This document shows, piece by piece, positions 1-64,000 of a DNA stretch of 64,000 nt. Every line of letters starts with the position of its first letter. The first letter of the stretch is position 1. The stretch lies in contig NC_068558.1 in the NCBI RefSeq assembly GCF_022201045.2, positions 3,534,001 to 3,598,000 on the forward strand, given 5' to 3'. The stretch comes from Citrus sinensis. Its lineage: Eukaryota > Streptophyta > Magnoliopsida > Sapindales > Rutaceae. A program made the position numbers and the translations under genes. The notes beneath the pieces were generated by a model, which was not told the DNA's origin, made no database searches, and worked only from the letters and a program-made list of their open reading frames with translations.

Positions 1-770
1 TCTCCCAAGACACTAACAATTATGGGAACCCCTAAAACATCAACAATGAAACGCACCGTTTCCTGGTCAGTAGCAATGTTGAAGAGCGCGTTGGCGGCGG
101 CGGTTTGGGCGTCGGGCGAGGCGGCTTCTTTGAGGAGCTTTAGCAAAGGTAGAATTCCGCCCTCTTCGACGATGATTTTTCTGTTACGGTTGTTGTCGCG
201 CGCCAAGGACGCGAGTTCGTTGGCGGCGTCAACGCGGGATTTGATCTGGCCCATCTGGATGGTGGAAATGAAAGACCAGACCCAGGCGAGGATGGGGTCG
301 TTGCTGGCGATGGGCGGGAGAGAGAGGTTGACCTCGTCGGAGTCAAAGATGGTCAAGAGCCAGCGCATGTCGCCGATGGAAGATTCAAGGAGGGAGAAGA
401 CCTTCTTGAAGTCGGCGTTGGTGGTGATGGAGAAGACGTGGCGGAGGACGCCGGCGTGCTTGCACCGGCGGACGAGGGTGAGGGAGCGGTCGAGGTTCTT
501 GGCGACGTCAGCGGCGACGCGGCGGATGGGGCGTTCGTAGAGGGGCTGTGATGAGGTGGCGAGGCGGACGCAGGAGCGGAGCATTTGCGAGAGACGCTCC
601 ACTTGCTTTCTCAATTCAGCGCATTCTTGTTTGGAGGATTCGGCTTCCTGAGCCGATTTTATGACTCGATCGGCGAGTAAAATTGGGAGCGACAATTCTT
701 CTTGCAGCGATTGTGATTTTTCTTCTTCAACCACAACAGCAGAAGCAACATGAGTAACCGTCGCAGCCAT
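1..770 (-). CDS. Armadillo-repeat protein (ARO-like), 5' part, truncated by the window edge
   Basis: The frame opens at the ATG complementary to 768-770 and stays open for 256 codons to the left edge, so only the N-terminal part is present and the end lies outside the window. After a short acidic lead the protein has a helical N-terminal region (ECAELRKQVERL, then LYERPIRRVAADV and SSIGDMRWLL) typical of the plant ARMADILLO REPEAT ONLY group. From about residue 195 come armadillo-type helices (AANELASLARDN, VEEGGILPLLKLLKE, AQTAAANALFNIA). ARO proteins act in polar tip growth and in actin and ROP signalling, which is family knowledge rather than something seen here. There is no U-box in the part shown. 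The coding DNA is very GC-rich compared with its surroundings. The nearest upstream feature is the Pack-MULE at 1221-2233, about 450 bp from the start codon. Confidence 0.85.
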   Translation of the reverse strand, partial: MAATVTHVASAVVVEEEKSQSLQEELSLPILLADRVIKSAQEAESSKQECAELRKQVERLSQMLRSCVRLATSSQPLYERPIRRVAADVAKNLDRSLTLVRRCKHAGVLRHVFSITTNADFKKVFSLLESSIGDMRWLLTIFDSDEVNLSLPPIASNDPILAWVWSFISTIQMGQIKSRVDAANELASLARDNNRNRKIIVEEGGILPLLKLLKEAASPDAQTAAANALFNIATDQETVRFIVDVLGVPIIVSVLG

Positions 771-1211
771 TTCTCTCTTTCTTCTTTCTTCTGGTCTCGA
801 CCTGCTGGTGTTTTTTTTTTTTTTTTCTTTCTTTTTTTATTTATTATAATCTTTTTTTTTTTATAAATATATACACGTAGGGATGATGTTGTTAAAGACT
901 TAAAATAAAGATTTGAAATGGTTGCGACTGTAAAAACCAAAAAAGAATGACTAGTAAAAGAAAGTCTAACTAGCGTTGCGTTTTCTTTACTTTTCCGAAT
1001 GGAGCTCCGTCCTCCACTCGAGTGGCTGCGCGACGAGTGTTGTTGACGACGAATCTACTAGGAACTGCGTTGTACAGGAGGAAGTTTACCAGAATCTACA
1101 AACAAAACAATGACTCCGGTTACCGCGGATAAATAATTCCATATTAAAAATTGCTTACTGACTTTTGACAAAACTTTCTGCTGCTTCCCAAGCATTTCTG
1201 CCGTGTCGGGG
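771..1211. other. Upstream region of the ARO-like gene
   Basis: This stretch between the ARO-like start codon and the Pack-MULE presumably holds the promoter and 5' UTR. It contains a T-rich run at about 811-862, which is a pyrimidine-rich leader when read on the other strand as poly-A. No further gene is visible. Confidence 0.4.
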
Positions 1212-1300
1212 AAGAAAAATGGGAAATTTACACCAATAACCATAAAAATTTTAGTTTTTTCCATCTTAACCCCTCAAACAAATTTCTATCAACATTAGCC

Positions 1301-1700
1301 ATAAAAGAACCGTTGAGACCAAATTACCCCTCTCTCTCATCTCCCTTTCCTCTTCCTCTTGCCTTCCTCTACTAATTTCAGCATCCACCTCTTTCTTCTT
1401 CTTCTCTCTCCTATAATCCTCGTAATTGTTCGGTCTAGCGGGGTCGTGCTCCTCGATTACGGTCGAAGTGACGTCGACCAATGCCGGTTGCGGCAGCGCT
1501 ACCACGTCGTCGGCGGAAGGTGCGATTGTAGGTGAGGAATGGGGTCTAGTCGGGAGAGAATTTTGGGTGGTTTTGGGTTTGGATTGGGGCTTGAGGATGG
1601 TCTGTGGTGGTGCGAAAATTGACCAGACAGTGGTGGTCGTGTTGGTGGGTTTGTCCTCATCGAAGGGTGGAGGTAGGTCTCCGTACAACTTGCCTAGCAT
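1301..1700 (-). pseudogene. Captured 5' fragment of DRT111 / splicing factor SPF45 gene
   Basis: From the ATG complementary to 1698-1700 the minus strand reads MLGKLYGDLPPPFDEDKP, then a Pro/Ser/Thr-rich stretch with FAPPQTILKP, then QPALVDVTSTVIEEHDPARP, NNYEDYRREKKKK and a charged R/E helix. I recognise this order as the N-terminus of plant DRT111 (SPF45-like splicing factor), which continues in the intact protein with G-patch and RRM domains. Here homology stops at the left terminal repeat of the Pack-MULE and the frame runs into transposon sequence, ending at 1266. Both functional domains are missing, so this is a gene fragment and not a working splicing factor. The same frame is open upstream through the palindromic array, giving a 278-codon chimeric frame (1266-2102) if non-ATG starts are ignored. 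It might be transcribed, but no expression can be inferred from sequence. Confidence 0.8.
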
Positions 1701-1910
1701 TTCGCAACGTGGCTTTTGATGGAAAATCCTGGGGAATTTGAATTCCGAAATTGGATTTTGGAGAATTAAAAAGCTAATTTTGTTTTGTTGTTTGGGTTGT
1801 CGGATGAGATTCGATCTGAGGTAGAAGAAGATATTACATACGAATAAGAAGAGACGAACAAAGACGAAAGGACTGGCGAAAACAAACAAATACTGAGGTA
1901 GAAGAAGGCA

Positions 1911-2106
1911 ACTTGTCGCACGAAGCTTGGTGCGACAGGTTGCCTGTCGCACCAAAGCATGGTGCGACAGGTTGCCTGTCGCACCAAAGCTTGGTGCGAC
2001 AGGTTGCCTGTCGCACCAAAGCATGGTGCGACATGTGCCTGTCGCACCAAAGCTTGGTGCGACAGGTGCCTGTCGCACCAAGACTTGGGCATGTCGCACC
2101 AAGCTT
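1911..2106. repeat. Palindromic 32-bp tandem array inside the Pack-MULE
   Basis: About six units contain GGTGCGACAGG and its inverse CCTGTCGCACC, separated by 1-3 bases, so every unit is itself a hairpin. The start points of GGTGCGACA fall at 1929, 1961, 1993, 2025 and 2056, a period of 32, 32, 32 and 31. Spacers alternate between AAGCTTGG and AAGCATGG, which implies a 64-bp higher-order unit. Because 32 is not a multiple of three, the array cycles through all frames and stays open on both strands. It lies subterminally, next to the right inverted repeat. Confidence 0.9.
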
Positions 2107-4697
2107 CTTTTCGTTCGTAAAGAAGGGTAATTTGGGGAGAAAAGCGTGTGTTTGGCTAATGTTGATAGAAAAAAGTTGAGAGGGTTAATTGTGAAAATAG
2201 CAAAAATTTTATGGTTATTTTCGTAAATTTCCCAAGAAAAATCTGTGTGAATTTGAAAATTAAGGGTAATTATCAGAAACCTCCCCTGAGGTTTTAGGTA
2301 TTCTCAGTTTGATAGATTATATTCACGTATTCTCAATCACCTCCCTTGAAGTTAGAATACCATTTATTTGACCGTTTGTTGCTTGATTAAATGACCAAAA
2401 TACCCCTGAGTTGAAAAAAAATGATATACATCCAAGTACAACTAAAAGTATAATGAGAAACGGAAACGAATTTAGGGGAGAGAGAGATTGTGAGTTCTGA
2501 AAATGGATTATAGATATAATACTCTACTGTTTAAAGAATAATAAATATGGTAACATCTGCTGAACTTTGGGGTTTATTTCATGGGTTATCTATAACTTGG
2601 CTATATGGCTTTCGCTGGGTGATAGTGGAAGTGGACAGCAAGTGTATCTTGTAGTTAGTCTCTAATTCAAGCCCCACCATTAATGAGCATCTTTCTCTAA
2701 TCCAAGCCATCCAAGAGCTTATCCGCCGTGATTGGGTTATTCAAATAAACCATATATTACCGGGAAGCAAATGCAGCAACATATTTTCTTGCTACTTATA
2801 GCTTATCTTTTCCTTTAGGCCTCAATTGCTTTCAATCTATTTCGTTAAATATGTTTAGCATCTTAAACAATGATGTCTCTGGGGTTGCACATTCCCGTCT
2901 TTTTAGAGCCCTTTATTAATAAAAAAAAATAATAATAAATATGAAATCACAACAATGAAACCTACAACAAATGCTGAAGTTACATGATAAACATACATTA
3001 TATGAAAACACACAATGAATCAACAAATATACAATAAAGTAGGAAAAATATGGCTTCTTTGCTGGAAGCGAATGCGGGACTAGTTCACTTTAATGAGGAA
3101 GCTCTATACGGAGAAATGAAGTCAGATTTTTTTTTTCCTAGCTCGGTGTCTTATCAGAGTTTGCCTGCGAAGGAATAGGTGTGATTTCTGGCTTTAATAT
3201 TGCAGGGCACACAAATTCAAATTGACAATAGCAGCATTTCCAATGGAGTGAAACTGGCCTCTCGCTCACCCTTCCAGAGTTCAAGACAAACTTCAAATTG
3301 GCTCTGGAACAAATCATAATTGTATGCAAATTTTTCTGCTCCGAGCAGTGACTAATCTCTTTGAAACTTATATATGCTTTAAAGCACCTAAATAAATTAT
3401 TGCAGAAAAAATGGTACAAGCTTGAACTCATTTTATATAATGCAATAATCCTAGTATTTCTGAGACACACACATAAATTATCATTTCTGTGGAGCAGCAG
3501 GCATGTTGATATAAGAAAATCAGCAACATAAACAGACCGTGATTCATTAAAAAATAAATCCTTAATCGCGATCACATCGAAAAAAAAAAAACCATCCAAA
3601 TGTACACACCTTGCATTTCTTTTTTGAGATTCGGCAAGAAGTGTGTTTCATGCTCAAATCTTTGTATCCACTAATATTGGATTTCTATCAGTTTCTCTCA
3701 TAGGCATCTGGATAAATAAATGTCCTTTGTAGCAAACAAAATTACGAAAGCATCAATTGAAATTAAATAACACCATTTTCAAGTGGAAGGTTCAGAACTA
3801 CAAAATTATGATAAGCCAAAAATAGAATTTGAAGATAACCCAAATAGTTTAACTTACGTTGGCAGCTCATATGTTAGTCCCTCAGACAATAATTGATCAA
3901 TGTTGTCTTGTATTTTCTTAATGATATTAGATTAATCATACATACAAGTGTGAGGCACCGCTCCAGTGCGAGAGAATGCAATAAATCATGACATTTTTTC
4001 AACCCTCATGTACATATCACGATTAAGGAGAAAAAAAAAACAAAATCAAGTATCCTCAACATATTAATATATACTTCAAGGTATCTCCAACACTTAATTA
4101 CATATGTAATTTAACAAAAACTAACATGAATCCCTGTTCAACAATTAGTGGCGGTAGCTTAAACAAATAAAAAGTTTTCATACCCATTTTCAATCATTCA
4201 TAAGGCAACATAATATAGCTAAAGCCATCTTCAATCAAAATCAAGTGAGCATGCATTTACGAAAATCATTAACCTACACCTAACACCCATTGATGGAAAA
4301 AAAATGGAAGCAACAGAGACACTCTCAAAATATTAAGACCCATTACTCATTTTTTGCCAAATTGATTAATTCTAGTTAAAAAAAAAATCTGACTTGCACT
4401 GTAACTTGCACTGTAATAAGTCATTTTCATACCTCATTTGCAGCTCGAACAAACTAAAGTTGTTTGTGGGTCAATGGCAAAGCTCAGTGGTCGGCATTCT
4501 TCTACTTGGCGATCATGATTCAGTCATCCCTGGTGTTGGCATCTTCGGGTTCGTCGTCATGGTCTCCTGATCATGGCATCCTTTTTCTATTAAAGCATTG
4601 CAGAGATAGAGAAAATGAAAGGGTTGTTGTTCTTGGTAGCTTTGGTTTGAACTTTGAGTAAGGAGATGCCCATTTTTTTTTTGAGTGATAATATTCA

Positions 4698-5375
4698 CTA
4701 CCTAACTTCTGTTGATAATAAATTACTGTTACTAGCAAGTAAATTTATTCTGGGCACATGTGCATTGTTTGAGGTTCTTGAACTTATAGTAGCTGGAGTA
4801 TTATCTCTTAATGCCGAATCAACAACTAATGGTGGCTCATCCAAACAATCAACTCTAGTCACAAATTCATTAACTGCTTCTTGTTCGTCAGTCGGTTGTG
4901 TAGTAGGCAAACACTCAATTACTGATTCATCTGCAACAGTAAAATTGTTCGAACTGAGAATAAGAAATGATGGAGGCACATAACTAGAGAAAGCATGACT
5001 CTTTTCCCATGAAGGATGAGGTGAAGGTTGTCTATCCACCGGAACTGCTGAAATTGATCTACGTTCAAAAGTAATGCAAAGTGGGTGTCTAAATTCCATT
5101 CCACTAGCTACTTCCTCTAAGAAAAATTCCACATAATCATTTGTTTGAATTGTAATTAGTGGCATAGGATTATATGTCTTAAGCTTGAACTTCATTGTGA
5201 TTTCGAATTTTGAAGTATCTATATCAATAACTTGAGCTATTTTCTCCACCAATTCGGCATATGTTGTCGATCGTGGTATCATTATCCCTTTAGCCTTATA
5301 ACCTTTAAATTTATACTCGTCATTTTGCTCAATCCATTCACTATTGAAGAGAATAAGTACATGTACCAAAACCAT
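4698..5375 (-). pseudogene. MULE transposase N-terminal (PB1-like) domain remnant
   Basis: From the ATG at about 5375 the frame reads MVLVHVLILFNSEWIE, then YKFKGYKAKGIMIPRSTTY, ELVEKIAQVIDID, FEITMKFKL, VEFFLEE and PLCITFE, and ends after 225 codons. This order of blocks is the N-terminal module found in front of many plant MuDR-type transposases: a ubiquitin-like or PB1-like fold followed by a low-complexity linker. The expected downstream MULE catalytic domain and zinc knuckle are absent, so only the N-terminal part survives. The first 15 codons of the longer open frame (from 5420) look like leader sequence. Identification rests on motif memory only. Confidence 0.6.
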
Positions 5376-6237
5376 ATCTGATGATACAATAAAAACAATA
5401 ATATCAAATTTCATATACAAGTAATTACACGAGCTACACGACTATATTACTTACATAACTTACACGACCTACACGACTATATTACTTACACGACCTACAT
5501 GACTAACTACATGACGTACACAGTATCAAAAGAAATGCATGATGCAAAACATTTTCGTCATAAGTAAATTATATTGCTGAAAAAATTATTAAACAACCTA
5601 CATTACATATATTTCTACATATAAGAAAAAATGGTGAAAATAAAACATTATAATGTGAGGAAAACATACCTTATTGAGTTGTTTAATAAGCAATGAACCT
5701 ACTTTTAATTAAAGAAAGAGTGTGTGTTAAAGAAATGAATACATAATTGTATTTGTATAAGAAGTTATGAGAGATTTTGAGAGATTTCAGGGGATTTTAA
5801 GAGAATTTAGGCTATAAGAAGAGATTTGGGTGAAAGAAATATGAAGACAGTGAAGTTGAGTGAATTTGATGTATTCATTAAGGGCATTTCAGATTTTACT
5901 CACATTTATTAGGATATCCATGAAAATAAAAAAAGGGAGGGGGTATTTAAATAATTTTAAAATTATTAAAGGGTATTTAATTAAAAACCCCATTTTTCTT
6001 TCTCCTTTTTTTTTTAGTGATAATATTTGCTACTTAAAAGCATGCTTCTGTTTTTTACCTATTGGATAATAACAAAATTCGTGCCAATTTCAGAACCCAA
6101 CGTGATATTTTTAAATTTATTTGAATTTTTTATTATTAATGTGTTCTATTGTCATCTTGCCCTCACTAACCTAAATTATAGTATTTTACTAAATGATATA
6201 CTAACGTCAGGAGAGGTGGTTGAGAATACGCGGATAT

Positions 6238-6654
6238 GAATATTATTATTCGTATACCCTATAGATGCTCTGTTATAAAAATATTACAACACTTTGAGGG
6301 TGTATCAATCGTTTACCTTAAATTGACAAAAGCTGTCTGTCGACCACCAAATCGTTAGCTGCCGTTTGAAAGTCAACGGAATTATAGTGAATTGACGATT
6401 TTACCCTTGAAAAGTATCACTTGTATACCCTTAAATTATTTTATTATCACTTGTATACCCTTAAATTATCACTTGTATCATATGAAAAAACTAAATTATA
6501 CCTCTGGCATTATCTTATTTAAACGGCAAGTAACGATTTGGTGGACGGTAGATATATTTTGTCAACTTAGAGTGGATGATTGATACACCTTCAAAGTGTT
6601 ATAGTATTTTTGATAACAGAGCATCTATAGAATATACGAATGATAATTTCCCAA
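6238..6654. mobile_element. MITE (Mutator type) nested in the right TIR of the larger MULE
   Basis: This 417-bp insertion is nearly palindromic over about 150 bp at each end. The left part contains ATTCGTATACCCTATAG and ATGCTCTGTTAT, and the right part their inverses CTATAGAATATACGAAT and ATAACAGAGCAT. The flanking 9-bp repeats CGCGGATAT (6229-6237) and CGCGAATAT (6655-6663) differ at one base and interrupt the outer element's terminal repeat, so this copy arrived after the outer one. The middle contains a short tandem repeat of ATCACTTGTATACCCTTAAATT starting near 6415, about three copies. Confidence 0.8.
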
Positions 6655-6728
6655 CGCGAATATAATCTATCAAATTGAGAATACGCCAAACTTTAGGAGA
6701 GGTTTATGATAATTACCCTGAAAGTTAA

Positions 6729-7288
6729 TGATAAAAACCTCGTCAATTTATTCGCTCATTGCAAATACAATGAAATAATTATTATTATTATGGTCTTTTG
6801 TTTTTTTCTCCGCTCTTTTGTTTCTTTCACTTTTTCTTTTTCTTTTTCTTTTTTATAAAACAAAACAATATATATGATCTAATTTTATTTTCTTTTCATT
6901 TTTGAATGGTTACAATTAGATTACGTAACCAATGTTATCTCATTATTATTAAGTATAAATACGAGAAGGACAACATTTGAAATTAATAAGTTCGTTACGT
7001 AACTTGGCGATTCTACGATCGAAGGGGATTTCAACTCGCATAATGGAAAAGACCCAAAGTCGAAGACAATTGACTTCCAGAATGACGTTCCTTCCACATG
7101 GCAAGAGATCAGTCAACAGTCAACACGAATGACATGTGGGGGAGGAAAAAAAAAAAAAAAGAAAGAAAAAACAGAAACAGCCACTGGTTCAATACAAAGA
7201 AAGTTTTGACTTGTAAGATGAAATCCACATTGGAGGATAGAAGGCAGTCCTGCATGCCAAGAGCTGAAATGGCCAATTGCTTTAGAAA
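6729..7288. other. Gap between the MULE and the amine oxidase 3' end
   Basis: AT-rich sequence with T-rich runs and a poly-A stretch at about 7147-7160. It should contain the 3' UTR of the amine oxidase gene. No other gene is seen. Confidence 0.4.
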
Positions 7289-10200
7289 TCAGATCTTGGC
7301 CAGCAATCCCTCTCGTATAGGCTTTGGTACAGTGTTATCTTTGACATCGTTGTCTTTGGCATCCAATTCGCATGCACTCGGCGGGACATCAACTGCAGGA
7401 GAGCAATTGAAGAACCCGTGCGGCTGCTCACCGAAAACAAAAAAAAAAAATCAAGAATCGTACCCGTCATCCAAAATCTCTAACAGAAAAAATGAAGCAT
7501 TTTCAAAATAAAAGAGTTTGGTATGCAACTACATTCTCATGCTAACTAGATACGTAATTACCATAAGCATGAAGCCAATGCGCTCCACAGGCATAACAGG
7601 CCAATCTTCCAGCCGAGGAACATGTGTGATGCCAAATACATACCTGTCATTACCTCTATTAGTTATTACCACAGCTAAAGCTGCAAACTGCAACTCCATT
7701 TACTTATTAAATACAAATAGCTGTTCATTAGAAGTTTTAGAAGTGAAAGGCATAAGAGCAATTCAACAAACCAAAGAACTATATCGCTTTCTTCCAACGG
7801 CCGATTCTGCTTCACCCATGCTGGCAGTCCTTCACCAATACGAGGATTCTGATTCGGAAATTCTCCTCCTGGAAACATCTCGTCGCGAGCATATGCTGTA
7901 ACCCAAAGGTTATGCTTCAAAAAGGCAGCTCTTCTAAAAACGGTGGCATCAGGACCAGCCAATGGCAAACAATTCGAACCAGGTACCAACTTGTACCCTG
8001 TTAGCTGACCAGTCCGGTTTACAGTTCTCGTATTCCTCACCTATGGTATAATACGGCAAGCATTGTCAATCAAAACAACTAGACCGGTGACTATAAAAAT
8101 TTTAAAGCAGAAGCTACAAATGAATAATGTCTTAACTTGAAATAGTTAACATTGTTCATTTTGAATTATAGACATTGTCTTAGCTTTGCCCTTGTCAAAT
8201 TGCTCATCACATGTGAAATAGCTTCGAAACAATATCACTAAACCAACAGTTCACCCTTATACAGCAGAATTGTAAGTGAAATGAAGCTTATAAAAATGTA
8301 ATTTTTTTTTTAAAAGTATAACAATGTAATGTTACTGTATGCTTGAACATAGGAAACTTGAGAGAATATTTACTACAACCTAGCATTAAAAAAAATCAAA
8401 TACTATTAAGTAAAGTACGCTTGTCCTAACAATATTAAGGCCAAGTATGCTGCATACTGGTCAAATAAATGAACCAATAGGTAGAAGCAATTGAAAATTG
8501 AAGATTAGAATGCCTTACAATCCAGTGCCGAGCAGTAAGAGGATTACAATCACGCATTGCTTGCATTTCAGATTTAAGCAGCGTCTCTTCAGCATAGAAT
8601 GCATTATTATGAACATTGGAGCCCCCAGGTTTCTCAACTTTCACATCTACCTCAACAACCTAAATATGAGAAGAAAGGTAATATGAAAGACCTTATTAAC
8701 AGTATAATGGTGAGAAACAAAAATGGATATTACTTGACGGATAAACATATAAACCATGATAATCAAACAATGACCCAGGGAGAATAAGCAAAATTTGAGG
8801 CAGTATACCTGATTGAAAGCTTCACCAGGTTTACAGTCAACTTCCATATCCATACGGGCAATGAAGAAGTGTTGATGAACTGGTGCATATAAACTTGGTG
8901 CAATCATTGTACCATATTTTCGGGATTCTCCAGGTTGCAGTGCCCCTAAGCTGAGGACTCCTGTAAGCTTAACTTCAGCTTCTATTTTTCCATCCTGTAA
9001 GAACATGAAATGCCATCTTAAATTTCAAAAGAGCATGCAAAACTCAACCAGTTACGATTGGCAACAAATTTGACCACAAGATTGGCAACAATATAGGTTA
9101 AAAATAAAACGCCAAGAAGCTCAATATAATGGAACCAGGAAAATTTTACTTGAAAATCCTGAAATTCCCCTGATTGAGGCAACAAGGTCAAATATAAGCT
9201 AGTAGTCAAACTGTACAAAGGTTATAAGTTCTTATTGGCACAGTATAATGAAGAACAGAGAAGAATCACCATCATATATGCAGATGCAATTATATCTGAC
9301 TTCTATGAATTTCCAATTCTTCTATCATTGCAGAGATGACAGGTCGGGAAAGTCAACAGTTTCATTGCAGATAATAAAATTTCACACAAAAACCATATGA
9401 TTTTCCACTTGCCTGATAAAAGTGCCAATAGAACCCATACTCATAGTTGGCCACAGTACAAATAAAAGACACTGTTAGCCGTCTAGATCTTCGAACCTCC
9501 GCGAAGCCAGTTCTCCAATCTTGATGCTTCCATAACATCCCATGATCCTCTTCATGCAAGCATACACAATTTTCTATTGTTTCAACACCGCCAGTAAAAT
9601 TTGTAAAGTGGGCATCAAAGTATTTAATATAGCCCAAACAGTCACACCCCTGCAAAAGCAGATTCATTCAGCATCAGTTTGGAACCAACTACTAAAATAT
9701 AGATGTCAAAAACTATAAGTGACACATACTGGAAAAATAATCGTCATACCTTTTTAAGAGAATGTGCATTTTTCCCAAGGCCGTCTTCCCCTGCATCAAA
9801 AGCATTCTTCCTGTAATGTGGCTCATTGGGATCGCCATAAGGCACAACCATCTCAACAAAACTCAATCTGTGAGCAACAGATCTTCGACCTCGACTACCA
9901 TCAAGGTATGCAACAGAGTAGATTACCAATCCTTCCCTAGGGGTGAAACCAATACGAAAATTCCACTGACAACCAGAAACAAGACATAAGACAACACAGC
10001 ATGATTTAATAAAATATACATCAATAAACCAATTCCAAGATCTACCTTTTGCCATTGTACAAAGTACCCATTGACGCGAAAACTAGGACCTTCAGGTTGA
10101 ACAATTTGCAAAGGCTTCACATCACTTCTATCAACACCACCTCTTGTTTCACCACGGGTATAGTTCCGCAGAGGATCTGCTGGAGGCAGTGGAACAAGTT

Positions 10201-12038
10201 TTCGGTCTTCAAACTCAATCACCACCATGTTTTGCATATCAACAAGTACATAGATGCCCTCAACTGGGCGGGCATAACCATTTTCCATTGGACAGTCACT
10301 CTCAGTTCTACAGAATATAAGAGGTTTAGCAAGTCTTCGGCTAGGGGCATCAGCATCGCTGTAACAACCAACACACCTGTGGAAAGTGTAAAACTCTTAG
10401 AAATAAAAGAGTATGTATGGTGCCAACTAGAAACTTCGAATTAAAACTGATATGGCATTGATTTAACTTACCAGGCATCGACCATCACGAGATCCATGTC
10501 TTCAATTCCCCTTTTCTTCATTGCCTCCTTAAATGGAGGAAAGGCTTTCACAGCAGCTTCACATTGAGCATATTCCTCAGCATCCTGAAGTTGAACAAAA
10601 AAATTCAAAAAAAAAAAAAAAAAGAACAAGAAGAAGCATAACTTTTTAAGCAAGCATATGAACATAGATTCAGCAGGGGTTCCTCAAATTATTAAGTGCT
10701 AGAAAGTAACTGATATATTTTATTTCTTCTGTCTAAATTGAAAAGAGACATACCATTGGAGGTTGAATGTCAGGAACGACGCGTGATGATACGACTTTTC
10801 CCCTATGATGTCCACCTCGAGTGACAGCATGTACTTGTGATAACTCAACAATCCATATACTAGTTTCATTAGACTTTTTGTTATACACAACCAGTCTAGC
10901 TCTCCTAGGAGGGAGCTTGCTAGGAATAACAGGCCCGCCTTTGGTTCTGGGAAGCAATGATGGTTGGAATGGGGGGAAGAAGTAAGCATCTGCTAGTGCC
11001 ACAACATTTTTATCTGGTTCCACCAGGACCACTTCAACAAAGCGCATGCTATCTCTGACCTGCAATTAAAGCAAAGTTAGTTGTAAATTTGAAAGTAAAA
11101 TCTAAAGTGGAAGAACTCATGACACCAATCATGAGAACTTGTTATCGTAGAAGTGTATTTTTAAAAGGAAGTAGGGTGTGATTGACCTCTGGAGTGGGTC
11201 CAGCAGCTCTGACAGTTGCCACTGCTACAGAGATTTCGGCTGGAGACAAAGGGTCCAAAGGATGGCTGGTTTGAGGCCTGGGCATGGCAGTTATTCCTGC
11301 ACACTCAATACAAGCTTAGCCAATCTACCACTTGTAAGTAAACAAATTATGCAACTTCTACAACGAATGAAAAGAAGAAAATTAAATAAACACATCCCAA
11401 ATAATTAAAAGCCCTAGACCAAAGTAATTTAGTGTAAAAACCTTTTGCTTATTGTCAAGGTTCCATCAAGGGCACGAAGAGATCAACACTCCAAACAGAT
11501 GCAATCATCATTCAAGCAGACATGCATCAATAAACAAATTAATGTCATGCACATTAATTAATGTCAATAGACTCGTTGTATTGAAAATAATAAAAACAAA
11601 GATTGACTCTTGAATCTAATCAATACTCAATCAACCTAAGGAATATTCTTTTGCCGACATAAATTAATGTCATGCACATAAATAACTCATAGACACCAAA
11701 AAAGAATATAAGAAAACAACAATATGACAAATAGACAATCACAGCAACGACAAGCAAACACGAAGATGATCCAAAAGAACGACACAAAGAAACATAAAGA
11801 ACAAAATGAAGCAGACATACAAGAGGAAGAACGTACCTTTAGATGAAGGGTTTAAGGAAGTTTCGGCAAGGGGATCAACAGGGTGAATCAAAGAAGCTAT
11901 GGCAGCGTTCTTGGGCGGCTGATCACTACTCCAATCCCGTACCATAGAGGCTCTGGGAGCAGAAACAGAAACAGAATCTTGAGCGAGTGCCTGAGCGCTG
12001 AAAGAAGAAAGCGTCGCCTTTTTCGAAGTTGAGGCCAT
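7289..12038 (-). CDS. CuAO: Copper-containing primary amine oxidase, 12 exons
   Basis: It oxidatively deaminates primary amines such as putrescine to an aldehyde, ammonia and hydrogen peroxide. Exons from the ATG: 12038-11837, 11296-11187, 11059-10754, 10584-10472, 10376-10046, 9965-9750, 9649-9413, 8994-8809, 8659-8519, 8040-7772, 7643-7562 and 7423-7289, giving 775 residues in frame. Visible active-site elements are the catalytic-base Asp in [11 protein letters not shown] (near residue 411), the topaquinone tyrosine in VANYEYG (near 495), copper ligands in APVHQHFF (545 and 547) and the third His in [12 protein letters not shown]. There is no signal peptide, and the protein matches the Arabidopsis At2g42490 type, known as peroxisomal. 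It ends in AKI, a weak PTS1-like tripeptide. Intron 7 uses a GC donor. A TATA-like stretch lies at about 12293-12301. All key residues are present, so the gene looks intact. Confidence 0.92.
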
Positions 12039-13115
12039 TGCAAAGGGTTAGCAAGCTCTCCAATTCCACCACAATAAGTCTCTTTACAATCTTTTGACAT
12101 ACAGCAAGGACCCTCTTCACTCCAATCTTCCAATCTCACTCTCTCTGCAACACTACTTTCTTTCTTTCTCTTTACGGAACTCCTTGAATCTTCAAGAAAC
12201 CTTTTCGTTCTTGAACAAAAGAATGTGAAGGGAGTATAGTGTGATCAGCGAAACTGAAACAATTTGCAGGGAGAGTGGGAAGAGTTTGGGCTTCTATATA
12301 TGGGGAGTGCGCAGGAAGCCACGTGCAAATCGTCCACTTGTAATTTTTTTTTTTCTGTTATACGAAGGGGATAAGTCAAGATTTGGGCTTTTTTATAGGT
12401 TTTATAAAATTCCGGGGCCTTATCAAAGGAACCTGTAATAAGATAAGTACGCTGGGGATGATAGGGGGATCTGCTTGTGCTAAGTGACAAAATATTACGG
12501 GTTTAAATGGAATTTTCTGATATTTTCCGTTATAAGGCCTACGCGCACTCCATATTTCGTATAAGGACTAATGTGTTGAGATATATCAAAGATAGCCCAA
12601 CTTTTTGCAAAACAAGTTGTAATAATCATATAAAAGGGGAGGTGTTACGCAAGGGAGGTAGATCTGCCTTAACTCTTGGCTAATACGACATTAACATCTA
12701 AAGTTGCATTGTCTTGTACCCACTATCTAGTTAGCATCAGATTTCCCCTCCGAATTATAACATGACATACAATTTAACATTAAATATTAATTTTTGCACG
12801 ATATGTTTAAGGGAATCGCTATGTCGGAGATACCCTAACTTAGAGCATCTACTATATTAGTTAGATATAAAATTAAAATGAATATTAGTTGTTTCAACTT
12901 TCGATCCAATAGCTGCAATGCATGCTCTAAATTAGAGTATAGCTAATATAGCTAGACCCTATGTTTAATTCTTAGATTCTTAAATTCTTAAATTCTATTA
13001 GTATTCATAAGAAATGGCACACTTGACATTGTAGTCTTCAGTTATGATATTGATACTTGGTAAAAATTGCACCATAACCAATATGCAATGTCCGTCATTT
13101 TATATTAGGGAGCCC
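12039..13115. other. Amine oxidase promoter and AT-rich intergenic DNA
   Basis: The first 300 bp should hold the 5' UTR and promoter of the amine oxidase gene; read on the minus strand there is a TATA-like stretch near 12293-12301. Beyond that no gene is seen. Confidence 0.4.
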
Positions 13116-13227
13116 CTATGTTACAATTAATGTAACATACACACTCAATAACAACTACACAAATGATGGACCTACACAATTTGTGTGGTTGTTGTTGAGT
13201 GTGTATGTTACATTAATTGTAACATAG
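13116..13227. mobile_element. Fold-back (near-palindromic) MITE-like element
   Basis: The left arm runs CTATGTTACAATTAATGTAA and on through ACACACTCAATAACAAC, and the right arm is its inverse, ending TTACATTAATTGTAACATAG. The arms are about 50 bp each around a loop of about 10 bp, so the whole 112 bp can fold into one hairpin. I found no convincing target duplication, so the superfamily is not assigned. Confidence 0.65.
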
Positions 13228-14175
13228 CATTTACCTTTATATTAATATCTTGCTAAAAAATTATTAATAAGATTAAGTGTCCTTTCAGTTGCTTCTATGT
13301 TAAGTTGGGGGAAAAAAATCCATGCATATTTATTAAAAATATATGCACATTACAAAATCATTGGTCGGATTGACAGTGATAACTTATCAAAGTGGGAAAG
13401 GACATTGTCAATAACTCGAGAGTTAATGGAAGCAAGGCAGAAGAATGTCAAATATGATTATTAATCATTTAATTAGTAACTTAATTAACATCAAAGTTGA
13501 ATCTAACGGCCCATGATTGGTCCTATAAATTTGGATGTATTTGGAGGTCATTCTCAGTGTAAAACCTAGTAGACATCCAAGAGATCCACTTGAATGGAAA
13601 TGATGCTTCTGCTTTAATCAAAGCTGAGTCACCTCCAATCACCTACCTCCACCAAACACTCCTTTGCAAACTAATCCATTTTCAAATATTTTTTTGTCAA
13701 TATAAAATTTACGCTGCCTCTGGGAGCACCATACTCTTCACTTTGTATTTTGGCTTTCACCATTAGATTTATGGTTTGGATATCTTTATTTCATTAATAA
13801 CGTTGCAGTCCTTGTTGTTTGTTAAAAATAAAAAAAGTTAAAGATTTCAAAATTTTGATACATATTTTTCCTCTCTGCAATCTTCTTCACCCTCCCCTGT
13901 TTTTTTTTTTTTTCCCAATTTCCTTTAATCACTCTTGTCTAATTCATTCTTTATTTCTTTATCTACTCAAATAAATTAGTTACTCTCAAGGGGCAATCTC
14001 TTTCAATTACTAAGCGAAGTTAATGATTTCATCATATTTTATACACACACTCTCTATCTCTTATCTCTTAAATCTTGAGCCTCCATCCATAATGAAATTT
14101 GAATTTCTTTTTTTATGGATATTCGACAAATTAAATAGATTGTAACTATCTATACAAATTAAATGAACTATAACC
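13228..14175. other. Intergenic, no gene seen
   Basis: AT-rich sequence with a T-run at about 13900-13914. No coding frame, RNA gene or clear repeat is visible. Confidence 0.4.
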
Positions 14176-14195
14176 ATCTATGTGTTGTATGTATG

Positions 14196-14345
14196 CCCCC
14201 AAGGGCGTGGTCGGGTTGGTTGCAGTGAAACTGTACCCTCTACCAAAATGCGGGTTCGATTCTTAGGGGTGGTAAGGGGGTAAAAAATTGTATTTGGGCT
14301 TGCCTATCCACCCCCCCCCCCTCCCCCCACATCTTTAAAAAAAAA
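14196..14345 (+). mobile_element. tRNA-derived SINE with perfect 20-bp target duplication
   Basis: The 150-bp body begins CCCCCAAGGGCGTGGTCGGG. An A-box-like TGGTCGGGTTGG is followed about 35 bp later by a B-box-like GGGTTCGATTC, the internal RNA polymerase III promoter inherited from a tRNA. The tail has a C-rich run and ends in a short A-run. A 20-bp direct repeat (ATCTATGTGTTGTATGTATG) flanks the body at 14176-14195 and 14346-14365 with no mismatch, as expected for LINE-driven retroposition. The intact duplication suggests a young copy. Confidence 0.85.
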
Positions 14346-14365
14346 ATCTATGTGTTGTATGTATG

Positions 14366-17036
14366 TATGTGCAATTAATATACTTTAGGAACTTCTCTTT
14401 TTTCTTTTTGTCAAAACAAATTAATAAATAAATGGTTGTGTGATGATGTTTTTAAACTTTATAATAACTCGAAAAAGTATGCTTTATGATTGAGAAAATT
14501 GAATAAATCAATTTGATGTAAACCCCTCTTGTTATCTTTGAAAATTTAAAGACTAAAATTATCTATGAAAATCTAATTACTAAGGAAGAGGAGAAGAAAT
14601 AAGGAAAAAGAAAAAGGGAGCGTAATGCAGGAGAGGGATTAAGAAGTAGAAAGCAGGGTAAAAACTTAACATTTAATAATTATTTATTATTTGTGGGGCT
14701 TAGATGTTAACGTCTTGGAAACAAGTATTTTTTTCCCATTTTATGGCCAACAATAAGGACTGTTTTGTAATTAAATCAGAAAATACTAAAACCGTAGAAC
14801 AACATAGTTTTGTCCCATTGTAAATACTTTATGTCACATTCGACCTGAATAATTTTCAACATTTATCATTTATTTGTCACAAATGAGGACCATACATGAT
14901 ATTTTTTCTTTTTTGTTTTTTTTTATTAAAAGGGCCATTTATGAATTGAATTGTTAACAATTCAGCTTTTGTCAAATTAAATAAGATATTACAATCATCG
15001 CATTAACTTTATGTCCGCAGCTATCACACCCGCGATGTAACAATACAAGATAGAATGGAAAATTAACATCTAGCCGTGACCCATAATTAACTGGACCCTA
15101 CCACAATAGATTGTGTGAGTCATATGCATATTCTGAAGTTGAAAGTTGTGATACGGGGCATAATAAGCAGATTGAAAAGCCATCTTCTTTCTTTTATATA
15201 TGATGCAAGTCCAAAATGATAAGTTAACGTATAGGTGCTTGTAACATGTATGTCTCGTTTGAGTTGTTGCCTTGTTGGCATGGCAATACTCAGTAATATG
15301 TGAAGCAAAATTTATATATATATATATATATGTAGTGGGCATTGAATGAATGAGAGATCGATGCATGCAGATGACATGTAAAATGGTCCATTCAGAGTGC
15401 TCGACAATTAACAACTATATTTTCTCAAGTTGTTGCCATCAACTTTTGCTTATTTTTCTGCCACCCTTTTGATCAAAAGACTGTAGCGTGCGACTTAGAA
15501 GCAGTTCATGGTCCAGACGCATTATTTGCTTAAGGGGGTGTTTGTCAACTAAAGTGTCTTTTTGTCCACCATTTAATCCCTACAACAAAAATTACAGCTC
15601 CATTTTCATTTCGACTTTAGCTAGCGTCATTGTTGTTGCCATTTTGAATATGAACACACAACACATATTCTTTATCATCTGCACTATGCACCTTCAAAAA
15701 GTTCGGTTAAATCTGTGTAAATGTTCTCAAATGAAGTGATATAATATTTTATTTTCGACCAAAGTAATAAGTTTTCGCATCGGGAACGCGATAACGACAT
15801 GTGGTATGTGAATTATTGGTATAAGTTCGGATGCTTCTGTATATTGGTTCCCTCAAGAATGCCTCAAAAGTCAATACAAATTATCTCATTAGACAAATCA
15901 TGTTGAAGAAAATTGAATGAACACAAGCAGAAAACCGATGCTTGGATTTCATTTCCTAAAATCATTTGTATACATACATACATACATACTTTTAAGAGAG
16001 TTTGATGTGTCGTCTATCATAGAATGTCTTCCTGTAATTCCAAGCTTCGAAGGGGAGTGAATTTTCAGCTTCAGCTTCTTTGATGAACAATAAGTTGCAT
16101 GGTTTGCACTCATTTTCATACTTGATCGATAAACCTCTTATCCTTATAAATGTATAATGCTCTGTATTCCTGTACGAGTTTAATGGACAACACTGAAAGT
16201 TTGAGGAGAACATTTACACATATTTTGTTGTGCTGAAAGTTTAGAAATGCGGCATATCTGAAAAGATAAGGAATGTTGTGTCTGTTTGATTTGCTGATGT
16301 GCAGTTTAAAGCAGATACAGGAGGTAATTCGTTAAAAAAAAATGATTAATTTTGTTTGAAAGATTTCATAGTCGTAATTAGATTGAGAGAGCCGTTATTT
16401 TTATTTATTAGAATGTGAAGAGGTGAGATTGGTAACAAAGAGTCGACAAAATTGAAGAAGCAAGAGGCATTAATTTTATGGAGAAGAAAATGAAGAATTT
16501 ACCCTTAAACAAATGGTACAAGTAGATATTGCTTTATTTTTTGTAAGGATCATTTACTTATATTGGTAATTGATGAGATTTTACTTATGCGGCATGTTAT
16601 TATATGCATGTTTATTTTATTAATTTTTTTTTATATTCTCTTTTGGTGACCAATTCTATACGGAGGATATTTAGGTTGTTGATATGGAATTTAATCACTC
16701 ATACCACCTCGAGAGTGTTAAGGTCTCCAAAAGGGAAAGTTAGATCCCTTGAAGGTAGGAATGTAAATTATCAAGTGGGAATTGAGGATCCCTCAAGGTG
16801 GGAAGTAAGGAACTCTCAACTGAGGTTTTGATTTGGTCAAAAACGCCAACCCAACAGAGCTGAAATATCGGGATAATGTTTATCATTAAGAAAGAACGTA
16901 GGAAAACAAAGAAAATAGGTAAGTAAGTTGGTTACAAGGCCAACACACACCTAAAAAAGAGTAGCACGATCCTCATTCCTAAAAACATATTCCACTTTCT
17001 TCTTCCATCACCCCAAGGGTCTAATTATGCCAGCTG
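14366..17036. other. Intergenic, no gene seen
   Basis: AT-rich DNA. A (TA)n microsatellite sits at about 15311-15331 and a short (ATAC)n run at about 15971-15988. Short open frames here show no family resemblance. Confidence 0.4.
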
Positions 17037-17044
17037 CTCTACCT

Positions 17045-17815
17045 AGGGATGGCAAAATCCTCCACGGGTTTGAGGCCCCATGGATCCCCACCCCAAATGG
17101 GAAAAAATTTGAATAATTTTTGGGGAATGGGGTGGGGAGTGGGGGGAAAATAATTCTCAAATTCTTAATGGGGTGAGGTTTGGTTTTGTACTCCCCACCC
17201 CAATCCCCATTATATATAAATATGTTTTTAATTTTTATTTTATCAATTATAATGTCAATTAATAATTTTTATGCAATATAAACAAGATATGAATGAAAGA
17301 AAATCCTATAATATTTTTCAACTCTGAAACATTGTTATATTTTCTTTTCTCTTTTAAGGTGCTACGCTCTTTAAATATTTTTCACTTTTAATATCATTTT
17401 AAGATATTGTTTCAAACTTTTAGATTTTTTTTAAAAGAATTTAAATACTTTATAATATGATGATGATTTTATTTTAAGTCTCTAATTTTTAATTTACTAA
17501 AATAATATATTTATACAAATTATAAAATAGATAAATGGGGAATGGGGTGGGGATGGGGAAATCATTCCCCACATGGAGATTTTCCATCCCCACCCCACTA
17601 AATTTATTGGGGAATGGGGTGGGAAATGAAGGCAAAAATTTCTAACAGGGTGGGGAATGGGGTATGCCTCCCCACCCCCACCCCACATGGAGATTCTCCA
17701 TCCCCACCCCACTAAATTTATTGGGGAATGGGGTGGGAAATGGAGGCAAAAATTTCTAACGGGGTGGGGAATGGGGTATGCCTCCCCACCCCCACCCCAC
17801 CCCATTGCCATCCCT
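17045..17815. mobile_element. Non-autonomous hAT element, copy 1
   Basis: The termini are AGGGATGGCAA at the left and TTGCCATCCCT at the right. The flanks give an 8-bp near-duplication (CTCTACCT at 17037-17044, CTCTACCA at 17816-17823). The subterminal parts are rich in GGGGTGGGG and CCCCACCCC blocks, which continue the inverted repeat imperfectly. No transposase frame is present. A 114-bp tandem duplication lies inside (17571-17800). It shares end motifs with the elements at 30800 and 36833. Confidence 0.75.
17571..17800. repeat. 114-bp tandem duplication inside hAT copy 1
   Basis: Two copies start with ACATGGAGATT at 17571 and 17685 and run through CCACCCCACTAAATTTATTG to the GCCTCCCCACCC block. 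They differ at only a few bases, so the duplication is recent relative to the element. Confidence 0.85.
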
Positions 17816-17889
17816 CTCTACCATCCTACAACCTCTTAAAATAAACGACATGAAACCATAACCGCTGTGTAGCACTTCATTCCCACAAT

Positions 17890-18200
17890 GGATGAGGCCA
17901 ATAACTACTCACATTTTTTTTTTGATAAGGAAGATAACTACTCACATTCACCAAAAATAAAAAAGAGCCACTCTCCTAAATATATGATAAGCTATAAATA
18001 TTCCAGTACTCTCTTAAAGAGAGGTAAGTTCACTATAATTCTAATATTTTATGATTTAATTGAAATTCTCTAGTCACTAACTTAAGCACCGGAGCGGGAT
18101 CGCTGGAAACCCCCTTTTCTGGCCCTATTTTATCACTTTTTGTTTGTTACTATGTGTGCAGTTATACCTCCATTTGTTGCACTTCATTTGACCCTAGGCG
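17890..18200 (+). mobile_element. LTR relic, probably Ty3/Gypsy-type solo LTR fragment
   Basis: A TATAAATA-type box near 17993-18000 is followed about 90 bp later by a GC-rich segment (18080-18125) of the kind seen in the R-U5 part of plant LTRs. No internal retroelement genes accompany it, so it is at most a solo-LTR remnant. It is old and its limits are approximate. Confidence 0.35.
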
Positions 18201-18430
18201 AGAAAAGATCAGGCATCAACATGGGTTATGAATTTAATTTTAATTATGTTATTGGACTGTACCTAGTTGATGTAAACATAACTTGTTTGGTTATAAAAAC
18301 AAGCATATTGATGGGCTTTGGGGATGAACCCCCGTCAAATGAACTGAATAACAATGAAAAATACCATAATCTGTTGAAGAAAGCAATTAAATTTTGTTTT
18401 AGATCTTCATTGGCAATGAATCTCTATTCA
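18200..18430 (+). repeat. Left arm of a diverged inverted repeat with coding-like sequence
   Basis: The plus strand can be read as YLVDVNITCLVI, then EPPSNELNNNEK and NLLKKAIKF. The minus strand at about 20340-20560 reads HLVDVNMISLVI, EPPSNEMNREEK and NLLMKTIKL. Similarity at protein level is better than at base level, so the arms may come from two old copies of one exon. I do not recognise the family. Confidence 0.5.
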
Positions 18431-18489
18431 TGATTGTTTTACATTATAGGCACCGACATGTTTGTTTGTTATAGACTATTGTACTTGTG

Positions 18490-19910
18490 GGGTCTCATGT
18501 TGTTATTCCTCTTTGACATATAGATTGCAATTTCGAAGATTAATCAGTTATGGAAAAGGAATTTAAGGCGAGTAAATTGAGGTATTGAAAATTCATTTTA
18601 TTTTATTCAGTTGGTTGCTATAAATCTAACACATCTGAATGAAGGGTTGCTCAATGACCATTGTTAAATTAAAGGAGTAAAGGTGTTGTTAATTGATGGT
18701 GTATTGTTATTTCTATTTATACCAATTATATGTTGTGGCTATATTACTTTGTAGAGCATTATACAACTCTTGCAATTTTCAGTACTTCATGGAATATTTA
18801 GTGAACATATAAGATTAATATTATAAAGTGTTAATAAGGGTTTTCTTAATTTTGTTAGCCTGTGTGACCAATTAAAGCTTCCATATTGTACAAGTTGGCA
18901 TGGCAAGGAAGGAGAATCTACAATAGAGAATGTTTTTTTTTTTTTAAATTTAGGAGGTCAATGAGCACTTGATTGCCTACAATTTCGACCTTGTAATCAA
19001 TTGTGTAAAAGGAATCGAAGGTTTGTGAGGTTGAGGTATTGAAAATTCCCTTTGTTTTTTTACTTCTAGTGGTTACTACAAATGTAAGATGATGTAGAGG
19101 TTCCTTCTGAATTAGCTTTGTTAAATTGATGTAGTGAAGGTGCTGTCATTTGATGACGTATTTTTTTTTTTAATTTTCTTTTCCAATTATATGTTGTGGC
19201 TGTATCAGTGTGCAATACATTAAACAACACTTGTACATATTAGTACTTGATGCAATAAGAGAGCAGATAATATTATTATTATTATTTTAAATCCTCGGAA
19301 AAGGTGTTTCGAATTTTGTTAGCTTCTGTGACCATTTCATGTCTCCTTCATCTTTTATAGGTTAATGTGGTGAGGAAAGAGAATCCAAAATTCAGTGTTG
19401 TCCATTGACGCAATGGATGAGAAATTAGCTGCCTACAATTTCCACCATAATATCAAATCTGCATCAAGAATGTAAAGTTTATAAGATTGAGGTATTGAAT
19501 ATTCCCTCTCATTTTAGAATTTTTTTAAAATTATTTTTGTTGTTCTTCATTTGCTCGCTAGAGATGTGACATGATAAGATGGTGCCCTCTTAGTGGGATT
19601 TGTTAAATTGATGGAGTACATGTGCTGCCAATTTAAAGACGTATCCATTTTTTTCTTTAATATTTTTAAATTTTATGTGTGGTTGTATCACTTTGTAGAA
19701 GATTATAGAATTGATGCATAATTCAGTAATTAATGCAATAAGATCGCAAACGAGATTGACATTGTGACGTCTTGATAAGGGTATTCGGAGTTATGACAGA
19801 TTGAGTGACTATTTCACGCTACCTTTATCCTTTACAGGTTTGCGTGATGAGTAAGGAGAACCCACGATTTAGAGTGTTGTCTATCGAGGGGATCATGAGT
19901 AGTTAATTGA
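18490..19910 (+). repeat. Degenerate ~455-bp tandem array, about three copies
   Basis: The marker TTGAGGTATTGAA recurs at about 18577, 19031 and 19487, a spacing near 455 bp. Other markers recur in the same order in each unit: TTGTTAAATTGATG, CCAATTATATGTTGTGGCTG, a TTTTGTTAGCCTGTGTGACC-like block and GGAAGGAGAATC. The units are clearly diverged, so the array is old. It lies between the two inverted arms at 18200-18430 and 20340-20560. Confidence 0.7.
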
Positions 19911-20339
19911 TATAACCAAATAAGAGTAGAAGTTGGTATCATGGCCCATCATTTATCATAAACGATGAATTGAAAAAGCAAAAAGGCATTTTTTCCCCTT
20001 ATGATGAATTAATAATTTTAATCGCTTATGCACATAGCCATTGCCGTCCAAAGAAAAAAACAAGACATTGAAAAATAGGTTAAATATTCATGGCAGTGCC
20101 AAGTAAAGGGGAAGTGCTTTGTGTTAGTAGTAGCGGGTGACTTTAACTGGGCTATTGAATTAATGATAAATATTCAGTTGTGCCTTTGATGGCCATTGAT
20201 ATGATAACGATGAATGCAATTTGAGTGAGGTCGTCCCTTGTATGATGCATGATGCATGGTAAGAGACAAATTATTAAAAGAAATTGAAAAAAAAAAAAAG
20301 GTTTCATTTCATAATACTTGGAACTTGGGCGATGTGGTA

Positions 20340-20560
20340 GTGGATTCTTGCTAACAAATTTAATTGTGTAATTGTTTCTAATTTAATTGTTTTCATCAAG
20401 AGATTTTGTTGCTTTTCCTCCCTGTTCATTTCGTTTGAAGGGGGTTCCTTTCCAATTGGTTCCATTTCAACATATTTGTTTATAACCAAGCTAATCATGT
20501 TTACATCTACCAGGTGCACTCGAGTAATAAAATTAAATTAAAATTCATAACCCCAATATT
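20340..20560 (-). repeat. Right arm of the diverged inverted repeat
   Basis: This is the inverted partner of 18200-18430. Read on the minus strand it shares GGTTATGAATTT, the block TTGATGTAAACAT (as TAGATGTAAACAT), TTGGTTATAAA, GAACCCCC and GCAATTAAATT-type blocks with the left arm. A separate 73-codon minus-strand frame at 20661-20882 (containing NFIARSIGLKKEEAINFLKK) lies just outside and is also unassigned. Confidence 0.5.
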
Positions 20561-20899
20561 CTCAATACAAAATTCGTCACTAGAAGAGCATACAACAAAA
20601 CAAGCATATAACATGTTGTACAAGTAACACCTTATGAATTAGGCATATAGCCAATGGCCCTTACAAAAAGAAAGCAACATCTACCTGCATAGTTTTTTCA
20701 AAACTTAATGCAGGATCATCTTTCATTTTCTTTAAGAAATTAATTGCCTCTTCCTTCTTCAATCCTATGCTTCTTGCAATGAAATTAACTAATGAATCCT
20801 CGTTACCATTCTCCCCTTCTCTGATTCTAACACATAAGCATAACAGGCTCTCTAAGCTATTTACCGCCATTAAACCTTTCAAACAAAATTAACAATTTC

Positions 20900-21984
20900 T
20901 CATCAGGAGTTACCTGCTGCACCGATCGAAGCCTCATCAATGGATGAAACAGACATCTTTCCATTTCCACTCCTTTTTCATATAATGAGATAAGCCTAAT
21001 TCCTAAAGTTTCAGTTACGCCCAATACTGCAATTGGCTACCACAACCATATATTCCCTTTCAATTTAGCTGACACCATTTTAGATCACTTCACCCTGATA
21101 TGATCACAATTCCATGGGCAAAAGATTTGAATCATTGGAATTTTATATGTGCACCAAAAAAAAAAAAAGATAGCCCTTGGACATTGAATTCTTCCACTCC
21201 CACCCCAAATCAATCAAGGAGGTGCACACAACCCAAACAAAAAGGATACTAGTTTACAGTAAACACCTCTATATAATCCCTCCCTCTGCCAACAAAACCA
21301 AGACATTTCAAATAATCAGAAGCAGATGAACTTAACATCACAAAATCAACAGAGGTAGAAGCCCTATACTACTTCTATGCGAGAGTTTCCAAGTAATATG
21401 ATATTCAAAGTGATACCCTGATTATCCAAAAACAAGGCAATCTGAGAACTGAAGGCTCATAAATATTTGAAATACTAATACTGTTCAAGATCTTTAAGTT
21501 TAAGATTACCTAATAAATCAGTTGGGTTTTTCTCACCACTCATCTCAAAACTTGCACGATCTCTTCTCCCAAGCCAAACATGAAACTTTCAATTCATTTG
21601 GCTTTCCCACTCAATTACTTCAACTACTAATTTACAAATTCGTATTTCCAAAATGAAGGTTGCAACTGATCCCTAAAACCCTAATCCACGAAAACGATCT
21701 TCAGAACCACAATATCAGAAGCAGCATCACAAATATGATATTATTTCCAGTAACAAATCGTCATTTCACTCGCAGATATAAAGCTAAACAAATTCATAAC
21801 AATAACAGCCACGATCAAATCATTTTAACGCCAAAACAGAATTAATCAATAACAGGTCTCAATATAAAGCAAAAAGTTTCAAATGATAACATAAACATCC
21901 AAAACTACATGTAAAAATAGTCAAATATTCAAAAACTGAAATCCAAAATATCACAAAAATTTTCTAAAAACAATAACAGTAAAC
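20900..21984. other. Region 3' of RPL27A, no gene seen
   Basis: AT-rich sequence without recognisable coding frames. The part nearest 21985 should hold the 3' UTR of the ribosomal protein gene. Confidence 0.4.
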
Positions 21985-22488
<504 letters not shown>

Positions 22489-22512
22489 TCACTGCGGGGC
22501 GGGGATTTCAGA

Positions 22513-22534
22513 TTAGGGTTTTTAAGTTTATATA
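22513..22534 (-). promoter_or_regulatory. Telo box and TATA element of RPL27A
   Basis: Read on the minus strand, TATATAAA (22534-22527) is followed immediately downstream by AAACCCTAA (22521-22513), about 90 bp before the start codon. Telo boxes are characteristic of plant ribosomal-protein promoters and co-ordinate expression in dividing cells. A second CCCTAGA-like block lies just upstream at about 22543-22549. Confidence 0.65.
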
Positions 22535-22545
22535 GGGAAGTCTAG

Positions 22546-23266
22546 GGTTATTTCTATATTGCTTTTACAATTTTGCCCTGCCTTTTTTTTTTTTACAAAA
22601 AATGTTACTCTTCGCTTCACTCCACTTACAACTTACAAGTCTAGCAATATTGCACACACATGTTCACTTTACAGCTTTATTAGTTCACTCCTTGCATTCA
22701 ATCTAATTTCACGATTGATAGTAATTTTTGGGTTGAACTGCTAATTTGTAGATTACGAAAATAGTAAGATGTATTTTATTACAATAACAGAATATTATTA
22801 CTAATGAATATGCGACTAATGTTTTCGCACATTTTGAAAGTGTATTCAAATGGCGTTGCATGTTTTCTGTTGCATTAGGGTTTTCGCTCACAGGTTGGGA
22901 AACAAAAGAAAAAACGAATCAACTCCACTAACCAAGCTGCGAGTAGCAGCACTCCTATGATTTCTCAATCTTAGTGCACTTTTGGAAAGGTAAGCAATAT
23001 GATCTACATGGGAACATACATTACACATCAATAATCAGTAGTAATCCTAATCATTTCAAGGTTAGCCAACTCAATTATGCAACATCTATGACATGAATTT
23101 CCTGTATCTTCTTCCTCATCTCATTGTTACAAATTGCAGCTTCAAGTTAATGGCTAAATCACATAATAATCAAACAAGCTGCAAGCACAGCATGGACCTA
23201 ACTACATTCGCAGAGATCTTCACATTCAAGAATGGTGTTTGTTCAAGAGCATTGCCACCATAATAA
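22546..23266. other. RPL27A promoter and helicase 3' region
   Basis: This interval holds the upstream part of the RPL27A promoter and the 3' UTR of the DEAD-box helicase gene. No other gene is seen. Confidence 0.4.
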
Positions 23267-27070
<3,804 letters not shown>

Positions 27071-28114
27071 CTTAACTTACAGTTGGCGGTTAACTTGAAA
27101 TATCGGCCTTTCTTTTTCAATACTTAACGTGAACCGGAGTTGAAAGAAAAGGAGCTTCAATTGTTTTGTGCGCGCCTGGGTTTGATTCTACGTTCTGCTT
27201 GGGAAAGAAATACCCGTTGATAGTACATATTGCTTTTTTTTGCACGCGGCAATCGCATTTACTTGAGATGGGCCGTGGGCTTGGTTGTGGAAAGCCCATG
27301 TTGACTTTGTGCGGAATGAATTTGCTGATGCGTGTTAGAAAAGTGAAAAAAAAAATAGCCTCCCGGTTTTTGGGCATGTCTAAGAGAGTGTGTTGCCATT
27401 AGTAAAGATGTTTTTAGCGGAAATTTTTTTAGTTTCTGATCATGAGGTGAGGGGTCTTTGTTATTTGTCTTCACTTCGGGGAGATCTTTGCCTGGGGGAT
27501 GCTGTCTGAATTTATAAAACATTTTGGAAAATTTTAATGAGATTGTCAGGATTGAAGACTTCAGAAATGAACAAATATAACCAATTGAGATCAGTTTGAG
27601 GCCAAAGTGATATAGTAGAAATGAATGGAAGATCAAACTGATCTCAATTGGCACAAATGTTTAGGTACAAATGGCACTTTATAAGAAATTAAAATGAATG
27701 GAAGATCAAATGCAACAGTTTGTTGTGAGTCTTGTGGTGCGATGTCAGCCAGCCATGGTTACTTTCAGAAGCCATAATGAATTCAGGCACAAAAACAGCA
27801 CACATTCTGAATGTGTGAATCCAAATAATATCATCTCCCATAGTTTATAACTCTGGCTGTTTAATTTCTGAAGTCTTATTCAGTTTGTGCAGTACAAAGG
27901 CATGGTTATTAGTAGCACGAATTGCATCTACCCTTGGCAAACTTTAGGATTGTGCCTTTCTTTCATCAATGATCTGATTTATTTAATTAGATAAAAAATT
28001 TAAAATTCAACGCTTTGTGCCCGGAGATGGAAGAGAGTTAGTTCTGAAAAAAGATTGTTCTTGATTGGAAAGAATGAACAACATGCACAGTGCACAGGAG
28101 CATTAATTTCAGTT
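27071..28114. other. Helicase promoter and 3' region of the USP-like gene
   Basis: Intergenic sequence between two minus-strand genes. It should contain the helicase promoter (nearest 27071) and the USP-like 3' UTR (nearest 28115). No RNA gene or repeat is seen. Confidence 0.4.
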
Positions 28115-29488
28115 TCAATTTTGAAACTTGCCCGATAAGCATACACATTCAAATAAGTTCCTTCGAGACTTGCCTTTCACTTGTGGTCTTCCAGTCCCAG
28201 GGCTTGAGGGTGAAGGTGAAGATGAACGGGAAAGCTCTGCTTCTGCTACCTTTTGACCGTCCACAACCTTCTTGCCATCATGAACAATGGTAACTTCACA
28301 ATAATCTGGCGCATTCTTTTTCACAAACTCTCCTTTCGACAACTTCTTCGTGAATAGCCTGAGAAAGAAGTGGGCATCTCATATAGACAATTCCCTTTTT
28401 CCTTTCATTTTCAGAGTTACCTTGGGAAACAAACGAACAAGAATTGACAAATATTTATACCTGGAGCGAGGAGACAGTTTGGTTCCCATGACAAGACTGG
28501 TAACGTTGGCGACAGAAATGAGATCAAGAATTGCTTTAGCTGTCGCTTTGCTCTCAACCAGCATCGTCTCCACTGTTACCTGCTGCATGGAAGCGAAAAT
28601 GAGTACCCAACTGTCAAATATTTTTCTGTGCTTCATGCGTGGTTAATTGTCAACATAGAGTACATAACCCGAGCACCTTGGCATCATTACAGAGGCGAAT
28701 GTATTTCTGCAAGAGATTTCTTCTCCTGTTATTCTCTTCATTTACATAAACCCTCACCTGCTCTTGGTTCAATTGGCTCCTTGCCAATCTTCCAACTATC
28801 ATTTCAATAGAAACAATATAATTAAATTTGATGAATGCACTTAACATCATATTACGCATAACGAAAACCGACACCAGTAGCTTTGTGCTGTTTCACACCA
28901 ACACATGCAGTATCAATATCACTGGCTTGATAGGATTGCCATTCTATTGTATAACCTGATACCACCAACAACATGACATGGCACTTACTTTTTCATTTTC
29001 TTATTATGCAAGTTTTTCGTTATCAGGAATTTATTTATAGTAGCATATTTGGAAAGCTGTTGATGTTAATTTCAAGGGGGTGGTTGGGAAAAGCAAGTAC
29101 GATGATCAGCAAAAATTGCAACTCCTTAAACAGAAACTAAATGTCCATCTAATCAGAGAGTACTAGTTAATGACAGTATAAATTAAAATTTAGTATCACC
29201 TGGTGTGTTGATGTATGTTACGGGAGAAAAAACATGGACAAGATAAATCCGGGCACCGGGAGAAACAGCGTGATCAAGAGCCCATTTAAGCACATGTAAA
29301 TCATCTTTGCCTACAGCCACATAAACATCACTAGCAGCTGCATCTCTGCTGGCAGCGCCAATGCTCCTGCTATGATCCTCTCCAATCTCGACAATCTCCG
29401 GTGACATAATTCTTGCACTACAATATTGCACGGAGTGATGGTGATGATGATGAAGATGATCAGCCGGCGGATGCTTCTCTTCTTCCAT
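28115..29488 (-). CDS. Universal stress protein (UspA)-like protein, 4 exons
   Basis: Exons: 29488-29200, 28795-28677, 28579-28461 and 28358-28115, giving 256 residues in frame. After a His-rich N-terminal extension (residues about 10-20) comes a UspA-like alpha/beta fold: DVYVAVGKDDLHVLKWALDH, ARIYLVHVFSP, a helix LNQEQVRVYVNEEN, VTVETMLVES, AILDLISVANVTSLVMGTK, then a C-terminal strand VTIVHDGKKV. Instead of a clean ATP-binding G-x2-G-x9-G-S/T motif there is VMGTKLSPRSR, so nucleotide binding is uncertain. There is no U-box or kinase domain, although the fold resembles the USP part of plant U-box kinases. The C-terminus is Ser/Pro-rich. I chose the ATG at 29488; an in-frame upstream extension (from 29521) looks like 5' UTR. 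The function is likely stress-related but is not shown by the sequence. Confidence 0.8.
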
Positions 29489-30791
29489 GTTCTTCGCGTT
29501 GCTAAGAACGAAGACTAACAAGGGCTAAGGAGCGAAGATAACAAGATTTTGGTGCTAGTGGGTCGGCAGTTTATGAGGAAGGAGTCGTTGCTCTCAATGC
29601 CACAAAAGAGAAAAAGGGAGGAGATTCTTTTTTGTCAAGTTTAGCAGGCTATTGGATATGTCACAATTGCACACCCTTTTTGTAAAATGTTATGTCACAT
29701 AACCTATGTATACCCTTTTGCTTTCTCTTAGCATCTGCTTTTTTTTTTCCATCGTCGACTCAAATTTGATTTCTCTGCAGATGAGAGTCGTTGGTGCCCC
29801 TATACATAGGCCCAAGAAGGTAAATATGCATGCTTCACATTTCAATCACAAAGAATATGATGATGATGATCAATGATTAAAGAAGTCATTGTGACTGCTA
29901 CTGTCTCAATTGTGGTGCTGTCCCCATCTAAAATGTTTACCATCCAAGTGGTGCATGCGAAATCGAGATGCGTCTCTATTATTTAATTGTTTTGTCCATC
30001 TCTTTGATTGTATTGAATAGACGTGGATCAAACCTTTTTATTTCTCTTTGTAGATTTTAAGCAACATGTGCTTCGATGAAAAATGCTGACCAGACAGACA
30101 AATATATGAGAAGAGAAGACATTATAGACCACTTAATACATGCCTTAAACGCGGCACATTTGAGTGGCTATAGAATACGTGCACCCTTATGACATAGGGT
30201 TGGATCAAAAGCAAATGATAATTAATGGAAGATGAGGGCTTCATTGGTACACTTTCTTCAAGGAGCTGATTTCAGGTCAAGTGGGTAAACTACTTAACTT
30301 CACCACCACCGTTTACTAAATTAGAAAAAGGCACCAGTGACTTGAACGTTTCCGATACATTTAGGTGAACATCTCGTTTGTTTGTTTAGTGTCTATCCCT
30401 CCCTCGTTAAGCGAACAACTAATTCTTTAGGTTACGTTAAGTAGCTTATCGTGTCTTTCTGTTTGAGGCTTTCAGCTAGAATTTTACGGATGAAAGAGAT
30501 GATGAGTAATCCTAATGCTTATAGTTCCGTTTTATATAAAAGTTTTTTAATGTATACAATTATAGTCTAATAATTTAAATTGATTTCCATTTATGTGAAC
30601 CTAGTTTGAACCTTATACTTCTTATACCCCTTCAACAGGTTTTATCAATTAAGTTAACTAGAACCCGCACAAGATAATCCCTTCAATACTTTCAAAATCT
30701 CTAAAATTTATTAACTGTACAGATATTTTCTTGGTCGTTAACGGTGCTTGTTCTTGTTTTTTTTTTTAGCTTCTCCTATTGCTGTATTATT
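29489..30791. other. Intergenic, no gene seen
   Basis: This should hold the promoter of the USP-like gene at its left end. The rest is AT-rich, with a T-run near 29739-29748 and no recognisable gene. Confidence 0.4.
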
Positions 30792-30799
30792 GTATGTAC

Positions 30800-31649
30800 T
30801 AGAGATGGTCAATGGACTATGCCGGCACCAAAGCATGGCCCATGCGTGCTCGTACCCGTGTTGTATAGTGCCTATTATGTGTTTCGTGCTGTGCTTAAAT
30901 TTTTTTACTTAGGCTCAGCTTGGCACACGTGCCATGCCTAAGAAAAAATCTCACTAAGCTTTTTTTTTTTAATTTTTTAAAAGCTCATACTAAGTTGTTG
31001 TCATATTTTTTAGGTCTATGCATTTATTCAAATTTAATAAAATTCAAAATTCAAAATGCAAGTCCATATTCAATAATAATAAACTAATAATAGTAACAAA
31101 ATGTAATATTAATTACTAAATTTGACCTTATAGTATTAGAATTTTTTAATACTTAATAATAATAATAATAAATTTCTTAAGGGTTAACTTAATTGTTAAT
31201 TTGGACTTATATAATGTCATAAATCATAGTTCACAATAATATTAATGCATATTTATAAATAATATTTATAATTTTATTAATTAAAATCAGGATATCAATT
31301 ATTTATTTAATAAATTATAAATATAAATCAATCATAGTATTTTTTAAACTAAGAATTAAATGAGCTTAAAAAATTCAACTTCAAGTTATTTGTAAAATCA
31401 TAAAATTTTAAGTTTACTTTCATTAAAAAATAAACACATGCTTATTGCGAGCTTTTTCATTGCGTCGTGCTTAGTTTATCTCTAATTATACCGTGCTTTT
31501 AAGGCCAACATACCTAAACTTTTAAGTCCGGCCCGGCCCACGTACATGTCATGCCATACCACGTGCCCCACCAAAATGTACTCGTGTCGTGCCGTGCTGT
31601 ACGAACATGGGTTGTGCCACGTGCGCGTCCGGCTCATTGGCCATCCCTA
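30800..31649. mobile_element. Non-autonomous hAT element, copy 2
   Basis: The ends are TAGAGATGGTCAATGG at the left and CATTGGCCATCCCTA at the right, flanked by a perfect 8-bp direct repeat GTATGTAC (30792-30799 and 31650-31657). This is the hAT target-duplication length. The subterminal regions are GC-richer and the core is AT-rich without a transposase frame. It shares the (T)AGGGATGGC-type end with the elements at 17045 and 36833. Confidence 0.85.
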
Positions 31650-31657
31650 GTATGTAC

Positions 31658-32729
31658 TAATGAAACGCCCTATAATAATTGCTCGAAGCCCTTCTCCTTG
31701 AGATGGTAAATGTCATCAATTTCTTCCAAGTTCCTGTATTTTTCTCTTTTTAAAAGTTCATAGTTCAGGGCGGTTTAAGCTGAGATAAAAATGATGTCAG
31801 CACAATGTGAGATAATGACATTTGCAGTATTCATGTAAGCATGTATGTAATGTATGTTCGGGAAGAGGTTAGTGGTATTCAACCTTTTTTTTTTTTTTGA
31901 ATTTGAGATAAAACTACACTTTGGTGCTCGGAAAAAGTAGATTGGTGGAATCCAATTGATATCAGCTCTTGTGCACCTTTCCGAAGTAATGGAAAATGGC
32001 TCCTTAAACTGATTTAAATTAGGGGATGATTTCTAGCAACAAAATTTTGCTGCATGATATTGTTTTTTGTTTTCTGGCACAGCAACTAATTGGTTCTGCT
32101 AACATTTAGTTTAAACTAATCTTCTAGTGCACAAGCATGAGAATATTTGCAATATGTATTAGATTGCAGTATCGGCAATAATGCAATTTCATATTCTTTA
32201 GAAAGAGTTAGAAAAAGAAAGTGCGGAGTGGACCACAAATCCACTATTACGCAGTATCTGTGATCATTTGTTAGAGCGAAGCGATAATCATGGGAGAGAG
32301 CTAAAGCTGCCCATCAACAACAGAAAATGACACACACTACGCTATAATCTTCAAATGAATGACATCTTAGGTGAGTAATCTGTGCGATATAATACCAACG
32401 TTTGTCATATTTCACTAGTAATAATGTCCAGAATGTTCAAGTGATAATTGCATAAGGAAAATCATCTAAATGATGGAAATCTTGAATATGGCCACGATGA
32501 AGAGGCCATTTAGATATTGCTTTGGAGGGGATTTTCCGGCCTTCATTCCCTAACTATAAGGCAGTGGCCACTGGGTATGCAGGTGATGGTCACTCTTGAA
32601 AGGTGGTGGGGCTAATAAGTACCATCGTTTTATCTCCTTGTGATTCCAAATTCTCTTATATGGAGGTACCCTTTTTCTTATTAATTGAAACCAAGGGCCA
32701 TCATCTAGCAACAAATTTAGAGAACTGTC
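31658..32729. other. Upstream region of the ferric reductase
   Basis: AT-rich sequence that should include the FRO promoter and 5' UTR. No other gene is seen. A short open frame at 32603-32842 overlaps FRO exon 1 out of frame and is not a gene. Confidence 0.4.
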
Positions 32730-35622
32730 ATGGAAAATACCGCTCTTGTTATTCTCAAAATGTTGATGATTTTGATATGCGCTGCATGGATAGCTCTCTG
32801 GATTCTAAAGCCAACAAATCTGTGGACAAAAATATGGCATGAAGCCGAAGATAGAGCTAGGCCTACTCTGTTTGGCTACTATGGTACATACTTGAGCTGA
32901 ATAAGTTTTATTTGCTGCCGCAAAGCTCCTTTTTCATAAACACCATTAGTAAATCTCTTCCCATTATTAGACAGTTACATCTGGTTATCTACCGCTAATG
33001 GAGTTTAAGCAGTTGACTATAATGTTGATTCATGCCTGACAAGATTTGATATACAAAATCATGAAAGCAAAAATCTTATAAAGAAAATTTTGCAGGCCTT
33101 AACTTTGCTGTGAGTACATTTCCAGTGATTGCTTTGGCTATCATAGGATTCGTTTACTTGCATTTGCTTCCTAGGAAGCCAAGAATCAGGTAATATAGCT
33201 TTGCAAATAACTGATTACTGCTTTATCCCGAAAATCAGTTGACAGATTATTCTTTTTTATCTTGAATGATAGACAAGCGAGGAGTTCAGCCACTGCTCTC
33301 TCCAATCCACTTGTTGTGAACTCTATTGTGGGTATTTTATCCAGCTTTGAGATTCTGTTGGTCTTCCTCTTTGTCATATTTCTTGTGTGGACTTATTATG
33401 CCCGCATCTCAAACGATTTCAAGAAGTTGATGCCAGTCAAATCCCTGAAATTAGATACGTGAGTTATTTGAGACTGTATAAACAGGTGATGAGATAATGG
33501 AACGCAAGATTTGTCTTTACCATTATTGATGCTTCTGCTCTTTTGCAGATGGCAACTCAAGTACCTAAGAGTTGCAACCCGCTTCGGGTTACTAGCAGAG
33601 GCTTGCCTGGCTTTGCTGCTCCTGCCTATCTTAAGGGGACTGTCCCTATTTCGGTTACTCGGCATCCAGTTCGAAGCATCTGTGAGATACCATATCTGGC
33701 TCGGAACTGCAATGATATTTTTTGCCACAATTCACGGTGGAAGCACCTTGTTCGTCTGGGGCGTGAGCCACCATATTCAGGATGAGGTAACTTTCCAGTT
33801 CATGTCTTTGGCAGCAAAATTTGGGGTCCAAATCAACCTTTCAATTTGATTGAAAGAATTTTTATTTCTTTTCACCAACAGATGTGGAGATGGCAGAAAA
33901 CAGGGCGGATATACCTTGCTGGCGAAATTGCTCTTGTCACAGGGTTGGTGATGTGGATCACATCACTTCCCCAAATAAGAAGGAAAAAGTTTGAATTCTT
34001 CTACTACACACACCATCTGTACATAATCTTCCTAATTTTCTTCTTGTTTCATGCTGGTGATCGTCACTTCTATATGGTTTTTGGTGGGATATTTCTCTTT
34101 GGCCTTGACAAGCTTCTCCGATTTATACAATCAAGACCAGAAACTTGTATTCTTTCAGCACGAGTATTCCCCAGCAAAGCCATAGAACTTATCCTGCCCA
34201 AGCATGCAGGTAAAGCGTCTAGCCCTTGTAAAGTTAATTTTATGCGTAATATTTACATGACACCGCAATTCTTTGTCATACCAATTGCAGGCTTAAAGTT
34301 CACTCCTACTAGTGTAATATTTATGAAGATACCGAGTATTTCCAAATTTCAGTGGCATTCCTTCAGCATAACTTCCAGCTCTAGTGTCGATGATCAGACA
34401 ATGTCTCTTATAGTTAAATGTGACGGAGAGTGGACAAGTTCTCTCTACCAAATGATACATGCTGAACTAGATTCCGATGCTGATCAGATGAGGTGCATAC
34501 CTGTAGCAATTGAAGGTCCGTATGGACCCGCCACAATGGACTTCCTAAGGTGTGCTAATATCAAGACCTCAGAATACTTAAAACATTCATGTGAAATTCA
34601 ATATCACTAACCTTAATTTGAAGTCTTACGCAGATATGACAGTCTTCTTCTGGTTGCTGGTGGAATTGGGATAACGCCATTTCTGAGCATTTTGCAGGAA
34701 ATTGCTTCCGCACAGAGCAACCGTAAATATAGATTCCCCTCCAAGGTACAGCTTATATATGTTATAAAGTCATCCCAAGAGATATGTCTGTTAAACTCGA
34801 TCTCTCCTCTACTCTCGAATCAACAGTCCAAGAAATGGCATCTGACACTCAAAGTGTTTGTGACACAAGAAGAGCAGTCTAGTGTAACAGTAAGAGAAGT
34901 ACTGAATGATTTATCTTTTGTGCGAGCTGTTCGTTTTGGCACACAATCAAATTATGCGGTAAATGGACCAGAAAGTTTAATTTGGATGGCTGCACTGGTT
35001 GGAATCACCTCCATATTGTTTGTAATTTTTCTCGTTAGTCTCAACCATATCTTTGTTCCTGTCGAAAAGAAGCTTCCCTCAGAGAAATTAGCTGCTCCAT
35101 CCGAAAAGGTGGTCTCAAAAGAAAAGACTCCCTCTTGGGTTGCTGATCTTATTATATTATCTTCTTTCATAATAGCTATAACAGGCAGCACTTTGATGGC
35201 AATTCTTTTGAGATGGAGAAGGCTGAAGAAACAGACTCCACCCGTCTCCTTAAACCAAGGCAAAGCCGTGCAGGTATTGGGTCCAATTGAGGAGGAACAC
35301 GAAATAAATTTTGGAGGAAGGCCTAATTTTGAAGGTACTATTTTGTTCTGTTGTTTCATCACCTTACATCTTACAGAATTAGTACTGTCGTAGTAGTGTT
35401 CTACAAGAGGGTGTGTCCTAACGTATGGTAAATTAAACAGAAATATTCTCCGAACTAGAAAAAGAAACCGCTGGATCTGATATTGGAGTCTTGGTGTGTG
35501 GACCTGAGTCAATGAAAGAGTCGGTAGCAAAAACAAGCCAGCGGAAGTCGCAATGCTTCATGATGAACGCGAACAAGGACAAACCGTACTTCAATTTCCA
35601 CTCTCTCAACTTCACATTCTAA
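32730..35622 (+). CDS. FRO: Ferric reduction oxidase (ferric-chelate reductase), 8 exons
   Basis: A membrane flavocytochrome that passes electrons from cytosolic NADPH through FAD and two hemes to Fe(III) or Cu(II) chelates outside. Exons: 32730-32883, 33096-33189, 33273-33458, 33549-33786, 33882-34209, 34291-34549, 34634-35334 and 35441-35622, giving 713 residues, the family length. The N-terminus has a hydrophobic segment (LMILICAAWIALWIL) and LFGYYGLNFAVSTFP. The ferric-reductase membrane domain has paired His, H193/H207 (YHIWLG, ATIHGGS) and H268/H281 (YTHHLY, FLFHAGDRH). FAD is bound through WHSFSITSS (355-363) and NADPH through LLVAGGIGITPF (425-436), GPYGP and VCGPESM. Two more membrane helices lie at about 515-535 and 575-600. 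It resembles the FRO2/4/5 branch; which paralogue cannot be decided here. The start was chosen at MENTALVILKM. Confidence 0.93.
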
Positions 35623-35771
35623 AGTTTAACCTCACCGTGACAAGTTGTTCTACTCCAACTTGATCGAAGTTGGCTTCTTGTAATTGAAACTATCCAAGTC
35701 GTCGGTAGCTAATCAAATTATGGCTTCTTGATCAAAAGTCAGAATTTAGAGGGCCTTCTGTAAAATAGTTT

Positions 35772-36598
35772 TAGGGTCTATTTGGGTTAGCTTTTGCTTT
35801 TGTTTTACCTAATAGTAAAAGATAAGTAAAATCTCTAGTTTATTTTTACTATTTGGATGCCTATAGTAAAAAAAGAATTAATGAGAAACTCTTTTTGAAA
35901 TATTTGGATGACCATCTAAAAAAGAAATTTTTAATCATTATAAAGCCATTAATATCCTTTTTGAATCTAACAAATAAAAATTCATGTGAAATGAACAAAA
36001 ACTTTATTTTTCGTTCCAAGTCAACTTTATAATTTTACTTCAAAAAATAATTAAATAAAATATAATCGAATGGACAAAGAATCAAAGTATGAGATTTTTG
36101 TATAATTCTGTATAATCAAAGCATGAGATTTTCATATAATTCTATATAATCAAAACATGAGATTATATACACACACACATTTTAAAATTAAAAATAAGAT
36201 GTAAATCAAAGTATGAGATTACAAAAAAAATTCTTGAAAGAAGATTGGTGCGGTGATTGTGCTCCTTCTATTTTTTTTTTTTTTTTTTGTTGAACAACAA
36301 AGAGGCAAAATAAGAAAAATACGTAAAAAAAATAGGGTTTAAAGGTTTGGATATGGATGTAATATTTTTTTGTTCCTTTGTTAATTTAAGGTTAGTTTAG
36401 GAATTTTAAAAATTATAATAAATGATAAAATAATTTCTCAAAAGGTCTTTTGAAAAAGCTAAAAATCCTATTTTTTTCCAAAAAATCTTTTGGATTAAAA
36501 AAAAAGACTTTTGATTTGACATCCAAACAGCTCAAAAGATTTTTTTAATTTTAAAAACTAAAAAAGAGTTTAATTAAGCTAACCCAAACAACCACCTA
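35772..36598. mobile_element. TIR element just downstream of FRO, superfamily unresolved
   Basis: The left end reads TAGGGTCTATTTGGGTTAGC and the right end GCTAACCCAAACAACCACCTA, and further inverted similarity continues inward (TATTTGGATG against CATCCAAACAG). The 5'-TAGGG end would fit hAT, but the flanking 8 bp do not match, so the assignment is tentative. No coding capacity. The core contains about three copies of a roughly 35-bp repeat (ATAATCAAAGCATGAGATTT, 36075-36165). It lies about 150 bp past the FRO stop codon and may touch its 3' UTR. Confidence 0.6.
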
Positions 36599-36832
36599 AA
36601 CCGATATATTGTGTAGGAATTGGACAAAGGGAACATTAGTGTCAACTTTATATCTTATGACAGGATATCTGCGCAATATTGGATTTCATATCATCGTATG
36701 GACCTATCGTGAACCTCAACATTCAGAGAGGGTCCAGCTATATTCATCGGACTATGCGGGGCAAGATGCAGCTTTCTCCACAATAAATCTTATCTCCAGA
36801 AAAAAATAAAAAATAAAAATAAAAGTCTTAGT

Positions 36833-38231
36833 TAGGGATGACAAAATCTGGGTTTGAGTTTAACCTTTTTGATTCTGGACCCGAACGACAATTTTGAATA
36901 CCGGACTGGGATATAAACTTGGATTTTTTAGTTGCGGGTCTGGTCTGGGTTAAGTCCAGAAAAATCTAGGTACCCGGATTCAGGGGTGGCTTTAAGTATA
37001 GGTAAACAAGGCGGTCGCCTACAACCCCATATTTTGTGAGGGCCTCATTTTTTTGGGTTTTTTTCTAACAATTCTCATTTTTTTTTAAATTACGTATTTT
37101 AGGAAATCAAAAAGCTTATGAACATCTCTCTAATTTTTTAATTATCCAACAGTTAAAATTTATTTTTGATAACATTAAGTTAAAGAGATGTAACTAATAA
37201 TATTATTTAATTATTAGTCTTTCCAAAAAAAAATTATTAGTCTTTTCAATTTCCTCAAAAAAATTAATTATTTAATGTTAGAATCTTTAACTTTTAGTAT
37301 TTCTTTTACTTTCTATTAAAAACTTTATAATCTCACAAATCAGTAAATCAAAAAATTTCTTCCTCTCTTCTCTACAAAGAAAATTATTATATTCATTGGC
37401 TCATTTTAAAAAAAAATCAGTTTATAGAAATACAAAGTCCATTTCTATTATCTGATCGTTAATTCATCATCTCAACTTTTATATTCTATCATTCTAAATA
37501 TCCTATTTGAAAATAATATTATTATTATTTATTTGTTTGTTTATTTTGTAATAATTTTAATGGAATAAAAAATATCTTCTTAACTTTTTTTAGGTTTTAT
37601 TTTTAAAATTCAAGAAATAAAAATCGAATAAATTTTGAGCCTTTTTTTTAAAATTTTTTTTTTAATATTGAAATTGCAAAACAAATAGAGGCCTCATAAA
37701 AAAATTTCGCCTAAGGTCTCAAACACTCTAAAGTCGGCCTTGCCCGGATTGTGGGTTTTCAACCCGGACATATGTATTGAAGGCCTAAAATTAAAAAAAA
37801 AAAAAAATCAAGCGTGCCATTTTTAGCTCTTTGGTAGTTGTAGAAACAAATAGAATAAAGTCATGGGATGTTGCGAAGACAGTGGAGGATGAGGAAGATA
37901 AGAAATTAAATAAACCAGAAAGAAAGCCATATGATTCCATGAACCCAAAGTTTAGTATAAATCTAATTTTAACACATAAGGAGGAAATTCAAACTTGCAG
38001 AGAAGTGCGGCCACGGTGGCGATATTGTGATGCTGATGATTGATGGATGATGATGAATCGAGGTGATGATGATTTTGAATTCATTTGCTGAATTTTGGGG
38101 AATGAACAAGAGTAAGAAAACGACGGCTGTGAAATAGAGGGAATGTAGGGTTTGTTTTGTTTCTCAACCCGAATTGGATAATCCGACTTTACCCAAGTCT
38201 TAACCCAGTCCGGATTATCTTGCCATCCCTA
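36833..38231. mobile_element. hAT element, copy 3, interrupted by another hAT
   Basis: The ends are TAGGGATGACAAAATC and ATCTTGCCATCCCTA. The flanking 8 bp are GTCTTAGT (36825-36832) and GTCTCAAT (38232-38239), 6 of 8 identical, which suggests an old insertion. CCGGATT-rich subterminal motifs appear at both sides. A second hAT (36981-37742) interrupts it, so the original length was about 640 bp. No transposase frame. Confidence 0.7.
36981..37742. mobile_element. hAT element nested inside hAT copy 3
   Basis: A perfect 8-bp duplication CCCGGATT (36973-36980 and 37743-37750) brackets the insert. The ends are CAGGGGTGGCTTTAA and TAAAGTCGGCCTTG, an imperfect inverted repeat. A further inverted block, GGGCCTCATTTTTTT near the left and its counterpart GAGGCCTCATAAAAA near the right, supports the limits. 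The core is AT-rich and non-coding. Confidence 0.85.
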
Positions 38232-38239
38232 GTCTCAAT

Positions 38240-38803
38240 CCCCACTATAATGGGCGTGGCTCCACCAGTGGAAAAGTCAGGTTCAACTGGCCACACCACA
38301 CATAGTTCATAGTTGGTTCCTTGTACTTCTATAATTTCTTGAAAACTCGTCAAGAAAAATCATTCAAATTAAGATATTTCACATGAAGATTGTTTTTGGC
38401 AAGCAAGAGTTTTCTCTCGACCTGACATTTCTTTGGTTTAGTATATTATATTTCATATGTCCCTTCCTTTAAGTGAGACTATATACAGCTCAATATACAA
38501 GCCTCCTCCCGTCGTCATGTGCAAGTGCACTTGCTTTCCCGCATAGACCTAATCATCATCTATCTCAAAGAATCTAACACAGGGGCGATGAAAATATATT
38601 TTTGTTCCACATGGGCTTCTTTCTCTATAGGTGCCAGGTGGCGCAATTAAACAATTCGATAAGGAAAAATAATAGTTCGTCACTAAAGCGTAGTCACCGT
38701 CACATCATCTGACCATTCACCCAAAAAAAAAAAATCTTATGACAAAAATTAAAAGTTGAAAAGAAAGGAAAAAGCAAAAGTATTCACACGCCGAAGCCGA
38801 CAG
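38240..38803. other. Gap 3' of the lectin receptor kinase gene
   Basis: No gene is seen. The part nearest 38804 should be the 3' UTR of the kinase gene. Confidence 0.4.
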
Positions 38804-40834
38804 TTATGGTTGAAGCGGAGCGTCCTCTCTAGGATCATCACCGCCACTAAAATCAGCGTCCACGGCTCCACGTGCCAAGTCACTCAATAGCTCCTTAGGC
38901 GTGGCAGCCACCTCTTGGCCAACCAAAACAGCCACCACCTCACTCATGGTCGGCCTCCTTGTAGGGTCAGGGTGGCAACAAGCCAACCCAAGCTTCAACA
39001 CCAACTCCATCTCTTCAGCCTCAAACTCTTGTCTAATCCTCGCATCAGCAGCCTCACAAATCTTCCCCTGACCGTACAGATTCCTCACCCAATCCATCAG
39101 CACGGCCTCCTCCTCCTCTTCGCCTTTACCCATGTCAAGCGGCCTCCTCCCGCACGCCACCTCCAAAATCACAACCCCAAAGCTGTACACGTCACTCGCT
39201 GACGTGGGAGAAGACACGGTCGCCAGCTCTGGCGCTAGGTACCCCAGCGTGCCCACTACTCTCGTCGTGTTAGGAACTTCCCCTTGCTGGTACAATTTCG
39301 CCAGCCCGAAATCCCCGAGCCTGCCTCTCATTTCGGAGTCCAGTAAAATGTTGCCGGATTTTATGTCTCTGTGAACCACAACTTGGTCCCAGCCATGGTG
39401 AAGGTAGTTCAGCCCTTCCGCCACGTCAGCTAATATCTGGCGGCGCTGTTTCCAGCCTAAGAGCTTCTTGGGCTTGCCGAAAATCCAGTTGTTGAGGCTG
39501 CCATTGGGCATGTAATCGTACACAAGCATTAATTCGTTGCCCTTTCTACACCACCCTCGCATTTGTACCAGGTTCTTGTGTTGGAGCCTGCCCATGCTGG
39601 AGATCTCTGCCATGAACTCTTTAAGGCCCTGTTTGGAATCGTGGTTCACGCATTTAACTGCCATCTCTGTACTATTATTATTATTATTATTAGCCAGTGT
39701 TCCCTTGTACACTCTGCCAAACCCACCAGAGCCTAAAAGTTCATCGTTTGAGAATCCCTTGGTTGCTTTGCTTAGTTCCTCGTATGAGAATCTATGAGGC
39801 CAGTACTCGAGCTCCCACTCTTCGATTTCATCCTCTTCTTGCGCTTTCAACTTGTTCTTTCGCCAATACCAGTAGTAACCTGTAGAAGCGCAAATTATAA
39901 GAAAACCCATTACACAACCAATTACAATCCCAGCTACCGCTCCCGCTGATAACGAAGAAGACGAAGATGGTGGCAAGAATGTTGGGAAATTTGTGGTGTT
40001 AATTTCTCTAGCAACCCCAGTGTCACTCAAACTCCATGCAAGAACTCTCCGAGCCTCAATCCAATTAGTTTTCGAAGCTGAAAATCCTACATACATTTCA
40101 TTAGAAACATAATTAGCTATTGCCGGATCTTTAAAATTAAGCGTAGGCCTTGGTGGCTTGGACACACCAATAGGTGCAATTGTAACATTGATCTCAAAAT
40201 TGTCACCATCAAAATCAATCCAGGCATGAATGTTCTGCCCATTCCTCATTCTGACCGGCACAAAGGACTCGTTACTCGAGGAACTATAGTACCCAGCTGG
40301 CACATGTTTGGCAGATTCAATATTATTCAGATCAACCCCTATGTGATTGTCATCTGGGTCGTTAAACTCGGGGTTTTGCCCCGTATCGAATTCAACAGCC
40401 AAGAGTGGAGCCACAGTAGCAACGGTGGCGTTTGAGAAAAGACCAAAGTACTGGCTTGCAAGCGCGCCGGGGGGAGATGTGAAGTTGGTGAGGACAAAAC
40501 AGAGGCCAAAGCCTGGACTTGAGGCGATCTCCGGCAAGATTGAGAAGACGAATGAAGTTGAAAAAGAGGTGAGAATTGAAGAGTTGGTGGCGGTACCCCG
40601 TTTCATTTTCAGTTTTGTTGGGTAGTAAGCGCGCCCGAAAGAAAACTGATTCGAGTCGTTGGTGAGCCGGATGACGGTAGAGTCGACCCAGCAGTCATTG
40701 ATGAGGATGAGGTCGGTTCCATTGGTTTTGCTGCCAAATGAATTGAAGAGAAAGTCGAGAGCCGAAGAAGGAGAGATGGAGAAGTTGATGGCGACGACGA
40801 TGATGAACAAGAACAAGCGGAGCATGTCTTTCAT
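38804..40834 (-). CDS. L-type lectin-domain receptor kinase, clade S type, intronless
   Basis: A plasma-membrane receptor kinase of 676 residues in one exon. A signal peptide (about 1-25) is followed by the legume-lectin domain (LDFLFNSFGSKTNGTDLILI to about 275), with VAVEFDTGQNPEFNDPDDNHIGVDLN-like sequence holding the metal-binding Asp and Asn positions. One transmembrane helix (about 297-319) and an acidic juxtamembrane stretch come next. The kinase domain has GSGGFGRVYKG (368-378), Lys394 in MAVKC, VVHRDIKSGNILLD (HRD 488-490), DFGLAK (508-510) and GTLGYLAPEL, all intact, so the kinase should be active. The closest family is LecRK-S.1/S.4. The ligand is unknown. Start: MKDML at 40834; Met4 could also serve. 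There are several N-glycosylation-type Asn-x-Ser/Thr sites in the lectin part. Confidence 0.94.
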   Translation of the reverse strand: MKDMLRLFLFIIVVAINFSISPSSALDFLFNSFGSKTNGTDLILINDCWVDSTVIRLTNDSNQFSFGRAYYPTKLKMKRGTATNSSILTSFSTSFVFSILPEIASSPGFGLCFVLTNFTSPPGALASQYFGLFSNATVATVAPLLAVEFDTGQNPEFNDPDDNHIGVDLNNIESAKHVPAGYYSSSSNESFVPVRMRNGQNIHAWIDFDGDNFEINVTIAPIGVSKPPRPTLNFKDPAIANYVSNEMYVGFSASKTNWIEARRVLAWSLSDTGVAREINTTNFPTFLPPSSSSSLSAGAVAGIVIGCVMGFLIICASTGYYWYWRKNKLKAQEEDEIEEWELEYWPHRFSYEELSKATKGFSNDELLGSGGFGRVYKGTLANNNNNNSTEMAVKCVNHDSKQGLKEFMAEISSMGRLQHKNLVQMRGWCRKGNELMLVYDYMPNGSLNNWIFGKPKKLLGWKQRRQILADVAEGLNYLHHGWDQVVVHRDIKSGNILLDSEMRGRLGDFGLAKLYQQGEVPNTTRVVGTLGYLAPELATVSSPTSASDVYSFGVVILEVACGRRPLDMGKGEEEEEAVLMDWVRNLYGQGKICEAADARIRQEFEAEEMELVLKLGLACCHPDPTRRPTMSEVVAVLVGQEVAATPKELLSDLARGAVDADFSGGDDPREDAPLQP

Positions 40835-41553
40835 CTCTAAGGATACTGGGTGGCGGAAGAGGAGCCGCCGGCAGTGTGGTGCCGTTGTAGGGTAGAGGTT
40901 CGTTCAATGGATGTGGTTGTGAACTTAAAGTTATAATTTGGTCAAGGCAATTAGGTGCGTTAAATGAATGATAGACAATTCAATGTTGGGACAGCTTGCT
41001 TATTCAGGAGGCTGTTCGTACTACAGACCAGCGGTCCAATTCCACTATAGCTTTATTATTAATTTTTAAAAGTTGGTTTAGATTATTATTATTTTGGTGA
41101 TTGATCTAAACAATAAGAATCTGGTGATAATTGTGATTGTATCGTTGATAATTTTCAATTTGTTTGCAATACTTCTAAAAAAATTAAGATGGGTTTTATA
41201 CTTTTTTTATATCGACAGGATTAAAAAAATTAATAATATTTTATCACTTAATTAAATAGTGCTCACACACGCTATTTTTCACATTTTCTTTTGGATTTTT
41301 TTTTCCGTCGAAAAGATTGACAATTTAGAGATATTGAGTGAGGAATTATCATTTATTTAATAACTGTCTTCTGTGGTTGAGTCAACTTCATAAATTTCCC
41401 ACTGCGTTGTTGATTATTTAAGATCCGGCTTCTGTCAACATCTGCTGCATCGTCGACATTCAACGCAACGGTGTGCGAATTCCGTATTTAATGAGAGATT
41501 TCATTTTAAGATCCATATAGTTAAATAACCAATTGATGACTGAACATCAGAAC
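40835..41553. other. Region between the receptor kinase and tRNA-Ala
   Basis: The left part should be the kinase promoter. No further gene is seen. Confidence 0.4.
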
Positions 41554-41626
41554 GGGGATGTAGCTCAAATGGTAGAGCGCTCGCTTTGCATGCGAGAGGC
41601 ACGGGGTTCGATCCCCCGCATCTCCA
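41554..41626 (+). tRNA. trnA-UGC: tRNA-Ala (UGC)
   Basis: A complete 73-nt cloverleaf: acceptor GGGGATG/CATCTCC with discriminator A73, D stem GCTC/GAGC, anticodon stem CTCGC/GCGAG with loop TTTGCAT (anticodon TGC), and T arm CGGGG-TTCGATC-CCCCG. The acceptor carries the G3:U70 pair, the alanine identity element. There is no intron. A run of five T at about 41639-41643 can end RNA polymerase III transcription. It is a nuclear-type cytosolic tRNA. Confidence 0.97.
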
Positions 41627-41637
41627 GCAATTTCTAA

Positions 41638-41643
41638 GTTTTT
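41638..41643 (+). terminator. Pol III T-run terminator of tRNA-Ala
   Basis: The first run of T on the plus strand after the tRNA, about 13 bases past its 3' end, the usual spacing for RNA polymerase III termination. Confidence 0.6.
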
Positions 41644-44600
41644 ACAAACTTTTGTCGCTGGATAGATGGGCAGGTGTTGGTTACTAGATCTATCCATGTG
41701 AGGCCCCAGCCTACCTTTTTTCTATTGGACCTCACAATTTCACCCGATTCTGAAAACTAACAAAAGAATGATGAATTGAGCTTCTAACATCCATCCAAAG
41801 TCCTTATGTATCAAAATAAATGTATATTTTAAATTGCATAAAAAATTTATATCTTCATAATTCTAAATTTTTATGATTTTCTCAAAAAAAAAAAAACAGT
41901 TTCGATTAAAAGAATTATGAAATGGGATGTGGATAAAATGTTTGTTAAAAGAATACTTTATCAAAACGTATTGAAAATAAAATCACCTTGAGTCCTTGTT
42001 GCGAAAATGAACCAAAAATTACTTTCATGGTTAAATACTGAATTAAATCGTGTAAAATTGCTTGTCACACAATAATTGTTAGATATGCCTATTGGGCTCA
42101 TAGCACACTTGTATTGTGCACCCAGATCAATTTTCTCCTCTAAATAGTTGGAGTAGATTTCCCTCCTGCTGATTTGTCAATTAATGAAAGCAGAATTATG
42201 GGCAGTCCTTCAGTAATATTAAAATCTAATTAAAAAATATTTGTGGAATTTTAATATACTATAAAAAAGAAAAGAATGATTAGACATGACATTTTGATTG
42301 ATAGTTGTTAGAATAGAATATACAAATAATTATAAAGCTCGGTGGATATGTCATTCAACCCAGTTGGTAATGAGAGAGAATTAGATCGTCGGTGAGCTAT
42401 AATTAAAAAAATGATAATTAAATTCTTAATCGTTCATTGAAATAAATTTACATTGTGACACATGGTTATTAACACATAAAGCACAAGTAAAATCAACACT
42501 AAATCTATCTTCTTTTAAATTACACCTACAAAATCATTTGTAATTCACCAAATAGTTAGATAGATTTCAAAAGCTTCCGGGGGATAAATTAGTCACCATC
42601 CATTTGATAAAATATCACTTTTAATTAAATTGATACATCGTAGATTGCATTGCACGAGTACTGTGTCGAACGCGGCTGACAGCGTGAAGTGTCTACAAAC
42701 TTTTGCCTTCGCGGAAGGGTTTCCGCTTTCCAGTTAGTCTCTCAATCAACAGTATGGAAACAACAAAAAGCATTCAAAAATGAAGAACGACATTCTTATC
42801 CATTTGCCATACAGCCTTGCTCTCTCGTTCACATATCCATGTAGTATAAAGTTCAAACCAAGAGTCTTTCAGGATAGTATGTTTGTTACTTTCACAGGCA
42901 GCACTGCCATGTGATCTTCATTCGTCCATTATTATAATTATTATTAGGGTTCGATTATGTTCGAATTGTGAAGCATGAATCTTAATCATACACATAAAAT
43001 AATAAATAATAAATTATAATAAGATTTTTTATTTTTTATTATTTTATATATATAATTAAAATTCATACTCTACCGTAAGTGAACTCTAACATAACCATTA
43101 CTTTATTATTATTATTATTTGTTGTAGTAGATATCGCCTCCCCCTTTCGCCATATAAATCTAATATGCCTTTGCCGCTCTGCCTAAGCCTGCTTGCATGT
43201 GCCGATTTCGTCGATCAATTGTGCCCACAAATGAAGCCAACGGATGACGCACACTCCGCATCTCTAGGTAACTGTTCATAGGAGAATCTAAACTGCTGAT
43301 GCCACAATCTCGCTCCACGTGTCGCGCAGTTACCGCGTCTGCCTCCACTTGGCGACCCATCAATCCAAAACATTTTATCTCTAACGCCTTGAAAAAAAAA
43401 ACCGCTGCATCGTCTGCCACGTATCCTGGTGGTTCTGTTTTTGCTGGACAGACAATGCCATTTCAGGCTTTCGACATTTGGTAAAGAATAAACACAAAAA
43501 TTAATACAGTGAGATGAGTTTGAGGCTGTTATGTTTAGCACTAATTCAATCGGTCCCCCAAATTCAAGAATAGTTTGGCCCTCATTGCTCTCTGATCTCA
43601 AGCAAATGAACCGCCTCATAATGTCTGAGTAATGTACTCTGCCATAAGAAAACAAATCTTTGAGAAAAAAAAAAAAAAGGATAATTATTATTATGCACCA
43701 AATAAATTTTATTGACATTATTATGGCTCATCGAGGCACCCTGAACTACGGAGGAGACATATCAACAACTCTGGTAAAAGAATAATGATTTGGTGAATGA
43801 GGATGATCAACTTTAAATTTTTTAGTTGATTTACTCATGCACGCAAAAATATAAAATATTGAAATAATGCTTTTTTGTGAAATGTTGCAGAAGAAATTAA
43901 ACAAAGTGCCGTGCTGTCAAATTTGTTCATTTTGCGTGGACGTCTAACCCCATCCAGGATTAATTAAGAATTTTTGATAAAATGGGTCACGAATCATTAT
44001 CACTTCGGCTCTAAAAATCCCAAATCTTAATCAGGATAGCAAAAGTGATCCCATTGTTGATGGTGAAAGCCTGCTTATAGCCAAATGGAGTCACTGTTCT
44101 GCTAAGTCAGATATTCATTTGCTTAACCGTTACGGGATCAACCTCTAAAATTTGAACCAATGGCCTAGTGCCGACTTATCAAATCGGTAACTTCTCAATG
44201 AGTGTTCTAATTCGAGACGGCATTTTAAAGACTAATGTCACTTGCCTTCCTAATTAATGTAAATTTACGAATCTGGAAAAATCTTGATAAATGGGGATTC
44301 TTTCGTTATTTACCCTTCTTTTCCTTTTCATCCATGAACCGTGATTAGATGCGGCGTCACATTTCATTGAAAGAGCCCAATTAGATTTGATGGCGAATAT
44401 AATTTAGTTCACAAACGTTAGTACTAGATTGGGATAATTTCAGTTCAATGGCATCTACTACCATAAAGAGGAACATCGAATTGTGACATGGTTCGATAAT
44501 AATATAAATTCTATCGCGCATAAATACAGAACGTTGGCATATAGAACCAGGAATTTGTACCACGTTGAAATAACATGGTCAATTTACATTCCAAAGTCTT

Positions 44601-45096
44601 TTTAATATTCTTCTCTGTTCTGACGTTAGAGGCCAAAAAATAAGTATACTTGAAAAATAACAGATTCCATTTGAAGATTACAAATGGGATGACGCACAAA
44701 AAATGTACTCAAATCTGGATATTTTCACAGTTTTTGCACTAATTTTCAGTCTTGTTAATTTTTGTTATAGGAGTTAAATATTAACCAAAGTTTTCACTGT
44801 TAATTTCATGCGTGCACAGATCATACATGCTCCAGAATTTTAAGTCTTTTTTTTTTTAAAAAAAAAAAGATTGTGTACAGCACAAGCATACGTATAAGCA
44901 TAAAAGAAATTTACAATTAAAATCAACATACAAGTCTAGAATTAAATCACAATGTAAAAAGAAATAATAATAATAGCTAAATAAAGTCTCCAGATTGTAT
45001 GGAATATTTTTAACCTCGCACCACTAGGTTTCATATTTATTTACGTCAATTAGTTTACCACAAAAGTGAACCTTCACATGTATTTTTCCTTTTTGT
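41644..45096. other. Intergenic, no gene seen
   Basis: About 3.5 kb of AT-rich DNA. A GC-richer patch at about 43140-43460 contains an 86-codon minus-strand frame (43160-43420) that I could not assign to a family. No RNA gene or clear transposon end was found. Confidence 0.4.
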
Positions 45097-45303
45097 CCAT
45101 ATAAATACAGCGCTGCTATATGCCCCGAACTTAACCCCGAATTTGCCAAAACGCTGCGTTTTAAAACGATCACTTTTCATTTTTAATTGCAATTGTGCAG
45201 CACGTGTGTGTGAGTTTTAAAACGGTCACTTAAACCGTGAGCATTTGAATGTCAATTCCAGCAGCAGCAAGACTTCTTGTTGTATTCCAGCCAATAAGCA
45301 CTT

Positions 45304-45320
45304 TCACACACACACACACA
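45304..45320. repeat. (CA)n microsatellite
   Basis: A short CA run followed by an A-rich stretch, inside the GC-rich TIR element. Confidence 0.9.
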
Positions 45321-45342
45321 AACACAAAAAAAAAAATAAAAA

Positions 45343-45475
45343 ATTGCAGCAACAATTCGAGCACCAACTCTAGCACCAGTAACACTTCCAGCAAAAAAAA
45401 TCCCAGCAGTAACAACTCCAGCATCAATTCCAGCACCAGTAATATTTCCAGCAAAAAAAATTCTAGCAGCAACAA
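45343..45475. repeat. 60-bp tandem repeat, about 2.3 copies
   Basis: Units beginning GCACCAACTCTAGCACCAGT (45361) and GCATCAATTCCAGCACCAGT (45421) are exactly 60 bp apart and share TTCCAGCAAAAAAAAT. On the minus strand the period is a 20-residue repeat around IFFAG-TGA, and on the plus strand it is Ser/Asn-rich. No known repeat protein is implied. Confidence 0.85.
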
Positions 45476-46065
45476 CCTGGCCAAGGGGAGTCGTGTGGCG
45501 CTTTGTGAGTGGATGAGGAGGGAGAGAAGTTGACCAGGTTTGACCCACAAACCCGACCTGACCCGTAAACGTGACCCGATTGGATTTCACGATCCCGGCC
45601 ACTCTACTGGCCGATCAAGGTATTGATCTGAAGCTTGGAAGCCGGCTATCGTTTCCCTGCCATCCTCGCCGCCGAAAACCAACAGGAACGCCGACGATTT
45701 AGCTCGAAAGAACCGCGGCTCCAACCACCTCCGTCGCAGTCGATTTCGTCGGAGTTTGGACCCACCACCGCGTGAGTTCTACTCCCTCGATCGCGTGATG
45801 GCAGTGGTCCATCGTCTGTGGGCTCGTCCGTCGTCTGTGCCAGCTGTTTGCGTGACCGTTGGGTGATTGCTATTTGTGGGCGTGATTGCTATTTGTGTTG
45901 GAGTTTGTGGTTTGTCAAAAGGAAAGTAAGAGAGTGCGTGTGGTTTCTGATGCAGATTAAATTAAAAACGGTGCGTTTTCAACTTAATAAAAACAACATC
46001 ATTTTTCTAATTTGGGGCGCGATTCGGGATTAAATTCGGGAGAAATAGCTTTTTCCATATAAATA

Positions 46066-47890
46066 TTCACGTCATAACACTTTTAAAAAAAATCAACATT
46101 TGTCTTTTATTCAGGCACATGAATCAAAATAACTATAACAATTAAAAAAAATGAATTCTTTTTTTTAAAGAGAATACCTTAAAAACATAAAAACAAAACC
46201 AGCTTTTCCTTTCCCCAGTTCAACATAAATCTCTATACTGAATAAAACATAAAATGAATTATTCATTAAAAAAAGAAGAAGGGAATACCCATTACACTAT
46301 TAGCATCTAGATTATTTATAGGTTATTGTATTATTTCTCCTAAATATGTTATCACAAATTTTTTTCTAAAAATACCCATTCACCCCACCATTAACAAACA
46401 ACAATAAACAAAGATAAAATTTTTACTTGTACTAAATGTGTGTTTTTAACCATTCACTAACCTTGATTGGCAATGCAGTCATCTCCACATGCTTTAGCTA
46501 ACGCATATAAAGTTGAAAAAAAAGATGAAAAGCCTACTCTTTGGATAAATTTATTTAAAAAAAAAAACTTTTATTTTCATCTAGACTTATATTTTTCTGT
46601 GTTAAAGCTTAATCTTTTACATCACATATTAGAATAGAACTTAAAATTCATAAAATAGTAATTAAATGACCTTTTTATCCTTGTTTTCTATTTCTGTTAT
46701 AATGATAGGGTGGTAATTGGTCATTATAGTATGAGAGTAAGTGTTTTATAGTAATTTTAATAGGGAGGAAATTGATAATCCCCCTAAAAAGAAAGGGGTG
46801 AAGGTTCGACCAACTGAATAGTTGGAATTTAGTCACAATCATACTCTAATTTTTAACATAGCAAATGCCATAATAGTCATCTCTAATATGATAACTAATT
46901 GGTTTGATTATTAGCCTGAAGACTTGAAGTTAATAAGATTGGATCTTTTACAACTATATTCTCATTTTTTTTGTTGAAAATATTGTATTCTCATTTAATC
47001 TCACTACAAAACAAATACAGTAATAACAAGATACGATTGATATTGAAATGAATGAAATCTAGTACTCTTTTCTTCTATTTAGATTATGGATAAAATTTGA
47101 TTATGAAATAGAAAATAATGAAGTTAGTAAAATTGTAACTTTTCACTTGTATTCTAAATGAATTCCGGTATGATGAGATAAATACAATAGTTAGGGAGGA
47201 TCACTGAGAAAGAAATTAATAAAATATAATTCTCTTTTATACTATTTAGAATGTGTATAAATCTTTAATATGAATAGAAATTAAATGAAGTTAATGAGAT
47301 TAGATCTATTACCATTGCTCATTCATTGAATCTCATAATAAAATACATACAATGGTTAAGAAATATCGTTTAGATTGAAATAAATGAAATTTATATCTCT
47401 TTTCTTTTATTTAGAATTTAAACAATACCAAACAAGCTCTATGTTAATTTCAACACCATCTAATAGTGTATTATTAAGAGGTACATGTGCCTATTGAACA
47501 ATTCTTGCCATTTAAGTAATAAGTTGTCAAACAACAAGGGAGTAGTTAAGTGTTAGTTATTAAGGAAACTAGAAAAGTAACAAATCAAGCATGGTGTTGC
47601 CTAGAAGGAGAGAAGGGCCAAAACAACAATTATATTTGTTAAAAAAAAATTATATATTTTATATTCTATTTCTTTAAAATTTTCTTTTTTTTTTCCCTTG
47701 TGAAAGGGAATGCATTCAGTAAGAAAAGAACTCAATTTAGAAACCAAATGTATTTGTTCATAAATAGCAGAAAAGGGTAAAAATAAAAATAAACAAAAAA
47801 ACCAGAAAAATACGAGAAAAATAAATTCAGTTTAGTTGGCTTTTAAAACTGTATTCATTAAAAGAGTTTTGCTCTATTAGACAAACAATG
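46066..47890. other. Intergenic, no gene seen
   Basis: AT-rich sequence with A- and T-runs and weakly similar short blocks (for example GAAATTTATATCTC/GAAATCTAGTACTC near 47055 and 47388) that hint at an old diverged duplication. No coding frame is recognisable. Confidence 0.35.
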
Positions 47891-47951
47891 ATAAAGGAAG
47901 GGGGGGGGGGGGCGGGCTTGTGGGGACCACCTCAAATGAACACGAAGTCCC

Positions 47952-48139
47952 CACGTGATTGGGCGGCGTATGGACTTTCTCGGGCTTCAAGCCAAACAAA
48001 TGAAAGGAATATCCGAATTTTGAACGGAAACGGAATTGCTTTGGTTTCCTATTTCCAACAGTGAATAACCACCCCCCTTCCCCATAGCGTGTGGGTCCCG
48101 CACGTACGTCAGCCGCCCTGCCTTTCCCCGCTATAAATA
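47952..48139 (+). promoter_or_regulatory. Promoter of the PB1-domain gene (G-box, TATA)
   Basis: CACGTG (47952-47957) is a G-box core directly followed by ATTGG, an inverted CCAAT. A TATA box, TATAAATA, lies at 48132-48139, about 115 bp before the start codon. The spacing fits transcription starting near 48165 within a CT-rich leader. A 13-base G-run lies just upstream at about 47900-47912. Confidence 0.55.
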
Positions 48140-48253
48140 CTCCGCAAACATACTTCCCGAAGGTTTCAAGCCTCAACAAGACAACTCTCCCTCCGCTCCC
48201 TCTTTCTTACTCCTCTCCTACTTCTCTCCATCAAATCGAATTACAAAAGAAAC

Positions 48254-48954
48254 ATGGTGGTGAGAGTCATTGAATCAAAGAACAGAGCAGAAACTTTAAA
48301 GTTTTTGTGCAGTTACGGCGGCAAGATTCTTCCTCGTTCAATGGACGGCCAGCTTCGTTACGTAGGCGGCCTCACCAGAGTCCTCTCCGTTGAGCGTTCT
48401 ATATCCTTTGCAGGTTAGTTGAGATTATTCACGTTTTATTCTTTATCAGCATTATTTAATTATTTTCAGTTTTTTAGATTTTTATTTTTTTACGTTTTTC
48501 TCTTTCTAAACTTTGTTTAATTGTTTCAGAGCTGATGGTGAAACTAGGAGAGTTCTGTGGATATTCCGTGACGTTGAGGTGTCAGTTACCAAACGGAGAT
48601 TTGGAAACCCTAATCTCGATCAAGTCCGACGACGATTTAGCTAATCTCATTGAAGAATACGATCGCGCGGCGCCTTCTTCGAAGATCAGAGCAATTTTAT
48701 CGCCTCCAGCATCACTGAAGAAAGTATCGCCTCCTGCGAGCGTGGATCTTCCTGCAACCAAGCAGCCGGTCGCGGCCGTTAATCATCGCTCCGCTTCTCG
48801 CCCTTTTTCTCCGCCGTCGATTGGATATCGTTGTCAGCCTTCTTCGCCACCGTACGGTTGTCCTGTATCCGGCAAAGTCTGCTACTATCCCTGCCACCTT
48901 CAAGGAACCCCTAGGTCCTTGTATTATGGTCCTCACAATAACTACTGGCATTGA
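48254..48954 (+). CDS. PB1 (octicosapeptide/Phox/Bem1p) domain protein, 2 exons
   Basis: Exons 48254-48413 and 48530-48954 join in frame to give 194 residues. The PB1 domain covers about residues 12-105: FLCSYGGKILPRSMDGQLRY with the conserved basic-patch Lys, GGLTRVLSVERSISFAELMVKL, then LPNGDLETLISIKSDDDLANLIEEYDRA, the acidic OPCA-type part. Both faces of a type I/II PB1 domain therefore appear present, allowing head-to-tail pairing. The remainder is Ser/Pro-rich with a Cys/Tyr-containing tail ending NNYWH. No kinase or DNA-binding domain follows, so this belongs to the short plant PB1 proteins of unknown partner. The 116-bp intron sits after FA in SISFAEL. Confidence 0.9.
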
Positions 48955-50755
48955 GACTTAAAGCCCTAAATTTTACAGAGCGCTTATAGTCGTAATGATG
49001 AACAAGGCAATACAGTAGATAATTTTTTTAAAAAAATCATTAATATGGAAATACAAAAAAAAAAAAAAAAAATTCATGAAATACCGATTAGTTTTGAGAC
49101 GGCTTTTGGACTCTCTTGTTTTGTAATCGAAACGTTAGGATTGTAAATTTCAGAAGAAACTTTTAAATCGATACCGGTGTATGCAATTGTCCCAAAATCT
49201 GTGCGATTCGTTTGGTGGTTAACGTCTGTGTGTTTGGCACAGATGTCGACGTTAGGGTCCGTTGACGATATCTGGTGATTATATACTGTGCCAAGCTGCC
49301 GTTAATACGCCGTTACAGGGTATAATAAGATTGCAAACCTAGTAAGCATTGATTTAATGGTCTTGCTGCGTCAAACGGAAATTACGGCTTAATTGACACG
49401 TACAGGATTCGGTTGGGTAAGTTGTTTACACGTATGATAACTCTTGAAAAGTGTAGGTCTCTCATTGGCTGGTCAGAAAGTCTTTAGTTGATTTATGTTT
49501 TGATTGATTTGGTCTTTTTCTTTTCCCATTTGCAGATACGACAATGGAGAGTTTTTGGTGGGGGCGGTGGACTCAAGTCTCATTAAGAAATTGCGAGGGA
49601 GTACTATAACACATACTTTGAATTTGAAGTTTCTTGATGGGAGCGGAACTCAAATCTCCAAGAAAAAAATTGAATAAACAAAAGCCGTAATCCATACGAA
49701 ACATGATTAGAAATCAGGAAAGTATAAAAGAATATTATACGAACAAATGAAATTAAAAAAAAAAAAAATGAAAACGCCTAGCATTGCCACTTGCTTAAGT
49801 TAAGGCAACGTGGCCGCTTGGCATTGTTGACAGCAATTTGGGATCTGAAGAAAGAATATAGGCTTCTCCTCAGCAAACAGGAATCAGAAAAAAAAAAGAT
49901 TAATACTTGCGAAATGGCAACACTGTGGTGCCCTACTGCCCCCTTAGGCAACTTGGAAGCCTTTAACTTGAGAATGTTTTAACTAACAAACAAAGGATGA
50001 AAAGCAGTATATTGACTTTAAATAGCACACGAGCTACGTGTTAGGGGAATTTTCACTAGATTCTTTTCATTACCCTGAAATTTGCAAGATTAGCATTTAG
50101 TCATGACCTGATGATTAAGTCTTCGTATCCAATTTTGATGGAAGATTGAAACTATCAAATCACTTGGTAGAAAATTCCATATTCGAAGGCCAAGGGGAGA
50201 ATTTGGACATCAACAAATCCTTCATACCTTCGCGTATTAGAGATTAAGGATATGCGCCAGAATAAAAATTTCTAGCTCCCTTTCCAAGTAACGTCATTTG
50301 AGAAGAGAAAAAAATCCAATGAATTTCCTTTGGTTGTTCCGAGGAAAATTGGCTACAATGGTGACCACTGACAACGCTAGGATTCTTTACTCCAAAACTT
50401 GGAAAAGCTTGGGTCAAAATGACCTGAAAGGCTCAATAGTGTCAACCCCTCTTCTCTGTTCGGTTGAGCGTTGACAAGCAGAGACATCATTTTATAATTC
50501 CTTTTTTTACCATAATTCTGATATATGAAATTATGACTACATCCTCTCTTATCATTTCTCCAATGCTAGTCATTTCAAAGACAATATCCATAAAGAAGAC
50601 ACCAACTGAAGCATGTAACAAGGTATGCAAGGCAAAGTTTCATGGGAATATTCTACATCAACCTTATATGGCATAGGCAGCCAACCTGGTGCACAGTGTA
50701 ACCATGGTGTTCTAAAATGAACGCCAAGCAGAAGAACAGAGTCATGAAAGCATCT
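48955..50755. other. Intergenic, no gene seen
   Basis: Contains the 3' UTR of the PB1 gene at the left and the 3' UTR of the APC15-like gene at the right. A-runs occur near 49054-49071 and 49755-49767. Short frames show no family match. Confidence 0.4.
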
Positions 50756-52193
50756 TCAAGCAGTCTCTTGTTCAAACTCTTCACCCTCTGATTCATCTCC
50801 ATGGTCAGCATCATCATCGTCTGCATCATTATCGAAGTCTTCTTTATCATTATCAACCGTGGTTTTCCCGATCACAATGAGGTTGCTATTAGTTTTTCTG
50901 ATTTCATTACACTGCCAAATGGATCACAAGAATGATAAGTAAGTAAATCATAAAGGAATGGAAAGGAAAGGGATGAATGGCATAAAAAATAGTTCAGCGC
51001 ACATAGTGATCATAGAGAATGAGAAAGTGTCTGCTAGTGCTCCTGATATATTGACTTCGATATTTAGCATTCGACAAAGGCACAACCACAGCTTTGATAC
51101 TTCCAGATCCTAATGGCCATGGATTAGTTAAGAACCATCTCAGCATAAAAAGTTCTGAGTTTACTCCCTTCAGAAATGCTTCTTATAAAGGACCAACAAA
51201 AGTTGATACACTTGAGGATCAGGATTTTGAAGCAAAAGCATGAAAAAGAGGCCGACAAGATGGTAAACACCATGGCTGTAGAAATCTCCAATGGACCTCA
51301 AAATCATGTCTTGTCACAAAAATCTGTCACCACATTCAAATTCTAGCATTTAAAGATGCGATAACCTCCAAAGATTGTTTAAGAGAGTTTCCAACCTAGT
51401 ACATTTAGGATACATAACATCTCCAAGTAGAAGAACATCAAAATTAAACTGCTTGTCTTCCCCTGAATCCAATATAGTTAAAGAAAACTTAGAAAATGCA
51501 GACATATGGAATGAAGTTCACCTTGCACTTAAGAATGCCTACAATCATGAGCTCTTTATTTAGCATCCCTTTCATAGCACTTTTTCCAAATTTATGAATG
51601 AAAGGGCTGGGTGCAATAGTGTAAATCTTCGACTTCAATCTGATCATCGCTGCAGTAATTAACTCATTCATTTATTTCGGAAAAGCTCCCTACAGTGCTA
51701 TACATCCACAATCATTCATATCATCAGTTAGTGTCTCTAATCAATCTATCTAGAGGCAAAGCTCGATTTCATGTCCAACTCCAAATCATTCCCAATCATA
51801 ATCAAATTTCTAGTTGACAAAAGCAAAATAGAACACTTTTATCGTTTGTTCTGCTAAATTACGATTATCCATCGCATATTTAAAGCCTCCAAGCTCATAG
51901 GAATCGAGTTTATTGTTAATCGAGGTGTGTTAATTTTGAGTATTATGAATTAAATTCATGAAAAAAATGTCGAATCATATGTGAGCAAATAGAAGGTATC
52001 ATAAAACGGCACAGTCAAATTGAATCGAGGAGTGAAAACAAAAATATACCTTCTCTTCGAATTCGGATTCTTCCAGAGTGAGGAGGAATTCTTCGCTGTG
52101 AGGTTGGGGCCACTGAGATGGCAGCAAAAACGACGTCGGAATCGTCCTCGTTGACCACGGGTACTGCCTCATGAAAGCCGGAAACTGTAACAT
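50756..52193 (-). CDS. APC15: Anaphase-promoting complex subunit 15-like protein, 2 exons
   Basis: Exon 1 (52193-52050) encodes MLQFPAFMRQYPW through LTLEESEFEEK. Exon 2 (50911-50756) encodes CNEIRKTNSNLIVIGKTT, then an Asp/Glu-rich tail and stop. The product is 99 residues. The pattern, a short Pro/Trp-containing N-terminus, then an SNLIVIGKTT-type block, then an acidic tail, matches APC15/Mnd2-like proteins, where human APC15 has NNLVPIGKP before its acidic tail. APC15 helps the anaphase-promoting complex release the mitotic checkpoint complex. I chose the ATG at 52193, since the upstream in-frame GTG at 52202 is not a normal start. The 1138-bp intron (50912-52049) ends in CAG and starts GTATAT. 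Identification is by motif memory without a search. Confidence 0.65.
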
Positions 52194-53487
52194 GTCTCTC
52201 ACTTCCGCTTCTCACTCTCTAAGTCGCTGTGCGTTTCTGGCTGTTTCTGTTGAAGACAAAGACCGCCGCTAGTGCGTTTGTTTGGCGTGTGGGATAGAAC
52301 TATTCTGCCCCAGGCGCCGGAAAAGGTTATGCGCTCCACTTTTGTGGTATTGGTTTTATTCCGAGTAACTTTACGTTCCAAACACAATTGTTTTAAAATT
52401 ATTTTCCACCTTTATTAAATGAGATTTAGATATTTACACATGAATCTCAAGAATTGGTCAAAAACGGGCTAATTTATAACCTTCTGGAATTTAGATGGTT
52501 TATCATTTAAAATTTATATTAGTCAATTTCATTTGTATAATAAGTATGCAATATGATATTTCTCATTTTAAAAAAAATATATTTTTTATTACTATCACAT
52601 GGGTGATTCCAGTTCAAATTTTGTGTTTTTTTTTAAACTAAACGTACATATATAATTTTAGTCAAGAAGTTAAAAGATAAAAAATCAATACAAATTTTAA
52701 AACGTTATAAAATAATTTCATTTTTTATTTTTTAATTTATCTTTGACTTAATAAAACCCACATCCCTAATTAAAAAATCACACAACATTCTTCTCCCAAA
52801 TTAAATTGACTAATTGCCATTGAGGTGCGAGGGGGTGTTCAATATTTTTCAAAGGAATTTGGGTGAGAAATTGGAGATGTGGCGTAAAGAAGGTAATTTT
52901 GCCCCAAGTTATACAAAACCTGCCTAATAAACCTTGTGCTTATTTATTTGATCTTTAAAAAAAAGTAAAATGAGTGTTTGAGGGCAGCTACCCAAAATCA
53001 CAAGGAAAAGGCAGAGCAGTACAAGTCTCCGTCCTCATCTCTCCAATTGTTCCTCGTTCCAATCATCAAAAGTCTCCAATAACGACTAATAAATAACGGA
53101 AAGAAACCCAGAAAAGTACGAGAAGATAACTTACAACTTTGAAGAAGCAAAACGAAGCTTCTGATCATAAGTCATCACAATGACCTTTCCCAAAACGCAA
53201 GCCAATGCGCCAAAACAAAACCGACCGATTTTCTTTTCCATACTGGCAACTGTACAGTTTTTTTTTTTTTTCTATGCTAGAATTTAGAATTTCAACCTCA
53301 CTTCCCTCGTGTCCTTTTTAACTCCCTCCCACGTTTCCTGAATGGCTTCATCTTCACTCGTGTTCTCTCTCTTCTCCATTGCACCGTTCTTTAATATTAT
53401 TATTATTATTACAACTTACAATAAATACAGCCCATTTCCCTTTTCTTGTTCAAAACTTGTAAGAAGACCACTTATGTTTTGCCATTT
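52194..53487. other. APC15-like promoter, intergenic DNA and C2-GRAM leader
   Basis: The left part is the APC15-like promoter and the right part (from about 53260) the leader of the C2-GRAM gene, with a T-run near 53258-53270 and an (ATT)n run at about 53393-53410. The centre is AT-rich. Upstream ATGs at 53342 and 53446 precede the chosen C2-GRAM start; the second is in frame. Confidence 0.4.
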
Positions 53488-56400
53488 ATGGTATCCACGA
53501 GGTTATACGTGTATGTGTTACAAGGGCAGGACTTGCTTGCCAAAGATTCTTATGTGAAAGTTCAGATTGGCAAGCACAAGTCTAAGTCTAGGATTTTGAA
53601 AAATAACACGAACCCAGTCTGGAATGAAGAGTTTGTTTTTAGGGTGCATAATATCGATGATGAAGAGTTGGTTGTGTCTGTGTTTCAGCATAATGATGAT
53701 TCAGGCTTGTTCGGTAGCTCCGGGGAGTTGATGGGTCGGGTTCGGGTTCCGGTTTCTTCGATTGCTGCTGAAGATAATCATATGTTGCCGCCAACTTGGT
53801 TTTCTCTTGAAACTCCCAAGACTGGCAAGTTTACCAATAAAGATTGCGGTTAGTGTGTGTTTCTCTCTCTGTGCTCATATTTCTATGGTTGTGTTTTTCC
53901 GGTTTTAGGAATGGAATATTTGTAATGTTTCTGTTGTAAAGCATTGAACAACTGAATAATTAGAAAGTCCAAATGAAACTTGAATAAATTTTTAGGAACT
54001 ACATTCTTTGGTGTCCTTAGTTTTCTCCTATGGTAGAATGACATAGTTCATGTGATAACAACAAAAGAATTGCAATGGACGCTACTTGAAAATCCATGGT
54101 TCACTCTGCGGAAACTGCATGCAATATGTGAACTCTGTTGTTAGCAGGAATAGCAGAAATTGCGATAGGTGAAATCTGTTCCCACTTGGATTCAATTTCT
54201 CAATTGTTATCTAGTTTCAGCTGCTTACTCTGGAATATTCTGGCATTGATCTTCTATCAGAGCTGCTTGTATATTAATCAAATCTGCAGAAGCAGCGTTT
54301 TGAAATGGCGCTTGCAATTTTAACTATCAATTTAGAGGTTATCTTATTGAGTTTACAAGATCTTCAGCCATTGTGTGCAGGCAAAATTCTCCTCACAATA
54401 TCCCTGAATGGAAAGGGCCACAATCTTTCTTCTAATCGCCTCCTTTACCTACATTCAAATGTCAGCTCCAATGAGTCCAAAGAATTGGAGGATCCATGTG
54501 TGTTATCTCCTGATGTATCTTGCTCGAAAGCTCCACGCTTAGATATAACAGAAGGGAAACACTTAATGAAGGCTATGGTAAGCTGTTTAGAGAAATGTTT
54601 TAACAAGAATGATCGAGGTTTGAAAACTGAAGATTCCTCAGAGTTATCCAGTACCCCATCTGATTACGAGGATTGTGTGGAGGAACATCCCCCCAGTCAT
54701 AACTTTGAAGAAGCTACAAAGATGATGCAGTCAAGAGAGAATGAACAAGATATGCCTGAAAACCTCCAGGGAGGCATTCTTCTTGATCAATTATACCAGG
54801 TATCCCCGTGCGATCTTAATACTTTTCTTTTTGCACCTGATTCACAGTTCAGGAAAGACCTGGCAGAACTTCAGGGAACAAAAGATGTCCAAGAGGGGCC
54901 ATGGGAGTGGAAATCAGGTGAAATGACCTGTTTAACACGAGCTGTTTCCTACATGAAAGCTGCAACGAAGTTAGTTAAGGCTGTAAAAGCCACAGAGCAG
55001 CAAACTTATCTTAAAGCTAACGGACAGGAATTTGCCATCTTGGTAACTGTAAGTACACCGGATGTTCCATATGGGAATACCTTCAATGTACAGTTGTTAT
55101 ACAAAATAATTCCCGGACCAGAGCTATCTTCAGGAGAAGATTCAAGCCATCTCATAATATCTTGGGGCATTGACTTTCACCAAAGCACAATGATGAGAGG
55201 CATGATTGAAGGAGGGGCCAGACAGGGGCTCAAGGAGAGTTTCGAGCAGTTTGCCAATTTGCTGGCTCAGAATCTTAAGATTCTAGATTCGAAAGATGCA
55301 TCAGACAAAGATCATATGCTGGCAACTTTGCAAACAGAACAACAGTCAGATTGGGAATTGGCATCTGAGTACTTTTGGAATTTCACTGTAGTTTCTGCTG
55401 GTTTTATGATTTTGTATGTTGTAGTGCACATTCTACTCTGTGAACCCAGCAAAAGGCAAGGTTTGGAATTTTATGGACTTGATTTGCCAGACAGTTTTGG
55501 GGAGCTCATCTCATGTGGCATTTTAGTGATTCAGTTGGAGCAGGTTTTTAACATGGTTGGACACTTTGTACGAGCTCGATTGCGAAAAGGTAAATACCGT
55601 AGTACCTCAGATTTATAGTATTGTTAAATTCAAAATAAAGCACCCTCACCCCCGGTATCACATTTATCTGTCCCTGGATTCACTTATATTACCCTTCTGT
55701 TTCAACAGGGAGTGATCATGGTGTTAAAGCTCAAGGTGATGGATGGGTTCTTACTGTGGCTTTAGTTGAAGGGGTCAATTTAGCATCCTTGGAAATGACA
55801 GGGTTATCAGATCCCTATGTCGTCTTTACCTGCAATGGTAAGACAAGAACAAGCTCTGTGCAGCTTCAAACTTGTGATCCTCAATGGCATGGTAGGGCCT
55901 TTTCTTGCTTATGTCACCATTTTTTTTCTTTGATTATTGTTTGTTCACCCATTTTGATGATGTTACGCAGATATACTTGAGTTTGATGCCATGGAAGAGC
56001 CACCATCAGTTTTAGATGTTGAGGTTTTTGATTTTGATGGTCCATTTGATCAGGCTACATCACTAGGGCATGCTGAGATCAATTTCTTGAAACACACTTC
56101 TACGGAGCTGGCAGATATGTGGGTCTCCCTTGAGGGGAAGCTTGCTCAGTCTGCTCAGTCAAAGGTACACTTGAGAATCTTCTTGGAAAATAACAATGGA
56201 GTTGAAACAATTAAGGAATACCTAACAAAGATGGAAAAGGAAGTTGGAAAGAAGGTAACCAGTCCCGTTACATTCATGTTCATCTGAGATAGCATCTCGT
56301 TACCTCATTCTTGTGTAATCCTACAACTCATTTATCTAGAGAAGAAATTTCTCTGTCTATCTGGATAGGTTTAGTAAATATATAGTTCTTCCATTGAACA

Positions 56401-58014
56401 TTCTGTTTATCTGCTTACTTTTTTCTTCTTTTGTATTTTGAAATTTGTCTAATTCCATATTGGATGCTTTACAGTTGAATCTAAGGTCACCTCATAGAAA
56501 TTCGACTTTCCAGAAACTTTTTGCATTGCCACCAGAAGAATTTCTAATCAAGGACTTTACATGCTACCTGAAGAGAAAAATGCCGTTACAGGTGTTATTT
56601 GGGTTACTTTACGAGTTCATATTTACCTTATTTGAGTGTCATAGGAATTTCAGGTGATGAATAAATGTCTGTCATGCTTGAATATTAATATAACTCTTTG
56701 CAATGGCCACAACAACATGCTGATTTTAAGAAGTTCTGCGACTTATATTCCAATTATTTTTTTTTTGGGGGGTACAGGGCCGGCTTTTTCTATCTGCAAG
56801 GATTGTTGGGTTTTATGCAAATTTATTTGGAAATAAAACCAAATTTTTCTTTCTCTGGGAGGATATCGAAGACATTCAAATACTTTCCCCCTCACTGGCA
56901 ACTGTTGGCAGCCCTTCACTGGTCATAATTCTGTGGAAGGGACGAGGTCTTGATGCAAGGCATGGTGCAAAGTCCCAAGATGAGGAAGGCAGACTTAGAT
57001 TTTATTTTCAGTCATTTGTTTCATTCAATGATGCATCCAGGTATTAGAGAGATTATCTACTTCAGGTCCATACAATAGTTATAAACATGGTTTACAGATT
57101 GCCATATTACATCTATTTGTTAAATTTTTTGGGTCGCCGTGGTATAAACCAGGACAATTATGGCCTTGTGGAGATCAAGAACGCTGACCGCTTATCAGAA
57201 GGAACAAATTGCAGAAGAGCAGCAGGTTCAAGAAGAAATGTCAACGGCTGCAGATCGTGGATCGGTTCCAAACTTTGAAGATGCAAAAATGTCAAAGGTT
57301 TACAACGCTGAACTTCCTATTAGTGTAAGCAGTCATTTCGCTTCTCAACCTGAAAGTTCGTATGACATAGCATGCGACAATGCATTTTTTAGCGTCGTTG
57401 TCATTGATAATTTGCAGGTAAAAGCGTTAATGGAAATGTTTGATGGAGGAAAGTTGGAGCACCAAGTTATGGAGAAATCCGGTTGTCATAATTACATTAC
57501 TACTCCATGGGATCCCGTGAAGCCAGGTGTTTGTGAAAGGCATCTCTCTTACAGATTCAACCGCCATGTTTCAATATTTGGAGGGGAAGTAACCTGCACA
57601 CAGCAAAAGTCCCCACTAGCAAGTGGTGAAGGTTGGATTGTGAATGAAGGCATGTCCTTGCACGATGTTCCATTTGATGACCACTTCCGTGTATGTGAAA
57701 TTATTTTTTCCCCCCCTGATATCTAATATTACTCTCCATTGTTTCAAATGGTTCTTGTTTCTGCCAAACATAATTTTGATCTGTTGTATTCTGGAATCCA
57801 GGTCCACTTTAGGTATGAGATTGAGAAATCTCCCCTTGCTCATAATGCATGCAAATGTGCCATTTACATTGGGATATCGTGGCTGAAAAGCACCAAATTC
57901 CAGCAGAGAATTACTCAAAACATAACGGAGAAGTTTACACATCGTCTGAAAGAAATGATTGAGCTGGTTGAGCGAGAGATTCTGTTTGCAACTCAACAAG
58001 ATGCTTCTGTTTGA
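53488..58014 (+). CDS. C2 and GRAM domain-containing protein with two VASt domains, 9 exons
   Basis: Exons: 53488-53848, 54381-55589, 55709-55891, 55971-56254, 56475-56591, 56778-57040, 57153-57324, 57418-57690 and 57802-58014, giving 1024 residues, close to Arabidopsis At5g50170. Domain order: C2 (about 1-105, RLYVYVLQGQDLLAK, SRILKNNTNPVWNEEF), VASt-like (about 250-430, DLNTFLFAPDSQF), a hydrophobic helix (FTVVSAGFMILYVVVHILL, near 455-475), a second C2 (about 530-650, GLSDPYVVFTCNGK, CDPQWHDILEFDA), GRAM (about 690-810, FALPPEEFLIKDFTCYL, RIVGFYANLFG) and a second VASt (about 865-1010). Such proteins bind membranes and lipids at organelle contacts, by family knowledge. Start: MVSTRLYVYV at 53488; an in-frame ATG at 53446 would add 14 residues unlike the family. 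Intron 7 (57325-57417) is 93 bp and free of stops. Confidence 0.92.
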
Positions 58015-58730
58015 CAAATACTTTTGTCCCATCTTGCTACTTTTTCTTGTACGGAAAACTTTAAAGATAGGATAGCTGCGTAATGTTCTTTACATGTTCG
58101 GAGGGTTTTTTTTTCCCCTCTTAATTGTAATTCATTACAGAATTGTCAATAGGATTTTACTCATTTGAATATTAACAAACGACTTGTAAGATTTGTCGAT
58201 CTCGTGCACAAGATTTTCTGGAATGATTCCTATTTTCTAGTGCAAGTTGCTGTAAGGTGAAAGATAAAAGGCCTCCAATCCAAAGATGTGTGTCCATTAC
58301 GTGATCGGAAGAATGTGATTCCCCGCAATCATGCTACTTCTACAGTTGTTGTAAGCTTTAGAAGATTTAAGTAGTCTAATTCCATCCTAACGCAGATGCG
58401 CAAGATTACTACTAGGAAAGTTTGTAGTTACACAAAAAGGACCCAAATGGAATGATGCCGGCATTGTCTTTTCAACAGTCCCAATTCCCAAACACAGGCC
58501 ATGCACCATTTAACACGTCACCCGCGCGTAACAATCATAACTGCCAATACCGTTATCCTCGTCGAAACCGCCAATCACTCTCGAACGGCGAACTCTTCCT
58601 CCTACTTGTATGTGCTCCTCAATCAAACATCCATTTCATATTTCATTATCACATTTCTCTCTCTCTCTCTCTCTCTCTCGGTTGTTCTTTCTTAATCAAT
58701 AATCAGTAATCACAAACAAAACGTCCGACA
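58015..58730. other. Gap with the 5' leader of the PIRL gene
   Basis: Contains the 3' UTR of the C2-GRAM gene and the 5' leader of the next gene, including a (TC)n microsatellite at about 58656-58679, within 80 bp of the start codon. No other gene is seen. Confidence 0.5.
58656..58679. repeat. (TC)n microsatellite in the PIRL leader
   Basis: About 12 TC units some 50 bp before the start codon. CT-rich leaders are common in highly expressed plant genes, and the length is probably polymorphic. Confidence 0.9.
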
Positions 58731-60865
58731 ATGGATCCGAACCCGAAAACATTCCCCATTCTCTCCTTCGTCATGCAGCGCCTTCCCACATTCGGACCCA
58801 GAACCACCGCGGAATACGATGTCGAGCAGCCCGATCCCTCCTCTTCGGGTCAAGCCCAATCCCAGAAGAACCCCGTTATCGTTGACCAAATGCCTCATTT
58901 GTCCGACCCCAAACTCGTCTCCGCCATGCGCCGCGCCATCCACGACGTGTACCAGACCCGATCCGTGCTCCAAACCCTCGGCCCGCGACCCGACCACGAG
59001 ACAATCGATAAGACCAAAGCCAGGATCGTGGAGATTGACTCCGAACTCGCGAAATCGTTAGAGGGCATCGTGCACTCGATCCGAGAGACCGACGTGGACC
59101 AATTCGAGTGGCGGGTCCAGTTGGCGGACAAGGAAAAGGCGCTCCGCGAGGATTCAGCGAAGGAGAAGAACGCGTGCAAAAAGATTCTGGAATTGGATGA
59201 CATGCACGAGGCGTACGAGAAGATGCTGAAGGAGGCGGAGGAGCGGCTGGTGAAGATCTACGAGAGGGCGGAGAATGGGGAAGAGGAGGTGCCTCCGGTG
59301 AGGGAAGAAGTGAATGAGGAGGTTATGGGTTTGCTTCAAGAAGCTGCCGGAAAGTCTTTGGAGCAAGTCGATTTGTCTTCCAGGGGACTGCGCTTCTTGC
59401 CCGAGGCTTTTGGCAGGATCGCTGGTTTGAGGCTCATGAGCTTGTCTAACAATCACCTGGAGGTTTTTATATTCTTGCTATTTCAATTTTTTAATACGCT
59501 CTTATGATTTGTGTTTATTAGTTTTTTGATGGATTTCAAATTTGAGCCCACAAATACAATAATTTATAGTACGCCTATAAGATAATTAATACAGATTAAA
59601 AAAAAAAAATGTATTATACGATTGCAGTCATTAATTATTTGACTTTCCCGGCTTGAAATTTTGTTTGTTTGCATGTAAATGAGGTATTGGTTGAATAATG
59701 TTTGTGTGTGTATTCACATTGAGACACACAAAGCACGTAGAGAAATTTGTGCTGCAAACTGTTAAAGAGATGATAACCATCTTTTCTGAAGGTGTAGATT
59801 GTAAACGTATCCACTATCCATGCATGTCCCTGTTTTAATTTGATGATCTAATTGAAGAAATGGGAGCTTTAAAATAAATTAGTGTTAAACTGTTATGTCC
59901 TTCAGTTTTGGCTTTTTATTTTAATTTTTTTTTTCTTATATCTGAGAACCTTTGTGGGGGGAAATAGGTAATTCCTGACTCAATAGCTGGATTAGTGAAT
60001 CTGGAGGAACTTAATCTGGCTTCAAATCTTCTAGAGACGCTGCCTGACTCTATTGGGTTGTTGGATAATCTGAAGATCCTGGATGTCTCGGGCAACAAAT
60101 TAAGTGCCTTACCTGATTCCATCTCTCATTGCAGGTATTTTGGTTACACCTTAAATTTTTGTTCTCTGTAGAGATATCAGAATTTTTTGTTCTATGTTCT
60201 GAGTGATGCACAGGTCATTGGTGGAGCTGGATGCAAGCTTCAATCGCCTAGCTTATTTGCCAACTAATATTGGACATGAGTTGGTGAATCTTCAGAAGCT
60301 TCTGGTCCCTTTGAACAAGATTCGTTTCCTCCCCACTTCGATAGGTGAAATGGCGTCTTTGCATCATCTGGATGCTCACTTTAATGAGCTCCATGGCCTT
60401 CCAGCAACAATTGGGAAGTTGACGAACCTTGAGATCCTCAATGTATCCAGTAATTTTACCGATATGAAAGAACTTCCAGAAACCTTTGGTGAACTGACAA
60501 ACCTCAAAGAACTTGATCTCAGCAACAACCAGATTCATGCTCTTCCGAATACATTCGGTCGGCTTGACCAATTGGTTAAGCTCAACCTGGAAGAAAATCC
60601 TATGGTTATCCCACCTGTGGAGGTCGTGAAGGAGGGGGTTGGAGCTGTCAAAACTTTTATGGCAAAGAGGTGGCTCGACATACTGTTGGAGGAAGAGCGG
60701 CGATCCATGCTTAAGCTTGAAGGCAATAATAATGAAGGTGAACAGATGCCGACTGGATGGCTGACCCGCAGCACCTCGTGGTTGAAAACTGTTGGTGAAA
60801 ATGTCTCGGGAATTTTAGGAGGTGGGAATTCTCCTAGGGACCCTTGCCTTGATCAGCAGCTTTAA
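58731..60865 (+). CDS. Plant intracellular Ras-group-related LRR protein (PIRL), 3 exons
   Basis: Exons 58731-59462, 59968-60134 and 60214-60865 join in frame to give 516 residues, near the PIRL1/3/9 length (about 500). The N-terminal half (1-210) is helical and charged, with [22 protein letters not shown] and a coiled-coil-like [20 protein letters not shown]. The second half has about ten cytosolic Ras-group leucine-rich repeats ([40 protein letters not shown], and on to the [22 protein letters not shown] cap). The C-terminus has [19 protein letters not shown]. There is no signal peptide or transmembrane segment. PIRLs act in pollen and gametophyte development in Arabidopsis (family knowledge); the partner is unknown. 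Exon 1 is markedly GC-rich while later exons are not. Intron 1 is about 505 bp. Confidence 0.93.
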
Positions 60866-63800
60866 CTTCATGGTCTGGATATCTCGAGCATCCACAGATC
60901 TTTTCATGGGCAATTTACACTCCGTAAAAGATTGAAGAGATGGTTTTCTGTTACTGCTTATATACTTGCCGATAATTTATCTGAAGTATTAATTAATGCG
61001 GCGTAGCTTAGAGAGACGAATCTCTCAATAAATTTGTTTTTTTGTTCAGATTAATTCCAGGGAATTAATGTAGCTTTTCGCAGAATATTAAATCTGCCCG
61101 GTTGCCTGCTAAGTAAAATGTTTTAATGCTTTTATATTTATATACTGAAACGCTTATTTCAAATGTAAAAGAGACTAGTGTTTCATCACCCTTCCTTCTA
61201 CCACACTAATGAAATCCCGCTTCCGTGAAATACAGTTATGACTTATAATATCCATGTTTCAAATTAAGTGAACATCCACCGATTGCATAACGCCACAATT
61301 CTTGTTACGAACTCTTAGCACCCCCATATAGCACAGATGATGGTTAATTCTTGGGGCCCATTTGGCTCTGATACAGCCCAACTGTTGGGGTATTTGGTAA
61401 CGCCCACTGGGCTTTTTTGTTGTTGTTTTTTTTTGGGTAATTGTTGAATAGTTTAATAAATTAACCCAAAGAAAAGAAAGAAAAAAAAAAAAAACTTATT
61501 CTTGACCATATATACATTAGTTTTTCCTCAGTAACTTTTATCCAATAACAAAAGTAACTTACAAGCCAGGCACCTTGCCACCAAACAAACCCTTTAATCT
61601 ATAAAACAGCCGATATGTAAAACTTCATCCTCTTAGCATTGCTGAAATAACCATAAATGCATGCTCCATAAGTTTAATAATTAAAAATTGTCAAGCCTCG
61701 CCTCGACTTACGTTCTAAAATCAGAATGGAGAAGTGGCTGCATGGGTGATTCAGATGTTACACTTATGGCCCTGTTTGACGGAGCTGGCTAAGTTACAGA
61801 TTCTGTAACTTACAGGTCCAACTGTAGCCAACTCTTATTGCCTGCATTTGCACGGTTTTTCTCTCTCCTCAAGACACGTGTGCTGCTTCCCATTTGGTGT
61901 GTACGTTACAGATTCTGTAACGTAGATTGGTCCCTGTTTGACATGTCCTTTGTATAGGCTAATTGTAATTGGTGGCCCTGTTTTGATTGATACGAATCCA
62001 ATGTTCAGCAAAACAAATGGAGCCATTACACCTCATCATTAATTGAAGGCTTTGTGCAGCTTTTGCCGCATTATCGACACCTGTGAGGAATTAAGCTGCA
62101 TGCCATTAACTTTTAAGCATATATAAAATTTATTTAATCAAGTAAACTTATTTAATTTTATATAATTAGTTACGAAATTAGTAAAGTTGAACGGTAACAA
62201 TAATAAAACGATCATAACAATTCGTTGCTGGCAGCATAATTTTTGTAACTATTGACTTTAAGTTGGGTATTATGCGAATCTTCATCGTTTTTTTTTTTAT
62301 TACTATTATACAAGATTGTAGGTATTACAATTAATATTTATAAACAGATTCTACAATTAAAATATTTTTTATGGCATGCACTCCTCTGAAGTACTGCACA
62401 AATTTTTTAAATTCTCTCAAATATTCGAGGGTTGTCCACTCCACTCACATTTTGTGAGGGATGCACTGACTCCACTCAATTATTTAATAATTAAGGGATG
62501 ATTGTAAATAACCTCCATAAATATTTTTATGAAAACTCGAACTATTACATTCAATATTATAAGTGTAAGGACTCTCTCACTCGACCAAAGACCCATTAAT
62601 GCGAATCTTCATTGCTAGAGCTACGCAATGGTGCATATACTGGCGAAAACAAAAATTTTATTTATTGTAGGTTTACAGTCAAATTTTTGAATTCCAAAAC
62701 TTTGACTATTTACGGCTAATGGAATCTCTATTTTCACGATACATGTACTGTTGCATAGATTGACTGATAATAATTTCGTTGGTACAAAAAATGATATCAA
62801 TAAATATCGAAATGTGATCAGAAACTGGGTCAGTATTATATTTTTATTTATAAATTTTGAATAATAAATTTAAAAAGATAAAATAAAAACTTTAAGACAT
62901 TAACAATTATAAAAAATTGATTTAATATAAATAATTATATAAAATATTATTATATATAAATACTCAATAATATAACACCAAATATTATATAGTATTAAAA
63001 TAATATATTATTAACATAATACATCTTAATACGATGGATCATGATTCTTTCCTGATCTGATTATGTTCTGAACAAATAATTCGATTGTTGATTGTTGTTA
63101 ATAAATAAATAAATAAAATTAAATCTTACTAATACACTACTATTAAAAGATACATAATAAAAAAAATTTTAAAAATCAATAAAACTCAGATAAGAAAAAT
63201 ATCTTATTCCTAATATCATACATCCTGCATTAAATAACATACAGACCTCATGAATTATCGACACGTCTACTCTCTATTGTGCATGCAAATGCAATTAACA
63301 AGCTGTTAAGTCCGTAGTCAGAGCATCATCAATTTGGGTGGTTGAAAACCACTTGCGGCTTGCCTGACCAGTTTAATTATTTCCACATCATTTCCATTTT
63401 CGAGTCCCAAGGAAGGAAGCAGTTGGTATGGAGTAGGTATTGCCGCCGGTCAGTGCAAGAAGATGAAATAATATTCATGAGGCTCTCCAAGCTGGTTGAA
63501 TATATATACATTTATCTATATATATATTATCACCGACAACAACGTAAAATAGTTTATTAATTAAACATAATAATGTACGTGGTTTGTTTTCAATTAAGCA
63601 ATAAGAGCCTAGAGGTAAGATATTTTATAAGCTTAATTATATCACTTGACTCTTTTCACATATATAAGATAACAGGTAGTGACGTTAAAACTTCTTAATG
63701 GATGTGGTGGTATCTTGATCTTCTTTTTCCATTATCTGCGATGCTGGCACACATATGGCCATCCCATCTTTGAAGTGGTTAAGGGAGATCTGTTTCTACT

Positions 63801-64000
63801 TATCACAAACCCTCTTTAATTATTATTGTCTTCTATAGTTAACTCAATTTTTTTTTGCCTTGGCCTAATCAACCATCATCAATTCAAAGTTGTCCGCTCT
63901 GCCGGTTCAAACTCCAAAGTTAGGTTATCATTTTTTTTATAATTTATTACCACATTTGATAAAAAGATAGATTTTATAGTACCTTTATTATATTCTACTC
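60866..64000. other. Intergenic, no gene seen
   Basis: AT-rich DNA. Contains the PIRL 3' UTR, a long A-rich stretch near 61476-61494, two copies of a 17-bp palindrome (about 61795-61811 and 61906-61922), many TATA-like runs around 62930-63010 and a (TA)n-like patch near 63500-63528. No coding gene or RNA gene was recognised. Confidence 0.45.
61795..61922. repeat. Two copies of a GTTACAGATTCTGTAAC palindrome
   Basis: The 17-bp inverted repeat GTTACAGATTCTGTAAC occurs near 61795 and again near 61906, 111 bp apart, the second flanked by AC and GT that extend the palindrome. GCCCTGTTTGAC and GTCCCTGTTTGACATG lie near the two copies, which hints at an old small transposon or direct duplication. 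Confidence 0.6.

Follow-up and report, generated by a model that had tools for sequence, protein, structure and literature searches.

This locus raises the question of how the beginning of a splicing-factor gene came to lie between inverted repeats upstream of another gene in Citrus sinensis, and whether the resulting structure serves any purpose there. The sequence analysed, here called the window, is a stretch of 64,000 nucleotides. The answer that best fits the evidence, and which we regard as highly probable, is that the locus holds a member of a Mutator-like element family with terminal inverted repeats that captured a piece of DRT111 a single time, left many descendants and has since drifted neutrally, the copy in the window probably being without function.

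Anatomy of the Element

Positions 1221-2233 of the window form a non-autonomous Mutator-like element (MULE) of 1,013 bp, bounded by GGGAAATTT...AAATTTCCC, whose ends are labelled Mutator-type on the length of the terminal inverted repeats (TIRs) and the size of the target site duplication (TSD). The TIRs of this copy measure 82 nt and are 78% complementary, in agreement with the original prediction of inverted ends of about 80 bp, and the perfect 9-bp duplication that it described is present (9/9 identical positions). The components are arranged as follows:

1212..1220, no strand: target site duplication AAGAAAAAT, left copy, 9 bp
1221..2233, no strand: entire non-autonomous MULE (Pack-MULE), 1013 bp
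1221..1301, plus strand: left terminal inverted repeat; end conservation with sister elements reaches ~1343
2153..2233, minus strand: right terminal inverted repeat; end conservation with sister elements begins ~2101
2234..2242, no strand: target site duplication AAGAAAAAT, right copy, 9 bp

All frames longer than 100 aa in the 1013-bp element derive from DRT111 or from a palindromic array inside the right end; the element contains no transposase of its own, and P0001 has no Pfam family match. The window element therefore shows the tested marks of a Pack-MULE (ends, TSD, host-gene cargo, no transposase), which is the anatomy first proposed for it.

The Captured Sequence and Its Parent Gene

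The minus strand reads MLGKLYGDLPPP... from position 1700, and its translation agrees with the predicted DRT111-like N-terminus, DRT111/SPF45 being the name that we take to apply to the captured gene. The search for a parental locus that had been proposed was run against the genome with 1340-1740 (41 matches; 39 of 39 candidates scored). It identified 37 element loci carrying the fragment and a lone match outside any element, C2:27993161-27993784 (L039), which is the parent, in the same genome. In the parent, the frame runs on to encode a G-patch, and an RRM lies in an exon-like frame further on, so that the gene has the make-up of DRT111/SPF45; a structure-database search contributed nothing beyond one weak G-patch match. 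The captured piece extends over 1330-1895, and not 1301-1740 as given initially, and comprises ~370 nt of coding sequence and ~195 nt upstream of the ATG:

1330..1700, minus strand: DRT111 exon 1 coding part, captured; 45-bp deletion (common) and 12-bp deletion (shared with L041)
1701..1895, minus strand: captured sequence upstream of the DRT111 ATG (5'UTR or promoter-proximal)

With gaps left aside, the window copy and the parent differ at 35 of 564 aligned bases (93.8% identity). The alignment used for divergence, tree and substitution counts contains 30 copies, L070-L076 (7 of the 37, with large deletions or insertions) being excluded, and these 30 differ from the parent at 29 to 43 positions (divergence 5.0-7.5%). 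Within the 9.9-kb parent locus, the elements match the captured stretch and nothing else.

A Single Capture with Many Descendants

Both ends were delimited in 34 of the 37 loci, L068, L071 and L074 being copies without delimitable ends. Perfect 9-bp TSDs, all mutually different, flank 31 of these 34, and imperfect ones occur at L059 (7/9), L061 (6/9) and L063 (7/9). A segmental or retro-duplicated pseudogene fragment, with no transposon involved, would leave neither TIRs nor differing perfect TSDs at 37 dispersed loci; nothing was found in its favour, and we consider this explanation to have a negligible chance of being correct.

A 45-bp segment that is flanked by two TTGAC repeats in the parent is missing from every one of the 30 aligned copies, and the shared deletion points to one capture; its join was also read in L071, outside the alignment. 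One ancestral element thus carried one DRT111 5' stretch, and its descendants lie at no fewer than 37 places, with fresh 9-bp duplications. A 12-bp deletion relative to the parent is found in the window copy and L041 only.

The 30 bodies differ pairwise by 2.8% on average and by 5.7% at most. Eleven of the 435 pairs are identical, including every pair among L045, L046, L047, L051 and L052, and since these five copies share identical bodies of ~686 bp, the amplification is recent. In the tree, 14 copies form a clade (support 100/99), and L041 is the partner of the window copy (100/98), in both cases with a bootstrap that had not settled. L041, the closest copy, differs from the window element by 0.45% over the body, consistent with the youth that had been attributed to the insertion. 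A search with the joined window flanks found no paralogous empty site, the matches being the two flanks of the window, each by itself, and a repeat family to which the right flank belongs. Of the 247 candidates for this other dispersed repeat, which occupies 2260-2420, 40 were scored, and these are 78-92% identical.

Junctions and the Mode of Capture

The left junction of the captured piece falls in a CTCTCTCTC-like stretch that is found in sister ends and parent alike. At the right junction the match to the parent runs to ATACTG and is followed by CTGAGGTAGAAGAAG and then by GAAGGCAACCTGTCGC, where CTGAGGTAGAAGAAG exactly repeats 15 nt that lie 77 nt deeper in the captured UTR. GGAAGGCAACCTGTCGC precedes the palindromic array also in L072, L073 and L075.

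1893..1907, minus strand: 15-nt junction filler that repeats 1816-1830 of the captured UTR exactly
1914..2107, no strand: array of 31/32-bp palindromic units (TTGGTGCGACAGG / CCTGTCGCACCAA) inside the right end; length varies between copies

The filler may be the footprint of a template switch, and two switches with 3-4 shared bases would be the expected trace of gap filling with template switching, a model described in PMC8277862; this reading draws on one capture with low-complexity junctions. The short shared junction sequence and the filler together suggest that the DRT111 stretch was copied into the element during gap repair with template switching.

Alternatively, neighbouring elements on either side of the gene could have been excised aberrantly and so have captured it, as in the model known from Arabidopsis Pack-CACTA elements (PMC13317346). 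Family ends do lie close together at L058, L067, L076 and L077, which speaks for this explanation. However, no family end has a match within the 9.9 kb that surrounds the parent gene, and a filler from the same UTR is more easily produced by template switching, which makes bracketing an unlikely route and leaves gap repair as the preferred one.

The Palindromic Array

The units of the array, which the original prediction did not mention, are each a near-perfect palindrome of 31/32 bp. Folded as RNA, the array reaches -144.9 kcal/mol, whereas shuffled sequences give -74.1 (sd 4.3; z -16.4; 0 of 200 shuffles as good). The unit has 335 matches in the genome at two mismatches or fewer, some places being counted on both strands because the unit is palindromic, and the reversed control has none. 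Sister elements without DRT111 (L078, L080, L081, L082 and L084) also contain the array, which must therefore predate the capture. The array inside the right end is a feature of the family and would gain and lose units as copies form.

Its counted length in the five body-identical copies is 226, 257, 259, 257 and 152 nt, meaning either that the array changes far faster than by point mutation or that some arrays are misassembled. The arrays of L043 and L044 show odd, scattered single-base differences between otherwise identical copies, which could be assembly errors.

A more speculative proposal, to which we give little credence, is that the array acts as an engine of capture, its hairpins stalling or breaking repair synthesis so that gaps are repeatedly filled with pieces of host genes beside it. 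Were this true, it would account for the many different gene pieces within one TIR family, for the change in array length between otherwise identical copies, and for the DRT111 right junction as a double template switch that ends at the array flank.

Evolution of the Captured Frame

The captured coding sequence continues into the end of the element as an open frame:

1266..1700, minus strand: 144-aa chimeric open frame that leads from the DRT111 N-terminus into the TIR

It lies within a single 278-aa minus-strand frame at 1266-2102, which begins in the palindromic array and continues through the captured UTR to the DRT111 piece.

A frame of 144-148 aa is intact in 20 of the 30 aligned copies, shortened in 8, and without a start, by string search, in 2. 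Counting each derived base once, 55 of the coding changes among copies are nonsynonymous, 32 are synonymous and 6 create stops, close to the 58.2, 30.5 and 4.3 expected when changes with the same mutation spectrum are placed at random (5000 simulations); the captured frame therefore evolves as neutral DNA. C>T or G>A changes make up 67 of the 93, an excess such as methylated DNA would be expected to produce, and the copies are accordingly likely to be mostly methylated.

A selected protein, consisting of the DRT111 N-terminus and a tail encoded by the TIR, could be imagined from the number of intact frames and from the coding indels, whose lengths are in most cases divisible by three (45, 12, 3 and 3, against one of 4, too few to weigh). 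However, the substitutions lie at the neutral expectation, and the intact frames belong mainly to the young clade, so that age accounts for their intactness. The neutral pattern thus speaks against a conserved chimeric protein; we rejected it, and judge the chance that one is made to be very small.

Position Near an Arm-Repeat Gene and Possible Effects

A minus-strand gene has its ATG at 770, 450 bp from the end of the element, and shows matches to DUF7792 and Arm, so that its earlier label as ARO-like is reasonable; the stated distance of about 450 bp upstream and the shared minus-strand orientation of gene and captured fragment are likewise as described. The promoter scan used a bacterial sigma-70 model and is uninformative on this plant element. 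It is conceivable, and in our view improbable, that the insertion alters expression of the Arm-repeat gene, the argument in favour being that the captured fragment is on the same strand and includes the sequence just 5' of the DRT111 start codon. Likewise conjectural are the promoter supply and the chimeric transcript that were put forward initially. The window copy is one recent insertion upstream of this gene, most likely functionless itself.

The copies might also yield small RNAs that act on DRT111 or bring about silencing of the family, with the array hairpin or convergent transcription as their origin. The array does fold far better than its shuffles (-144.9 vs -74.1 kcal/mol), and maize elements with captured genes, including Pack-MULEs, are siRNA reservoirs according to a review (PMC13317346). 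However, small RNAs from the hairpin array, whose sequence does not come from DRT111, would target the family and not DRT111, and the 30 copies have diverged from the parent to the extent given above (5.0-7.5%), which also argues against an action on DRT111. We regard such small RNAs as a doubtful proposition, and a copy without function remains the preferred reading.

The Wider Family and Its Other Cargo

Other copies of the TIRs, for which a search had been recommended, are numerous: the end pattern has 317 matches in the genome at one mismatch or fewer, and the reversed control none. With the parental DRT111 locus also present, neither of the two in-genome findings named beforehand as refuting the reading was obtained. 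Of the sister loci, eight that do not carry the fragment were fetched (L077-L084), and all eight lack any match to the parent locus; 9-bp TSDs flank four of the four sister elements with two ends in hand. Ten frames from family elements were scanned against Pfam, six with a match and four without. Matches above the curated cut-off are Ammonium_transp (L079), protein kinase (L084), DUF1985 (L083) and Methyltransf_29 (L074, itself a DRT111 carrier), and those below it are LRR_14 (L077) and DUF1985 (L078). The frames without a Pfam match are from L081, L075 and L072 (two). In or beside L074, adjoining the Methyltransf_29 piece, lies a frame resembling part of a Copia-type retroelement.

Over 382 bp, the ammonium-transporter piece of L079 and the locus L089 share 98.2% identity, and since the family ends were not found in 3.4 kb of that locus, L089 is the likely donor. 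L072-L075 retain the outer borders of the DRT111 stretch, with the middle gone and other sequence inside. The insert of L075 matches C2:31352581-31353566 (986 bp), C9:18585547-18585805 and C6:19254062-19254265, each at 98%, and this sequence is tentatively read as a later capture.

Two left-type ends occur in the elements L077 and C3:38770775. The latter (L078/L085, C3:38770775-38774896) is 4.1 kb long, with a 9-bp duplication, CATTTCACT, and DUF1985-type frames. L083 and L087 are elements with the same ends and DUF1985-type frames.

Search for a Source of Transposase

Copies of the element would be moved by a MULE transposase encoded elsewhere. None of the 150 MULE domains scored, of 899 candidates in the genome, was found linked to these TIRs, which counts against the preferred explanation; among the TIR-end matches listed (100 of 317), the nearest to a MULE-domain match that was noticed by eye lies ~12.6 kb away.

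Two candidate partners were rejected. The element at C3:38770775-38774896 has DUF1985-like frames, and no frame above 70 aa in it looks transposase-like by eye. The second, at C5:25.88 Mb (L086), has a 738-aa transposase-like frame, and no family end lies in the 5.4 kb around it; the family end 12.6 kb from this frame (L087) is part of a DUF1985-type element. The L086 frame (C5:25880200-25885600) is situated between long tandem repeats on both sides, and repeat-family matches of a similar kind occur at C5 25.67, 25.84 and 25.91 Mb, as if a large segment had been repeated.

Relation to Known Elements and Significance

Pack-MULEs of rice, tomato and other plants share with the window element the MULE ends, the 9-bp TSD, the gene-fragment cargo and the lack of a transposase, and the element is an unusually prolific member of this established kind. 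The palindromic 31/32-bp array inside the right end sets the window family apart from them, and we know of no described family with such an array in that position. More than 3,000 Pack-MULEs are reported from rice (PMC13317346), and one third is the share given for multicopy Pack-MULEs in PMC8277862. The 37 loci from one capture exceed the tomato PM-ZIBP, for which 13 copies with tandem TIRs plus 1 are described, and are also high beside the 29 given for a tomato family without a gene piece (PMC3310237).

CitMule, from Citrus, has in common with the window family the MULE superfamily and A/T-rich 9-bp TSDs, and is described as a 6.9-kb element of autonomous type, non-TIR, with short degenerate ends (PMC4334395). 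The window family differs in its ~80-bp TIRs, and none of its copies that were read yielded a transposase.

DUF1985 is a partner of Ulp1-like genes in KIU/Kaonashi-type MULEs, to which the family can be likened through the DUF1985 domain, or a similar frame, in the sisters L078, L083 and L087. Unlike those MULEs, the family has TIR-type ends and no MULE transposase was seen at these three loci. Capture of Ulp1 is reported in non-TIR MULEs (PMC13317346). In sweet orange, three MULEs are reported to have given 31 of 40 spontaneous structural variants (PMC9832951).

No description of this TIR family or of a DRT111 capture was found in the open-access literature, as judged by titles and the start of abstracts. 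The kind of element is already known; copy number, serial cargo and the palindromic array make this family a good study case. How MULEs take up genes is called unresolved in PMC13317346 and PMC3310237, and one dated capture that left dozens of descendant copies, among them some with identical bodies and others holding further host-derived stretches, offers a natural series in which that uptake can be followed. The DRT111 copies also provide a testable case of whether small RNAs from a captured piece may act on a splicing-factor gene.
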